A model generated the notes under the pieces. That model was not told the origin of the DNA. It worked only from the letters and a program-made list of their open reading frames with translations, and made no database searches. Below, piece after piece: positions 1 through 41,129 of a stretch of 41,129 bases of DNA (position 1 is its first letter; each line of letters begins with the position of its first letter). The DNA is from Vulcanimicrobiota bacterium. GTDB lineage: Bacteria; Pseudomonadota; Gammaproteobacteria; Xanthomonadales; Rhodanobacteraceae. The stretch covers positions 1-41,129 of the forward strand of contig CAJCJD010000176.1 in the NCBI GenBank assembly GCA_903970555.1, read 5' to 3'. The position numbers and the translations under genes are program-made.

Positions 1-3000
1 CCGCGCCTTGCGTGCCGCTTTGCGTTCGCGTCGATCGTGTTGCCACAGATAAATCGCCGGCGTGCTGAGCAAGGTGAGCAGCTGCGACACGAACAGGCCG
101 CCAAGTATCGCGATACCCAATGGCTGGCGCATTTCCGAGCCGATGCCAAAGCCGATCGCGAGCGGTAACGCTGCACCCATCGCCACCAGTGTCGTCATGG
201 TGATCGGGCGGAAGCGCACCATGGCAGCTTCGCGAATGGCATCAGGTGGCGAACGGCCGTGCTCGCGCTCCGCGACCAGCGCGAAATCCACCATCAGGAT
301 TGCATTCTTCTTCACAATGCCGATCAGCATGAGCACCGCAATCACCGACATGGTGGAAAGCTGTGTATGCGTCACAAGCATGGCCAGGAAGGCGCCCATG
401 CCGGCGGCGGGCAGCGTGGAAAGAATCGTCAGCGGATGGATCAGGCTTTCGTACAGAACGCCGAGCACGATGTACATGGCAAGAATGACTGCAATGAACA
501 TGAAGGCCGCATTGGTGGCCGCTTCCACCAGCTTCTGGTTGTCGCCGGTGAATTTCTTGACGATGCCGGGTGGCAATTGTGCGGTGAACATCGCCTGGTC
601 GATCAGCTTCAAGCCATCGGCCTGAGTAATGCCATCGGCAAGGTTGTAATTGATCGTCGCGGATTCGAGCTGGTTGTAGTGCTGAATGTCGATCGGCTCG
701 ATATAAGGCTTGATATGGGCCATGGCCGATAGCGGAACCATCTTGTTCGCGCTGTTGCGCACATACATATTCAAAAGCGTTTGCGGGCTGAGCGAATTGG
801 CGTCGTCCGCGGTAAGGATGACCTGATATTGGTCGATATCGGAGTAAATGACTGACACAGGCGTCTGACCATACGCATTCAGCAGCATTTGGTCGATCTG
901 CCCCATGCCTACTTGCAGGCGAGACGCCGCATCGCGATCGACCTGTAGCAATTGCTGCTTGCCGATGCTGTCGAACGTCGTGCTCACATCGCGGAACTGC
1001 TTCATCTTGCGCATGACTTGCGCCAGCTTCAGCGTCGGATCCTGCAAGCCGCCGCCGGTGGTGCTGGTGACGTCGAACGCATATTGTCCTTTGGCCTTGG
1101 TGCCGCTGTTGCCACTGAAAAAGCCCAGGCTGGTGACTACGACATCGACGTCGGAGAGCTTTTTGTATTGGTCATTGAGCCGCGCAATCACTTTGTCCAC
1201 CGCGTCGGGCCGTTGACCGGGTCCATCGCCGCGCGGCTTGAGGTCGACGAAGTAGGTGGCCTGATTGCCCACCGCACCATTGGTGTTGTTGCCGCCTAGG
1301 AACGAAGAAACATCCAGCACCGCGGGGTCGTTCAACATCGTCGCGTCCACGTCTTGCGCGCGTTTGGCAAGCAAGTCCGGAGAGATATTTGCATCGGCCG
1401 TCAGGGTGACCTGCAGCATGCCGGTATCGCCCTCGGGCATCAGCGCGCCACCCGCTGTTTTGGCGACCGCTACTGCAAGCACAACGGTCAGTATCAAAAG
1501 GATGATCGGTTGCCAGCGCATGATCCGGCGATGATGCATCGCCCAGTCCAGGCCGCGTTCGTAGATGCGAAGCAGCCGTCGGTCGAAACGTTCCACAGCG
1601 AGCTCAAGCTTGCCCGGTTTACGTGTGCCGTGATTTTCCTGTTCGAGATAACGGCCACAAAGCGCAGGCGTCAACGTCAGCGATACCAGTGCGGAAAATA
1701 TGATCGTCGCGATCAGCGTGACGGAAAACTCGCGCAACAACATCACCATCGGGTTGTTGCCTACCACCATCGGCGCGAATACAGCGATCAGCGAGAGCGT
1801 AATTGAGATCACGGTAAAGCCGATTTCCTTCACGCCGATAAGCGAAGCCCCCAGCGCATCGGCGCCCTGTTCCATATGGCGGAAAATGTTTTCGATCACC
1901 ACAATGGCATCGTCCACCACGAAGCCGATGCACAACACCAGCGCAATCAGTGACATCATGTTGAGAGTAAAGCCAAGGGCATACATCAACACAAATGCGC
2001 CAGCGAGCGAGAGAGGCACGCTGAACATAGCGATGATCGTGGGGCGAACGCGGCGCAAAAATACTAGCATCACCAGCGCCACCATCACGATGCTCAGCAG
2101 CAGCGCCACTTCCACTTCGTGCAATGCGGATTTCGTGGACAGTGTCAGATCGAAGATCGGCGTGATCTGCACGTCGGCCGGGACCAGCGCCTGAAGGCGA
2201 GGAATGGTCTTGCGAATTTCCTCCACCAGTTGCACCGAATTGGTCTCGGGGCGCTTCATCACCTGCATCACGGCGGCGTGTTGACGATTGAACCATGCCG
2301 CCTGATAAGCATCCTGCTGGCCATCGGTGACGGTGGCGACATCAGACAGACGCACCGGCACGGTTTTCTTGTTGACGATAATCAGCGAGGCAAAATCCTT
2401 CGCCGTGTGAAGACCGTCGTTGGCGGTAACGGTCATTTGCGTTATGCCATCGCTGACGATGCCTTGCGGTGACGCGACGTTGGCGGCACGCAAAACATTG
2501 GCGACGTCGTTCGACGTCAGGCTCTTGGCGGTGAGTGCCTGATTATTTAGTGAGATGCGTATGGCATGCGGTGCACCGCCGATGAGCTGAGCCTGCGCCA
2601 CGCCGTCGATCTGCGCGACGGCGGGTCGCATCAGGGTATCGGCCAGATCGTAGAGCTTGTCCGGCGGCATGCTGGTGGAGGTCATCGCAATCAGCAGCAC
2701 CGGAATTTGCGAAGTATCGGCCTTGAAGTACTGCGGTGGCGATAACGCCATTTCGGCAGGCAAATCGGGGGCCGCTGCGTTCAGGGCCGCCTCGACATCG
2801 CGGGCCGCCTGGTCGGCGCTGCGGCGCATGTCGAACTGAATTTGAATATTCGCGCCGCCCGGATTCGAGTCCGAGGTCATTTCTTGGATGCCGGGAATAC
2901 GCCCGAGCTGCCGTTCCAAAGGGGCGACCACCGTCGACGCAACGGTCTGCGCATCGGCACCAGGAAGCAGCGCCTGCACGGCCACTGCGGGAAATTGCAT

Positions 3001-3117
3001 CGAAGGAAAGGCTGCCAGCCCTAGCAGCAGATAGGCGCAGAAACCCGCAATGACCAGGCCGATCGCCAACAGTGAGACGGCTACGGGGCGGCGGACAATG
3101 GGCTCGAAGATGTTCAT
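1..3117 (-). CDS. RND efflux pump, MdtC-like (downstream copy, partial)
   Basis: Inner-membrane proton/drug antiporter of the HAE1/MdtBC branch of RND transporters. The frame is open from an ATG at 3117 to base 1 (1039 codons). It lacks only the last few residues, because the tail up to a RERKAARKAR stretch matches the paralogue at 3380-6544, which ends about 15 residues later. Visible hallmarks are an N-terminal RRPVA start before TM1, the PLERQLGRIPGI loop, the GFVVDDAIVV segment of TM4 with the paired aspartates used for proton relay, and GIVKKNAILMVDFA in the C-terminal half. The two copies are alike along their whole length, so this is a tandem duplication. It is probably co-transcribed with the upstream copy across a 262-bp gap that contains a palindrome. 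No membrane-fusion gene is visible next to it. In MdtABC, B and C form a heterotrimer; that this pair does so is inference. Confidence 0.93.
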   Translation of the reverse strand, partial: MNIFEPIVRRPVAVSLLAIGLVIAGFCAYLLLGLAAFPSMQFPAVAVQALLPGADAQTVASTVVAPLERQLGRIPGIQEMTSDSNPGGANIQIQFDMRRSADQAARDVEAALNAAAPDLPAEMALSPPQYFKADTSQIPVLLIAMTSTSMPPDKLYDLADTLMRPAVAQIDGVAQAQLIGGAPHAIRISLNNQALTAKSLTSNDVANVLRAANVASPQGIVSDGITQMTVTANDGLHTAKDFASLIIVNKKTVPVRLSDVATVTDGQQDAYQAAWFNRQHAAVMQVMKRPETNSVQLVEEIRKTIPRLQALVPADVQITPIFDLTLSTKSALHEVEVALLLSIVMVALVMLVFLRRVRPTIIAMFSVPLSLAGAFVLMYALGFTLNMMSLIALVLCIGFVVDDAIVVIENIFRHMEQGADALGASLIGVKEIGFTVISITLSLIAVFAPMVVGNNPMVMLLREFSVTLIATIIFSALVSLTLTPALCGRYLEQENHGTRKPGKLELAVERFDRRLLRIYERGLDWAMHHRRIMRWQPIILLILTVVLAVAVAKTAGGALMPEGDTGMLQVTLTADANISPDLLAKRAQDVDATMLNDPAVLDVSSFLGGNNTNGAVGNQATYFVDLKPRGDGPGQRPDAVDKVIARLNDQYKKLSDVDVVVTSLGFFSGNSGTKAKGQYAFDVTSTTGGGLQDPTLKLAQVMRKMKQFRDVSTTFDSIGKQQLLQVDRDAASRLQVGMGQIDQMLLNAYGQTPVSVIYSDIDQYQVILTADDANSLSPQTLLNMYVRNSANKMVPLSAMAHIKPYIEPIDIQHYNQLESATINYNLADGITQADGLKLIDQAMFTAQLPPGIVKKFTGDNQKLVEAATNAAFMFIAVILAMYIVLGVLYESLIHPLTILSTLPAAGMGAFLAMLVTHTQLSTMSVIAVLMLIGIVKKNAILMVDFALVAEREHGRSPPDAIREAAMVRFRPITMTTLVAMGAALPLAIGFGIGSEMRQPLGIAILGGLFVSQLLTLLSTPAIYLWQHDRRERKAARKAR

Positions 3118-3230
3118 GCGCTCACCTGCATGCCGGCGTCAGGCAGGCGCAAGCGGCGCGTGAGTGCGCGGGTCCATGCAAGAAAAAGAGCGTATCCATA
3201 AGCACTTCATACCCGCATGCGCAGGTCCGC

Positions 3231-3266
3231 AAATGTGCCTTAAGTCCGACCCTGCCGAAAGGCATG
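3231..3266. repeat. Conserved 36-nt block upstream of RND gene, copy A
   Basis: Matches 6672-6707 at 32 of 36 positions, although the surrounding leader sequence has diverged much more. Both blocks contain a TGCC-GAAA-GGCA stem with a GNRA-type loop. The block lies 114 bp upstream of the ATG at 3117, and its partner lies 128 bp upstream of the GTG at 6544. Read on the minus strand it opens a 47-codon frame (3265 to 3122) ending 4 nt before the RND start. All four differences between the copies would be non-synonymous, so conservation of the DNA or RNA is likelier than of a peptide. Confidence 0.7.
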
Positions 3267-3329
3267 CGGATAGATCATGGAACGCGGCCTGGCGCTTTGG
3301 TTCCCGTTGCTGCGAAACTGAAGGCTCTA

Positions 3330-3361
3330 CTCGTCATCCCGGCCTTCACCGGGATGACGAG
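3330..3361. repeat. Perfect 13-bp-arm palindrome between the RND genes
   Basis: CTCGTCATCCCGG, a 6-nt loop, then the exact complement CCGGGATGACGAG. It lies just downstream of the stop of the upstream RND gene (minus strand). No T-run follows, so it is not a canonical terminator. The sequence resembles the GTCATCCCGG-type palindromic intergenic repeats common in proteobacterial genomes and is related in style to the doublet at 25205-25286. It could stabilise or attenuate the transcript between the two pump genes; that is inference. Confidence 0.85.
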
Positions 3362-3379
3362 CGAAAAAGCTGCGGACGA

Positions 3380-6300
3380 TCACTCTGCCGCGGGAACCTG
3401 CTTGTCCAATTCCCGCAAACGACGCCTTTCCGCACGACGCGCCTTGCGCGCCGCCTTACGTTCGCGACGGTCGTGTTGCCACAAATAGATGGCCGGCGTG
3501 CTGAGCAAGGTCAGCAGCTGGGATACGAACAATCCACCAAGGATCGCGATACCCAGCGGCTGGCGCATTTCCGAACCGACGCCGAAGCCGATCGCGAGCG
3601 GCAATGCCGCCCCCATCGCCACCAGCGTCGTCATGGTGATCGGGCGGAAACGCACGAGGGCGGCCTCGCGAATCGCTTCCGGCGGCGTGCGGCCTTCTTC
3701 GCGTTCGGCAACAAGTGCGAAGTCGACCATCAGGATCGCGTTCTTCTTCACGATACCAATAAGCATCAACACGGCGATCACCGACATCATGGTGAGCTGC
3801 GTATGCGTGAGCAGCATGGCAAGGAAAGCGCCCATGCCGGCGGCGGGAAGCGTCGAGAGAATGGTCAGCGGATGAATCAGGCTCTCGTAAAGAATGCCGA
3901 GCACGATGTACATCACCAGAATCACCGCGGCGAAAACGATCAATGCGTTCTCCATCGCCTCGACCAGCTTCTGGTTGTCGCCGGTAAAGCGCTTAGACAC
4001 GCCAGGCGGCAGCTGTGCGGCGAACATCGCCTGATCGACGAATTTCAAACCATCCGCCTGGGTGATGCCGTCAGCGAGGTTGTAGCTGATCGTGGACGAT
4101 TCCATCTGGTTGTAGTGTTCGATCTCGACCGGCGCGATATACGGCTTGATATGCGCCATCGCCGAAAGCGGAATCATCTTGCCCTGTGTATTGCGCACGT
4201 ACGTGTTGAGCAAGGTTTCCGGGCTGAGCGAATCAGCGTTGCCGGCGGTCATCACCACGCGGTACTGATTGATGTCCGAATAGATCACCGAAACCGGCGT
4301 CTGGCTGAAGGCGTCCGTAAGGGCCTGGTCGATCGTGCCCATGCCTACCTGCAGGCGGGACGCGGCGTTGCGATCGACTTCCAGCAGTTGTTGCTTGCCG
4401 ATGCTGTCGTAGCTGGTGCTGACGTTTTTGAATTGACTCATCTTGCGCATCACCTGCGCAAGATGCAGCGTCGCCGGTTGCAGCGGCGCACCCGTGGTGC
4501 TGCCCAGGTCGAACGCGTATTCGCCGCCGCCTTTGTTGGTGCCGCCCCCGAGGAATTGCATGCCACGCATCGTGATGGTCATGTCGGCGATATCTTTGTA
4601 TCGCTTGTCCAGTCGTTCGATCACTTTGTCTACGGAATCGGGACGCTGGCCCGGCCCATGGCCGAGCGGCTTGAGGTCGATGAACAAAGTGGAGTTGTTG
4701 CCGACCGCGCCATTGTTGTTATTGCCGCCCAGGATCGTGGTGACGTCTTGTACGGCGGGATCGGCCTGCATGATGGCCGCGACAGCTTGCGTGCGCGTTG
4801 CCATCAACGCCGGAGAAATGTTCGCGTCAGCGGTCATCTGCGCGATCATCATGCCCGTATCTTCCTTCGGCATGATTGCGCCGCCAGCCGTCTTGGCGAC
4901 GACCGTGGCCAGACCAACCGTAAGGATCAGCAAAATCAGCGGCTGCCAGCGCATGATCCGACGGTGGTGCATCGCCCAGTCCAGGCCGCGCTCGTAGATG
5001 CGCAGCAGCTGACGATCGAAGCGTTCCACTATCGCTTCCAGCTTGCCTGGTTTGCGATCCCCCGGCCTTTCCTCAAGCAGATAACGGCCGCACAACGCAG
5101 GCGTAAGCGTGAGCGACACCACTGCGGAAATCACGATCGTCGAGATCAGCGTGACCGAGAACTCACGCATCAACATCACTAGGGTGTTGTTGCCGAACAC
5201 CATCGGCGCAAACACCGCCACCAGCGAGACCGTGATCGAAATCACCGTGAAACCGATCTCGCGCACGCCGAGCAATGCCGCATCCAAGGAAGGCATGCCG
5301 TGTTCCATATGGCGCACGATGTTCTCGATCACCACGATCGCATCGTCCACCACAAAGCCGATGCACAACACCAGCGCGATCAACGACAAGGTGTTAAGGG
5401 TGAAGCCGAGCGTGTACATCACCACGAACGCGCCGGCAAGCGACAATGGCACGCTCAACATCGCAATCAGCGTGGGGCGCGCCCGCCGCAAGAAAACCAG
5501 CATCACTAGCGCAACCATCACGATACTAAGCAGCAGCGCTATCTCCACTTCATGCAGCGCGGACTTGGTGCCTTGAGTGAGGTCGAAAATCGGCGTGATC
5601 TGCACATCGGCAGGCACCAGGTTGCGCAATGCCGGAAGGCGATCGCGAATGTCCTGCACCAATTGCACCGAGTTGGCTTCGGGACGTTTGCTGATCTGCA
5701 TTGACACGGCGCGCTGGCCGTTGAACCACGCAGCCTGATACTTATCCTGTTCGCCGCTGGTGATGGTGGCCACGTCAGACAGATGCACCGGTACGCCCTT
5801 CTGGCTGGCGATCACCAGCGAAGCGAAGTCTTGCGGTGTGTGCAGCGCGTCGTTGGCAGTGACGGTCATCTGGCTGATGCCGTCGCTGAGAATGCCCTGC
5901 GGCGAGGTGACGTTCGCGGCGCGTAGCGCGTTGGCGATATCGTTTGCGGTGATGCCCTTGGCCGTCAGCGCTAGGTTGTTCAACGTGACGCGCACGGAAT
6001 GCGGCGTGCCGCCAAAAACTTGCACCTGCGCTACACCGGGAATCTGCGCCACGGCAGGCATCAGCAAGGTATCAGTGAGGTCGTAGAGCCTATCGGGCGG
6101 CATGCTGGTGGAAGTCAGCGAGATCAGCAGTACCGGAATCGATGCCGTATCGAATTTGAAATACTGCGGCGGCTGCATGCTTGCCGGTAGGTCCGGCTGC
6201 GCTGCATTGATCGCGGCCTGCACATCGCGTGCAGCCTTGTCCGCATTGCGCCCGAAATCAAACAGGATCTGGATCTGCGTGCCACCGGCATTGCTGTCCG

Positions 6301-6544
6301 ACGTCATCTGCTGGATGCCAGGAATGCGGCCCAGCTGCCGTTCCAGTGGCGCGACCACGGTGGCCGCCATGGTTTGCGCATCGGCGCCCGGGTACTGGGC
6401 GATCACCACCAGGCCTGGGAAATCCAGCGACGGTAACGCCGCCACGCCCAGCACGAGATAGGCGCAGAAACCGGCGATGGTCAGCCCGATCGCCAGCAGG
6501 GCGGTGCCGACCGGCCGGCGAATGATGGGCGCGAAAATATTCAC
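3380..6544 (-). CDS. RND efflux pump, MdtC-like (upstream copy)
   Basis: Complete 1054-residue RND transporter, the usual size for the HAE1/MdtBC group, predicted to use proton flow to export drugs or similar amphipathic compounds. It starts with GTG at 6544 (MNIFAPIIRRPVG). Seen in order are TM1, a porter domain with PLERQLGRIPGIQQM, TM4 with GFVVDDAIVVIENIVRHME, a second porter half, then YIVLGILYESLIHPLTILSTLP and GIVKKNAILMVDFALVAERE, and a basic C-terminal tail ending in PAAE. All-over similarity to E. coli MdtC is higher than to MdtB or AcrB from remembered sequences; the exact subfamily is inference. The gene ahead of it on the same strand is btuB, not an mdtA-type adaptor, which is unusual. 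The second RND copy follows. Confidence 0.95.
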   Translation of the reverse strand: MNIFAPIIRRPVGTALLAIGLTIAGFCAYLVLGVAALPSLDFPGLVVIAQYPGADAQTMAATVVAPLERQLGRIPGIQQMTSDSNAGGTQIQILFDFGRNADKAARDVQAAINAAQPDLPASMQPPQYFKFDTASIPVLLISLTSTSMPPDRLYDLTDTLLMPAVAQIPGVAQVQVFGGTPHSVRVTLNNLALTAKGITANDIANALRAANVTSPQGILSDGISQMTVTANDALHTPQDFASLVIASQKGVPVHLSDVATITSGEQDKYQAAWFNGQRAVSMQISKRPEANSVQLVQDIRDRLPALRNLVPADVQITPIFDLTQGTKSALHEVEIALLLSIVMVALVMLVFLRRARPTLIAMLSVPLSLAGAFVVMYTLGFTLNTLSLIALVLCIGFVVDDAIVVIENIVRHMEHGMPSLDAALLGVREIGFTVISITVSLVAVFAPMVFGNNTLVMLMREFSVTLISTIVISAVVSLTLTPALCGRYLLEERPGDRKPGKLEAIVERFDRQLLRIYERGLDWAMHHRRIMRWQPLILLILTVGLATVVAKTAGGAIMPKEDTGMMIAQMTADANISPALMATRTQAVAAIMQADPAVQDVTTILGGNNNNGAVGNNSTLFIDLKPLGHGPGQRPDSVDKVIERLDKRYKDIADMTITMRGMQFLGGGTNKGGGEYAFDLGSTTGAPLQPATLHLAQVMRKMSQFKNVSTSYDSIGKQQLLEVDRNAASRLQVGMGTIDQALTDAFSQTPVSVIYSDINQYRVVMTAGNADSLSPETLLNTYVRNTQGKMIPLSAMAHIKPYIAPVEIEHYNQMESSTISYNLADGITQADGLKFVDQAMFAAQLPPGVSKRFTGDNQKLVEAMENALIVFAAVILVMYIVLGILYESLIHPLTILSTLPAAGMGAFLAMLLTHTQLTMMSVIAVLMLIGIVKKNAILMVDFALVAEREEGRTPPEAIREAALVRFRPITMTTLVAMGAALPLAIGFGVGSEMRQPLGIAILGGLFVSQLLTLLSTPAIYLWQHDRRERKAARKARRAERRRLRELDKQVPAAE

Positions 6545-6671
6545 CGCGTCACCGACGCGTCGGTGTCAGGTAGATGTAAGCCGTGCACACGCGAATCCAG
6601 CGCGTGCTTCGGCGCATCGAAAAAGAAGGGCACATTCATGGGCACCTTATGCCTTGGGAAGCTGTCCCCGC

Positions 6672-6707
6672 GAATGTGCCTGAAGTCCGGCCGTGCCGAA
6701 AGGCATG
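6672..6707. repeat. Conserved 36-nt block upstream of RND gene, copy B
   Basis: Partner of 3231-3266 (32/36 identical), 128 bp upstream of the GTG start at 6544. On the minus strand it opens a frame of only 19 codons (6706 to 6647, stop TAA), whereas copy A gives 47 codons. The peptide frame is therefore not conserved while the DNA is. A small stem with a GAAA loop is present. It may be an operator or a leader RNA element shared by the pump genes. Confidence 0.7.
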
Positions 6708-6747
6708 GAGCGGATTTTCCTGCTCAGGCAGCTATTTATTCAGGTAA

Positions 6748-6775
6748 CCGCCGCCCCGCAAAGGCCGAGGCGGTC
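6748..6775. other. Inverted repeat after btuB, weak terminator candidate
   Basis: ACCGCC and GGCGGT arms flank a 16-nt middle, 15 bp beyond the btuB stop (minus strand). It could end the btuB transcript, but no U-run follows on the minus strand, so read-through into the RND pair is possible. Confidence 0.3.
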
Positions 6776-6789
6776 TGGAAATCCTGTCG

Positions 6790-8715
6790 TCAATGGATCG
6801 TCGGGGTGTAACGCAACGTGAGATACCAGGTGCGGCCGAGCTGGTTGTAGTAGTAGGCCGTTTCGTAGTTCTTATCGAAGACGTTTGCCAGGCGCGCTTC
6901 CACACGCCAGTCGGGTGCGAAGTTGTAGCTGGCGCGCAGGTCCGTAGTGGCGTAGCCACCCATGCGATATGCATTGGCGGCATCGTCATAGCGCGCGTCC
7001 GCGGCAAAGAAGGTCGCGCCCACGCCGAACTTGCCAAAGCTGCGATCCACATCCAAACGCGCAGTCTGCCTGGCGCGACGCGGCAGGATTTTCCCATCGT
7101 TGCCGTCGTTACCATCGTCCTTGGGCTGCAACCAGGTGAGGTAACTCTGCACGCGCCAGTTATCCACGTTGAAACCGAACTGACCTTCGACGCCGCGAAT
7201 CAGTGCGCGGCTGACGTTTTCCGGGACGAATTCGCTGTTCAGCTCGATCAGGTTTTCGATGCGCGTCTGATACGCATTGAGACCCCAGTTCCAGTTGCTG
7301 AGCTGCTGCGTGAGGCCGATTTCGCCGCTGTGCGACGTTTCCGGCTTCAGATCGGGGTTGGAGGTAGGCACGCCGCCAAACGCCGGGTAATACAGATCGT
7401 CGAAGGTCGGCGCGTGGAAGGCCGTGCCGTAGCTGGCCGACAGCACCAAGCCCTGATCGAAGTGATACCCCCACAACGCGTTGCCGGTGTTGTGATTGCC
7501 GAACTGATCGTTGTGGTCGTGACGCGCCGACAACTGAATTTCGTTCTGCCCGAACATGCCCTGGTACTGCGCGAACGTGCCAGCGTCGCCGCGCGTGGTC
7601 TGTTCGAACGCGGTGTCGCTGAAGATGTGTTCCTGCTCGTAATCCGTGCCGACGGTCAGCAATTGGTTGGTGCCCAGCGTGATGTCGTTCTGCCACGAGG
7701 CCTGATTGCGACGCGAATCGAAGTAGCCGGTACCCATGCGCGGGTAGTACTCGCCGAAATACGAGCCTTGATAGAACGTGTCATTGTCGTCGCGGCTCTG
7801 ACCGGCGCTCAGCGTCACCTTCCAGATATCCACCGGCGTGAAGCTCAGGCGCGTGCCGGCGACGTATTGCTCTTCGATCGCTTCGTCGCCACTGTAGGGC
7901 GAACCGGCGTATTCGACGTTGCTCTTGCTGCGCAGCCAGTCGAACACCAGTTCTGTGCCGTTGTCCCAGCGGTAGCCGAAGTTGGCGAAGCCGTTCCAGT
8001 TGCGATACGCGTCGTTGCGCGGATCGTCCACGAAACACGCCACGCCCAATTCAGCCGCACCCATGCGGCAAGAAGGAATGCCACCGGTGTATTCACCACC
8101 CAGGCTCGCGTTGTACCAAAGATGCGAATCGCCGCCGGATACGCCGGCCTGGCTGTTGATGTAACCGTGGCTGCCGCCTGTTACGCTGATCGACGGCGCA
8201 ATGCCGCCATTGGGCTGGCCGTGACGCGTAAAGATCTGGATCACGCCGCCGATCGCATCCGAACCGTACAAGCTCGCGCGCGGACCGCGCACGATTTCAA
8301 TGCGATCGATCGCTTCGACTGGAATCTGTTCCAACGCCGGCACACCCGCGCTGACCGAACCGATGCGCACACCATCGATCAGCAGCAGTGTGTGATCGGC
8401 ATTCGTACCGCGCAGAAAAATGCTGGCCTGGCCGCCGATGCCGCCCGTCTGCGCCATCGACACGCCGGGCAGGCCTGTCAGCAAATCCACTAGCGAGGTG
8501 GGCTGCAAGCGCTCGATGTCTTCGCGCGTGATCACGGTGACCGACGAGAGCGTGTCGTTTTCCGTGGCGGCGGTGCGCGTGGCGGTTACCACCACGGTTT
8601 TCAGCGTGGTGTTCTGATCGTTCGATGGATCGCTCGATGCGGTTTGCGCGTAAGCAAACGAGCTGCTCAAGCTGAGCGCGACTATGGCGGCAGCCAGCGG
8701 AGTTTTCTTCAACAT
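6790..8715 (-). CDS. btuB: TonB-dependent vitamin B12 receptor
   Basis: Outer-membrane beta-barrel receptor for cobalamin, 641 residues (E. coli BtuB is about 614). The ATG at 8715 was chosen over longer in-frame extensions because it gives a clean signal peptide (MLKKTPLAAAIVALSLSS, likely cut after AYA) and has GGGGA 7 nt upstream. After the signal comes a TonB-box-like LKTVVVTATRT. The plug domain follows (about residues 50-160), with EDIERLQP, FLRGTNADHTLLLIDGVRI and IEIVRGPRASLYGSDAIGGVIQI, typical of BtuB. The barrel ends in a strand with a TWYLTLRY-like pattern near the C terminus. The B12 riboswitch in its leader is independent support for the substrate. Two RND genes follow on the same strand 245 bp later. 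Confidence 0.95.
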   Translation of the reverse strand: MLKKTPLAAAIVALSLSSSFAYAQTASSDPSNDQNTTLKTVVVTATRTAATENDTLSSVTVITREDIERLQPTSLVDLLTGLPGVSMAQTGGIGGQASIFLRGTNADHTLLLIDGVRIGSVSAGVPALEQIPVEAIDRIEIVRGPRASLYGSDAIGGVIQIFTRHGQPNGGIAPSISVTGGSHGYINSQAGVSGGDSHLWYNASLGGEYTGGIPSCRMGAAELGVACFVDDPRNDAYRNWNGFANFGYRWDNGTELVFDWLRSKSNVEYAGSPYSGDEAIEEQYVAGTRLSFTPVDIWKVTLSAGQSRDDNDTFYQGSYFGEYYPRMGTGYFDSRRNQASWQNDITLGTNQLLTVGTDYEQEHIFSDTAFEQTTRGDAGTFAQYQGMFGQNEIQLSARHDHNDQFGNHNTGNALWGYHFDQGLVLSASYGTAFHAPTFDDLYYPAFGGVPTSNPDLKPETSHSGEIGLTQQLSNWNWGLNAYQTRIENLIELNSEFVPENVSRALIRGVEGQFGFNVDNWRVQSYLTWLQPKDDGNDGNDGKILPRRARQTARLDVDRSFGKFGVGATFFAADARYDDAANAYRMGGYATTDLRASYNFAPDWRVEARLANVFDKNYETAYYYNQLGRTWYLTLRYTPTIH

Positions 8716-8854
8716 GTTCGGTTCCCCTGCCACACGTCCCCGCGCGGCGTAGATAGATAAGCCGGCAGCCATGCGATGTGGGAGGGAACGGAATGCGGGC
8801 AGGCTCAACAAGGTCGGCACGCGATCCGAGTCTCGCCCACCGCGAGTTGCCAGA

Positions 8855-9055
8855 ACCAATGAATCAGGCCGGTCTCCGGACTCGCGAGGCGGCGCGCTTG
8901 AATCGCGCCCTCGAACGATGCCTTCCCATGCGTACAGCACAGTGGCGTAGAACGTTCGAAAAACTCGCTTACCGTTGCGGGGGCAGTGCCGGCCTTGCTG
9001 CGTAAACAGCGCACCGGCTTCCCGTTTCATCCCCTTCGGTTAGATAGGCCTAAGG
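8855..9055 (-). promoter_or_regulatory. Cobalamin (AdoCbl) riboswitch
   Basis: Read on the minus strand, the region holds the class hallmarks in the right order: GGGAAGCCGGTG (9023-9012), GCCCCCGCAACGGTAA (8984-8969), GGGAAGGC (8927-8920) and the B12 box GAGTCCGGAGACCGGCCTG (starting at 8883). It lies in the leader of btuB with about 140 nt between the B12 box and the ATG. In this family, binding of adenosylcobalamin blocks expression of the transporter, usually by hiding the ribosome-binding site or by termination. No U-run is seen before the gene, so translational control is likelier here. The boundaries are approximate. Confidence 0.93.
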
Positions 9056-9073
9056 GACACCTGAAACGCGCGA

Positions 9074-9102
9074 ACTGTAGCCGGTGGGGGCGTCAAGGGC
9101 AA
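9074..9102 (-). promoter_or_regulatory. Predicted sigma-70 promoter of btuB leader
   Basis: On the minus strand, TTGCCC (9102-9097), a 17-nt spacer, then TACAGT (9079-9074). Transcription would begin near 9067, just before the riboswitch aptamer, which is where a leader of this type should start. Read by eye only. Confidence 0.5.
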
Positions 9103-9187
9103 CGTTATGGCGCCACTCCGACGTGGCTCAGTCGCAACCGCAGGCCCCTGGTGTATCGTTCCGCTCACCCGATGACGAGACAGAACC

Positions 9188-9844
9188 ATGTCGAAACTCC
9201 TGGTCAAGAGCTTTGCGATGTCCATCGATGGCTACGGGGCTGGACCGAGTCAGGATCTGGAAAATCCGCTCGGCGTCGGAGGCGTTGCGTTGATGGAGTG
9301 GTTCTTCCATACGCGCGTATGGCGAACGATGCACGGCCTCGATACGGGCGATGCGAGTGAAACGGGCATCGACAATGACATCGCCGAGCGAGGCTTTGCC
9401 GGCATTGGCGCCTGGATTCTTGGGCGCAACATGTTTGGCCCCGTGCGGGGCCCGTGGCCGGACGACAGTTGGAAAGGCTGGTGGGGCGACGAGCCGCCGT
9501 ATCACACGCCGGTCTTCGTACTAACGCATCACCCGCGCGCGCCGCTCACGATGGCTGGTGGCACGGAATTTCATTTCGTCACCGGTGGCATTCATGCCGC
9601 ACTGGAGCAGGCGACGGATGCGGCGAAGGGTCGCGATGTGCGTCTTGGCGGCGGCGTTGCCACGATTCGGCAATACCTGCGCGCCGCACTGATCGACGAA
9701 CTGCATCTCGCTGTCAGTCCTGTATTGCTTGGATCCGGGGAGCATCTCTTGAACGGCATCGATATGCCCGCGTTGGGCTACGAATGCTCGAACTACGTGG
9801 CGGGCGAACGTGCAGCGCACATTTTTCTGCGCAAGCGGGCCTAA
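9188..9844 (+). CDS. Dihydrofolate reductase family (RibD C-terminal domain) protein
   Basis: A 218-residue cytoplasmic protein of the DHFR/RibD-C fold, the group of NADPH-dependent reductases often annotated as dihydrofolate reductase family. Seen are the N-terminal strand and loop LLVKSFAMSIDGYGAG, the ILGRNMFGP segment (a G-R-x-MF motif typical of YyaP/YwjB-like members), PVFVLTHHPR, and the cofactor-binding LGGGVATIRQYLRAALIDELHL, followed by SPVLLGSGEHLL. These match the family well over its whole usual length. It is not the housekeeping FolA, and the substrate is unknown. It stands alone, divergent from the btuB promoter region, with a poor ribosome-binding site (GACGAGACAGAACC before ATG). 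Confidence 0.88.
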   Translation: MSKLLVKSFAMSIDGYGAGPSQDLENPLGVGGVALMEWFFHTRVWRTMHGLDTGDASETGIDNDIAERGFAGIGAWILGRNMFGPVRGPWPDDSWKGWWGDEPPYHTPVFVLTHHPRAPLTMAGGTEFHFVTGGIHAALEQATDAAKGRDVRLGGGVATIRQYLRAALIDELHLAVSPVLLGSGEHLLNGIDMPALGYECSNYVAGERAAHIFLRKRA

Positions 9845-9915
9845 ACAACGCCAGGGCGCTTGGCACGTCGTTTCGGGTGACGTTCCAAAATGCTTTGGCT
9901 CGAAGACATGGGTAA

Positions 9916-9944
9916 CTGACGCATACGGTGTCAGCTTCTATAGG
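9916..9944 (+). promoter_or_regulatory. Possible promoter of the 54-residue membrane protein
   Basis: CTGACG (9916-9921), 17 nt, TATAGG (9939-9944). The inverted repeat CTGAC-N9-GTCAG (9916-9934) overlaps it. The only downstream gene on this strand begins at 10000. Weak, visual evidence. Confidence 0.35.
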
Positions 9945-9999
9945 ACAATAACGCTACTTTCGCTGCGCCTTTTAACTGTCCATCAAGCGGTTTCTAGCC

Positions 10000-10164
10000 A
10001 TGAAAGCTGCAGACGTGAAAACTGTCACCATGAAGGTGTTGAGCGCGATGGGCAAGATCATCACGTTCATCTTGATTACGCTGGGCGTACTTCTTTTGAT
10101 TGCAGAACGTCTGCATGAAACGTTCTTCAGTCCCGTCGTGAATTTCATTCGCTCGATGATCTGA
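10000..10164 (+). CDS. Small single-span membrane protein (hypothetical)
   Basis: A 54-residue frame from ATG at 10000 to TGA at 10164. It has a basic N-terminal part (KAADVKTVTMKVLSAMGK), one strongly hydrophobic stretch (about residues 20-35, IITFILITLGVLLLIA), and an amphipathic tail ERLHETFFSPVVNF ending in IRSMI. This is the build of a small inner-membrane protein with the N terminus inside. The family was not recognised. The ribosome-binding site is poor. Internal ATGs at codons 11 and 17 are alternatives that would keep the membrane span. A promoter-like pair lies upstream, and the gene converges with the GntR gene 55 bp away. Function unknown. Confidence 0.5.
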   Translation: MKAADVKTVTMKVLSAMGKIITFILITLGVLLLIAERLHETFFSPVVNFIRSMI

Positions 10165-10218
10165 ATCCGTTCAAGCGAGTTACGGAAAAGAGAGCTCTTG
10201 CGCGGCCGTCGGTCTCGA

Positions 10219-10971
10219 TCAATCGGTCTGTAGCTCAGCGACGAAGTCGTAAATATCCCCGCGATACCACGAGGTGGTGAACTCCACCACGCGACCGTCA
10301 TCGAGAAAGCCACGACGCTCGATATGCAACCCGGCGCTGCCAGTGGTGACATGCAACAAGCGAGCTTGCCGCGCGCCTAGCAGTACCGCGCGCAGCCGTT
10401 GCAAGGCGCGGACCGGGCGGCAGCCATGGTTTTCCAGGGCTTCGTAAAGCGAGTCGTGCACTTCATGCGGGTCGGGCAGCACGCTGGCCGGCACCACGCT
10501 GCGCTCGATCGCTAACGGCTCGTCTTCGGCGTAGCGCACGCGATGCAGGCGGGCGACCAGCACGCCGGGCGACAGATTAAGCGCCATGGATTCTTCTGGC
10601 GTCACCTCGCCCACGCTGCGCTCAAAGAATTCCGAGCGCGGATGCAGGCCGCGGGCACGCAGGTCTTCGGTAAAGCTGGTCAGCCGCGACATCGGCTTGA
10701 TGATGCGCTCGGCGACAAAGGTGCCGGCGCCGTGACGCTGGGTCAGCAAGCCTTCTTCGACCAAGCCGGAAATGGCCTTGCGCACCGTCACACGCGACAA
10801 ACCCAAGGCCTGCGATAAATCCCTTTCGCTCGGCAAGGTTTGGCCTGGCTCAATGTCACGATGCTGGATCACATTACGAATAGCCCGGCGCAGCCGCAGG
10901 TAGGCCAGCGGCTGGTGGGTGGTCGTATCGCGGCTGAGGCGCCGGTATTCGTCGGCCAAGGCGTTTTGCAT
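10219..10971 (-). CDS. GntR family regulator with UTRA domain (HutC subfamily)
   Basis: A 250-residue DNA-binding repressor. The N-terminal winged helix-turn-helix (about residues 18-85) contains PLAYLRLRRAIRN, LPSERDLSQALGLSRVTVRKAISGL and GLLTQRHGAGTFV. The C-terminal UTRA ligand domain (about 105-245) contains LNLSPGVLVARLHRVRYAEDEPLAIERS and ends with FTTSWYRGDIYDFVAEL. The start at 10971 (MQNALADEYRRL) is preferred to a 54-nt longer frame because a good promoter sits exactly in that extension. The gene is divergent from zwf-pgl-edd-eda, so it most likely regulates that operon and itself. UTRA proteins usually bind small sugar phosphates or similar effectors; a glucose-derived intermediate would fit but is inference. 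It is not HexR, the RpiR-type regulator more often linked with these genes. Confidence 0.92.
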   Translation of the reverse strand: MQNALADEYRRLSRDTTTHQPLAYLRLRRAIRNVIQHRDIEPGQTLPSERDLSQALGLSRVTVRKAISGLVEEGLLTQRHGAGTFVAERIIKPMSRLTSFTEDLRARGLHPRSEFFERSVGEVTPEESMALNLSPGVLVARLHRVRYAEDEPLAIERSVVPASVLPDPHEVHDSLYEALENHGCRPVRALQRLRAVLLGARQARLLHVTTGSAGLHIERRGFLDDGRVVEFTTSWYRGDIYDFVAELQTD

Positions 10972-10980
10972 AGGTAGCGC

Positions 10981-11009
10981 ACCATACCAATGCCGAACCA
11001 CTTGTACAA
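10981..11009 (-). promoter_or_regulatory. Promoter of gntR, near-leaderless
   Basis: Minus strand: TTGTAC (11009-11004), exactly 17 nt, TATGGT (10986-10981). Transcription would start about 7 nt further on, only a few bases before the ATG at 10971. The -10 box sits in ATTGGTATGG, which resembles the putative operators near zwf, suggesting autoregulation. Confidence 0.55.
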
Positions 11010-11047
11010 CAGCGGGTTGCGCCAAGTCCTATGCCCTTAGGACAATT

Positions 11048-11076
11048 TTGCATACGATTGCACCGCAAAAAATACT
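11048..11076 (+). promoter_or_regulatory. Predicted promoter of zwf-pgl-edd-eda
   Basis: TTGCAT (11048-11053), 17 nt, AATACT (11071-11076). The predicted start near 11083 falls inside the cluster of TGGTAT motifs and leaves a leader of about 80 nt before the GTG of zwf. Confidence 0.55.
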
Positions 11077-11104
11077 GGTATTGCCTGGTATGTCATTGGT
11101 ACCA
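11076..11104. promoter_or_regulatory. Putative GntR operator cluster
   Basis: TGGTAT at 11076 and 11086, then ATTGGTACCA (11095-11104) containing the palindrome GGTACC. A related ATTGGTATGG lies at the gntR -10 box (around 10982-10991, minus). HutC-type GntR proteins recognise GT/AC-rich palindromes of this kind. The position over the predicted zwf start suits repression. Confidence 0.5.
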
Positions 11105-11163
11105 TCCGGGTTCCCCCGGCGGCCACACCCCCGTGGCTAGCCAGCATCAGCAAGAGGTGAGTT

Positions 11164-12651
11164 GTGACTACACCTGCTCAACCGGTCGAGACCTTCGATC
11201 TGGTGATTTTCGGCGGCACTGGCGACCTGGCCGTGCGCAAACTGCTCCCTGCCCTGTTCCATCGCTTCGTTGACGGCCAGATCCAGGCCGGCAGCCGCAT
11301 CATCAGTGTGGCCCGCGAGGCGCTGGACGAAGGGAGTTACTGCGCGCAGATTCGTTCCGCTCTCAACGGCGCCGCCGAATCCCAGCCAGCCAAACTCGAC
11401 GCCTTCCTCAAGCTGGTCTCCTACCGGCCACTGAATGCCCGCAAGGATGAAGGCTGGGACGACTTCGCCAAGTTGATCGAAGAAAGACCCGACAACGTGC
11501 GCGTGTTCTATCTCTCCACGTCGCCGGATTTGTTCGTCGACATCTGCCGCCGCCTTGGCCACTACGGCCTGAACAAGGGCGAGTCGCGCGTGGTGCTGGA
11601 AAAACCGCTCGGCCACGACCTGGCCAGCGCCAATCGCATCAACGACGACGTCGGCGAAGTGTTCGCGGAGTCGCAGACCTTCCGCATCGACCATTATCTC
11701 GGCAAGGAAACGGTGCAGAATCTGCTGGCGCTGCGCTTCGGCAATGCGTTGTTCGAGCCGCTGTGGAACGCCGGACATATCGATCACGTGCAGATCACCG
11801 TGGCCGAAACGCTGGGCGTGGGCCGCCGCGGTCCGTATTACGACAATGCCGGCGCACTGCGCGACATGGTGCAGAACCATTTGCTGCAGCTGCTTTGCAT
11901 GGTGGCCATGGAGCCGCCCTCTTCGCTGTCACCCAACGCGGTGCGCGATGAAAAGCTGAAAGTGCTGCACGCGCTCAAGACCATCGACGTCAGCAACGCA
12001 GCGCAACTCACCGTGCGTGGGCAATATCGCGCAGGTGTGGCGGAAGGTCAGAGCGTGCCGGGCTACATCGAAGACTTGAACTGCGATGGCAAGACCAACG
12101 TCCAGAAATCCAACACCGAAACCTTTGTTGCGCTGAAAGCCGAGATCGGCAATTGGCGCTGGGCTGGCGTGCCGTTCTATCTGCGCACTGGCAAGCGACT
12201 GGCCGAACGCGTGTCGGAAATCGTGGTGGCATTCAAGCCTGTGCCGTATTCGATTTTCAGCAGCTCCGCCGGTCCGTTGGCGCAGAATCGCCTGGTGTTG
12301 CGATTGCAGCCCGACGAGGGCGTCAAGCTGTGGCTCACCATCAAGCACCCAGGTCCGGGCGGTTTGCGCCTGCGCCACGTGCCGCTGGATATGAGCTTTG
12401 CCGAGGCCTTCGGCGCGCAACAATCTGATGCCTACGAGCGCCTGCTTCTGGATGTAATCCGCGGCAATCCCACCCTGTTCATGCGCCGCGATGAAGTCGA
12501 GGCGGCATGGCGTTGGGCCGATCCGATCCTGGCCGCCTGGGCCGCCAGTGGCGAAGCGCCGCGTCCGTACACAGCCGGAACATGGGGCCCGAGTGCCGCG
12601 GTGGCGCTAATCGAACGCGACGGACGCACCTGGGACGAGGACAACGACTAG
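11164..12651 (+). CDS. zwf: Glucose-6-phosphate 1-dehydrogenase
   Basis: Oxidises glucose-6-phosphate to 6-phosphogluconolactone with NADP+ (or NAD+), the entry step of the pentose phosphate and Entner-Doudoroff routes, in the cytoplasm. It has 495 residues, the normal family length. The start is GTG at 11164 with AGAGGTG 7 nt before it. The nucleotide-binding fold opens with FDLVIFGGTGDLAVRKLLP; the family usually has GASGDLA, so the loop is slightly variant. EKPLGHDL follows, and the active-site motif RIDHYLGKETVQN spans residues 174-186 with His177 and Lys181. It is the first gene of the operon; its TAG stop overlaps the GTG start of pgl by one base, so translation is probably coupled. Confidence 0.97.
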   Translation: MTTPAQPVETFDLVIFGGTGDLAVRKLLPALFHRFVDGQIQAGSRIISVAREALDEGSYCAQIRSALNGAAESQPAKLDAFLKLVSYRPLNARKDEGWDDFAKLIEERPDNVRVFYLSTSPDLFVDICRRLGHYGLNKGESRVVLEKPLGHDLASANRINDDVGEVFAESQTFRIDHYLGKETVQNLLALRFGNALFEPLWNAGHIDHVQITVAETLGVGRRGPYYDNAGALRDMVQNHLLQLLCMVAMEPPSSLSPNAVRDEKLKVLHALKTIDVSNAAQLTVRGQYRAGVAEGQSVPGYIEDLNCDGKTNVQKSNTETFVALKAEIGNWRWAGVPFYLRTGKRLAERVSEIVVAFKPVPYSIFSSSAGPLAQNRLVLRLQPDEGVKLWLTIKHPGPGGLRLRHVPLDMSFAEAFGAQQSDAYERLLLDVIRGNPTLFMRRDEVEAAWRWADPILAAWAASGEAPRPYTAGTWGPSAAVALIERDGRTWDEDND

Positions 12652-13346
12652 TGGCCGCGCAACCCACCATCCACGCCTTCGAAGACGGCCAAACACTCGC
12701 TACGTCGCTGGCCGAGCGCATCGCCAACGATTTGCGCGCGGCCATCGAAGCGCGCGGCGAGGCGTTGATCGCCGTGTCGGGTGGCAGCACGCCCAAGCGC
12801 CTGTTCGATCGGCTTTCGCATGAAACCTTGGATTGGTCGCGCGTCACCATCACCTTGGTCGACGAACGCTGGGTGCCGGATACCGACGAGCGCTCCAACG
12901 CGCGCATGGTCGAAGCGTTGCTGCTGCGACATAACGCGGCCGATGCGGAATTCGTGCCGCTCTATGTCGAAACAGCCACGCCGGAAGCCGGCATCGGCGA
13001 AGTGCGCGCACGCGTAGCGACGATGAAACTGCCGTTCGATGTGGTGGTGCTTGGCATGGGGCCGGATGGTCACACGGCGTCGTTTTTCCCGGGCGGCGAT
13101 CGCCTCGACGAAGCGCTGGACACGGCCAACACCGCACAGGTCTTGCCGATGCGCGCTCCTGGCGCGGGCGAGCCGCGCATCACCTTCACGCTGCCGGTGC
13201 TGCTCAAGGCACGCACGCTGTATCTGCACATCGAAGGGTCCGACAAGCGTGTCCTGCTGGAACAGGCCGAGCAGCCCAATAGCTCATTCCCCATCGCCAG
13301 TGTGCTGCGCAATGCGCAGCATTTGGACGTCTATTGGTGCCCGTAA
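12651..13346 (+). CDS. pgl: 6-phosphogluconolactonase
   Basis: Hydrolyses 6-phosphogluconolactone, the product of Zwf, to 6-phosphogluconate. It is 231 residues, the usual size of the DevB/NagB-like family. The start is the GTG sharing a base with the zwf stop (TAGTG). A longer in-frame extension into zwf exists but would read through the zwf coding region and is rejected. Motifs are AVSGGSTPKRLFDRL (about 43-57), VTITLVDERWVP (about 66-77) and VVLGMGPDGHTASFFPGG (about 134-151), the last holding the catalytic histidine. The next gene, edd, starts 166 bp later, and a palindromic repeat copy fills most of that gap. Confidence 0.96.
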   Translation: MAAQPTIHAFEDGQTLATSLAERIANDLRAAIEARGEALIAVSGGSTPKRLFDRLSHETLDWSRVTITLVDERWVPDTDERSNARMVEALLLRHNAADAEFVPLYVETATPEAGIGEVRARVATMKLPFDVVVLGMGPDGHTASFFPGGDRLDEALDTANTAQVLPMRAPGAGEPRITFTLPVLLKARTLYLHIEGSDKRVLLEQAEQPNSSFPIASVLRNAQHLDVYWCP

Positions 13347-13369
13347 TGAAGCACGTTTTGCCGCGATCC

Positions 13370-13481
13370 ATTCCCTCCCCCACGTGCCGTAGGGAAGGGC
13401 TGGGGTGGGGTGAAGTCCCTCACGTCGCGGCAAGTGTGTGTAACCCCCTCCCAACCTCCCCCTGCCAACAGGGGGAGGAGT
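13370..13481 (-). repeat. 110-bp two-hairpin intergenic repeat, copy 1
   Basis: On the minus strand this reads CTCCTCCCCCTG-TTGG-CAGGGGGAGG (a hairpin), then TTGGGAGGGGGTTA, a variable middle, TTCACCCCACCCCAGCCCTTCCCT and a closing GGGGGAGGGAAT. The copy at 22021-22131 aligns along its full length in the opposite orientation. It sits between pgl and edd and may alter expression within the operon. No T-run is present, so it is not a standard terminator. Confidence 0.85.
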
Positions 13482-13512
13482 TCACGCCGCGCCATGCCGG
13501 CTGGAGTTAAAG

Positions 13513-15324
13513 ATGAGTTTGCATCCCGTTGTTGCCGAAGTCACCGAGCGCCTGCGCGAACGCAGTCGCGATACACGCGCCGCCTATCTCGATCGTATCC
13601 ATGGTGCTGCCGTCGATGGCACGCATCGCGCACGTCTTTCCTGCGGCAATCTTGCGCATGGCTTCGCCGCGTGCGGCACGCAAGATAAAGCTGCATTGCG
13701 CGAAGGTCACACGCCGAACATCGGCATTGTCACGTCGTACAACGACATGCTTTCGGCGCATCAGCCGTATGAGCGCTATCCTGCTTTCATTCGCGAAGTA
13801 GCGCGCGAGGCAGGTTTCACTGCGCAGGTTGCTGGCGGCGTACCGGCCATGTGCGATGGCGTGACGCAGGGTCGCTCGGGCATGGAGTTGTCGCTGTTCT
13901 CGCGTGACCTGATCGCCATGGCTACCGCCGTGGCGCTGTCGCACGACATGTTCGACGGTGCGCTGTACTTAGGTATTTGCGACAAGATCGTGCCGGGCTT
14001 GTTGATCGGCGCGCTGAGCTTCGGTCATCTACCGGGTGTGTTCATCCCCAGCGGCCCGATGCCGAGCGGTATCAGCAACGAGCAGAAATCGAAAGTGCGC
14101 CAAGCCTATGCGGAAGGCAAAGCCAGCCGCGCGGAACTGCTGGAAGCGGAAGCGAGTTCGTATCACTCGCCCGGCACCTGCACCTTCTATGGCACGGCCA
14201 ACTCCAATCAGATGCTTATGGAGATCATGGGCCTGCATTTGCCGGGTGCCAGCTTCGTCGCACCCGACACGCCATTGCGCGACGCGCTCACCGCCGAAGC
14301 GGTGCGGCGCTGCGCTGCCATCGGCAAGCATGGCGAAAACACGCCTATCGGCCACATCATCGACGAGCGCGCCATCGTCAACGGCGTGATCGGTTTGCAC
14401 GCTACGGGTGGTTCCACGAATCATCTATTGCATCTGGTGGCGATTGCGCAGGCAGCTGGCATCGCGCTGCGCTGGGAAGATTTCGACGCGCTGTCGTCGG
14501 TGATTCCGTTGCTGGCGCGTGTTTATCCGAACGGCTACGCGGACGTGAACCAGTTCCACGAAGCGGGCGGCATGGCGTTCCTGATCGATCAGCTGCTGAG
14601 CGCCGGCTTGCTGCATGGCGATGCGCTCACCATCGCCGGCACCACTCTTTCCGGCTACACCAAGGTGCCGACGCTGGACGAATCCGGTCAGCTGATGTGG
14701 ACGCCTGTACTCAAGGAAAGCGGCAATCGCGGTGTGCTGCGCGGTGTAAGCGAACCGTTCCGCGCCGATGGCGGCCTGCGTATGGTGCACGGTAACGTCG
14801 GTCGTGCGGTGATCAAGGTGTCTTCCGTGCCGGATGACCGCTTGGTGATCGAGGCGCCGGCAGTCGTGTTCCATGATCAGGACGAAATCAAGGGCGCCTT
14901 CGACCGTGGCGAACTCAATCGCGACTTCATCGCGGTAGTGCGTTTCCAGGGGCCGCGCGCGATCGGCATGCCAGAGCTGCACAAGCTCACGCCGACGCTG
15001 TCGGTGCTGCAGGATCGCGGCTATCGCATTGCCTTGGTGACTGATGGCCGCATGTCCGGCGCAAGCGGCCGTGTGCCCGCGGCGATCCATGTGACGCCGG
15101 AAGCCGATGACGGTGGCCCGATTGCAAAGATCCGCGACGGCGACATCATCCGTCTGGATGTGGTGAAGGGTGAACTCGACGTGCTCGTCGATGCCGGTGA
15201 ATTCGCCTCGCGCACGCCAGCCATCGAAGATCTTTCGCGTCACCAGCACGGCATGGGTCGCGAGTTGTTCGGCATGTTCCGTCGCAACGCGATGCCCGCC
15301 GATCTCGGCGCTGGCGTGTTGTGA
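13513..15324 (+). CDS. edd: Phosphogluconate dehydratase
   Basis: Dehydrates 6-phosphogluconate to 2-keto-3-deoxy-6-phosphogluconate, the first committed Entner-Doudoroff step, using a [4Fe-4S] cluster. At 603 residues it has the same length as the E. coli enzyme, and similarity is continuous ([84 protein letters not shown]). The cluster ligands expected from the family are present as Cys156 in ICDKIVPG and Cys223 in [10 protein letters not shown]. It follows pgl after a repeat-filled gap and is followed by eda 23 bp later. It belongs to the IlvD/Edd family; the length and operon exclude IlvD. Confidence 0.98.
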
Positions 15325-15347
15325 TTGCATCAATATCAGGAAGCTTG

Positions 15348-16004
15348 ATGAACATCGAAACAAAGCAACAACAGCTCGAAACCACCATGCGCCTGGCGCC
15401 GGTGATTCCTGTGGTGATCATCGAAGACGCCAAGCATGCCGTGCCAATGGCGCGTGCGTTGGTGGCTGGCGGTATCCCGGCGATCGAAGTGACCTTGCGC
15501 ACGCCGGCAGCGCTCGATGCGATTCGCGCCATCGCGGCGGAAGTGGAAGGCGCGGTGATCGGCGTCGGCACCGTGCTCAGCGCCAAGGACTTGCATGCGG
15601 CCGAGCAGGCAGGCGCGCGCTTTGCGGTATCGCCCGGTATCTCGCCGAACCTGCTCGAGGCGGCCGATGACAGCGCGCTGCCGCTGTTGCCCGGCGTGGC
15701 GACGGCGAGCGAAGCGATGAGCCTGCTCGAGCGCGGCTATCGCAACCTGAAATTCTTCCCCGCCGTGCCTGCTGGCGGCGCGAAATTGCTCGGCGCGTGG
15801 GCCAGCCCCTTGCCGCAAATTCGCTTCTGCCCGACCGGCGGTATCTCGCTTACCACGGCGCCGGATTTTCTCTGCCTGCCCAACGTTCTGTGCGTTGGCG
15901 GTTCATGGCTGACGCCGAGCGACAAACTGAAGAACGGCGGCTGGGCAGAGATCGAGCAATTGGCGCGCGAAGCAGCGTTGTTGAAGGGCGTCATCGGACG
16001 CTAA
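15348..16004 (+). CDS. eda: KDPG/KHG aldolase
   Basis: Splits 2-keto-3-deoxy-6-phosphogluconate into pyruvate and glyceraldehyde-3-phosphate, completing the Entner-Doudoroff pathway. It is 218 residues, close to the usual 210-215. The ATG at 15348 has AGGAAG 5 nt upstream. A GTG at 15321 overlapping the edd stop would add 9 residues and is less likely. The class I aldolase residues are visible: Glu47 in AIEVTLRT and the Schiff-base lysine Lys135 in NLKFFPAVPAGG, with FCPTGGIS for phosphate binding. It is the last gene of the operon; a GC-rich stem follows. Confidence 0.97.
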   Translation: MNIETKQQQLETTMRLAPVIPVVIIEDAKHAVPMARALVAGGIPAIEVTLRTPAALDAIRAIAAEVEGAVIGVGTVLSAKDLHAAEQAGARFAVSPGISPNLLEAADDSALPLLPGVATASEAMSLLERGYRNLKFFPAVPAGGAKLLGAWASPLPQIRFCPTGGISLTTAPDFLCLPNVLCVGGSWLTPSDKLKNGGWAEIEQLAREAALLKGVIGR

Positions 16005-16025
16005 CAAGACATCGCTCGGATTAGG

Positions 16026-16043
16026 CCCCGGCCTTCGCCGGGG
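16026..16043. other. GC-rich hairpin after eda, possible terminator
   Basis: CCCCGGC-CTTC-GCCGGGG stem-loop 20 bp downstream of the eda stop. There is no T-run, so it is only a weak Rho-independent terminator candidate. It may instead be another palindromic repeat. Confidence 0.4.
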
Positions 16044-16162
16044 AGCCGGCCCTGAGCGTCACTGCACATCATGACGTGACTTCTGGGGCGTGAACCTCGC
16101 GCCCGGCCTGCCTAAGCTGGGCGGTCGGCGCATAGCGCCTGTTTTCCGGGGAACGTCCATCC

Positions 16163-17743
16163 ATGCGCAAACTTCCGCTCGCCATCGCCCTTGCAGCCCT
16201 CCTGCTTGGTAACGCCGTCGCTGCTGACAAGAAAGACAAGACACCGTCGGATGACACGAAGCCTGACGCCGCACTCCTGCATCCACAGGCATCGACTAGC
16301 GAAGGATCGGTGTCGGTCGAAGGCAAGCGCATCGCCTACAAGGCTGTCGCCGGCACCATCGTGCTACACGGCAAGGGCGACAAAGAGAACGAGCCCACGG
16401 TCAGCATGTTCTACGTCGCCTATTTCAAGAAAGGCGCGGACGCGGCCAAGCGTCCGGTCACGTTTATCTACAACGGCGGTCCGGGTTCGGCCACCGTTTG
16501 GCTGCATATGGGCGCCTTCGGTCCGCGCCGCGTCGTCACCAAAGACGACAGCCACACGCCTGCCGCGCCGTATCAATTGGTCAACAACGACTACAGCCTG
16601 CTCGATGCGTCCGATCTGGTCTTCATCGATGCGCCGGGTGCAGGCTTCAGCCGCCTGATCGCCAATGACGCCGATGCCTCCAAGCGCGACGAGCAGATGA
16701 AGGATCGCCGCAAGGAAATCTACGGCGTCGATGGCGACGGCCGTGCCTTCGCGCAATTCATCACGCAGTTCCTGTCGCGCTACAGCCGTTGGAATTCGCC
16801 GAAATACCTGTTCGGCGAGAGCTACGGCACCACGCGCTCCGCCGTGGTCGCCAATGATCTTGAAAACGAAAATAGCGTCGACTTGAATGGTGTGATCTTG
16901 CTTTCGCAGATCCTCAACTTCGACACCAGCATCGATGGTCCCGATCAGAACCCTGGTGTCGACCTGCCCTACGAGCTGGCGTTGCCAACCTACGCCGCCA
17001 CGGCCTATTACCACCATAAGCTGCCGCAGCAGCCTGCAGATCTGGAATCGCTGCTGCAGGAGGTAGAGCAATTCGCGCTCGGTGATTACGCGCAGGCGCT
17101 GATGGCCGGTTCGCGCCTCGACGATACGCGCAAGCAAGCCATCGCGGAAAAGCTGCACCAATACACCGGCCTTCCCGTGGCTTACTTACTCAAAGCCAAT
17201 CTGCGCGTCACTGGTGGCATGTTCGAGCAACAACTGCTGGGCGACACTGACACCACCACCGGGCGCCTGGATACGCGTTTCGCCGGCCCGTCGCTCGATC
17301 CGCTGAGCAAGGAATCCCAATACGACCCGCAGTCCTCCGCGATCAGTTCGGCATACATCGCCGCCTTCAACAACTACGTGCGCAACGATCTCAAGTACGG
17401 TCAGGACCAGAATTACCTGGAGTACGCCGACATCAAGGAGTGGGATTCCAAGCACAACAACCACGATGGCGCCGTTAACGTGATGCCCGATCTGGCGATG
17501 GCGATGAAAACCAATCCAGACCTCAAGATCCTGCTCAACGGTGGCTATTACGACCTCGCTACCCCGTTTTACGCCGCCGACTACGAAATGCACCACATGC
17601 CCATCCAGCCGGCGCTGATGAACAACATCAGCTATGCATGGTATCCGTCCGGTCACATGGTGTACGCCCACGAGGAGTCGCTGAAACTGCTGCACGACAA
17701 CGTGGCGCGGTTTATCGACCAGACCGATAACGTGAAGCGCTAA
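16163..17743 (+). CDS. Exported S10-family serine carboxypeptidase-like peptidase
   Basis: A 526-residue protein of the alpha/beta-hydrolase fold, MEROPS family S10, predicted to act in the periplasm on peptides by removing C-terminal residues. The signal peptide MRKLPLAIALAALLLGNAVA is followed by a charged DKKDKTPSDDTKPD linker. The oxyanion-hole segment FIYNGGPGSATVW fits the family. The catalytic triad is visible as Ser220 in GESYGTTR, Asp464 in GGYYDLATP and His498 in PSGHMVY. It is a stand-alone gene 158 bp after eda. An upstream inverted repeat GTCAC-N12-GTGAC (16058-16079) could be regulatory. The substrate cannot be told from the sequence. Confidence 0.93.
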   Translation: MRKLPLAIALAALLLGNAVAADKKDKTPSDDTKPDAALLHPQASTSEGSVSVEGKRIAYKAVAGTIVLHGKGDKENEPTVSMFYVAYFKKGADAAKRPVTFIYNGGPGSATVWLHMGAFGPRRVVTKDDSHTPAAPYQLVNNDYSLLDASDLVFIDAPGAGFSRLIANDADASKRDEQMKDRRKEIYGVDGDGRAFAQFITQFLSRYSRWNSPKYLFGESYGTTRSAVVANDLENENSVDLNGVILLSQILNFDTSIDGPDQNPGVDLPYELALPTYAATAYYHHKLPQQPADLESLLQEVEQFALGDYAQALMAGSRLDDTRKQAIAEKLHQYTGLPVAYLLKANLRVTGGMFEQQLLGDTDTTTGRLDTRFAGPSLDPLSKESQYDPQSSAISSAYIAAFNNYVRNDLKYGQDQNYLEYADIKEWDSKHNNHDGAVNVMPDLAMAMKTNPDLKILLNGGYYDLATPFYAADYEMHHMPIQPALMNNISYAWYPSGHMVYAHEESLKLLHDNVARFIDQTDNVKR

Positions 17744-17757
17744 GCAGGCTCCGTTAA

Positions 17758-17794
17758 CTCCTCCCCTGGCTTTCCGGGGGAGGTTGGAAGGCGG
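17758..17794 (+). repeat. Partial copy of the CTCCTCCCC hairpin repeat
   Basis: CTCCTCCCC-TGGCTTTC-CGGGGGAGG then TTGGAAGGCGG, matching the 5' hairpin of the 110-bp element at 13370-13481 and 22021-22131 but without the rest of it. It lies just after the S10 peptidase gene and may serve as a transcript end. Confidence 0.6.
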
Positions 17795-17914
17795 CGTGCT
17801 TACGCAAGACGGATTACCCCAACAGACAATTAAGCGAACCTCGCCATCAATAGGCTCACGATTTGGCCGAAAGTGGGTAAGCTTTAGCGTCCCCGTCTAT
17901 GCCGTGAGAACCCT

Positions 17915-18286
17915 ATGCGCGCCCTCATCGATCGTTACATCGGCGCTTACAACCGCATCGACGTTGACGCGATGCTGGCCACGATGCACCGCGAAGTCAT
18001 TTTCGAAAACTTCGCAGCAGGCACGCTGACCGTGCGCACCGTGGGCATCGACGAATTGCGTCATCTGGCCGAAAGTTCGCGCCATTTGTTCTCGTCACGC
18101 CGCCAGACCGTCACCGGCTTCAGCGAAGCGGCTGGCACCGCGCACGTGCAGGTTCTGTTCGAAGGCATCTTTGCGATCGATTTGCCAAACGGTGTGCGCG
18201 CTGGGCAACACATTGCCATGAATGGTCGTAGTGAATTCCGTGAGCGCGACGGCTTGCTGATCTATATCGCCGACCACAGTGATTGA
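17915..18286 (+). CDS. NTF2-like / SnoaL-like domain protein
   Basis: A 123-residue protein with the cone-shaped NTF2-like fold signature: an N-terminal helix RALIDRYIGAYNRIDVDAMLATMHREVIFEN, a middle section with RTVGIDELRHLAESSRHLF, and C-terminal strands with AHVQVLFEGIFAIDLPNGVRAGQHIAMNGRSEF and a final strand LLIYIADHSD. Members bind small molecules or act as isomerases or cyclases, and many remain uncharacterised. It stands alone and converges with the VOC gene at 18325. It marks the start of a patch of small, unrelated genes with lower GC. No substrate can be suggested. Confidence 0.82.
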   Translation: MRALIDRYIGAYNRIDVDAMLATMHREVIFENFAAGTLTVRTVGIDELRHLAESSRHLFSSRRQTVTGFSEAAGTAHVQVLFEGIFAIDLPNGVRAGQHIAMNGRSEFRERDGLLIYIADHSD

Positions 18287-18324
18287 TTGCGCATAGCGGC
18301 TGCGTTTGTCTGTGTATCGGCTTA

Positions 18325-18702
18325 CTACGCATACCAGCGAATTTCGAGCAGATGCTTGTTCGGATCGAAGAAATAAAGCGTCGGCGCCAAGCCTCGCGCA
18401 CCTGACTCTTCCCCAGGCCCGGAATTTGATCCGACCGTATTGAAGGTCGGCCCATATGCGACGCCCGCCGACTTGATGCGACCGAAGATGTCGTCGAATT
18501 CTTCGCATGACACCGCAAAGGCGTAGTGCTCGAATCCGGGTGTGCCATGCGGGGCCATCTGAATCTGAAAGTCGTGGCTGACACGCACAACCGTAAAGGG
18601 GCCATCGGTCCCTTCCAGCACAAAGCCAAGTATCTGTGTATAGAACGCGATGCTCGCGTCCAGATCGTTAACCCGAAGGATGATGTGATCAAGCGTTGCC
18701 AT
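18325..18702 (-). CDS. VOC family (glyoxalase/bleomycin resistance fold) protein
   Basis: A 125-residue protein of the vicinal oxygen chelate superfamily. It opens with LDHIILRVNDLDASIAFYTQILGF, a standard VOC start with a putative metal His, then a second half with FEHYAFAV and the closing LYFFDPNKHLLEIRWYA, which supplies the usual Glu ligand. The length is that of a single-chain, two-module VOC protein. Similar sequences are often annotated as virulence or biphenyl-dioxygenase-like VOC proteins; the function here is unknown. It is followed in the opposite sense by the NTF2-like gene and preceded on the same strand by a PhnB-like gene 44 bp away. Confidence 0.87.
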   Translation of the reverse strand: MATLDHIILRVNDLDASIAFYTQILGFVLEGTDGPFTVVRVSHDFQIQMAPHGTPGFEHYAFAVSCEEFDDIFGRIKSAGVAYGPTFNTVGSNSGPGEESGARGLAPTLYFFDPNKHLLEIRWYA

Positions 18703-18746
18703 GCGCTACGACCTCCCCATTGTCCAAACCGCCGACAGAAGACGAA

Positions 18747-19163
18747 TCAACTTTCGCCTTGCGCACTGTTGAGTTCCCACGGCACGCCGAATCGATCCAC
18801 CAAGACGCCAAAGCCAGGCGACCAGAATGTCGGGCGAAATGGCAAGCGAACCTCGCCATCTTCGGCGAGGGCATTGAATATGTCTTCTGCTTGAGTAGCG
18901 CTTTCCAGCGTCAAAGTGACGAAGAACCCTTCGGGCCTGCGATAGTCATGTGGAAGCAGATCAGTGCCAGTAAGCTCGACATCGCCGAGCCGCAACGTCG
19001 CATGCACGATGCGCTCGTGCCATCGTGAATCGATCTGCGAAGCCATGGGAGATTCGCCATAGGTGAGCATCGTGGCGATCGTTCCACCGAGAATCCGGTG
19101 ATACAACTGAAACGCAGCCCTGCATTGGCCGTCAAAGGTCAGGTGAGGGCTGATATGCATCAT
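18747..19163 (-). CDS. PhnB-like VOC family protein
   Basis: A 138-residue protein with the PhnB/3-demethylubiquinone-methyltransferase-like VOC fold: MMHISPHLTFDGQCRAAFQLYHRILGGTI, then HATLRLGDVELTGTDLL, then a C-terminal module with FVTLTLESATQAEDIFNALAEDGEV and the typical FGVLVDRFGVPWELN ending. The start at 19163 has AGGGGA before the paired ATGs; an 11-residue extension to 19196 has no such signal. It is on the same strand as the VOC gene at 18325 and may share its transcript. The substrate is unknown. Confidence 0.87.
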   Translation of the reverse strand: MMHISPHLTFDGQCRAAFQLYHRILGGTIATMLTYGESPMASQIDSRWHERIVHATLRLGDVELTGTDLLPHDYRRPEGFFVTLTLESATQAEDIFNALAEDGEVRLPFRPTFWSPGFGVLVDRFGVPWELNSAQGES

Positions 19164-19185
19164 CTCGAAGTCCCCTTTTAGAGCT

Positions 19186-19332
19186 TTAGCGCGCACCTCG
19201 AAAAACCCTATACCAACCGGCCAATTCCAGAATCACGCCAACCACCAGGAGCAAAGCCGCCCCCGGCATGCTGCCTGCGATATATGCAGCAATGGCACCG
19301 ACGAAGAAAAGCAATGTGACGAGATGTTTCAT
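19186..19332 (-). CDS. Small two-span membrane protein (hypothetical)
   Basis: A 48-residue, very hydrophobic protein: MKHLVTLLFFVGAIAAYIAG, a short SMPG turn, AALLLVVGVILELAGWY, and a basic RVFRGAR tail that should lie in the cytoplasm. This predicts a membrane hairpin. The ATG at 19332 with GGGAG about 10 nt upstream is preferred over a start at 19422, which adds a non-hydrophobic 30-residue leader. The family was not recognised. It lies 22 bp upstream of the PhnB-like gene on the same strand. Confidence 0.6.
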   Translation of the reverse strand: MKHLVTLLFFVGAIAAYIAGSMPGAALLLVVGVILELAGWYRVFRGAR

Positions 19333-19478
19333 TGCGTGGCACTCCCATCGTGTATGAGCTGACCTTTGAGCCAAACGACAGCTAATGCGGAGGGCTTGGA
19401 GTTTACCCCAGTGATTCGCCACGCGCTGCTGAGCGAATGGTTAGGTGCTCCTTGTGCACAATCGCTGCGCGCAGAGAA

Positions 19479-19715
19479 TTAACGCCTCAAATGCAAAATA
19501 AAATGCATAAAGAACCAAGCAGCGATGGACATTGCCAGGAACAAAGTAGTTGAGAAAACGTAGGCTTTCCAGAAGGCCTGCGGATCATCCTCCCGGCTTA
19601 CTGGATCCAGGCCAACCCTAATCTGGCCGGCAATGAGCGGGTATCCAATCACAACGGCTGCAATGAATAGCCACAAGGCGCCGATGGATAAAACGACGAT
19701 CTCCAGACCATTCAC
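19479..19715 (-). CDS. Small two-span membrane protein (hypothetical)
   Basis: A 78-residue protein starting with GTG at 19715: an N-terminal span LEIVVLSIGALWLFIAAVVIGYPLIAG, a polar loop QIRVGLDPVSREDDPQAFWKAYV with a conserved-looking acidic patch, and a second span FSTTLFLAMSIAAWFFMHFIL ending LHLRR. It predicts a two-span inner-membrane protein with a loop of about 25 residues between spans. The family was not recognised. The region is AT-richer than the flanking operons and contains other small genes of the same type. Confidence 0.6.
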   Translation of the reverse strand: MNGLEIVVLSIGALWLFIAAVVIGYPLIAGQIRVGLDPVSREDDPQAFWKAYVFSTTLFLAMSIAAWFFMHFILHLRR

Positions 19716-19854
19716 GCGAAGTTCCTAGTGAAGAAGCACGATGCAGCCGCCGAGATTAAGAACGGCGACCATCCTCTCTTCCAATATGCCTATCGTAGAC
19801 TTCACCGGTGCAAGGGAGGCTTGGGCGTTGGCGGTGAAATTTCTGGAACAGAAT

Positions 19855-20241
19855 TCACTGTCCCGGAGGCGGTTGCCAAAGTTCGACCTTGTTGCCCTCG
19901 GGGTCCATCACCCAACCGAACTTTCCGTACTCTGAATCGTCCGTCTTCTCCAAGACGTTACATCCTTCGTCCCGAAGCGCCTGGAGTAAAGCGGCCAAGT
20001 CGTCGACGCGATAGTTGACCATGAAGGTCGACTTGCTTGGTGCAAAGTGCCCACCATCGGCGGCACCGATGGACCATGCGGTGGTTCCGTTTGTTGGATT
20101 GCCCGCTTCATCAGCCCATGTGAAGGCCGCGCCTCCCCACGATTGCACGTCGATTCCCAAATGCTGCTTGTACCAAGCGCGCAGTGCGACGGGATCCTTC
20201 GCGTTAAAAAAGATTCCCCCGATACCTGTGACTCTCTTCAT
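19855..20241 (-). CDS. VOC family protein (glyoxalase-like)
   Basis: A 128-residue VOC-fold protein. The first module is VTGIGGIFFNAKDPVALRAWYKQHLGID; the second has FMVNYRVDDLAALLQALRDEGC and the closing YGKFGWVMDPEGNKVELWQPP, a strong family signature with the Glu metal ligand in VELWQP. The ATG at 20241 follows GGAGG by 6 nt, which settles the start against a TTG four codons earlier. It is the third VOC-type gene within 2 kb. All three are on the minus strand but differ in subfamily, so they are not recent duplicates. The function is unknown. Confidence 0.9.
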   Translation of the reverse strand: MKRVTGIGGIFFNAKDPVALRAWYKQHLGIDVQSWGGAAFTWADEAGNPTNGTTAWSIGAADGGHFAPSKSTFMVNYRVDDLAALLQALRDEGCNVLEKTDDSEYGKFGWVMDPEGNKVELWQPPPGQ

Positions 20242-20253
20242 TTGAGCCTCCAA

Positions 20254-20490
20254 AGTGCGACAAAGTTGGGGCGCACTGGATGTGCGACGTCTAACTTTAA
20301 TTTGACGAAAAATCAGGTACCCGCAGAGTATGTGGCTAGCTTTCAGCTCACGGCAAGACCTTTAGCTTGTTTGGATCAATGAATTGCGCACCTACAACGC
20401 AGGTGAAGTGGACGAAGGACGCGTTTGTTACCAAGCATTTTGGAGATGTGTGAGTTATGCGGCCGATTTAGCAGGTGTAACAACACGCCT
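20254..20490. other. Gene-free AT-richer stretch
   Basis: Between a VOC gene and the 3' end of the helicase gene nothing convincing is seen. A 24-codon frame (20379-20453, plus strand) has a protein-like ending but no ribosome-binding site or partner and may be a remnant. Base composition is lower in GC than the flanking helicase gene. Confidence 0.4.
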
Positions 20491-23400
20491 TTAGCGTCTG
20501 ACGTAAGTGATGTCGCTGGTGCCATCGGGTTCCGGTCTACGCAGGAGGGCGTTGTACCAGCGGCGTTGTTGAGCGAGGTCGCTTTCGATTAGCCATTGCG
20601 GTTTGTTGGCGACGAGTGCGGCTACGGGAACGCCGTCTTCGTACAGCACGCGGGTGCCGGCGAGGGCGGGTAGGCGATCACCGGCGAGTACGGTGCCGAC
20701 GAGGTTCAAGGGGTCGCTGCCGCTCAGGCAGATGCGTTGTTGTTCCGGTGCGCGTTGCCGCACGCTGCGTAGTTGGCCGATGGCTTCGGGTAGTGCGAAC
20801 TGCTCGCCGACGATGCCTTCTACGAAGCGGCCGCCGCGTATTTCACCGCGTGCTTCCAGTCGATGATAGACGCGCAGCAGTTCGCGCCAGGAAGGGAGCC
20901 ATGGTGCTTCGCGTTCTAGCAGTTTCCAGAAGACGACGCCGTAGCGGCGCAGCAGCGTGCGGGCGATGTGCTCGATGGTTTCGGCCTGCCCTTCATTCGC
21001 GCTCTGCGTTGAAGATGATGATGTGCGCACAAGTGACCATCGTCCTGCGTCTTCGATCTCACTCAACGTATGACGGCGTACGCGACGATGCTTGGATGAC
21101 TCCCGCTTGGCGGCGGGTGTGAGCAGCGCGCGCAGACCGGCGAAGCTGTCGGCGGTGACGCGCCCGGCGGAGACGAGTTCGCCGAGGGCATCTTCGAGTT
21201 CAGTGCGTAGCAATCGCGTGGTGTCGATGAGTTCGTCGAAGAACAAGGCGCCCTGTGCGGTGAGTGCATCGACCACGGCTTGTGCGCGTGATGACAGCAG
21301 CGGCTGCTGGTCCTGGTTGCGGTCGGCAATGGATGTCCAGAGATTCAGTTGGCGTCGTGGTAGCAGCACGATCGGCGTGGCGCGCACGGGGCCGCTGCTG
21401 CCACCACCGCTGCGCAGGCGATTCCAGCCAATGCGGCCGGCGCGGCACAGTTCGTCGAGCCAGCGGCTGGAGTAATCATCGATACGTGCGGCGAGTAGTT
21501 CGGCTTCCCAGGCGCCTGCTGCGGCTTCAAAACCTTCTAGCTGATTGAGTACGGCGCCGAGTGCATCCGGGCCGCTGAGTCGCGTGCCTGGGGTGACGTG
21601 CTGCCAGTCGAGCAAGAAGCGCATCAGGTCGCGTCGGCTGACAGGTTCGATTTCGCGGCGCAGGCGACCAATGGTGTAGCGATGGATGCGTGCCAGCAGA
21701 TGACGTTCGCACCATTCGGTCTCCACGGCGTCGGGGGTGAAGCGGCCTTGCATCACGTAGCCTTCCGACTGCAGGCGTATGAGTGCGAGTTCGATGTCGG
21801 TGGTTTCCACGCTCAATGATGCGGCTAACGCGTTGATGGTGATCGGGCCGAGGCCGGTTAGTCGTCCGCGGACCAATTCGAGTAACGCGTCTTCGCGTGT
21901 CCAGGTTTGCGCAGCGAATTCGGCCGGTGCGCTGATGGGTGGCTGCATCGATGCGCTGTCATGCACCGCTTGCCACAGAGGTAGCTTCTCAGCGCAAATC
22001 CACACACCGCACGATATTTGCTCCTCCCCCTGTTGACAGGAGGAGATTGGGAGGGGGTTATTTGAGCTTGGCGCTGTGGTGGGGGCTTCACCCTTCCCCA
22101 ACCCTTCCCTGCTGCGCGCAGGGGAGGGAGTAAAGCGGGTGGCGCGGTGCGAGGTTGCAAGTTTGCGTAACCAATCGAGCCAGCCGGCGTTGGTATTGGC
22201 CTCGTCGGTGGTGACGAAGCCGAGTACGTTAAGCGCCTCGTGCATCTCGTCCGCACTGCGCACATCGGGCCATGCTTCGGCACGCACGGCGGCGATTGCT
22301 TCGGGGTCGAGTTTGGCCAGATCGTCGGTGTCTTCGATGCCGTTCCAGTGGCGCGTCTGCACCGCGCGGGTGCGACGTTCCTCCAGCGGCGCGTCGTCCA
22401 GAAAGGCATACGGTGCGGCGTTGAGTATTTCGCTGGCTAGCGGACTGGGTGCGGTGAGATCGCGCGCGACCACGGTGATGGCGCCGGATTCCAGTCCCTT
22501 CAGAATGTCCAACAAACCATCCACGTCCATCGCTTCACGCAGACAGTCGTGCATGGTCTGGTTGACTAGCGGGTGATCGGGAATCTGTCGTTCACCGGCG
22601 ATGTTTTCCAGGCATGCGACCTGGTCGGGAAACACGGTGGCGAGTAGATCTTCGCTCTTCATGCGCTGCAGTTGCGCCGGCACTTTCTTGCCGCCGGCGT
22701 AGCGCGGCAACGCGAGTGCGGTCACCGCATTCCAGCGCCAGCGCACGGGAAACAAAGGTGCATCGAGCAATGCCTGCACCAATACGTGTTCGGCACTACT
22801 GCTGTGCAGGTAACGCGACACTTCCTCCAGCGGAAAACTGTGGCTGGTGGACAGCGACAGCACGATGGCGTTTTCGGTCGCCGCTGCCTGCAGCTCGAAG
22901 TTGAACTGTCGGCAGAAGCGCTTGCGCAGTGCCAAGCCCCAGGCGCGGTTGATGCGGCTTCCCCACGGTGTGTGGATCACCAATTGCGTGCCGCCGGATT
23001 CGTCGAAGAAACGCTCGAAAACGAGCGTGGATTGCGTGGGCATCACGCCGAGTGCGGCCTTGGCTCTGGCAAGGTATTCCACGACTTGCTGCGCGGCGGA
23101 TTCGCTCAAGTTCAAGCTATCGTGCAGCCAGTCAAAGGCGCCCTGTACGCCGTCAGCATCGATGAGCGTGGCGATTTCCTCGCGCAAACGCGAAACGCCC
23201 AGTGACAATTCGTTGCTGCGTCCCGGCGCTTCCCCAAGCCAAAACGGAATGCTGGGTGGTGCCCCGTGTGCGTCTTCGACACGTAGGCGATCGCGTTCTA
23301 CACGCTGGATGCGATAGCTGGTGTTGCCAAGCTGGAAGATATCGCCGGCGAGGCTTTCGACCGCGAAGTCTTCGTTCACCGTGCCGACGATGGTGGCTTG

Positions 23401-25095
23401 CGGTTCCAGCACCACCAGGTAGTCGGCGGTGTCGGGAATGGTGCCGCCTGAGGTGACGGCGGTGAGCCGCGCGCCGCGACGTGCGCGCAGCTCGTGGTGC
23501 ACGGCATCGCGATGCACGTAGGCAGCGCGTGCGCCACGACGGGTGGTGAAGCCGTCGGCCAGCATGCGCAGGATGGCATCGAATTGTTCGCGCGGCAGCG
23601 TACGGTATGGATATGCGCGGCGGATCAGCGCGAATAACGTATCTTCGTCCCATTCAGCGCACGCGACTTCGGCCACGATTTGCTGAGCCAGAACATCGAG
23701 CGGTTGCGGTGGTTGCACCAAGGTGTCGAGTTCGCCGCGGCGTACGCAATCGAGCAGTGCGGCGCATTCGATCAGATCGTCGCGGCTGGTTGGAAACAGT
23801 CGCGCTTTGGGTGTGCCGCTTACCGCGTGACCGGAGCGTCCGGCACGTTGCAGAAATGCAGCAATGGAACGCGGCGATGCAAGCTGGCAGACCAGATCCA
23901 CATCGCCGATGTCGATGCCCAGCTCCAACGAAGCCGTGGCGATCAGTACTTTCAGATCACCGCGTTTCAGACGTTGTTCGGCATCCAATCGTTGTTCTTT
24001 CGCCAGGCTGCCGTGATGCGCGGCGACGGCTTCATGGCTGAGTCGTTCGGACATATGTCGCGCCACGCGTTCGGCCATGCGTCGCGTGTTGACGAACACC
24101 AGCGTGGTGCGATGCTCCTCCACCAGTTGCGCGAGCCGGTTGTAGACCAGCTCCCAGGTGTCGTTGGACATCACCGCTTCCAGCGGCACCGGCGGCACTT
24201 CGATGGCGAGATCGCGGTGGCGCGTGTGACCGACGTCGATGATGGTGCAACCTGCTCCGCGCTCGGGCTCGGGAAATTTCGGCAAGGGGCCGCTGCGCGC
24301 GAAGAGATCGCCGATGGCGTCGGTGCTATCGGTCGTGAGCGGTACGCTGGGTGTCGCGCGCGACGTCAGCGTCGCAAGTGCGGCATCTTCGCCCTGCCCT
24401 ACCAGGAATCGCGCGACATCTTCGATCGGCTTCTGCGTGGCCGACAGGCCAATGCGCAGCAACGGTCGCTGGCACAGCGCTTCCAGGCGTTCCAGTGTGA
24501 GCGACAGATGTGCGCCGCGCTTGCTGGCGGCGACGGCGTGGATTTCATCGACGATCACACTACGCACGCTCTTGAGCATCTCGCGTCCGGACAGCGAGCC
24601 CATCAGCACGTAAAGCGATTCGGGCGTGGTTACCAGAATGTGCGGGGGTGCTTTACGCATCAGGTTGCGTTCGGCTTGCGGGGTGTCGCCGGTGCGCACG
24701 GCGGTGCGGATCGGTGCGTCGGGCAGGCCGAGTTTTTGCAGTTCGGCGCGAATGCCTTCCAGTGGTGCTTCGAGATTGATGTGGATGTCGTTCGACAGCG
24801 CTTTGAGCGGCGAGACGTACACCACGCGTGTTTCGTCCGGCAGCGTGCCCCCGCGCGCCACGGCTTCTTGCACCAGCGCATCGATAGCGGCAAGAAATGC
24901 GGTAAGCGTTTTGCCCGAACCGGTAGGTGCGGCCACCAGCGTGTGTTGTCCGGCGCGGATCGCCGGCCACGCGGCGGACTGCGCGTCCGTGGGCGCAGGA
25001 AACGTGGCGTCGAACCACGCGGAGACAGCGGGATGGAAATCGTGCAGAGGCATGGTCGATGGCCCGCGTGGCTGCGGGAGCGGTTCGTCGATCAT
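20491..25095 (-). CDS. lhr: Lhr-type DEAD/DEAH-box ATP-dependent helicase, full length
   Basis: A very large superfamily 2 helicase of 1534 residues, matching the long-Lhr family of about 1500, thought to act in DNA repair as a 3'-5' single-strand DNA translocase. The N-terminal core has the Q-motif region, Walker [20 protein letters not shown] (near residue 55), DEIH at 183-186, the SAT motif [14 protein letters not shown], and motif [17 protein letters not shown] winged-helix and Lhr-core domain follow, then a C-terminal Lhr-CTD of about 600 residues. The ATG at 25095 was used; a second ATG at 25053 ([10 protein letters not shown]) is equally possible and neither has a clear ribosome-binding site. 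Residues of about 988-1025 are encoded by an in-frame copy of the intergenic repeat (22021-22131) between the core and the CTD. Confidence 0.95.
22021..22131 (+). repeat. 110-bp two-hairpin repeat, copy 2, in frame inside lhr
   Basis: CTCCTCCCCCTG-TTGA-CAGGAGGAG, then TTGGGAGGGGGTTA, a variable middle, TTCACCCTTCCCCAACCCTTCCCT and GCAGGGGAGGGAGT. It aligns with the reverse complement of 13370-13481 over its whole length, middle excepted. It keeps the lhr frame open (111 nt, 37 codons) and codes for a Ser/Pro/Gln-rich linker with no similarity to a helicase domain. Confidence 0.85.
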
Positions 25096-25204
25096 ACATA
25101 GGGCCTGGTTGCGGCGCGGTAAAGGCCTGCCCTGGCTACCGGCGTTCCGCGGCGCTGGCTTTGGGCATCCTCTGGTGGGGCTGTCTCACGGTGTGAGACG
25201 TCGT

Positions 25205-25286
25205 CCGTCGTCCCGACGAACGCGGGGACCCAGCGTCTTAAATGAAGGGCGAAGGCACTGGGTCCCGGCGTTCGCCGGGACGACGG
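25205..25286. repeat. REP-like doublet, inverted 31-bp arms
   Basis: Left arm 25205-25235 and right arm 25256-25286 are reverse complements of each other with three mismatches, separated by 20 nt. Each arm carries its own smaller palindrome (CGTCCCG-type) and ends in GGGACCCAG. This is the GGGACGACGG family of intergenic repeats typical of many Gram-negative genomes. It lies between the 3' end of the dehydrogenase gene (25295) and the start of lhr (25095), both on the minus strand. Confidence 0.85.
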
Positions 25287-25294
25287 GTTGAGTT

Positions 25295-26245
25295 TTATGC
25301 GGCGAGTGCTGTGCCAGGCCACTGAGCGCCAATCAGCTGTTCGGACACCTTCCATAGCCGTTCCGCGACCGCCCGGTCGCGCGCTTCTTTGCCGATCTTC
25401 GCCTCGCCCACCGGCCCTTTCATCTCGAACGCGTTCTGCGGTCCGTAGTAGCCTGCTTTCTTGGCATCGGGCGAGGTGGCCGCGTACAGGGTCGGCAGCG
25501 CGCCATCGGCGGCAGATTGGGAAAGAAGCGTTCTGAGCGGACCGCCGAATTTCTGAGACGGGGTAGCGCGCCCCAAACTCGGGCCGCTGGTTTGCAGCGC
25601 TGTGCGCGCGTAGCCCGGGTGGCAGGCGTCGCTGAGCAGGCCCCAGCCGTTGGCGTCGCTACGGCGTTGCAATTCGAATGCGAACATCAGCAATGCCAAC
25701 TTCGATTGCGCGTAAGCACGCCACGGTTGGTAGCGGCGTTCCCATTGCAGGTCGTCGAAGTGAATGGCGGCCAGCATACGGTGCGCGCCGCTGCTTACGT
25801 TCACTACGCGCGGTTGTTTGCCGGCGCGTAAAGCAGGTAACAGGTGATGCGTCAGCGCGAAATGGCCGAGATAGTTGGTGCCGAACTGCAGTTCAAAGCC
25901 ATCGCGCGTGGTAAAGCGCGTTGGGGGCACCATCACACCGGCGTTGTTGATGAGCAGATCCAGCGCCGAGTGTTCACGCGAGAACTGTTCGGCGAAGGCC
26001 GCTACCGAAGCGAGGCTCGCCAGATCGAGATGGGCATAGCGAACGGTGGCACGCGGATACTGCGCGCGGATGCGCTTGAGCGCGGCCTCGCCTTTAGCGT
26101 CATCGCGACCGGTCAACACCACGTTCGCCCCAGCGCCTGCGAGGGCAAGCGCGGCTTCCATGCCTATGCCGCTGGTAGCGCCGGTGATCACCGCAACGCG
26201 GCCTTGCTGCGGCGGTATATCGCGAGTGGTCCAGGGTGCGCTCAT
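25295..26245 (-). CDS. Short-chain dehydrogenase/reductase (retinol dehydrogenase-like)
   Basis: A 316-residue NAD(P)-dependent oxidoreductase of the classical/extended SDR type. Seen are the cofactor motif GATSGIGMEAALALAGAGANVVLTGRD, HLDLASLASVAAF, the NNAGVM motif, VVNVSSGAH with the catalytic Ser, and the YAQSK catalytic Tyr/Lys pair. A long C-terminal extension contains GYYGPQNAFEMKGPVGE, typical of the WWOX/retinol-dehydrogenase-like group. It starts 2 bp after the stop of the next SDR gene, so the two form one transcript controlled from upstream. The substrate is unknown. Confidence 0.93.
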   Translation of the reverse strand: MSAPWTTRDIPPQQGRVAVITGATSGIGMEAALALAGAGANVVLTGRDDAKGEAALKRIRAQYPRATVRYAHLDLASLASVAAFAEQFSREHSALDLLINNAGVMVPPTRFTTRDGFELQFGTNYLGHFALTHHLLPALRAGKQPRVVNVSSGAHRMLAAIHFDDLQWERRYQPWRAYAQSKLALLMFAFELQRRSDANGWGLLSDACHPGYARTALQTSGPSLGRATPSQKFGGPLRTLLSQSAADGALPTLYAATSPDAKKAGYYGPQNAFEMKGPVGEAKIGKEARDRAVAERLWKVSEQLIGAQWPGTALAA

Positions 26246-26247
26246 GA

Positions 26248-27117
26248 CTATTCCCTCACGACGGAAATGTTCGGTAAAGCGCCGGCGTCATCGGCATCGG
26301 TGGACAGGCTGACCGCTTGCCAGCGTTCCGCATCGGCGCGACGTGCTGCATCCACGATGTTGAAGAAATGCACGGCGTCGCTGCCTAGTAGCAAATGTTC
26401 GGGTGGTGCATCGTGGCGGGCCAGTTGCAGGACCACTTGGGCGACCTTGTCCGGATCGCCGACTTCGTGGCCGACGTATTCGGCAAATGCCTTGACGAGT
26501 GCACCGACGGAGGCTTCGTAATCGGGCAGAAGCTCCGGCACGGCGCCGCGCGCGATCACGCCCCAATCCGTGCGCATGCCGCCGGGTTCGACCGCCGTGA
26601 CCTTGATGCCCAGCGGCGCGACTTCCTTGGCCAGCACTTCGGTGAAGCCGCCCACGGCCCACTTCGCGGATTGGTAGGCGCTTAAGCCTGGCGTGCCCAT
26701 GCGGCCACCGACGGACGACACCTGGATGATGTGCCCGGAGCGTTGCTTGCGCATCACCGGCAATGCCGCGCGGGTGACGTTCACCACGCCGTAGAAGTTG
26801 GTGTCGATCTGCGCACGGAAATCCTCGTCCGTGGTTTGCTCGAAGGGCGCGGCATGACCGTAGCCGGCGTTGTTGACCAGCACGTCGAGACGGCCGAATG
26901 CCGACACTGCAACATCGACAGCCGCCCTCGCCGCTGCGTCGTCGGTGACATCGAGCGCGACGGTTCGGACGCGGTCGCCATAGCGGGCCACCAGATCCGA
27001 CAACTTGGACGGATCGCGCGCGGTGGCGACCAACGAGTCGCCTGAGGCAAGTACGGCTTCGGCGAGGTGGCGGCCCAGGCCGCGGGCACTGCCGGTAATC
27101 AACCAGATCTTGGACAT
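26248..27117 (-). CDS. Short-chain dehydrogenase/reductase
   Basis: A 289-residue classical SDR: WLITGSARGLGRHLAEAVLASG for the cofactor, VALDVTDDAAARAAVD, LVNNAGYGHAAPFEQT, IIQVSSVGGRMGTPGLSAYQSAKWAVGGF with catalytic Ser, Tyr and Lys, and EPGGMRTDWG. It is typical of the broad oxidoreductase group (YusZ/DltE-like). It begins at ATG 27117 after GGAG about 8 nt upstream. A TetR-type palindrome lies 31-48 bp upstream, so this gene probably has its own promoter under the TetR protein, and the second SDR gene follows at once. Confidence 0.94.
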   Translation of the reverse strand: MSKIWLITGSARGLGRHLAEAVLASGDSLVATARDPSKLSDLVARYGDRVRTVALDVTDDAAARAAVDVAVSAFGRLDVLVNNAGYGHAAPFEQTTDEDFRAQIDTNFYGVVNVTRAALPVMRKQRSGHIIQVSSVGGRMGTPGLSAYQSAKWAVGGFTEVLAKEVAPLGIKVTAVEPGGMRTDWGVIARGAVPELLPDYEASVGALVKAFAEYVGHEVGDPDKVAQVVLQLARHDAPPEHLLLGSDAVHFFNIVDAARRADAERWQAVSLSTDADDAGALPNISVVRE

Positions 27118-27147
27118 GAGCGTTACTCCGGGTTTGTGGGGTTTAAT

Positions 27148-27165
27148 TGAGCAAGTACATGCTCA
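27148..27165. promoter_or_regulatory. TetR-type operator upstream of the SDR pair
   Basis: TGAGCAAGTACATGCTCA: perfect 6-bp arms (TGAGCA/TGCTCA) around a near-symmetric centre. It shares TGAGCA with the palindrome at 27778-27795 next to tetR, as expected of two sites for one repressor. It lies between the tetR stop and the dehydrogenase start. Confidence 0.75.
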
Positions 27166-27187
27166 TCAAAAAATGAAAATAAAGGGG

Positions 27188-27760
27188 TCAACGAGCCGCA
27201 ATGGCCGCCCAGAACGCTTCGAATCCTGCGTTCTTGTAGCGTTCCGCCATCGCCGGCTCGCGGGTGATGAAGTCCATGGTCGTCTCGGCCAGCGAACTCA
27301 TGATGGCTCCGACAAAAGCCGGCGGCTGGTCCTTTAGCACGCCACCGGCGAGGCTTTCCTGCATCAGCGCAGTGACCTGGGCAAAGGCCAGCATGCCGGC
27401 TTCCCTGCTCTGCGCACTGATCCGGTCCGAGACGCCCAGCTGGTTCAGGGCTTTGCGCTTGAGCGGGTAGGCCACGCCCCAGTCGACGTATTTTTCCCAT
27501 ACGTGGCGGGTTCTTACCGGAACGCGCTCGGCCGACGGATAGCTGTTCATCATGGCGCCGCGCAGGTCAGCTTTCAGGTCCAGGTACAGCTGATTGAGCA
27601 ACGCATCCTTGTTCTCGAAATACGTGAACAGCGTGCCTTCGGCCACCGCTGCCCGCTTGGCGATCCGTGCCGTCGGCGCACTCACGCCCTGCTCGGCCAC
27701 CACTTCCGTGGCGGCTTCGAGGATGGCGTTGCGTTTGTCCTCGCTGCGGGGACGGGCCAT
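27188..27760 (-). CDS. TetR family transcriptional regulator
   Basis: A 190-residue repressor. The N-terminal helix-turn-helix is RNAILEAATEVVAEQGVSAPTARIAKRAAVAEGTLFTYFENKDALLNQLY (about residues 10-59), an excellent TetR match. The C-terminal helical part would bind a ligand and dimerise. The gene lies directly ahead of the SDR pair on the same strand, and palindromes of the same design occur at its own promoter and before the first SDR gene. It most likely represses itself and the two dehydrogenases until an inducer, perhaps their substrate, is present. The inducer is unknown. Confidence 0.93.
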   Translation of the reverse strand: MARPRSEDKRNAILEAATEVVAEQGVSAPTARIAKRAAVAEGTLFTYFENKDALLNQLYLDLKADLRGAMMNSYPSAERVPVRTRHVWEKYVDWGVAYPLKRKALNQLGVSDRISAQSREAGMLAFAQVTALMQESLAGGVLKDQPPAFVGAIMSSLAETTMDFITREPAMAERYKNAGFEAFWAAIAAR

Positions 27761-27777
27761 GTGGACCTATTCCAATG

Positions 27778-27795
27778 AATGAGTGCTTGCTCATT
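27778..27795. promoter_or_regulatory. TetR operator at the tetR promoter
   Basis: AATGAGTGCTTGCTCATT, a perfect 6-bp-arm palindrome (AATGAG/CTCATT). It overlaps the predicted -10 box and the transcription start of tetR, a classic autorepression position. Confidence 0.75.
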
Positions 27796-27821
27796 ATTGG
27801 GTCATCGTCACTGGTTTGCAA
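27793..27821 (-). promoter_or_regulatory. Promoter of tetR
   Basis: Minus strand: TTGCAA (27821-27816), 17 nt, AATAAT (27798-27793). The predicted start near 27786 is within the palindrome at 27778-27795 and 26 nt before the ATG. Confidence 0.6.
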
Positions 27822-27832
27822 GAGGTGTTGGA

Positions 27833-28960
27833 TCAGTGCCGTGGCGATCTGGTGAACAGGGTCCACCCCAGAAAGGCCATGCCGATGATGGCTAGGCATG
27901 CAGTAGGCGGCCACCACAGATAGAAAACGCGAAGCAAAACCACGCATAGCGCGAGCGCCACCACCACGGCGAGCAACAGCAGCTGCCAATTGCGTCGTAG
28001 CCCAGGCAGGCCGTACAGCAACAGCGGCACCAGCAATACGCCGCTCGCAACGACTCCCTGCGCCAGAAAGTTGAGCGGGGTGACCAAAAGGCCGCGATGC
28101 AGCGACTCCAGCACGTTGGCTTGGTATTCTACGCCAGGCATCGGCGAGTCGGGTGTTTGCAAAATATCGCCCAAGCCTTCCGCCGTGGCGCCAATCAACA
28201 CCCAGCGTCCTTTGAGCAACGAAGCAGGAACGCTGCCGTCGAGAACGTCGGTGAAGGATAGACTTCCAAACGTACCGACCGGTCCCGCGTAGCGCAGCAG
28301 CACGTAGTCATTGCGCATCCAAAGATACGGGGATGCATCGTTGCTCAAAGGATCGCGCAAGCCGGGCAGGTTGGTCGGTGCGGTGTGATCGAGTTGCTGC
28401 AACGCCAGTGCCAGCGAAGGCCAATAAGCGCTGCCTAGGCCGGCCTTTAGATAAGCGCCGCGCACTATCTCGTCCGAATCCTTGGCGACATCGACCTGAC
28501 CGAGCGCGGCGACGTTTTGCGCAATCGGTGGCACCGGTAGTGCTTCCTGCAGTGCGCCGCCCAGCGTGACCGCTTCGGCGAACACCGGCATCACCACCTT
28601 GCCGTTGCGATGCATGGCATCGGCCAAAAGCTGATCGTTGTGCGGGTTGTCCGATTCGGGCGTGGACATGGTCACGTCCATGCCGATACCGCGCACGCCA
28701 TCGGCGGTGAGGCGGTCGATCACTTGCGCATAGACCGAGCGCGGCCACGGAAAACGACCGACGGTATCGAGGCTTTTGGGATCGATCGCAATGATGATCA
28801 CGTCGTTGTCCGGCGTGTAGTGCCAGACGCGTGCGTGCAGATCGTAGATCGCGTTGTCGGCAGGTGTGGTGATGCCGCTGACCAACAGCAGCACCAGCAC
28901 GCCGAGACTGGCTATCCACATCATGCCGCGCACCAGCCAGGCGAAGGCGCTGTTGGGCAT
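27833..28960 (-). CDS. CHASE2 domain protein without output domain
   Basis: A 375-residue membrane protein: an N-terminal span (about 8-30), a large extracytoplasmic CHASE2 sensor (about 33-290) with DNDVIIIAIDPKSLDTVGRFPWPR, VRGIGMDVTM and GRWVLIGATAEGLGDILQTP, and then three C-terminal spans (about 300-370). In most CHASE2 proteins a cytoplasmic kinase, cyclase or GGDEF/EAL domain follows the three spans. Here the chain ends 6 residues after the last one, at RSPRH, and no remnant lies downstream. It follows the LysM-FecR gene by 66 bp on the same strand and is probably co-expressed with it. The partner enzyme may be a separate protein. Confidence 0.93.
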   Translation of the reverse strand: MPNSAFAWLVRGMMWIASLGVLVLLLVSGITTPADNAIYDLHARVWHYTPDNDVIIIAIDPKSLDTVGRFPWPRSVYAQVIDRLTADGVRGIGMDVTMSTPESDNPHNDQLLADAMHRNGKVVMPVFAEAVTLGGALQEALPVPPIAQNVAALGQVDVAKDSDEIVRGAYLKAGLGSAYWPSLALALQQLDHTAPTNLPGLRDPLSNDASPYLWMRNDYVLLRYAGPVGTFGSLSFTDVLDGSVPASLLKGRWVLIGATAEGLGDILQTPDSPMPGVEYQANVLESLHRGLLVTPLNFLAQGVVASGVLLVPLLLYGLPGLRRNWQLLLLAVVVALALCVVLLRVFYLWWPPTACLAIIGMAFLGWTLFTRSPRH

Positions 28961-29026
28961 CAGCGCCTCGCGATCCGCGATGGATGACGGCAGTAAGGAT
29001 GGCTGTCGGTAACCCTCATGCCATCC

Positions 29027-30676
29027 TTATAGCAAGATCCACAACACCACGGCGCCACCGCCCGCGATGGCGGCAATGCGGCAGGACACGCAGGCGATAT
29101 GGATCTTCTGCACTTCGCCCCATGGGCCTGCATAGCCGTCCGTATCGATGGTCTGCACGCGCACATACCAGGCGCCGGCACCGGGCTTTTGGATCTGCAG
29201 CACGGGCTGGTCCAGCGTCTGATCCACCTGTGGATGCGTGAAGTTGGGGTCGCGATCCAGTTGGATGTGATAGCGCTGGCCAGGCGTACCCGTCTGCCAA
29301 CCGAGGCTCACCTGATGATGCGATGACTTCGGTTTCCCAACCTCCGGCGCAGGTGGTTGCGGCACCAGGTCGAAGGGCATGGGGTCGCTGAAAGGCCCTT
29401 GTTTTCCGCTGCTATCGCGACTGGCAATGCGCCAGTAGTAGCGCCCGTACGGCAATGCCTGCGGTGCGCGCACGTCGTCGCCGGTGAGTTTTGTTTCCGA
29501 AGCCAGCAACTGGGTGAATTGTGCATCGCTGGCAAGCTGCCATACGTACGAGACCGCTTGAAGGTTTTCGGTCCAGCGAAAACGCGGACGCGTATCGCGC
29601 ACCTTGCTGGCGGGCAATGGTTCCATCACCAGCGGCGGCTGCGGATGGCCGCTGATGTGCAACGTGCAGATGCTGTCTTCGCCTTCGAGTTTGTTGGCGT
29701 CGATGCCATGCACACGCACGGCGTAGTCGCCATCGGGCACATCGGGCAACGCGGATTGCGGCGAGCTGGTAACGCGATCGAGCAACAACGCTTCGAAGCG
29801 ATCGTTGGCAGCCATCTGCACACGGTAGCTTGTCGCGCCAGCGACGGGTGACCATGCGAAAGAGTAGGGCAGTTGGTTGATCGGCTGCGTGGGGCAGTGC
29901 AGATCGGGCGCGATCAGCAGCGGTTGCGCCTGTGTCGGGCGGGAGCCGTTGGCGACGGCAACGCCGAGTCCTTTGTGCACCAGCACGCCAGCGTGATCGC
30001 CTGCGACTTCGACGCGCCCGGTGAGCACTTCGGTTTGCGAGCTACCGGTATCCGCGGCAACACGGAAATGCGTGCCGCGCACGCTGGAAACCGTGCCGGG
30101 TGTTTCCACGCTGAAATGCGCGGCGACGCCGGTCATCGGCGTTACGGCGCTGGAAACGCGGCCGTGCTGCAGGCGCAATCGCGTATCGACCATGCCGGTG
30201 CGACCGTAGGCGCTCATCTGATCGAGATCGAGTTCGCTGTTGTCCTGCATCAGCACGCGCGAGCCATCGGCGAATTGCAGAGAGAGGCTAGCGTTGGCGT
30301 CGGTGCTTAAGTGCGTGCCATAGCCCAGCGTCATGCCAGTCGTGACGGGCACGGCTTGGGCCTGGCCGGGCAGTTGTACGTGCGCGCTGCCGATCACCGC
30401 AATCACTTGCGCGTCGGCCGGTTGTACGCGAAGCCATGCGATCGGCACATGCAGTGTCATGCCGGGTGGCAGGTGATACGGATCGGTGACCTTGTTGTAG
30501 TCCTGCAACTTCTGCCACGGCACGTCGGGCTTCAGGTAGCGGCTGGACAGATCCCAGATGTTGTCGTGCAGGCGGACACGGTAAGTCCAGTCGGTGGCCG
30601 AAACGAGCGGCACGATCGACAAAGTGAGAAGCGTAAGCGCAAGCCGCAGTAGCAGCTTGGTCCGGGCGGGATGCAT
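29027..30676 (-). CDS. LysM and FecR domain envelope protein
   Basis: A 549-residue exported protein. A signal-like N terminus (LLLRLALTLLTLSIVPLVSA) is followed by a LysM-like module (about 32-75: RLHDNIWDLSSRYLKP, YHLPPGMTLHVP), which would bind peptidoglycan. A FecR domain follows (about 85-215: TGMTLGYGTHLSTDANASLSLQFADGSRVLM, SSVRGTHFRV), then repeated beta-sandwich/Fn3-like segments. The last 20 residues are hydrophobic (IAAIAGGGAVVLWILL), a C-terminal membrane anchor. The start has GGGGGA 8 nt upstream. It probably works with the CHASE2 protein encoded 66 bp downstream; a shared sensing role is inference. Confidence 0.93.
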   Translation of the reverse strand: MHPARTKLLLRLALTLLTLSIVPLVSATDWTYRVRLHDNIWDLSSRYLKPDVPWQKLQDYNKVTDPYHLPPGMTLHVPIAWLRVQPADAQVIAVIGSAHVQLPGQAQAVPVTTGMTLGYGTHLSTDANASLSLQFADGSRVLMQDNSELDLDQMSAYGRTGMVDTRLRLQHGRVSSAVTPMTGVAAHFSVETPGTVSSVRGTHFRVAADTGSSQTEVLTGRVEVAGDHAGVLVHKGLGVAVANGSRPTQAQPLLIAPDLHCPTQPINQLPYSFAWSPVAGATSYRVQMAANDRFEALLLDRVTSSPQSALPDVPDGDYAVRVHGIDANKLEGEDSICTLHISGHPQPPLVMEPLPASKVRDTRPRFRWTENLQAVSYVWQLASDAQFTQLLASETKLTGDDVRAPQALPYGRYYWRIASRDSSGKQGPFSDPMPFDLVPQPPAPEVGKPKSSHHQVSLGWQTGTPGQRYHIQLDRDPNFTHPQVDQTLDQPVLQIQKPGAGAWYVRVQTIDTDGYAGPWGEVQKIHIACVSCRIAAIAGGGAVVLWILL

Positions 30677-30697
30677 GGTGTTTCCCCCTGAAATCCC

Positions 30698-30717
30698 GTG
30701 CGGTACGGAAACCGCAC
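30698..30717. promoter_or_regulatory. Hairpin in the leader of the LysM-FecR gene
   Basis: GTGCGGT, a 6-nt loop, ACCGCAC (7-bp perfect stem) 22 bp upstream of the ATG at 30676 (minus), immediately before the ribosome-binding site GGGGGA. It could mask or expose the site. Confidence 0.5.
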
Positions 30718-30866
30718 TAGCGAGACGCCCCCTACGTCACGGATCGGCCGTGGGCAGATGACCTTAGTCCGGGGGTCAGCAAACCTGGGTCGAGTGGATC
30801 GGGGCTAATTTTGAGGCAGAAACGAAACAAATACCAATGCGGATGAAAGAAAGCGAACGCATTGAT

Positions 30867-33740
30867 TCATGATTCGGTGGTTTCTTGCGCCAGCCTGACT
30901 AACACGTCCCGTAGGTTCTTGAGATAGACGGGCATCTCGCGCAAGGTCTTGCCATCGTCGTCGTTGCCCAGTCGCTCCAGCCACGCGCGTCCCTCGGGGA
31001 TCACGCGATCGGCGGTGAACAATTGCAGCGCGCCCAGCAGGCGATGCAGCGTCTGCATGGCTTGACGGCTATCGCCATCGGCCACGGCCTGCTCAAGTTT
31101 GCGCAGATCCGCATCGCCGGTCTGGACCAGCATGCGCAACATCTCGGCACGCATTGCCTGCATGCCGGGTTCGGCGAAGACATCGTCGTGCATCGGCACG
31201 GTTGCCGGGTCTGCCGTAACAGCGTGGGGTATCCACGACAGGATCTTTTCCTCGAGCTGGCGCAGTTGCACGGGCTTGCTGAGGTGGTCGTCCATGCCGG
31301 CATCGCGGCAGCGCTCGATCTCGCCGTCGAGGGCGTTCGCGGTCATTGCAATGATGGGCAGGCGCGTGCGCGAGTGGGTTTCGGATTCGCGTTGGCGCCA
31401 CGCTTTGGCCAATTCGTAGCCGTTCATCAGCGGCATATGGCAATCGGTCATGAGCATTGCGTAGTCGCCAGCGCGCAGGGCGTCGTACGCAGCGCGGCCG
31501 TCGGCGACCACGTCGCAGGACCATCCCAGCAGATCCAGTTGACGCCGTATCAGCGACTGGCTGATCGGATGGTCTTCCGCGACCAAAATGCGCCCGGTTT
31601 TACGTGTGGGACTGGCGATGTTCGCAAGAGGCTCGGCCGGGGGGGCAGGTGGCCTATCGTGTGCCGTCGCATTGAGCGGCTTGAGGCCTTGTAAACAAAC
31701 CCGTACGACGGTTTGCCACTTCAGCGGATTGGCGTTGAGCCAGATGCGCTCGTCGTCGAGCTGGCCGCTTGGGCTTGCGGCGCGCGTGTCGACCAGGATC
31801 GCTTGCGCGGCGACAAGTCCGGCGCTTTGCGAATCATCGGGGTCGATGAACAGCAGATTGGCGGCGATGCCGCGGCGCATGGGTTGTTCGGGTGGGATCT
31901 GTTCGACCGTAAACCCCAGTGCGGTCAAATGCGCGGCGAGTGCGTTGGCGGTGCCGATCGCGTTCAACCGCACGATCGCGTGCCGACCGGCGAATTCGCT
32001 GGCGTGTTCGATATCGCGCTGGGCCACCGGCAGGCGCAATTCGACCACTACCTTGGTGCCTTCGCCCAGGCGACTGCTCAGTTCGATACTGCCATCCATC
32101 AGCTGCACCAGGTGACGGCAGATCGCCAGGCCGAGGCCGGTGCCGCCATAGCGGCGCGTGGTCCATGACTCGGCTTGCGAGAACGGCGTGAAGAGATTGG
32201 CTTGCTTGTCGGCAGCGATGCCGATGCCGGTGTCGGTGATGCTAAGGCGCAAGCGCTGGAAATGACCGTCGTCGCCGAGCACGCGCAAACCGACCGCCAC
32301 GCTGCCGTGCTCGGTGAACTTGCCGGCGTTGTTCAGCAGGTTGAGCAGAATCTGGCGTATGCGCACGCTGTCGCCCAGCAGCTTTCCGGCGAGCGTTGCA
32401 TCCGCGCCAACCTCGATCTGCAGCCCCTTCTTGTGCATCGAGCCGGTCATCATGCCGACAACGTTGTCGATCAGCGTGCGCAGATCGAACGGTGCATCGT
32501 CCAGGCGGAGATTGCCGGCTTCGAGCTTGGAGAAATCCAAGACGTCGTTCAGCACCTGCATCAGAACGCCAGCCGAATCTTCTACAGCGTGCACCAGTTC
32601 GTGCTGTTCGGAGTCGAGCGATGTGCGGCCGAGCAATTCGAGCATGCCGATCACGCCATTCATCGGCGTGCGGATCTCGTGGCTCATCGTCGCAAGAAAA
32701 TCCGCCTTGGCTTTGGAGGCGCGTTCGGCTGCATCGCGCGCGGCACGCAGGGCTTCGTTGTGCGCGTTGATGCTGGTGGTGTCGATGAAATAGCCGATCC
32801 ACTCCACACCGCGGTCGGGCAGCCGGCGCGCGCCCATCACGAGATGGATCCAGCGCAAACCTTCCGCCCCATAAGCGCGAAAATCGAGTGTTGAGGTGCG
32901 CATATGCCGCCGGGCGCGCTGCAGCTGACGGCGCAGCGCTGGGGCATCTTCGGCATGGACGCGATCGTGGAAGGGCCAGTCGCGCAACACGTCGCCTGTT
33001 TCGAGCAGGTCCGACGGTTCCAGGCCGAACAGCGCGTGCAGGTTGCCGGCAATGAAAGCCAGTCGTTGCAAGCGATCGTTGCCGCGACGTACCGCAAAAA
33101 CCACGACGGGAATGCGTCGGGTGATGTCGCGCAAACTTTGCTCGGTGGCGCGAGCGCTGAGTTCGATCTGGCGATACTCGGTGATATCGAGCAGCAAGCC
33201 AGCCGTGCCGGTGATGACTCCGTCCGGCGCATGCATCGGCGATTCGAGGAACAGCCCCGTACGCTGCTGGCCATCGGCGCTGAGGTAATCGAGCTCGCAG
33301 CGCTGCACTTTGTCCTCGCGCAGCGCATCCACGCCGAGCTGGTGCAGGCGCTGCATCACCGGTGTGCCATCGGCCAGTGGAACCCAGCGATGCGTGTCCA
33401 GCACCAGGCTGGTTTTCCCGACCGCCTGCGCCGGATCGATACCTAGCCTGCGATCGCAGGCCGTGTTGAGCATGCGATACGTGGCCGTGGTGTCCTTGAG
33501 CAGGATGGGAAACGGAATCGCATCAAGCATGGCTTGCGTGGCCGCGGTTTGGTGCTGCAAGGCTTGATCGGCCAGGGTCAGTTTCTGCCGTTGCACGAAA
33601 ACCATGCGAAGAATCAGCAATGCGAGCAGCGCCGTCAGACTCAGCAAAGCGGCAAGCGCCGTCACTGTGACGGAAACCGAAAGCGGGCCAGCGTCGAACC
33701 AGCCAGATCCCACGGTACTGATGAAGGTTGCTAGGCGCAC
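30867..33740 (-). CDS. Hybrid histidine kinase with fused receiver and Hpt (RcsC/RcsD/BvgS-like)
   Basis: A 957-residue membrane sensor kinase. It starts with GTG at 33740 and has one membrane span (about 20-48) and no large periplasmic domain. Two PAS domains follow (about 65-190 and 210-330), then HisKA with the phosphorylated His354 in ATMSHEIRTPMNG, and the HATPase with GIGIAADKQANLFTPFSQ and YGGTGLGLAICRHLV. A weakly conserved region (about 600-700, LNAIGTANALAAHLTALGFTVEQI) recalls the RcsC ABL domain or a degenerate receiver. A true receiver has Asp766 in LMTDCHMPLMNGYEL, and a C-terminal Hpt has His899 in QTLHRLLGALQLF. So His, Asp and His phosphotransfer sites are in one chain. The divergent gene codes for the likely partner regulator. 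Confidence 0.93.
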   Translation of the reverse strand: MRLATFISTVGSGWFDAGPLSVSVTVTALAALLSLTALLALLILRMVFVQRQKLTLADQALQHQTAATQAMLDAIPFPILLKDTTATYRMLNTACDRRLGIDPAQAVGKTSLVLDTHRWVPLADGTPVMQRLHQLGVDALREDKVQRCELDYLSADGQQRTGLFLESPMHAPDGVITGTAGLLLDITEYRQIELSARATEQSLRDITRRIPVVVFAVRRGNDRLQRLAFIAGNLHALFGLEPSDLLETGDVLRDWPFHDRVHAEDAPALRRQLQRARRHMRTSTLDFRAYGAEGLRWIHLVMGARRLPDRGVEWIGYFIDTTSINAHNEALRAARDAAERASKAKADFLATMSHEIRTPMNGVIGMLELLGRTSLDSEQHELVHAVEDSAGVLMQVLNDVLDFSKLEAGNLRLDDAPFDLRTLIDNVVGMMTGSMHKKGLQIEVGADATLAGKLLGDSVRIRQILLNLLNNAGKFTEHGSVAVGLRVLGDDGHFQRLRLSITDTGIGIAADKQANLFTPFSQAESWTTRRYGGTGLGLAICRHLVQLMDGSIELSSRLGEGTKVVVELRLPVAQRDIEHASEFAGRHAIVRLNAIGTANALAAHLTALGFTVEQIPPEQPMRRGIAANLLFIDPDDSQSAGLVAAQAILVDTRAASPSGQLDDERIWLNANPLKWQTVVRVCLQGLKPLNATAHDRPPAPPAEPLANIASPTRKTGRILVAEDHPISQSLIRRQLDLLGWSCDVVADGRAAYDALRAGDYAMLMTDCHMPLMNGYELAKAWRQRESETHSRTRLPIIAMTANALDGEIERCRDAGMDDHLSKPVQLRQLEEKILSWIPHAVTADPATVPMHDDVFAEPGMQAMRAEMLRMLVQTGDADLRKLEQAVADGDSRQAMQTLHRLLGALQLFTADRVIPEGRAWLERLGNDDDGKTLREMPVYLKNLRDVLVRLAQETTES

Positions 33741-33941
33741 GACAAGGGTTCGATCAGTTCAGCCAGATCCGTGGATGAGCCGCCCTCGGCAATCGGGCGG
33801 CCCTGTCCTTCATCATGCCTGTTTGACGCGTAAGATCAATCGACGCGCGGCATCACAGGAGCCCGACGCGTTTGGGTAGACTCTCCTTACACGGGGTAAC
33901 GATCCGTGCCGATGGCTTTGGAGTCTTTAGCGACCTTGACT
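33741..33941. promoter_or_regulatory. Divergent regulatory region of kinase and response regulator
   Basis: About 200 bp between the kinase start (minus) and the regulator start (plus) must hold both promoters. A perfect 7-bp stem GCCGCCC-N9-GGGCGGC lies at 33779-33801. No confident -35/-10 pair was found. Confidence 0.5.
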
Positions 33942-34625
33942 ATGTCACACAGCGACCCGACCACCCGGATCGTCATCGCCGATGATCATCCCGTCGTGAT
34001 GCTCGGAATCCGGGCCCTGTTGAAGGATCGCGGCAACTTGCAGGTGGTCGGAGAGGCAAGCAGTGGTGCGGAGTTGCTGGCGCTGCTCGCTGCGCAGCCA
34101 TGCGATCTGCTGATCACCGATTTTTCGATGCCCTACGAAGACGATTCCGGCGATGGCTTGCTGCTGTTGCGCCGGCTGCGTCGCGATCACCCGACCTTGC
34201 CGATCATCGTGTTGACCATGGTGCATAACCCGGCGTTGATCCGCGGCATGCTGGCGGCGGGTGTCAACGGCATGGTCGGCAAGGTGGCGATGATGAAAGA
34301 GCTGCTGCTGGCGATCGGCGCGGTGATGAATGGGCGCATGTACATCTGCGAAAGCATGCGCGAGCACGTCAGCGACCGGACGACATCGCGCATGCAGGTC
34401 GACGTAGCGCAGACCGAGGCCGGCAACGATCCGGCGGTCCTGTCCCAGCGCGAGGCCGAGGTAGTGCGCCTATATGCGCAGGGCCTCACCGTCACGCAGA
34501 TCGCCGAACACGTTCACCGCAGCGTGAAGACGGTGAGTCAGCAGAAGAACGATGCGATGCGCAAGCTTGGCATCACTAGCAACACCCAGCTGTTTGAGTA
34601 CGCGCGGGCCTACGGATTGCTGTAG
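33942..34625 (+). CDS. RcsB-like LuxR-family response regulator
   Basis: A 227-residue response regulator: a receiver domain (IVIADDHPVVMLGIRALLKDR, phosphorylated Asp60 in LLITDFSMPYEDDSGDG) and a C-terminal LuxR-type helix-turn-helix (LSQREAEVVRLYAQGLTVTQIAEHVHRSVKTVSQQKNDAMRKLG). The DFSMP...GDG spacing, IIVLTMVHNPA and SVKTVSQQK match Enterobacterial RcsB closely from remembered sequences, including the unusual receiver insert. The start at 33942 (MSHSDPTTR) is preferred because it gives the usual short lead before the receiver. GTG 33906 and ATG 33912 are in-frame alternatives. It is divergent from the hybrid kinase and presumably takes phosphate from its Hpt domain. Confidence 0.93.
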   Translation: MSHSDPTTRIVIADDHPVVMLGIRALLKDRGNLQVVGEASSGAELLALLAAQPCDLLITDFSMPYEDDSGDGLLLLRRLRRDHPTLPIIVLTMVHNPALIRGMLAAGVNGMVGKVAMMKELLLAIGAVMNGRMYICESMREHVSDRTTSRMQVDVAQTEAGNDPAVLSQREAEVVRLYAQGLTVTQIAEHVHRSVKTVSQQKNDAMRKLGITSNTQLFEYARAYGLL

Positions 34626-35335
34626 CGATCGCGCGCGCTGCTCGCTTCATGGTGCATTGACCTCAAGAAACTTTATCGGGCAGGCGTGAGCCGCATGCCT
34701 GGATCTCGGTTGCCATCACCTGCGCGAAACAGCGCCGTCGAATTTTTAGGAATCGTCCGATACAGACACCCCCGCGCCGGGCCGCATCCTGCGACCCATC
34801 GAAGCGATGTTTATCGTCGGTGTTTCGGGCAACTCGTCCGCCGCCGCGCGATCTTCATCCGAGTCTTCCCGTACACCTAAGGAAGGGTGTGTGTCGACGA
34901 GGCTACGTCGGCAGCAGGCATGACAGACCCCCTGTGTGGCGTGCCTGTTGGGATTTAGATGGAAAAGGGAAGTGTGGGTGTGGGGTGTGAAGTGCCAGGA
35001 CGCGGCATGTCCGTGCACACGGATGTGATCAGGCGATGCATCGGCATCGTCTTGTGTGAGAAGCAAGGAAGACATGCCTGAGACCGCCCCGGCGCACAGC
35101 CCGGGCGGTCTTGGGCATGTCGCTCATCCGATGTGCCAGGGACTTAACTTCATGGCTGGATGGGAGAGTTCGCGGTGAATACAAGCGAATACAGGACGGA
35201 CAACGGATGGATCGGGCGGCAGCGGGGCAATTGAGTTTATGGCCAAGCTCATTGCACGCCGTGCGTGAGCGTGTTCCGTGCGAGCAAAAGCGCGGCGGCA
35301 GCGTAACGAAGTTATCGCACATCACGAGACGTCCG
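34626..35335. other. Long gene-poor leader between regulator and GGDEF gene
   Basis: About 700 bp with no convincing gene. A 109-codon minus-strand frame (34746-35075) has a protein-like acidic ending but no ribosome-binding site or recognised family. An imperfect 51-bp palindrome is at 35071-35121. The long leader may carry regulation of the diguanylate cyclase. Confidence 0.5.
35071..35121. promoter_or_regulatory. Large imperfect palindrome (51 bp) upstream of GGDEF gene
   Basis: GACATGCC, tg, AGACCGCCC, a 13-nt loop, GGGCGGTCT, tg, GGCATGTC: 17 of 19 arm positions pair. No T-run follows on either strand, so it is not a usual terminator. It overlaps the furthest-upstream possible start of the cyclase frame (35111), which argues for a later start there. 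It may be a protein-binding site or a stable RNA structure. Confidence 0.7.
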
Positions 35336-36649
35336 ATGTTTCCAGTACAGACCAAAGAGGCACTCGACCGTCTGCAGGAACTGATCCGGACGCATCCGGA
35401 ATGGCGCTGGCAGGTCGACAAAAACTATCGCTACACCGATCTGGCGCAGAGCCTGCTGTATTTGCTTGGGCGGCAACGCGATGACGTTCTAGGCAAGCAA
35501 GTCTTCCACTTCATGGCGCCGGAAGAAGCGGCGCGTGTATCTCGGCTGCTTCATGCCAAGTCAGGGTGGCCGTATTCCGGCGCGATCTCGCATCACCTGC
35601 GGCCGGATGGCACCACGGTTGCGGTCGAGTCGTGCGCCATGCCGATGCATGACGATAGCGGTCAGCTGCTCGGTTATTACGGCATCGCGCACGCGGTAGC
35701 CCATTTCGACCCGATGGAGAGCGAGAGCGTGTATCGGATGAAAGCCATCTATGACACCGCACCGGCCGCGCTGTGCCTGATCGGGCGCGATGGACGTTAT
35801 CTCGCCGCCAATGCGGCCTACGCATCGATCTACGGCCTTTCATCCGAAGCGCTGGTCGGGCGAAAAATGGAAGAACTGCAGCCAGGCGCGAGCGATTTCA
35901 TCCGCAAGGACCTGAAATGCCTGGATGCCGGCGTGGACGTGCCGGCGCATGAAATCGTCCATCACAGCAAGGTGTACCAAGTATCGGTGAAGCCGCTGCT
36001 CAACCTGATGGGGCAGGTGACCGGTATCACCACCGCCTTGATGGATATCACCGAACGCAAACGCGCGGAGCAGGAACTGGCCGAGACAAATCGGCGACTC
36101 GAGCATTACGCCATGCATGACTATTTGACTGGCTTGGCCAACCGCCGCCACGTCGACAATGTATTGGTCGAGGAAGTAGGGCGCGCTCTACGCGTTCGGC
36201 ATCCGCTATCGCTGTTGATGGTCGATGTGGACTTCTTCAAGCGCTACAACGATCGCTACGGCCACTTGCTCGGCGACGAGTGCCTGCGCACGGTGGCGGC
36301 GCAACTGAAGAGCGTGCTGCATCGACATGGCGATCTCGTGGGACGTTATGGTGGCGAGGAGTTTGTGGCGATTTTGCCCGGCACCGATGCAGTCGGTGCG
36401 CTGAAGATCGCCGAGTCGGTGCTCGCGGCAACCGCGGATTTGAATACGCCGCATGAGGAAAGCGAATACGGCCGGATCACGCTGAGCATCGGTGTCGCCA
36501 CGCTCGATCCGTTGTCGTCGTCGTGGCACATGCTCGCCAATGCCCGGGCGCTGCTGTACGTCGCAGACCAGGCGCTTTATGCCGCCAAGCTCGCCGGCCG
36601 CAACACCGTGTACAGCCATTCGTCGGAAGGGGAGCTATTCAATGCCTAG
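35336..36649 (+). CDS. PAS-PAS-GGDEF diguanylate cyclase
   Basis: Makes cyclic di-GMP from two GTP; predicted cytoplasmic, since no membrane span is seen. About 437 residues from ATG 35336: PAS1 (about 25-120, WRWQVDKNYRYTDLAQSLLYLLG), PAS2 (about 135-255, APAALCLIGRDGRYLAANAAYASIYGL) and a short coiled linker ERKRAEQELAETNRRLEHYAM leading to DYLTGLANRRHVDNVL. The active-site motif is GGEEF at 339-343. The feedback I-site is RHGD at 330-333, five residues before GGEEF, so product inhibition is likely. The start is uncertain: in-frame ATG 35207 and ATG 35111 exist upstream, but the longer leader is not conserved-looking. No phosphodiesterase domain is present. Confidence 0.92.
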   Translation: MFPVQTKEALDRLQELIRTHPEWRWQVDKNYRYTDLAQSLLYLLGRQRDDVLGKQVFHFMAPEEAARVSRLLHAKSGWPYSGAISHHLRPDGTTVAVESCAMPMHDDSGQLLGYYGIAHAVAHFDPMESESVYRMKAIYDTAPAALCLIGRDGRYLAANAAYASIYGLSSEALVGRKMEELQPGASDFIRKDLKCLDAGVDVPAHEIVHHSKVYQVSVKPLLNLMGQVTGITTALMDITERKRAEQELAETNRRLEHYAMHDYLTGLANRRHVDNVLVEEVGRALRVRHPLSLLMVDVDFFKRYNDRYGHLLGDECLRTVAAQLKSVLHRHGDLVGRYGGEEFVAILPGTDAVGALKIAESVLAATADLNTPHEESEYGRITLSIGVATLDPLSSSWHMLANARALLYVADQALYAAKLAGRNTVYSHSSEGELFNA

Positions 36650-37026
36650 CGCGATCGCAGATGAACCATGCAGACACATGCATGCCGACACCGTGGCGTT
36701 GTTCGTAAAAAGCCTTGCGATCGGCAGAGGGCGTTGATTCCTGCATGTTTCAACGTCAGGTGACTCACGCCCCGGGACACTTCGCTGCATGCGCGACGTG
36801 TAGAAAAGAGCCACGCCATTACACGGCACATGGAGGCGCTCGTCATGAGCGGCCGTCGTTCGGCAGTCGCAGCGATCGGCACCAGTTGGAGTGCGTGTGC
36901 GAGCGCCGCACCGGTTGGTGCAACAGCTTGGCCGAAGCGGTCAAGACGTGGTGCGAACTGGGCGAAACGTTGCCGCCCGCGCATACGGACAGCAACGTGC
37001 ATTTCATCTGGCGTGCGGCGTGTTGC
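36650..37026. other. Gene-free interval
   Basis: Between the cyclase and the glsB-type gene (minus) no supported gene is seen. A plus-strand frame beginning at 36845 has a strong ribosome-binding site (GGAGG) but runs antisense across the whole glsB-type gene with a Pro/Thr/Arg-rich translation, so it was not accepted. Confidence 0.4.
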
Positions 37027-37281
37027 TCAGGCCCGCTTGAACAAGCGAACCACGAACAAAAGGATGACCGCGCCGATGGTGGCGGTGATGATGGACGCGA
37101 TCCAGCCAGCGCCCAGGCTGATGCCCAGCACACCCGACAGCCAACCACCTAAAAAAGCGCCGACGATGCCGACGATGATATCGACCAGCAATCCGAAGCC
37201 ACTGCCTTTTACAAGTTTGCCGGCAAGCCAGCCCGCAATGGCGCCGATGACCAGCCAAGCGATGATGTCGTGAGATCCCAT
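37027..37281 (-). CDS. GlsB/YeaQ/YmgE family stress-response membrane protein
   Basis: An 84-residue, Gly-rich, very hydrophobic protein of the transglycosylase-associated family (Pfam Transgly_assoc): three spans with the motifs IIAWLVIGAIAGWLAGKLVKGSGFGLLVDIIVGIVGAFLGGWL and GWIASIITATIGAVILLFVVRLFK. It matches the family length and pattern almost exactly. Members are linked to general stress or acid response in E. coli (YeaQ, YmgE). It starts at ATG 37281 with GGAG 9 nt upstream. Upstream on the same strand are a strong hairpin (37323-37345) and the end of the AraC gene. Confidence 0.93.
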   Translation of the reverse strand: MGSHDIIAWLVIGAIAGWLAGKLVKGSGFGLLVDIIVGIVGAFLGGWLSGVLGISLGAGWIASIITATIGAVILLFVVRLFKRA

Positions 37282-37322
37282 TGACGCTACTCCGAAAGGT
37301 TTCGAATGGATGGGGTTACCTG

Positions 37323-37345
37323 CCCCATCGCCGGCGGCGATGGGG
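37323..37345. other. Perfect 10-bp-arm hairpin between AraC gene and glsB gene
   Basis: CCCCATCGCC-GGC-GGCGATGGGG, the strongest short hairpin in the window, 148 bp past the AraC stop and 42 bp before the glsB-type ATG. On the minus strand TTTT precedes it and no T-run follows, so it may be a leader structure of the glsB transcript rather than a terminator. Confidence 0.65.
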
Positions 37346-37492
37346 GAAAAGCCCGCAGGACCACGGCCGGCCTCCGCAGGCAGTCATAAGGCAAGCAATG
37401 GCCTGCGCGCGACCGAACTCTAGTGCCGCCAGCCGCGAATGACCTTCAGACAATTCCTATTCGAGTCACTCCTTTTCGGGTGCGTCGATCGG

Positions 37493-38302
37493 TCAGGCAG
37501 TCCGCTGCCCGAAGTAGCGCGCCGGCGAATGACCGAAGCAGCGCTTGAACATGGCGATGAACGCGCTGGCGTTCGCATAACCAAGGCCATCGGCGACTGC
37601 GGCGACGGGTGTCCCGTCGGCGAGTTGCTCCAGCCCCTTGCTGAGCCGTGCCTGTTGCCGCCACTGCGCGAAGCTCAGAGCGGTCTCGACGCGGAACAAT
37701 CGGCTCAGGCTGCGTGGCGATAGGCCGCCCCATGCGGCCCATTCCTCCAGGCTGCGGTTGTCGTGCGGTTTTTCCAGCACGGCATGGGCGATGCGCAGCA
37801 GCCGACGGTCGACCGGCATCGGCAAGTGCAGCGGTTCGTGCGCGGCATGGCGCATTTCGTCCAGCAGCACGTTCATGATGCTTTGCTGGCGTTCGTCCAA
37901 TTCGGCGTTCCACGTCCAGGAGCTGGCGCGATGAACCAACTCGCGCATAAGCGCGCTGACGCCGATGACACACGGGTGCTCGGGTAGGCAGCCGCTGATT
38001 TCCGGCGTCAGGAAAACGCCCCAGCCCGTCATGGAGCCGCTGATGGTGATGGTGTGCATTTCACCCGGCGGCATCCAGCCCGCGCGGTGCGGTGGCAACA
38101 ACCACGAGCCGCGCGCGGTATGCACGTGTACCAGGCCGCTTTCCACGCACCAGAACTGGCCGCGCACATGGCTGTGCCAGTCGTATTTGTGCGTGACCGG
38201 GCTGTACTCGCTGGTCGCCTCGCCCTCGTTCCAGTACGCGATAACCGGCGGGCCGCCAGCTTGCTCGATGTATTCGTAAAACTCGTCTTTGGATCGCGTC
38301 AT
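37493..38302 (-). CDS. AraC family transcriptional regulator
   Basis: A 269-residue regulator. The N-terminal cupin-like effector domain (about 20-115) contains THKYDWHSHVRGQFWCVESGLVHVHTARGSWLLPPHRAGWMPPGEMHT, with two of the usual His positions. The C-terminal pair of helix-turn-helix motifs (about 165-265) contains SLEEWAAWGGLSPRSLSRLFRVETALSFAQWRQQARL and VAAVADGLGYANASAFIAMFKRCFGHSPARYF. This is the NimR/YdeO-type group. The start at 38302 (MTRSKDEF) is preferred to an earlier in-frame codon at 38329. It is divergent from an 85-residue hypothetical gene, and paired 11-bp direct repeats lie between them. Its ligand is unknown. Confidence 0.93.
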   Translation of the reverse strand: MTRSKDEFYEYIEQAGGPPVIAYWNEGEATSEYSPVTHKYDWHSHVRGQFWCVESGLVHVHTARGSWLLPPHRAGWMPPGEMHTITISGSMTGWGVFLTPEISGCLPEHPCVIGVSALMRELVHRASSWTWNAELDERQQSIMNVLLDEMRHAAHEPLHLPMPVDRRLLRIAHAVLEKPHDNRSLEEWAAWGGLSPRSLSRLFRVETALSFAQWRQQARLSKGLEQLADGTPVAAVADGLGYANASAFIAMFKRCFGHSPARYFGQRTA

Positions 38303-38500
38303 GGCCGGTTCTCGACATTTTTTGACCAAATGACGTTATCAGCTTAAGACGACCTTTGCCTAAGCTTTCTCTTACCCGGTGGATGCACCGGGTTCCCCAC
38401 GCCGCTGCCGCCGCCCGCGGTCTTTGATCAGCACAGGAGGTGCTGGGCTTGAGTGCGTTCGTCGCCCCGCGCTCTGCCCGAATGTCACGGCAATACCGCT

Positions 38501-38534
38501 TCGTTCGTCTATGTGAAGCGGGCTCGTTCGTCTA
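38501..38534. promoter_or_regulatory. Paired TCGTTCGTCTA direct repeats, AraC-site candidate
   Basis: TCGTTCGTCTA occurs at 38501-38511 and 38524-38534, 23 bp apart (about two helical turns), 59 bp before the 85-residue gene and 199 bp from the divergent AraC gene start. AraC-family proteins commonly bind tandem sites on the same face of the helix at this spacing. Confidence 0.55.
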
Positions 38535-38592
38535 GATCAAGAACAGAGAAGCTCATCCAGAGCCCCCAGCGACCGATTCAAAGGATCACGTC

Positions 38593-38850
38593 ATGTCCCC
38601 TATCCAATTGATTTCCCTCAAGTCCCAAGTGTCCAAGTCCCCGCTGGAGACCTTCGTCGCCTGTGCCCATCAGATGCTCGACCCGGCGACGCCCGAACCC
38701 GTGCGCCGTGCGATGGAGCCACGCTTGCTGGCGCAATTGCCGGCATTGCGGGCGCTAGGGGTGTTCGAGTTGTTTGAATTGCGCGATCCGGCCCTGAGAA
38801 GTTGGCTGGGCGACGAGCTGGCAGAGCTCACCGCCATATCCCTGCAGTAA
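38593..38850 (+). CDS. Hypothetical 85-residue protein
   Basis: A soluble 85-residue protein, mostly helical, with SPLETFVACAHQMLDPATPEPVRRAMEPRLLAQLPALRALGVFELFELRDPALRSWLGDELAEL. A good ribosome-binding site (AAGGAT) lies 6 nt before the ATG at 38593. It is divergent from an AraC-type gene and followed by marR after 87 bp. The family was not recognised. A short acidic helical protein next to an AraC gene may be its target, which the paired repeats upstream support. Confidence 0.75.
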   Translation: MSPIQLISLKSQVSKSPLETFVACAHQMLDPATPEPVRRAMEPRLLAQLPALRALGVFELFELRDPALRSWLGDELAELTAISLQ

Positions 38851-38891
38851 TACATTTCTGGCCATTTGCTGAGACAATAGGTGCGCGCGCT

Positions 38892-38911
38892 ATATTTGCC
38901 TTGACAAATAT
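38892..38911. promoter_or_regulatory. MarR operator palindrome
   Basis: ATATTTG-N6-CAAATAT, perfect 7-bp arms, overlapping the -35 box (TTGACA) of the promoter at 38901-38928. This is the size and shape of MarR-family sites, so autorepression of the marR-efflux operon is likely. Confidence 0.75.
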
Positions 38912-38928
38912 TTCGGGAGCAATAAAAT
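38901..38928 (+). promoter_or_regulatory. Promoter of marR, near-leaderless
   Basis: TTGACA (38901-38906), 16 nt, TAAAAT (38923-38928). The transcript would start near 38935, about 3 nt before the ATG at 38938. Inverted GGGAGC/GCTCCC arms (38915-38937) enclose the -10 box and end at the ATG. Confidence 0.6.
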
Positions 38929-38937
38929 ACCGCTCCC

Positions 38938-39396
38938 ATGAACCCCGGACCCCTCATCACCCCCACCAGCCAAGAGAGTCTTGGCGTACTGATCGGGCTT
39001 GTCCGCACTGAGCTCGTGCGCAGCCTCGAAGCGGAAATCGCAACCAAAGGGTTCGATTTACGCTTTACTCAGTTCCTGATCCTCAAACGGCTGTCTGTGC
39101 TCGGTCCCATGTCGGCAACCGAACTTGCGCGCGCCGTCGAGCTGGACGGTGGCGCGATGACTCGCCAGCTGGACCAGCTGGAGAAAAGGGGCTTGCTGCG
39201 TCGCTGCCCGCATGAGCAAGACCGGCGTGCGTTGCGCATCGAACTCACCGGCGCCGGTGATGAGCTATGGCAAAAACTTACAGGTTGTAATGATCGCGTC
39301 TTGCAAGCGGCACAGCGTTCGTTGAGCGAAACCGAAAGCCAACACCTGCATGACTATCTGGAGCGCGTCTTGCGCGCGCTTCGCGACAAGAACTGA
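38938..39396 (+). CDS. MarR family transcriptional regulator
   Basis: A 152-residue winged-helix repressor: DLRFTQFLILKRLSVLGPMSATELARAVELDGGAMTRQLDQLEKRGLLRRCPHEQDRRALRIELTGAG, the full MarR DNA-binding core with the RR-wing, flanked by the dimer helices. It lies 29 bp before an outer-membrane efflux lipoprotein and an EmrA gene, so it most likely represses this drug-export operon and itself. A perfect operator-like palindrome sits over its promoter. The inducer, probably a phenolic or lipophilic compound, is unknown. Confidence 0.95.
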   Translation: MNPGPLITPTSQESLGVLIGLVRTELVRSLEAEIATKGFDLRFTQFLILKRLSVLGPMSATELARAVELDGGAMTRQLDQLEKRGLLRRCPHEQDRRALRIELTGAGDELWQKLTGCNDRVLQAAQRSLSETESQHLHDYLERVLRALRDKN

Positions 39397-39425
39397 TCCA
39401 CCCCTAACTTCGAGATGTGAAAGCC

Positions 39426-40883
39426 ATGCGTCTGCATATTCTTGCGGCTGCTGTCGGACTGACATTCGCGCTTGCTGGTTGCGTCAGCAGCGGCGGTATT
39501 CATCCGAACGGCACGTCGATCGATCCGTCTTCACTCAAGGCCGAACGCAGCCTGGCAAACGTGCAGGTGTCCGATGCGGCGTGGCCGAAGGACGATTGGT
39601 GGACCGGGCTGGGCGATCCCCAGCTCAACGCGTTGATCGCCGAAGCGCTGCACGACAACCCGAGCCTGGCTGTCGCCGACGCGCGTGCCCGCGCAGCGCA
39701 AGCCCAGGCCGGTGCGGCCGACGCGGCGCGCAAGCCGACCGTCGGTGTGGGCGGCAGCGTGGCGGAAGCATTTATCCCCACCTCTATCCCCGCACTCGGG
39801 ACCGGACACGTGGCCGCGGCCAAATACGTGTATGGCGACTTCAAATGGGATCTGGACCTGTGGGGCGGCCAGCGCGCTGCGTGGGAGGCTGCTTTGGGCC
39901 AGCTGCGCGCGTCTGAAGTGGATGCACAGGCCGCACGCATCGAGCTGTCGACCAATGTCGCACGCGCTTATGTGCAGCTGGGCTACGCCTACGTGCAACA
40001 AGATGTAGCGACGGCCGAACTGAAACGTGCCGGCGAAGCGCGCGATCTGACGCGTCAGCGCGTCGCCGCCGGTATCGATAATCAAATACAGCTTAAGCAA
40101 AGCGATTCGGAAGTCGCCAGCGCACAAGGGCAGAAGGCGCAGGCCGATCGCGCCATCGACGCTGCACGCTCGGCCTTGTCGGTATTGCTCGGCAAAGGTC
40201 CCGATCGCGGTTTGGATATCGGCCGTCCACAATTGCTGACGCCGGCGGCGTTGACTGTGCCGACCAATGTGCCGGTGGAGTTGATCGGTCATCGTGCCGA
40301 TCTGGTTGCAGCACGCTGGCGTGTCGAAGCGGCAAGCAAGGACATCAAGTCAGCCAAGACCGAGTTCCTGCCGAACGTGAATCTCGGTGCGATGATCGGC
40401 CTGGTCGGGTTGGGCGGCGGCAATCTCTTTACGATGCAGAACCGCTTCTACGAAGTGGCGCCGGCGATCAGCCTGCCGATCTTCGACGGCGACCGCCGCC
40501 GCGCGAACCTCAGCGGAAAAGATGCGCAGTACGACGTGGCGGTCGCGCAGTACAACCAGACGCTGGTGTCGGCGGTGAACGAAATATCCGACGACTACGA
40601 TGCATTGAATTCCGTGAAACAGCAGATCGATGCGCAGCAACGCGCGGTCGATGCGGCCAGCGATGCGTGGAAGCTCTCTGAGCAGCGTTACAAGTCGGGC
40701 ATCGGCAGTTACCTGGAAGCGCTCAGCGTGCGCCAGGAATTGCTGGCGGCCGAGCAGCGCATGGCCACTCTGCATGCGCAGCAGACCGATCTGAACGTGC
40801 AATTGATCCAGGCGCTTGGCGGTGGCTTCCGCCCTCAGGCCGATGCGCAGCTTTCCTCCAACGATTCCGTTTCCTTCCGATAA
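39426..40883 (+). CDS. Outer membrane efflux lipoprotein (NodT/OprM-type)
   Basis: A 485-residue outer-membrane channel for a tripartite pump. The signal ends with LAGC (Cys19), the lipobox, so the mature N terminus is lipidated. The typical repeated halves of the OMF family follow: WWTGLGDPQLNALIAEALHDNPSL, ARAAQAQAGAADAARKPTVGVGG, VARAYVQLGYAYVQ, then a second half with EFLPNVNLGAMIGL, ISLPIFDGDRRRANLSG and YKSGIGSYLEALSVRQELLAAEQR. It follows marR and is followed by emrA 25 bp later. A GTG at 39417 would add three residues. Confidence 0.95.
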   Translation: MRLHILAAAVGLTFALAGCVSSGGIHPNGTSIDPSSLKAERSLANVQVSDAAWPKDDWWTGLGDPQLNALIAEALHDNPSLAVADARARAAQAQAGAADAARKPTVGVGGSVAEAFIPTSIPALGTGHVAAAKYVYGDFKWDLDLWGGQRAAWEAALGQLRASEVDAQAARIELSTNVARAYVQLGYAYVQQDVATAELKRAGEARDLTRQRVAAGIDNQIQLKQSDSEVASAQGQKAQADRAIDAARSALSVLLGKGPDRGLDIGRPQLLTPAALTVPTNVPVELIGHRADLVAARWRVEAASKDIKSAKTEFLPNVNLGAMIGLVGLGGGNLFTMQNRFYEVAPAISLPIFDGDRRRANLSGKDAQYDVAVAQYNQTLVSAVNEISDDYDALNSVKQQIDAQQRAVDAASDAWKLSEQRYKSGIGSYLEALSVRQELLAAEQRMATLHAQQTDLNVQLIQALGGGFRPQADAQLSSNDSVSFR

Positions 40884-40908
40884 TTCTGATAGTTCCTGAG
40901 GCAGCCCC

Positions 40909-41129
40909 ATGTCCAGCCCGAATCCCAATACCGCCGACACCTCGGTCGTGCAGGCGCCTGCGGCCAACAACCGGCGCGGCTTCCTGTTGCGCTTGGTCGC
41001 CGTCATCATCGTGCTCGCCGTCATCGCATGGACGGTGTGGTACTTCCTTGAAGGCCGCTGGTACGAAAGCACCGACGATGCCTACGTCAACGGCAACATC
41101 GTGCAGATCACGCCGCGCATCTCCGGCAC
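40909..41129 (+). CDS. emrA: EmrA-type membrane fusion protein (partial)
   Basis: The first 73 codons of an HlyD/EmrA family adaptor, cut by the window end. The N-terminal cytoplasmic part is Pro/Asn-rich, one membrane span follows (about 24-45, FLLRLVAVIIVLAVIAWTVWYFL), then ESTDDAYVNGNIVQITPRISG, the family hallmark start of the periplasmic lipoyl-like domain. GAGG lies 7 nt before the ATG at 40909. In this family it links an MFS (EmrB) inner-membrane pump with an outer-membrane channel; an emrB gene is expected just beyond the window. Confidence 0.9.
   Translation, partial: MSSPNPNTADTSVVQAPAANNRRGFLLRLVAVIIVLAVIAWTVWYFLEGRWYESTDDAYVNGNIVQITPRISG

Follow-up and report, generated by a model that had tools for sequence, protein, structure and literature searches.

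A LysM-FecR/CHASE2 pair co-inherited with a separate unorthodox kinase: a probable split envelope receptor in Rhodanobacteraceae

The locus described here raises the question of where a CHASE2 protein that carries no output domain sends its signal. It lies in a 41,129-nucleotide stretch of DNA (hereafter, the window) from a genome of the family Rhodanobacteraceae, for which the initial annotation had proposed an undescribed envelope-sensing phosphorelay.

Composition of the locus

Pfam scans of the window upheld the coordinates, the domains and the separate genes as first described: a CHASE2 protein without output domain, a LysM-FecR protein, a PAS-HisKA-HATPase-REC-Hpt kinase and a divergent RcsB-like regulator. 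The CHASE2 gene (27,833–28,960, minus strand) encodes 375 residues, in which CHASE2 is indeed the sole Pfam family (residues 21–299; E = 1.6e-52). The protein consists of one transmembrane helix (TM1), the periplasmic CHASE2 domain and TM2–TM4, and stops a few residues past TM4. The AlphaFold2 model (mean pLDDT 87.5; helices at residues 5–28, 298–315, 324–344 and 353–370) confidently depicts a complete four-helix membrane protein.

The LysM-FecR gene (29,027–30,676, minus strand; 549 residues) encodes a signal-peptide-like N-terminus, followed by LysM (residues 32–78), FecR (residues 123–223) and an Ig-like region whose stretches fall below the Pfam cut-off. The C-terminus features a CxxCR motif, a GG-rich hydrophobic tail and the ending LLW-LL; C529, C532, R533, G540 and L545 are invariant among 21 aligned orthologues. 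This tail probably anchors the protein in the membrane. Upstream lies a promoter-like element, TTGGTA-N18-CAAAAT (30,808–30,837, minus strand). The pattern, drawn up after viewing the leader alignment, was matched in 19 of 31 leaders, against a mean of 0.18 and a maximum of 2 in single-base shuffles. Judging from this element, LysM-FecR and CHASE2 may be transcribed on their own, so that a single operon with the kinase would not be necessary. The gap between the two genes varies from 13 to 264 bp (17 loci).

The kinase gene (30,867–33,740, minus strand; 957 residues from a tentative GTG start) encodes PAS_4 (residues 72–190), a PAS-like domain, HisKA (344–409), HATPase (456–571), REC (718–833) and an Hpt (866–913) that scores 25.9 bits against the Pfam cut-off of 24.6. 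The phosphorelay residues His354, Asp766 and His899 had been placed correctly and are identical in all 31 kinases compared, including that of the window. Hydropathy places one transmembrane segment at about residues 26–44, and each of the 31 kinases has a single N-terminal hydrophobic region, which scores as two abutting windows in five of them; four have a further weak stretch elsewhere. Other parts are less constant: the first PAS is recognised as PAS_4 at E 0.001 in 10 of 22 module kinases, and the atypical Hpt (HRLLG) reaches E 0.001 in just 2 of the 22.

A 165-bp intergenic region (33,741–33,905) with little sequence conservation among nine loci separates the kinase from the regulator (33,906–34,625, plus strand; the start is possibly ~36 bp downstream). 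The regulator combines a receiver (Asp72, the same in 30 of 30 compared) with a GerE, LuxR-type HTH. Its description as RcsB-like stands, as RcsB is both its best NCBIfam model (NF008098; 151.7 bits, below the cut-off of 235) and its best PDB match (191 bits, versus 87 for EvgA).

Co-inheritance in the family

With at most the best nine LysM-FecR and the best five kinase first-look candidates scored per genome, 31 of 147 Rhodanobacteraceae genomes carried CHASE2, LysM-FecR and a kinase close to that of the window (E below 1e-210) together, and the remaining 116 yielded not one of them (Fisher p ~1.6e-32, relatedness ignored). A close CHASE2 was never encountered without the kinase in the 147 genomes. 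Two of the 116 have weak, fused CHASE2 proteins. The proposal that separately encoded sensor parts accompany this kinase is thus borne out.

Gene order is likewise conserved. At the 31 other module loci, the CHASE2 and LysM-FecR genes are always adjacent, the kinase adjoins them in 30 (the exception, L034, lies at a contig end) and the regulator is divergent in 29, being missing at L034 and at L042, where none is nearby. All four genes are present at 29 of 30 bare-CHASE2 loci of named genomes, which overlap the 31-locus set; the remaining one is at a contig end. Thus, the neighbours are not dispersed in relatives, nor was a second CHASE2 gene found in the window's genome that would pair elsewhere. 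The TetR, two SDR, Lhr and AraC neighbours, searched at over 60 bits, yielded just one weak SDR match (L032) at the 31 other loci. CHASE2, LysM-FecR, kinase and regulator, by contrast with these neighbours, are inherited as a single module.

Four genera (g1, g11, g14 and g19) each include CHASE2-positive and CHASE2-negative genomes, indicating that the unit was gained or lost several times. An extra copy in genome G113 and the copy in G040 group with the window's genus in the CHASE2 tree, the kinase tree and LysM-FecR distances, as expected if the genes moved jointly. In copy 1 of G113 the other three genes are together and the regulator is not adjacent, its nearest homologue lying ~13 kb off. 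Pairwise distances correlate between CHASE2 and kinase (0.87), LysM-FecR and CHASE2 (0.91) and CHASE2 and regulator (0.84), partly through shared descent.

The pair might be a relic that persists without function after its output decayed, since a GGDEF domain was lost in the lineage (see below). We regard this as very improbable: all 32 family loci, the window included, share the same bare form (374–407 residues), and dN/dS is 0.09–0.13 for the four module genes in the one pair measured (window versus the D. dinghuensis locus). In that same pair, TM2–4 evolve faster (0.22) than the CHASE2 domain (0.06). The membrane bundle is nevertheless conserved as in fused forms, with mean identities of 0.44 in bare CHASE2 versus 0.38 in CHASE2-GGDEF for TM2–4, and of 0.63 versus 0.57 for the domain; TM2–4 are not under relaxed constraint.

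Relatives of the sensing pair and of the kinase

Outside the family, CHASE2 carries an output at all 40 LysM-FecR-paired loci (kinase, 16; GGDEF, 17; GGDEF-EAL, 7), which argues that the pair is a sensor elsewhere. The LysM-FecR profile A2 also finds the partners of fused CHASE2 proteins, and 22 of 22 strong class loci adjoin CHASE2. The closest CHASE2 relatives occur with LysM-FecR as CHASE2-GGDEF proteins elsewhere in the order, outside the family (Luteimonas L094; L096, L118–L131, L133 and L135). There, LysM-FecR ends in CxC or CxxC and a hydrophobic tail (eight inspected), CHASE2 comes with a diguanylate cyclase, and the 14–21 kb fetched around showed no kinase core. In the tree, the bare proteins make up a single clade, which is nested within CHASE2-GGDEF sequences. 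As the nearest fused relatives carry GGDEF and not a kinase, c-di-GMP was the ancestral output.

The nested position would also suit a bare CHASE2 that acts in trans on a diguanylate cyclase, be it the PAS-GGDEF neighbour or some other, with the ancestral c-di-GMP output retained and the kinase a co-resident input or output. The PAS-PAS-GGDEF gene (35,111–36,649, plus strand; TTG start uncertain) is genuine, adjoins the regulator in the window and at 11 of the 31 other loci, and stands beside the module in the window's genus. At L156, outside the lineage, a separate cyclase gene overlaps the end of the gene for a 350-residue CHASE2 protein that lacks this kinase, so that CHASE2 may serve the cyclase in trans or the locus may be a broken fusion. 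L157, also outside, has a 458-residue protein with CHASE2 only and lacks this kinase. We nonetheless consider a cyclase partner improbable, as PAS-GGDEF is unmatched at 20 of the 31 loci (a contig end truncates one of these), whereas the kinase is present in 30, and close CHASE2 proteins came only with the kinase in the 147 genomes. The neighbour is optional and no fixed part of the module; the c-di-GMP link first suggested is confined to the 11 loci, although GGDEF is found on the closest CHASE2 relatives.

The BiofilmReg operon of Burkholderia contaminans comprises a response regulator, LysM-FecR, CHASE2-PAS-HK and DUF4136, and biofilm formation was abolished by an insertion in its regulator that was predicted to shut down the operon as a whole (PMC5192318). 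By its published description, it resembles the module in that a LysM-FecR gene adjoins a CHASE2 protein together with a kinase and a response regulator. However, CHASE2 and kinase are one chain there, for which REC or Hpt is not described, and the regulator has a CreB-kind wHTH; here CHASE2 is bare, the unorthodox kinase is a separate gene and the divergent RcsB-like regulator has a GerE HTH. The label 'undescribed' therefore fails for the LysM-FecR/CHASE2 pair, published with a fused kinase, and holds for the split form, which we did not find in the literature searched. CHASE2 signalling is likewise reported to be tied to a separate envelope protein in a Campylobacterota cluster of a CHASE2 adenylate cyclase with a FecR-domain protein (PMC9239204) and in the CHASE2 adenylate cyclases CyaD1/CyaD2/CyaK of Sinorhizobium (S.) meliloti with the outer-membrane protein NsrA (PMC13001267); in both, CHASE2 is fused to the cyclase and the partners differ.

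The nearest kinase relatives found, by family search and core tree, are BvgS/EvgS-like (SBP_bac_3-HisKA-HATPase-REC, with PAS and Hpt in some), and the tree grouped module kinases with Venus-flytrap rows (89/96) without resolving the inner order. The module kinase has the BvgS/EvgS core layout, HisKA-HATPase-REC-Hpt after PAS (E. coli EvgS was compared by model only), and the Hpt region varies in the flytrap relatives too. However, it is ~270–530 residues shorter than the twelve compared and lacks the flytrap: SBP_bac_3 was absent from all 22 module kinases scanned and present in five of five long relatives. No sensor family other than PAS was found by Pfam in the 22, nor any periplasmic domain. 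Among the best four or five candidates per genome in 147 family and 200 order genomes, we saw no short module-type kinase without CHASE2; the other hits were open frames of 1253–1498 residues (E up to 1e-130 in the family and 1e-120 in the order). The kinase may have lost the flytrap, rather than never having had one.

The initial label 'RcsC/D-like' is not supported for the kinase. The RcsC model NF008099 gave only 321.6 of 920 bits and was outscored by BarA and TorS, both far under their own cut-offs. Profile A7 of the kinase region retrieved no RcsC chain at E 1, and the whole-kinase profile matched RcsC chain 2ayx over 648–824, chiefly its receiver. Of the domains proposed for searching, CHASE2, FecR, LysM and Hpt were found, and the RcsC ABL was not (Pfam, no family at E 0.1 in the kinase). 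IgaA restrains Rcs; a search of the window's genome (91.7% complete) with PF07095 yielded nothing at E 0.01, with a positive E. coli control. The module shares the His-Asp-His-Asp layout with Rcs, but has one kinase with a fused Hpt in place of RcsC plus RcsD, and LysM-FecR/CHASE2 as its sensing part. The Rcs likeness in sequence is confined to the regulator.

Alternatively, kinase and regulator could sense by themselves, through PAS or the membrane, with the pair as a regulator-controlled output, a neighbouring regulon. The promoter-like element before LysM-FecR and the PAS and PAS-like domains of the kinase fit this idea. We hold it to be unlikely, given the fused outputs that mark the pair as a sensor elsewhere, the missing periplasmic sensor, unlike in the five relatives scanned, and the inconstant first PAS.

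A receptor assembled from two proteins

We consider it probable that the four genes together encode a single envelope-sensing phosphorelay whose receptor is split, with CHASE2 acting in trans on a kinase without a sensor. LysM-FecR would be periplasmic, holding peptidoglycan through LysM and anchored in the inner membrane through its tail, and would act on the partner's CHASE2 domain, presumably just as in the output-fused forms of CHASE2. CHASE2, retaining the sensing part alone (one helix, the periplasmic domain, three helices), would hand the signal sideways within the membrane to a kinase with one transmembrane region, and phosphate would pass from His354 to Asp766, His899 and Asp72 of the regulator. 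We infer the trans signalling and the CHASE2–kinase contact; what the signal is, whether control is positive or negative, how phosphate travels and which genes are targeted are likewise putative. The 16 outside loci with CHASE2 and kinase in one chain beside LysM-FecR count for a split receptor. Against it count the atypical Hpt, the possible separate promoter, the variable gaps, the faster evolution of TM2–4, the GGDEF ancestry, the PAS-GGDEF gene in the window's genus and bare or short CHASE2 elsewhere without this kinase, as do the PAS domains, which could sense in the cytoplasm.

The split receptor might also act with the opposite sign, the pair restraining the kinase as IgaA does Rcs until envelope damage releases it; CHASE2 may then be merely the anchor of LysM-FecR. 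Lacking a sensor, the kinase could be constitutively active unless held back, and the same co-occurrence applies, but neither sign is favoured by the data and IgaA itself was not found. We view this version as possible, if somewhat doubtful.

The gene histories suggest that a one-piece receptor gave way to a two-protein assembly. A CHASE2-GGDEF ancestor of the family copies would have lost its cyclase once, and a BvgS/EvgS-like kinase without its Venus-flytrap head would have joined, bringing its regulator. This history, with the two now making one receptor through membrane helices alone, is in our judgement as likely as not. If true, CHASE2 would be a transferable transmembrane sensor that acts on a kinase without covalent linkage.

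To our knowledge, how a CHASE2 signal crosses the membrane is an open question. A natural split form makes it testable, since sensor and kinase lend themselves to separate expression, mutation and exchange. The signals recognised by CHASE2 were stated to be unknown in 2016 (PMC5192318). LysM-FecR/CHASE2 now offers a comparison of four outputs (fused kinase, GGDEF, GGDEF-EAL, and bare CHASE2 with a kinase), with a tree-placed case of a c-di-GMP receptor turned phosphorelay receptor. For this family of soil bacteria, a cell-wall sensing pair that, in the relatives examined outside it, is built onto its own enzyme occurs without one, co-inherited with a separate, sensor-less kinase.

Genes of the module and their domains

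The minus strand of the window carries, in this order, genes for a histidine kinase (30867–33740), a LysM-FecR protein (29027–30676) and a CHASE2 protein (27833–28960), and an RcsB-like regulator gene (33906–34625, plus strand), divergent from them, starts 165 bp from the kinase. Pfam searches assigned PAS_4, HisKA, HATPase, receiver and Hpt domains to the kinase, LysM and FecR domains to the second protein and receiver and GerE domains to the regulator. The CHASE2 protein yielded CHASE2 alone, in agreement with the initial annotation, which had described it as lacking an output domain. The window's genome (91.7% complete) has a single detected CHASE2, and among named relatives Dyella dinghuensis (family Rhodanobacteraceae, order Lysobacterales) comes closest, at 88% in CHASE2, so the DNA probably stems from Dyella or a close relative.

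The kinase residues proposed earlier as relay sites, His354, Asp766 and His899, were confirmed and are identical in 31/31 kinases, and Asp72 of the regulator is identical in 30/30 regulators (the window included in both counts). The kinase has a single membrane region, at its N-terminus, and PAS was the only sensor family found in the 22 module kinases scanned. Against a phosphorelay reading stands the Hpt domain, which is atypical (HRLLG) and mostly under Pfam detection (E 0.001 reached in 2 of 22), yet its His and Gly are identical in 31/31. Likeness to the Rcs system, also suggested at the outset, holds for the regulator but not for the kinase, whose placement in the Rcs family was unsupported and was rejected on the basis of Pfam and NCBIfam models, an IgaA search and a profile of the region of residues 576–715. 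This HATPase-receiver linker of about 140 residues (window about 31596–32015) is conserved and has no Pfam and no meaningful PDB match. The ABL domain of RcsC occupies the equivalent position.

Conservation within the Rhodanobacteraceae

The same 31 of 147 family genomes, own genome included, contained CHASE2, LysM-FecR and a kinase of the module type (E below 1e-210), and close homologues of the three were found in none of the other 116, with up to nine best LysM-FecR and up to five best kinase candidates scored per genome; co-occurrence statistics ignore relatedness, and distance correlations share it. Two of the 116 module-free genomes have a weak fused CHASE2, one with a kinase (L063, G017:C1) and one with an HD domain (HD_5; L064, G052:C2). 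We fetched these two loci together with the 31 other module loci. LysM-FecR adjoins CHASE2 in 31/31 of the latter, and the kinase is next in order in 30/31; the exception, L034, runs up to the end of its contig, and another contig of the same genome opens with kinase and regulator together. The regulator is divergent and adjoins the kinase in 29/31 loci, so that the gene order held up among family relatives. One locus (L042) has no regulator nearby, the nearest further homologue in its genome lying about 13 kb away. The PAS-GGDEF gene downstream of the regulator (35111–36649), put forward as a possible c-di-GMP link, is a real gene in the window but adjoins just 11/31 other loci; the window's other neighbours gave one weak SDR match and nothing else across the fetched module regions.

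A scan of named genomes, whose loci overlap the first set, returned 31 loci: a CHASE2-GGDEF locus of Luteimonas endophytica (L094) and 30 with a bare, output-less CHASE2, from Dyella, Rhodanobacter, Frateuria, Fulvimonas, Luteibacter and two unclassified records. All four genes are present in 29 of these 30, the remaining one being at a contig end. The module is a unit of inheritance. Its genes seem also to move together, because the genera g1, g11, g14 and g19 each include CHASE2-positive and CHASE2-negative genomes, and because the CHASE2 tree, the kinase tree and the LysM-FecR distances all place copy 1 of genome G113 and the G040 copy with the window's genus. Genome G040 has a second CHASE2 system in addition to the module: at L150 (contig C46), genes for a receiver, a weak CHASE2 protein and part of a kinase lie in a row. 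In L058 (G124), LysM-FecR matches fall in two overlapping frames and the module is otherwise complete.

Within the family, all 32 module CHASE2 proteins (374–407 aa) stop after the last membrane helix; a relic or an assembly error as the source of the absent output was rejected, the 32 loci being alike. To state that bare CHASE2 is confined to the family proved too strong, given L157 and L156 among the class matches listed. Four CHASE2 open frames in that set are shorter than 500 aa (L156–L159). L157 (G259:C1, 9572–10948; 458 aa) has CHASE2 only in Pfam and no output domain, with no LysM-FecR or kinase match nearby. In L156 (G179:C11), an HD_5-GAF gene, a bare CHASE2 gene (350 aa) and a guanylate-cyclase-type gene overlap head to tail, with neither a LysM-FecR partner nor a module-type kinase nearby; this is a further case of a split CHASE2 receptor or else a fusion that a frameshift has interrupted. 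The frame of L158 continues into a partial cyclase and that of L159 is cut at a contig end. Profile A2, the LysM-FecR search profile, had no match in L156–L158 and a weak one in L159. Since L157 and L156 are bare outside the family, the bare-CHASE2 claim is restricted to LysM-FecR-paired loci.

The LysM-FecR/CHASE2 pair outside the family and its origin

Leaving the own genome aside, the LysM-FecR profile detected 22 strong loci in 229 class genomes (E up to 1e-36), and it detected 19 loci outside the family in 200 order genomes (E up to 1e-20), one of them shared with the class set; weaker matches, many of them short LysM stretches, were excluded. All 40 different outside loci adjoin a CHASE2 protein, and all 40 of these carry an output, namely kinase (16), GGDEF (17) or GGDEF-EAL (7), as counted from HMM and phmmer matches, with Pfam applied to 7 of the 40 fused proteins and to Luteimonas L094 outside the 40. 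The fetched 14–21 kb surrounding the CHASE2-GGDEF genes yielded no kinase core. The same kind of pair is found in BiofilmReg, a Burkholderia contaminans operon in which LysM-FecR sits between a regulator and a CHASE2-PAS-kinase, and an insertion in the regulator, predicted to silence the operon, led to loss of biofilm (PMC5192318). LysM-FecR paired with CHASE2 is thus a sensing unit already known, and its outputs vary. L097 and L098 show a fused version of the window's layout: there, LysM-FecR neighbours a CHASE2-kinase-receiver hybrid, and one or two receiver-like genes are divergent.

The CHASE2 tree (72 rows, midpoint root) included L134 and a second L119 copy, both without LysM-FecR, and left out fused pieces below 150 bits (L097, L098, L136, L150). 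Bare CHASE2 rows form a single clade (100/100), which falls within the CHASE2-GGDEF rows from the same order: 16 of these make up its sister group (97/88), three more branch outside that (97/84) and one lies beyond (98/94). Kinase and GGDEF-EAL rows fall outside this whole group. A quick LysM-FecR tree was concordant, with the split partners in one clade (100) joined with 17 GGDEF partners (96). The closest family relatives found for the module kinase are open frames of 1229–1488 aa (12 compared), and in five of five scanned, Venus-flytrap sensors (SBP_bac_3) precede the same kinase core. All 31 module kinases fall in one clade (100/100), whose link to these BvgS/EvgS-like flytrap kinases has support of 89/96; because the inner order of this tree is not fixed, we infer the direction, loss of the flytrap in the module kinase. 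The simplest account is that GGDEF was lost once and that a kinase lacking a sensor head arrived with its regulator.

Leader, selection and proposed signalling

Conservation of the LysM-FecR leader within the window's genus led us to test for a structured leader RNA. Rfam found nothing at gathering score over 20000–41129 and one chance-level match in the leader (E 9), and four stretches folded no better than shuffles. We therefore report the promoter-like element alone: a TTGGCA-N17/18-[CG]A.AAT-like element (window 30808–30837) conserved in the 31-leader alignment, its pattern, composed after the alignment, matching 19 of 31 leaders against a shuffled maximum of 2. LysM-FecR and CHASE2 may have their own promoter. 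A GGGGGCG-like stretch lies nearer the start codon (25/31 leaders by a loose pattern). The 163–264 bp gaps between LysM-FecR and CHASE2 in L066, L070, L071 and L074 contain GC-rich inverted-repeat-like sequence, of the kind CCTCTCCCC...GGGGAGAGG in L070 and L071; by eye, the window's Lhr-like ORF (20491–25095) seems to contain similar-looking repeat sequence.

CHASE2 is confidently modelled (mean pLDDT 87.5) as a self-contained four-helix membrane protein (helices 5–28, 298–315, 324–344 and 353–370), for which no solved relative was matched in PDB at E 0.001. Its last three helices are no less conserved than those of fused proteins (mean identity 0.44 versus 0.38; CHASE2 domain, 0.63 versus 0.57), though nothing is attached for them to drive; dN/dS is 0.22 in these helices versus 0.06 in the CHASE2 domain, the helices evolving faster. 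Between the window and the D. dinghuensis locus, dN/dS of 0.09–0.13 shows purifying selection on all four genes.

The proposal that sensor parts are encoded apart and feed the kinase stood as to the separate genes, which are co-inherited with the kinase (31/147 genomes), and that they feed it is the favoured reading. LysM-FecR, which could be held at the inner membrane by its C-terminal CxxCR motif and hydrophobic tail, and CHASE2 would together make up the sensor, which in turn would act on the kinase inside the membrane, and phosphate would then pass along His354-Asp766-His899-Asp72. The kinase may instead have its own input via its PAS domains, and two further points weigh against this model: the ancestral output was c-di-GMP, and a PAS-GGDEF gene adjoins the module at the 11 other loci noted above. 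As for the phosphorelay being undescribed, the pair is already published in BiofilmReg, there with CHASE2 fused to a kinase, but the split form was not found in the literature searched, mostly outside subscription journals (including PMC5192318, PMC5498481, PMC9239204, PMC13001267 and PMC4324302). The module is real and conserved; rather than a new kind of system, it represents a split version of a sensor system already known.
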